The position numbers and the translations under genes were made by a program. Shown in pieces: positions 1 to 5,831 of a stretch of DNA of 5,831 nucleotides. Origin of the DNA: an uncultured bacterium (GTDB lineage: Bacteria; Patescibacteria; JAEDAM01; Absconditabacterales; Absconditicoccaceae); NCBI GenBank assembly GCA_937950065.1, contig CALFEN010000279.1:1-5831 (forward strand), read 5' to 3'. How positions within the stretch are numbered: position 1 is the stretch's first letter; each line of letters starts with the position of its first letter. A model generated the notes under the pieces. The model searched no databases. It saw only the letters and a list, made by a program, of their open reading frames with translations, and was not told where the DNA came from.

Positions 1-218
1 TTTTTATAAATCACTCTTTGCCTACTAGGAAAAATAAATCTGAATTTATCAAAGATTTATGAATCAACGTATTTGTAGACGATTACTATGATTACTGCAC
101 TGACATTGCTCAAACATGAATAAACGTCTATATGCCTACCAAACCGTGGAATGTGCACTATCAAAGTCTGCCACAAAATATTATAAGAATAGATAACTTG
201 AAAGATTTAGTATTTTAG
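1..218 (+). CDS. HAD-family phosphatase / 5'-nucleotidase-like protein, C-terminal part (5'-truncated by window edge)
   Basis: Read from base 3 with TGA as Gly, this frame gives 71 residues ending at TAG 216-218. It contains two in-frame TGA codons (60-62 and 117-119), both at plausible Gly positions (DLGIN and QTGIN). It carries the last two HAD landmarks: a Lys in KSEF (motif III) and the VDD pair of motif IV, followed by a VYMPTKPWN segment. The same segments recur in the complete HAD gene at 720-1316. By eye the two C-termini share well over half their residues, so they are paralogues. HAD proteins of this kind are usually phosphomonoesterases acting on nucleotides or small phosphates; the substrate cannot be told here. 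The N-terminal nucleophile Asp lies outside the window, so it is unknown whether this copy is intact. The next gene begins 8 bases after its stop. Confidence 0.7.
129..164 (+). repeat. duplicated segment of HAD paralogues, copy 1
   Basis: These 36 bases match 1227-1262 with a single difference (T152 versus C1250). They encode the MPTKPWNVHYQ block in both HAD genes. This is the best-conserved part of a longer paralogous duplication, not an independent element. Confidence 0.75.
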
Positions 219-220
219 GA
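217..220 (+). promoter_or_regulatory. Shine-Dalgarno-like AGGA for the membrane protein gene
   Basis: AGGA overlaps the TAG stop of the preceding gene and lies 6 bases before the ATG at 227. It supports choosing that ATG over the later in-frame ATG at 311, and suggests translational coupling within the cluster. Confidence 0.4.
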
Positions 221-226
221 TAATCA

Positions 227-718
227 ATGCCTCCTATAATTTATTCAAATTGTGAGCAAATAAATTTATTTTGATACAAGATTTATGAATCAGTATTTAA
301 TGTATTTTCTATGAATATATTATTTTTGATAATATTTATATTTAGTATCAAATTTTTTATAAATCGTATATCAAAATTTTTTTGAATAGAAGAATTCATA
401 ATAAAAAAATTCATATTGCTGTTGATATTCCAGTTAATTTTAGTATTTATTACTATATTAATATTTCATTATTTGGATTCAAATATATATTACTTTGGTA
501 GACGATTTTCAATATATGATAGATTAATAATATTTATTGTTTTGGATTTATTACTTTTGTATTTTATATCAAAGAGATATTTTAAAAATAATAAGTTAAG
601 ATCTTCGTTAGTTGTTTCTATGTCGATGATAATATTGGAAGTGCTAGAAATATATCTTTTCCACCAAGGAATGTTATATTTGACTTCTTTTCATGCTTTT
701 AGATCATGTGCAATATAA
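227..718 (+). CDS. small multi-pass membrane protein, function unknown
   Basis: With TGA as Gly the frame runs 163 residues from ATG 227 to TAA 716-718. Two in-frame TGA codons (272-274 and 383-385) would truncate it under the standard code. The protein is very rich in Ile, Leu and Phe. About four hydrophobic stretches look like membrane helices: near residues 29-45, 63-84, 100-116 and 127-148, with short basic loops between them (for example SKRYFKNNK). There is no obvious signal peptide or catalytic motif, and I do not recognise the family. A resemblance of its first residues to prolipoprotein diacylglyceryl transferase starts is too weak to use. It sits between two paralogous HAD genes, with gaps of 8 bases upstream and 1 base downstream, so the three are probably one transcript. 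A shorter product from ATG 311 is possible, but the AGGA before 227 favours the longer form. Confidence 0.6.
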
Positions 719-719
719 T

Positions 720-1316
720 ATGATACTTCAGATAAAAAATGTAAACATAGGTATAGACCTAGATGAAATTTTGGCTGATACAGTCAGAGAATTTTTAAAT
801 TATTCCCAAACAAAGTTTGATATAAAACTTGAACGAGATTGACTTTACAATTATTTTTTACAAGATGTGAAAGAAAGTTGAATAAATAAAGAACAATTTT
901 TTGGATTGTGGAAAGGATTTGTGGAGGCTGGTCATACAAGAAATATAGCTCCTATCAAATGAAGCTACGAACTTTTGTCCCACCTCAAAAATAATTGAAA
1001 TAAGATATTTGTAATTACTGGCAGACACAATTTTGAAAAAACAAACACTGAATACTGGTTAAATAAAAATTATCCAAATCTTGTAGATGATTTGATTTTT
1101 ACAAATTTTCTGTCATCAGATATGAGATTAAAATCTGAATATATAAACAAATATGAAATAAAATTATTTTTTGATGATATATATGATTTCTGTACTGACG
1201 TAGCAGTAAATTCAAATATTCCTGTATATATGCCTACCAAACCGTGGAACGTGCACTATCAAGATTTACCCCAAAATATTATAAGAATAGATAGTCTTGA
1301 AACTCTGTTAGTATAA
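720..1316 (+). CDS. HAD-superfamily phosphatase / 5'(3')-deoxyribonucleotidase-like protein
   Basis: This 198-residue protein starts at ATG 720, one base after the preceding stop, and ends at TAA 1314-1316. Four in-frame TGA codons (residues 41, 54, 81, 93) must be read as Gly. All four HAD motifs are in order: nucleophile and acid in GIDLDEILADT (Asp13, Asp15), motif II in VITGR (Thr100), motif III Lys138 in RLKSEY, and motif IV Asp152-Asp153 in FFDD. The region between motifs I and II (about residues 22-80) fits a small helical C1 cap. Length and layout match the cytosolic 5'(3')-nucleotidase / YqfW-like group, which removes phosphate from nucleotides with Mg2+; the exact substrate is inference. 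The C-terminal MPTKPWNVHY block is nearly identical to that of the truncated paralogue at the left edge. No good ribosome binding site is seen, so translation may be coupled to the membrane protein gene. Confidence 0.75.
1227..1262 (+). repeat. duplicated segment of HAD paralogues, copy 2
   Basis: Partner of 129-164, with one mismatch over 36 bases. Similarity continues downstream through the segment that encodes QNIIRID in both genes. Confidence 0.75.
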
Positions 1317-1317
1317 A

Positions 1318-1341
1318 AATTAATTTGTAAAGAAATTAATT
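1318..1341 (+). terminator. AT-only hairpin after the HAD gene
   Basis: A perfect 9-bp inverted repeat, AATTAATTT and AAATTAATT around the 6-base loop GTAAAG, begins 1 base after the HAD stop. It is followed by only a short T run. It may act as a weak terminator for the + strand cluster. The stem has no G-C pairs, so its activity is uncertain. Confidence 0.4.
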
Positions 1342-1348
1342 TAATGGA

Positions 1349-1378
1349 AAGCCCCATTCTGCGGACAGGACGGGGCTT
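1349..1378 (-). terminator. intrinsic terminator of the transporter gene
   Basis: On the - strand, AAGCCCC (1378-1372) pairs with GGGGCTT (1355-1349). The inner arm continues with a G-T wobble, T-A, one C/A mismatch and CTG/CAG, closing on the tetraloop TCCG. This is about a 13-position stem with one mismatch, followed by TTTCC and an AT-rich tail. The 5' arm starts inside the TAA stop codon of the transporter gene. It is the most G+C-rich structure in the window and matches its gene in composition, so it probably arrived with it. Confidence 0.7.
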
Positions 1379-2057
1379 AAAAAAGGGCAGTGAAAAAGAG
1401 ATAGCAGGAAACAAAGAAAAGGGTGATCCCTCTTACTATGTCCTTGCTCAAGAATACGGACGTAGCTACGAAAAGGAACTTTCCCCAGCCCCAAAGGTTG
1501 TACCCTGTTGGACGAGCCGGATAAGTATCGATTCGCTTCCAGAGAAATACGAACTGAACCATCAGCGTGACGCCTGTTATTACCCCTAGGAAAAAAGCAA
1601 AGATTTCGCAAGTGCTTCTTCCCAGAATTATTGCAAGGTTTACACTGATGTCGTCTGAACTATTCAGCAGATATCCTCCAAAAGCAAGCCAGAAGAAGTT
1701 TGCTTTTTTTGTTTGTAAATTCTCCTTTTGAGAGTCTTCTGCTTTTGAAGGACAAAAGATTTTATAGGTTAAGCAAAGTACAATAAACCCAGCCAGTATT
1801 TGGATATATTTCAATCCTGAAGGGACTTCCTTCGTAATTTTTTGAAGTATCAGCACGATGATTATCATCACGCCTACGGCACTAGCCAATCCCAAAACCG
1901 GTTGAAAATTTTTACCTTGCTTATGCGACTGTATATATATCTCCCGGAAAATCAGGAGATCATCTACACCAGTCGCACACCACGCCAATACTCCCCAAAA
2001 GAATGCTGCTAAAAGGGGCATCTTTTGTTGGAGATATGTCAAAAGCGACTGGTCCAT
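1377..2057 (-). CDS. CadD/LysE-superfamily-like membrane transporter, probable heavy-metal (cadmium) exporter
   Basis: The gene encodes 226 residues. It is mostly membrane, with hydrophobic stretches near 12-30, 54-71, 83-101, 121-145, 151-172 and 208-226, and a charged loop at about 103-118. Two related Asp pairs stand out: GVDD (Asp32-Asp33) after the first helix, and NSSDD (Asp135-Asp136) in the second half. This two-fold acidic pattern and length fit the CadD-type cadmium resistance transporters of the LysE superfamily; the metal is inferred. I chose ATG 2057 because AGGTAGGAG lies just upstream and because the longer in-frame start at 2117 would overlap the end of the diguanylate cyclase gene. 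The gene is strikingly more GC-rich than its neighbours, and all 16 glycines are GGN with no TGA. It lies 32 bases downstream of the cyclase on the same strand and ends in a strong terminator. TerC-type transporters are a less likely alternative. Confidence 0.6.
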   Translation of the reverse strand: MDQSLLTYLQQKMPLLAAFFWGVLAWCATGVDDLLIFREIYIQSHKQGKNFQPVLGLASAVGVMIIIVLILQKITKEVPSGLKYIQILAGFIVLCLTYKIFCPSKAEDSQKENLQTKKANFFWLAFGGYLLNSSDDISVNLAIILGRSTCEIFAFFLGVITGVTLMVQFVFLWKRIDTYPARPTGYNLWGWGKFLFVATSVFLSKDIVRGITLFFVSCYLFFTALF

Positions 2058-2059
2058 TT

Positions 2060-2068
2060 CTCCTACCT
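2060..2068 (-). promoter_or_regulatory. strong ribosome binding site of the transporter gene
   Basis: The - strand reads AGGTAGGAG, then AA and the ATG at 2057. It decides the start codon (226-residue form). Such a strong purine-rich site is not seen before the recoded genes of this window, which adds to the impression that this gene came from elsewhere. Confidence 0.55.
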
Positions 2069-2089
2069 TTTTTGTTAATATTTTTAGTC

Positions 2090-3352
2090 TTATGAGACTA
2101 CTAATTTGTTTCTTCAAGTGTTTTTTGCTTCATAAAGAGCATTGTCTGCTTTTTTGAATGCAGCTGGCTTATCTCAATTTATAGCAGATATTCATATAGA
2201 TACAGTTTTCATAAGTTCTGTTCAGTTATTCAATTTTATAACTTTTTTTCTCACGTTTTCCAATATACGTTCTGCTACCAAAACAGCCTGTTCTTGTGTC
2301 TCTACATCAAGATATACTACAAATTCTTCTCATCAGGTTCTATGAACAGTTCACTCATTTTCTTGTACTTCTGTCCTTTGAGAATAGACTTTGTCTTCTA
2401 TTCTTAAAGAATTTTTTATGGTTTTTGCTATTTCTCTAAGTACTATATCTCCATTATCATGTCAGTATGTATCATTCACTGATTTAAAATGATCTATGTC
2501 CAATGCTAGTAAATATCATTTTTTATAATTGCTTCTTTCCCAGTATTTTCTGTTGTAAAGAGTTGTAAGTTCGTCTTTGTATAGATCGTCCATAGTCTCC
2601 AATATTTTTATCATATTCGCTATACCAAAAGCCATTCAATCTATCATAGCTATTTGATTTTCCACACTTTTTGCTTCTGTATATTTATCTCCTGATATAT
2701 ATATTCATTCAGCAGCTTCCACTACAAAATCTTCTCATACTCATTCTATAGGAATTGCAGATATTTTTAATCAATTTGTGGTTTCGGTATATTTTCAGTT
2801 CACTAGATTATATAAATTTTTATAATTATTTTCATCAGGGATCAATTTATAGTCAAAAATTATCTCTCAATCTTTTTTGATAGTTTTTTTTGTAAAACAG
2901 TTTCCAGTTTTGATATAAAAAGAAAGTTCATCAAAATCTGTAAGCATCATAAGTTGTTCCATAATTTCACTCATTCCGTCTGTCAGATGCCTTCACTTGA
3001 TATCTTCTATAGTCAGTTTAAATTGAAATCTTGTCAAAACATTTAATAACTCTATTGGTATATATTTATCAAGATTGGAGATAATTTCTAAAATCAGATA
3101 AATTTTTTTAGTAATATTATTTATTTTTTCATTTTTATATTCATATACCAAAAGTTTTATTATAGATAATTTAATCATGTCAGTAAAAAACTTAAGCAGT
3201 TTAGTAATATCTTCAGATTTATATTCATGCGTTAAGACTTTTGTTATAGAATGTTTTGTCATATCAGTAAAAAATTTAAGCAGTTCATTTGTAGTATCTG
3301 CTCATTCGTATTCGTAATCTATATATTTTTCCAAGAGATTTTTAAATGACAT
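2090..3352 (-). CDS. diguanylate cyclase with N-terminal repeats, GAF-like region and C-terminal GGDEF domain
   Basis: Read with TGA as Gly, this is a 420-residue protein from ATG 3352 to TAA 2092-2090. A TAA lies in frame 12 bases upstream of the ATG, so the start cannot lie further out. I count 18 in-frame TGA codons against 5 GGN. Residues 23-78 are two copies of a 28-residue unit (ELLKFFTDM / KLLKFFTDM). About 120-250 looks like a degenerate GAF-type sensor. The GGDEF domain starts at DELTTLYNR (260-268), followed by the metal-binding DIDHFK (285-290), YGHDNGD, GGEEF (340-344), VSIGIS and a terminal YEAKNTGRN. All key residues for making c-di-GMP from two GTP are present, so it is probably active. 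An RIED (317-320) could be the inhibitory RxxD site, but it lies about 14 residues further from GGEEF than usual. There is no clear membrane segment, so it is probably cytoplasmic. It diverges from the Elp3 gene; the transporter follows. Confidence 0.88.
3119..3286 (-). repeat. two tandem 84-base units in the diguanylate cyclase gene
   Basis: Units 3286-3203 and 3202-3119 encode residues 23-50 and 51-78 of the cyclase. By eye, 18 of 28 residues are identical, led by LLKFFTDM, with a shared EYK near the end of each unit. A partial earlier copy may sit at residues 6-17 (YEYE). The repeats are in frame and predicted helical. Confidence 0.7.
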
Positions 3353-3524
3353 ATCAAAATATTAAATAAAAAGTCATTTATTTAATAATAATGTTAAGCT
3401 CAAAGTCAAGATTAATATTATTTTTTCCTACGCTAAATTTTTTGTAAAAATCAAAACAATAATTTATACCTTGAATTTTTTCACAAATTTCTTATTATAA
3501 AATAGTTTATAAAATATATAATTT
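3353..3524. promoter_or_regulatory. divergent intergenic region with promoters for the cyclase and Elp3
   Basis: 172 very AT-rich bases separate the two divergent starts, so both promoters should lie here. For Elp3 a possible -35 TTGAAT (3471-3476) and -10 TATAAA (3496-3501) can be drawn with a 19-base spacer, which is longer than ideal. An imperfect inverted repeat between about 3382 and 3419 (AATAATAATGTTAA against TTAATATTATT) is a possible operator but could be AT-bias chance. No Shine-Dalgarno-like sequence precedes either start codon. Confidence 0.35.
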
Positions 3525-5345
3525 ATGACCATAGAAGAACTAATAATAAATTTTTTAAATTCTTGAGAGTTGGACGAAGATTGAGTTAGAAATGCAAAAA
3601 GACAATTTGCCAAGGCAAATAAACTTTCAAATCTACCTACCAATATTCAGTTACTAAAAACATACCGTAGACTTGTGCAGGATTGAAGTATTATCAAAGA
3701 TACCAAATTTGAGCAGCTTCTCAAAAAAAGAGCCATCCGTTCCCTTTCAGGGATTGTGCCGATTCAAGTGTTAACCAAACCTTTTCCGTGCAGTGGAGAA
3801 TGTATTTTTTGCCCAAACGATGCTACCATGCCCAAAAGTTATATAAACACAGAACCGGGTGCAATGAGAGCTTTTCTCAATGAATTTGATCCTCTAAAAC
3901 AGGTTTATAATAGACTCTTGTCTTTGCAGATTACAGGACACAATACTGATAAAATAGAAATGATTGTTTTGTGATGAACTTTTGACTGTTATCCAAGGGA
4001 TTATAAAATAAGCTTTGTCAAAGCTCTTTTTGATGCCTGTAATACTTTTGATGAATATTATAAATTTGTGGAAATAGATGAAAATAATCCAAAATCCGCC
4101 AAATTCACAGTATCCGAAAATTTGGATATAAAATATCCAGATACTTTAACTCAATCGCAGGACATCAATGAAACTGCCTGACACAGGATTATCTGACTAA
4201 CTATAGAAACCAGACCCGACTATGTAAACGATGAAAACTGCAGATTTTGGAGAGAACTTGGAGTCACTAGGATAGAAATCGGTATACAGTCGTTATTTGA
4301 TGACGTTCTCAAAGCTAATAAAAGATGAACCACTGTCCAGCAGATTAGACAGGCTCTGCACAAACTCAGACAATATTGATTTAAATTTTCAGCACATTTT
4401 ATGCCTGGTCTGTATGGCTCCGATATTGCCAGAGATATCCAGACTATGGAACTTGCTTACAGCGATAGATATATCAAGCCTGATGAAATCAAATTTTATC
4501 CGGTTTCTGTAATACCAAACACAGAGCTTTTCCAGTTGTATCAGGAGTGAAAATACAAACCTATAAATGAAGAAGATTTGGCTTATCTGATAGAATATGT
4601 CAAAATGAATATTATCCCGCCTTATACTAGAATCAAAAGACTTATAAGAGATATCCCAAGCACAGAAATAGTAGCTTGAACAAAAACTACAAACATGAGA
4701 CAGCTTGTAGAAACTCATCTTAAGGATAAACTAAAAAACTCTCCAGAACTTCAAAAAAATTTGTTTGAAAAGCTTTATCCTTGTGTATTAAATTTTCAGA
4801 CTGAACAGGAATTTTTTGACAATCTCTGAAATTTATGAGAAACCGATGAATTGGAAACTTTCTTGATTTGAGATAATTTTGACGGACAAACAAAATCTGA
4901 ATTTATATGTCTGTGCACTAGATGCAGGGAAATTAGAAACCAAAAAACAAAACAGGAAAACGCCGTTCTCGTAGTAAGGAGATATTTTAGTAGTGTTTGA
5001 GAAGAATTTTTTATTTCATGGGAAGACGCAAGTTGATATTTATATGGATTTGTAAGACTGTTATTGCCGCAGGCCGGTGAAACAATAGATTGGCATGGAC
5101 TATGAAAAGGCTGTGCACTTGTCAGGGAATTGCACGTTTATTGACAGCTCGCCAAAATCAGCGAAAAATCAAATGATAAATCCCAGCATAAATGATTTGG
5201 TTCCACGTTAATGGAATTTGCTGAAAAAATAGCTCAAATTAGAAATTATAAAAAAATTTCTGTAATTTCTGGTATTTGAGTAAAAGGTTTTTACAAAAAA
5301 ATTTGATACACTGAAGAAGGCACTTACGTTGTAAAACCTCTGTAG
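3525..5345 (+). CDS. elp3: Elp3-family tRNA U34 carboxymethyltransferase (radical SAM plus GNAT)
   Basis: With TGA as Gly this is a 606-residue protein from ATG 3525 (TAA sits two codons upstream) to TAG 5343-5345. I count about 21 TGA and 17 GGN glycine codons. The radical-SAM cluster motif CxxxCxxC is CSGECIFC (Cys89, Cys93, Cys96). Elp3 signatures follow: LGGTFDCYPR (GG = 150-151, both TGA), TIETRPD (226-232), HFMPGLYGS (from His291), PPYTRIKRLIRDIP (from 365), and a Cys-rich CLCTRCRE (462-468). The C-terminal GNAT half has ELHVYG and the acetyl-CoA-binding QHKGFG (554-559), and ends with FYKKIGY. Known Elp3 proteins use SAM and acetyl-CoA to make carboxymethyl-type modification of uridine 34 in the tRNA anticodon, which tunes decoding; bacterial and archaeal forms work without the other Elongator subunits. 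Both catalytic halves are complete and in frame. It is transcribed divergently from the cyclase gene. Confidence 0.93.
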
Positions 5346-5740
5346 TGGCAACGGTGCCATTGGCAGCTTGATTGATGCACTTACTCACTTAATGAACTAA
5401 CCAAAATTAGAAGCTACGAGACGAAAAATATAAAAGCCACAATGTGGGTGAATTTCTCTTAATGTGCCAAATATATATGTCTAAATTTTCCTTATTCCTT
5501 TGTTTCAGCACATTTATCAAGCCGAGCCTCTGATGGCAAGAGAGTTTGCTACTTTACCTTTTGTATTAACACAAAAAGTATCTTAAAAGAAAGCTTTTTT
5601 TTTAGATCCTTCGTTTCATCTAGTATTACTTGTCTTTATAATTTTTTTTAATAATCTAAACAAAGTAATAAAAAATATTGAAAATTCTAAAAAAACAGAT
5701 AATATAAAAGATATAAAAATTTTATATTATTTTTTGTAAA
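5346..5740. other. gene-free stretch with a broken, more GC-rich segment of unknown origin
   Basis: No start-to-stop gene of useful length is seen on either strand. The part 5346-5580 is less AT-rich (about 36% G+C by rough count) than the following 160 bases. On the + strand, in the same frame as Elp3, the reading frame stays open after the Elp3 TAG with one TAA at 5460-5462, then open again to TAA 5649-5651, but it has no plausible start codon for the second part. Short inverted repeats are present: TGGCA-ACGG-TGCCA (5346-5359), CCACA-A-TGTGG (in 5437-5449) and TTTTGT-ATTAAC-ACAAAA (in 5559-5577). It could be a decayed gene, a structured RNA or remains of mobile DNA. I do not recognise it. 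No tRNA arm or tmRNA landmark is found. Confidence 0.45.
5585..5603 (+). terminator. possible weak terminator with a nine-T run
   Basis: AAAAG-AAAG-CTTTT can form a short A-T hairpin that runs directly into a T tract. It lies 240 bases after the Elp3 stop and before the AlaX-like gene. The stem is weak, so it may be only a T tract. Confidence 0.25.
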
Positions 5741-5831
5741 ATGACAAAACTTATTTATCTGCAAGATACATATTTATTCGACTATTATGCCCAGATTATC
5801 GACATTACAGAGATACAATGAAGAACTGATA
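5741..5831 (+). CDS. alanyl-tRNA editing protein (AlaX-like), N-terminal fragment
   Basis: The frame from ATG 5741 runs off the right edge after 30 codons. It begins MTKLIYLQDTYLFDYYAQII and has a TGA codon at 5819-5821, read as Gly (IQGRTD). The opening pattern KLIYLQDTYL followed by a beta-strand (YAQIIDI) matches the usual start of AlaX-type editing proteins and the related editing part of alanyl-tRNA synthetase, which hydrolyse mischarged tRNA(Ala). The diagnostic metal-binding HxxxH and CxxxH motifs would lie beyond the window, so the call rests on the first residues only. The upstream 100 bases are very AT-rich, with TATATTAT at 5723-5730 as a possible -10 box. No Shine-Dalgarno-like site is seen. 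Confidence 0.5.

Follow-up and report, generated by a model that had tools for sequence, protein, structure and literature searches.

The window, by which we mean the whole 5,831-nt stretch of DNA analysed here, is best explained (at a probability of about 0.97) as belonging to an uncultivated patescibacterium of the Absconditabacteria type that uses NCBI genetic code 25, and as including one acquired, TGA-free gene. Under this explanation, UGA would be a sense codon for glycine, decoded by a tRNA-Gly with anticodon UCA, and release factor 2 would have been lost beforehand; UAA and UAG would be kept as stops and UGG as tryptophan, and the TGA-free CadD/TerC-like gene would most likely have come from a canonical-code bacterium. 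The code itself is already known, and reading UGA as glycine here is the correct reading of the established code 25. The window stands for one more lineage with a well-described code, and that code is verifiable from less than 6 kb of DNA.

Frames of the window are complete only with TGA as a sense codon

A preceding interpretation of the letters alone (the sequence-only reading) had held that five frames, at 1-218, 227-718, 720-1316, 2090-3352 and 3525-5345, need TGA as a sense codon. All five were present, with a total of 47 in-frame TGA codons on both strands (Table 1), and went beyond what shuffled sequence yields. With only TAA and TAG as stops, the two longest frames were 607 and 423 codons, while in 300 dinucleotide-preserving shuffles the longest frame had a mean of 127 codons and a maximum of 228, against the real 607. 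With TGA added to the stops, the longest frame in the real sequence was 250 codons and was that of the TGA-free gene at 1377-2057. As the same reading had it, TAA and TAG still act as stops: one or the other ends each of the five frames, and neither occurs inside them.

Table 1 Features of the window, with position, strand and main characteristics
Feature	Position	Strand	Characteristics
Nucleotidase-like protein, C-terminal portion; partly paralogous to the 720-1316 product	3..218	+	2 TGA; enters from the window edge
163-aa protein, hydrophobic by eye	227..718	+	2 TGA, 2 GGN; no family match
NT5C-like HAD 5' nucleotidase	720..1316	+	PF06941, 37.4 bits; 4 TGA
GC-rich hairpin, terminator-like	1349..1378	-	overlaps the 1377-2057 gene at its stop codon
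CadD/TerC-like membrane protein gene	1377..2057	-	226 codons, TAA stop; TGA-free, 16 GGN; GC3 0.44
Diguanylate cyclase, GGDEF domain at residues 259-416	2090..3352	-	18 TGA, two of them the Gly codons of GGEEF
Elp3, radical SAM/GNAT tRNA U34 enzyme	3525..5345	+	21 TGA; PDB Elp3 matches
Further frame, beginning only	5741..5830	+	1 TGA; runs off the window

Three of the five frames matched Pfam or NCBIfam profiles, namely Elp3, GGDEF and NT5C. The Elp3 protein scored 470.9 bits against TIGR01211 (cut-off 350) and the cyclase 108.1 bits against PF00990 (cut-off 23.8); the cyclase also has GGEEF, a form of the GG[DE]EF signature of the diguanylate cyclase GGDEF domain. No family match in Pfam or NCBIfam was found for the frames at 3-218 and 227-718. 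The first of these can be read in phase from base 3 onwards, and its product shares 58% identity over 71 aa with the C-terminal end of the 720-1316 protein. The 720-1316 frame is open from 693, with its ATG at 720. No tRNA was detected in a scan of the 5,831-nt window.

If UGA were a stop, these frames would be decayed pseudogenes or would depend on readthrough, and frames broken under table 11, which reduces Elp3 and the cyclase to fragments, would be in keeping with that; yet TGA is the sole interruption in five frames and TAA or TAG never is, the TGA codons lie mostly on conserved glycine columns, and related genomes with in-frame TGA in their Elp3 genes have no prfB over the cut-off (both described below). 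We therefore regard a stop meaning of UGA as highly improbable.

TGA codons align with glycine in homologues

For Elp3, the window TGA codons were translated as X and aligned with nine Elp3 rows, eight from related genomes and one from a Parcubacteria contig. Their letters are independent of the meaning of TGA because these reference frames hold no in-frame TGA. One row (L011) was kept as TGA-free, but its genome (G035) has another Elp3 with 8 TGA, so the code of that genome is unsure. Eighteen of the 21 TGA codons could be aligned, the remaining three lying in an insertion. Glycine stood in at least 8 of the 9 homologues at 12 of the 18 columns and in 5 of 9 at a 13th; columns 14, 20, 219, 504 and 527 were non-Gly in the relatives, with Leu in 9/9 at column 527. 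Counted by residue, the TGA columns held 113/162 Gly and a single Trp, similar to the columns of Elp3 GGN codons (89/141 Gly). The log-likelihood over the 18 columns was +27.2 for Gly and -15.3 for Trp, and Gly beat every other amino acid.

The GGDEF test used 9 of 12 fetched loci, with L103, L107 and L110 left out for internal stops, and its alignment covers the window cyclase from residue 251 on, leaving outside an N-terminal part with 9 TGA. Of the nine TGA codons in the aligned part, eight are on columns present in the relatives and one is in a gap. These columns held 48/72 Gly and no Trp, and five of the eight were Gly in all nine relatives, comprising the glycines of GGEEF and YGHD plus two more. 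Column 127 of the aligned part was Gly in 3/9, and columns 29 and 143 were non-Gly. Glycine again scored above all other amino acids (log-likelihood over the eight columns +10.3, Trp -8.2).

In the nucleotidase, aligned with 17 of 24 fetched loci (L185 and L190-L195 left out), two of the four TGA columns were Gly in 16/17 relatives, a partly circular result because 15 of the 17 relatives bear TGA themselves, read as Gly. Both TGA-free relatives had Gly at column 81, and at column 93 one had Gly and the other a gap; columns 41 and 54 were non-Gly in the relatives.

These results bear out the placement of TGA on conserved glycines that had been noticed in GGEEF and YGHD of the cyclase and in LGGTF, HKGFG and KIGY of Elp3, each motif having at least one TGA on a Gly column. 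Aligning Elp3 and GGDEF with relatives had been set as the check on this placement, and Gly was the best fit at the TGA columns of both. With TGA masked, the column tests support the claim that UGA is glycine and that the code is not the Mycoplasma-type code 4. Judged by these alignments, TGA is glycine here and not tryptophan.

Tryptophan remains TGG, and related genomes fit glycine decoding of UGA

The claim that Trp is still written TGG held for the nucleotidase, in which TGG 113 and TGG 176 are on Trp columns (13/17 relatives each) and TGG 64 is on a column with Trp in 3/17. The TGG columns of Elp3 (three) and GGDEF (one) were of no help, being occupied in relatives by other, mostly hydrophobic residues.

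The decoding machinery was surveyed in genomes of kin whose Elp3 genes hold 22 (G001), 25 (G008), 11 (G012), 10 (G014) and 3 (G029) TGA. By profile search, no prfB over the cut-off was found in these five or in a sixth TGA-bearing relative, G002, for which the search used the prfB model alone. In each of the five, the prfA and prfB models matched one full-length locus, with prfA scoring better; the prfA cut-off was passed by G014 and G029, and G001, G008 and G012 were slightly under it. The prfA-type match of G001 contains one TAA, and in G029 the prfB model gave a further short match, at 28.8 bits. Both prfA and prfB exceeded the cut-offs in the TGA-free kin G039 and G047, although the controls are imperfect, as prfB was in pieces and under the cut-off in TGA-free G367 and was under it in Parcubacteria G003 too.

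In the stretches scanned, G008 and G012 each had one tRNA with anticodon UCA, labelled SeC by ARAGORN, together with a separate tRNA-Trp(CCA). Read by eye, both tRNAs(UCA) have G1:C72, C2:G71, G3:C70 and U73, which are the glycine identity bases of the rule given for tRNA(UCA) in PMC8629427. Among the ORFs called in G008 with a simple longest-ORF caller, TGA made up 15,384 of 21,821 glycine codons. From these kin, we infer that the window's own genome has a tRNA-Gly(UCA) and has no prfB.

A tryptophan meaning of UGA, as in code 4, has in its favour a protein catalogue entry so translated: P0004 is the window Elp3 at 97% identity and carries Trp letters at the window TGA codons (compared by eye). 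Against it, Trp is found once among 162 residues at the Elp3 TGA columns and in none of 72 at those of GGDEF, the two nucleotidase Trp columns carry TGG, and both kin genomes scanned pair a tRNA(UCA) bearing the identity bases of glycine with a separate tRNA-Trp(CCA); we give this meaning almost no weight. The same catalogue entry illustrates that the choice of translation table matters, since it carries Trp in place of Gly in this Elp3.

Affiliation of the window

The nearest Elp3 found was P0005, at 75% identity, and the next relatives, at 55-59%, include P0006 (source name Absconditabacteria) and P0008 (source name Vampirococcus lugosii). When genome contigs were scanned with Elp3, three relatives turned up, two of them titled Gracilibacteria (52% and 56%) and the third Parcubacteria (39%). 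In an Elp3 tree of 38 rows (L002 left out), the window joined P0005 with support of 100/100 and P0006 was sister to them at 93/94, below the tool's 95 mark; a 100/100 split set nine TGA-free rows apart from the remaining 29, and L001, a Gracilibacteria row, stood at the base of the 29. The tree came with a long-branch warning, and catalogue rows with Trp letters at probable TGA sites, including P0005, P0007, P0009 and P0010, were flagged for composition. By these comparisons the DNA appears to be of the Absconditabacteria type, the group name being less sure than the code because two close relatives are titled Gracilibacteria.

Elp3 as a modifier specific to the recoding was ruled out, as TGA-free kin carry Elp3 too: it was over the cut-off in 47 of 59 relatives, TGA-bearing and TGA-free alike, and, among 145 genomes in the class, 120 had a match at E <= 0.001. 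A search of viral contigs with Elp3 gave no match. Of 12 elp3 loci examined in code-25 kin, three (L018, L019 and L021) had a TGA-free neighbouring frame with at least 12 Gly, but in the genomes of L018 and L019 Elp3 is itself sparing in TGA (10/35 and 3/34 Gly); with so few cases, elp3 is not put forward as a hot spot of insertion.

A TGA-free gene among recoded genes

The sequence-only reading had extended the recoding across the window, which stands for the five TGA-bearing frames and does not for the gene at 1377-2057. The meaning of TGA, stop or Gly, makes no difference to this gene, which has no in-frame TGA and ends in TAA. All 16 of its glycine codons are GGN; at the share of TGA in the other five frames (47 of 76 glycine codons), the chance of no TGA among 16 is 2e-7. 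Its GC content is 0.415 compared with 0.20-0.34 in the five other genes, and its GC3 also exceeds those of Elp3 (0.28) and the cyclase (0.20). The hairpin at its end was found by a pattern scan and folds at -17.6 kcal/mol (z -3.29).

The product scored 21.5 bits against CadD (PF03596; gathering cut-off 26.2) and 15.5 bits against TerC (PF03741; cut-off 27.8), below both cut-offs. P0001 and P0002 match both families and P0003 matches TerC only, mostly weakly, P0002 exceeding the TerC cut-off at 30.3 bits. By this resemblance to CadD and TerC, the product might export metal. A structure model had a mean pLDDT of 42.8, too poor to use. Two homologues, P0002 (58%) and P0003 (55%), were found in the protein database, and a profile search, which needs shared 5-residue words, added none. 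The gene had no match in plasmids by DNA or protein; in viral contigs, none of 266 pattern stretches was confirmed; and 286 genomes of the phylum gave one weak match to the product (30% over 82 residues, E 3.5e-4). A donor was thus not found among plasmids, viral contigs, the 286 phylum genomes or the protein database.

A second organism bears on the history of this gene. P0003 and P0005 share one source, with a single 6654-base contig reported for each, and are probably neighbours there, the equal size suggesting one contig. P0005 has Trp letters at 23 of the 31 Gly sites common to it and the window Elp3, and by this comparison those letters are what TGA codons translated as Trp would leave. 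P0003, by contrast, contains 15 Gly and shows no Trp at any column where both other homologues have Gly, though its Trp letters at columns 95 and 194 could be TGA. The pairing of a TGA-rich Elp3 with a nearby gene free of TGA seems to be repeated in this organism.

One explanation of the odd composition is an assembly chimera, in which foreign DNA was misjoined into a code-25 contig. The shift of GC (0.415 against 0.20-0.34) and of glycine codons at the gene borders would suit it, as would the catalogue's longest contigs, which are 13,864 for the 1377-2057 protein and 9,435 for the window Elp3 (3 contigs each) and so leave room for the two not always adjoining. Code-25 genes lie on either side, however, and therefore two false joins would be needed, and P0003 and P0005, from the same source and perhaps on one contig, also speak against a misjoin. 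We consider a chimera quite unlikely.

We instead hold that the gene was probably acquired horizontally from a canonical-code donor, and it illustrates the entry of a gene into a recoded genome. Alternatively, it could be a resident gene selected to stay TGA-free, for instance because it moves between organisms of both codes, and not a recent one-off acquisition. P0003, which has no sign of TGA-glycine although P0005 has its 23 of 31 Trp letters, would agree with such residence, but a pair of independent acquisitions from related donors would leave the same picture. In G008, moreover, TGA-free genes are scarce: among 658 ORFs containing 12 or more Gly, only three lack TGA, one being a PAP2 phosphatase gene that looks acquired and the other two doubtful by eye, and the higher GC of the window gene points to recent arrival. 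Long residence is accordingly improbable, if somewhat less so than a chimera. On a similarly slim footing, the CadD/TerC-like gene may represent a small family kept UGA-free inside UGA-recoded genomes, in the window and probably in the organism of P0003. If true, the gene would remain legible under either code, and a transporter could pass between code-25 bacteria and canonical-code neighbours, across a supposed code barrier.

Comparison with known codes and with code-compatible phages

That UGA = Gly is known in Absconditabacteria (SR1) and Gracilibacteria, as the sequence-only reading stated, agrees with three sources, which describe UGA = Gly with a tRNA(UCA) in Absconditabacteria and Gracilibacteria (PMC8629427), BD1-5 genomes in which prfB was not detected (PMC6851277) and UGA = Gly in Vampirococcus (PMC8080830). 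With NCBI code 25 the window shares TGA = Gly, TAA and TAG as stops, low GC and an Elp3 near Absconditabacteria-named proteins, and its kin share prfB under the cut-off and, in the two scanned, a tRNA(UCA); no departures were found in the window's TGA-bearing genes.

PMC8629427 further describes CGA and CGG as Trp in Absconditabacteria, on top of UGA = Gly. The window is alike in its low GC, in Arg codons that are mostly AGA and in the near-absence of CGA and CGG, of which the five TGA-bearing frames hold 2 and 0, respectively. Individual columns lean both ways. At the single aligned CGA, in the nucleotidase, the 17 relatives show Arg six times, Lys five times and Trp twice, which leans to Arg; at one TGG of the window, P0005 carries Arg, which leans to CGA/CGG = Trp. 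Relatives translated by the standard reading have Arg in 3/17 and 4/17 at columns 113 and 176, the Trp columns of the nucleotidase, a result that CGA/CGG = Trp in those kin could explain.

The TGA-free gene has its counterpart in the code 11-compatible phages of Gracilibacteria and Absconditabacteria described in PMC10746230: in both, TGA-free genes readable in either code occur in a code-25 setting. The window differs from those phages in that it has a lone transporter-like gene among cellular genes.

Elp3 genes of the class

Among the TGA-bearing Elp3 genes of the class, identity to the Elp3 of the window fell at roughly two levels, about 44–60% and 35–41%, a pattern that at the sequence level suggests two Elp3 types in the class. 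Two TGA-bearing Elp3 genes were present in the kin genome G048, on contigs C20 and C13 (27 and 20 TGA codons), and two Elp3 genes were found on C15 and C17 of the kin genome G035, one TGA-free and the other with 8 TGA. By-eye comparison with P0004, the entry of the window's Elp3 in the protein catalogue (97% identity), revealed Trp where the TGA codons encode Gly, indicating that this entry was translated with TGA as Trp.

TGA-free genes

Two homologues of the window's CadD/TerC-like gene were found; for one of them, linkage to the nearest Elp3 relative is probable. In the code-25 genome G008, a PAP2-family phosphatase gene at the elp3 locus (C1:519761-520558) is free of TGA and contains 20 GGN codons, and the TGA-rich elp3 lies about 70 bases from its end.

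Nucleotidase paralogues and other features

The products of the two nucleotidase paralogues shared 58% identity over 71 aa, with 90% identity over 70 bases at the DNA level, and an unrelated plus-strand frame without a known family sits between them.

Features of the window
Feature	Position	Strand	Remarks
Nucleotidase, partial paralogue	3-218	+	
Nucleotidase, partial paralogue	720-1316	+	
CadD/TerC-like gene	1377-2057	-	no TGA, GC-richer, within TGA-recoded contig
Tandem repeat	3117-3284		2 copies of 84 bases, 75% identical; N-terminal part of cyclase gene
Further frame	5741-5830	+	start only, one in-frame TGA; continues past window edge
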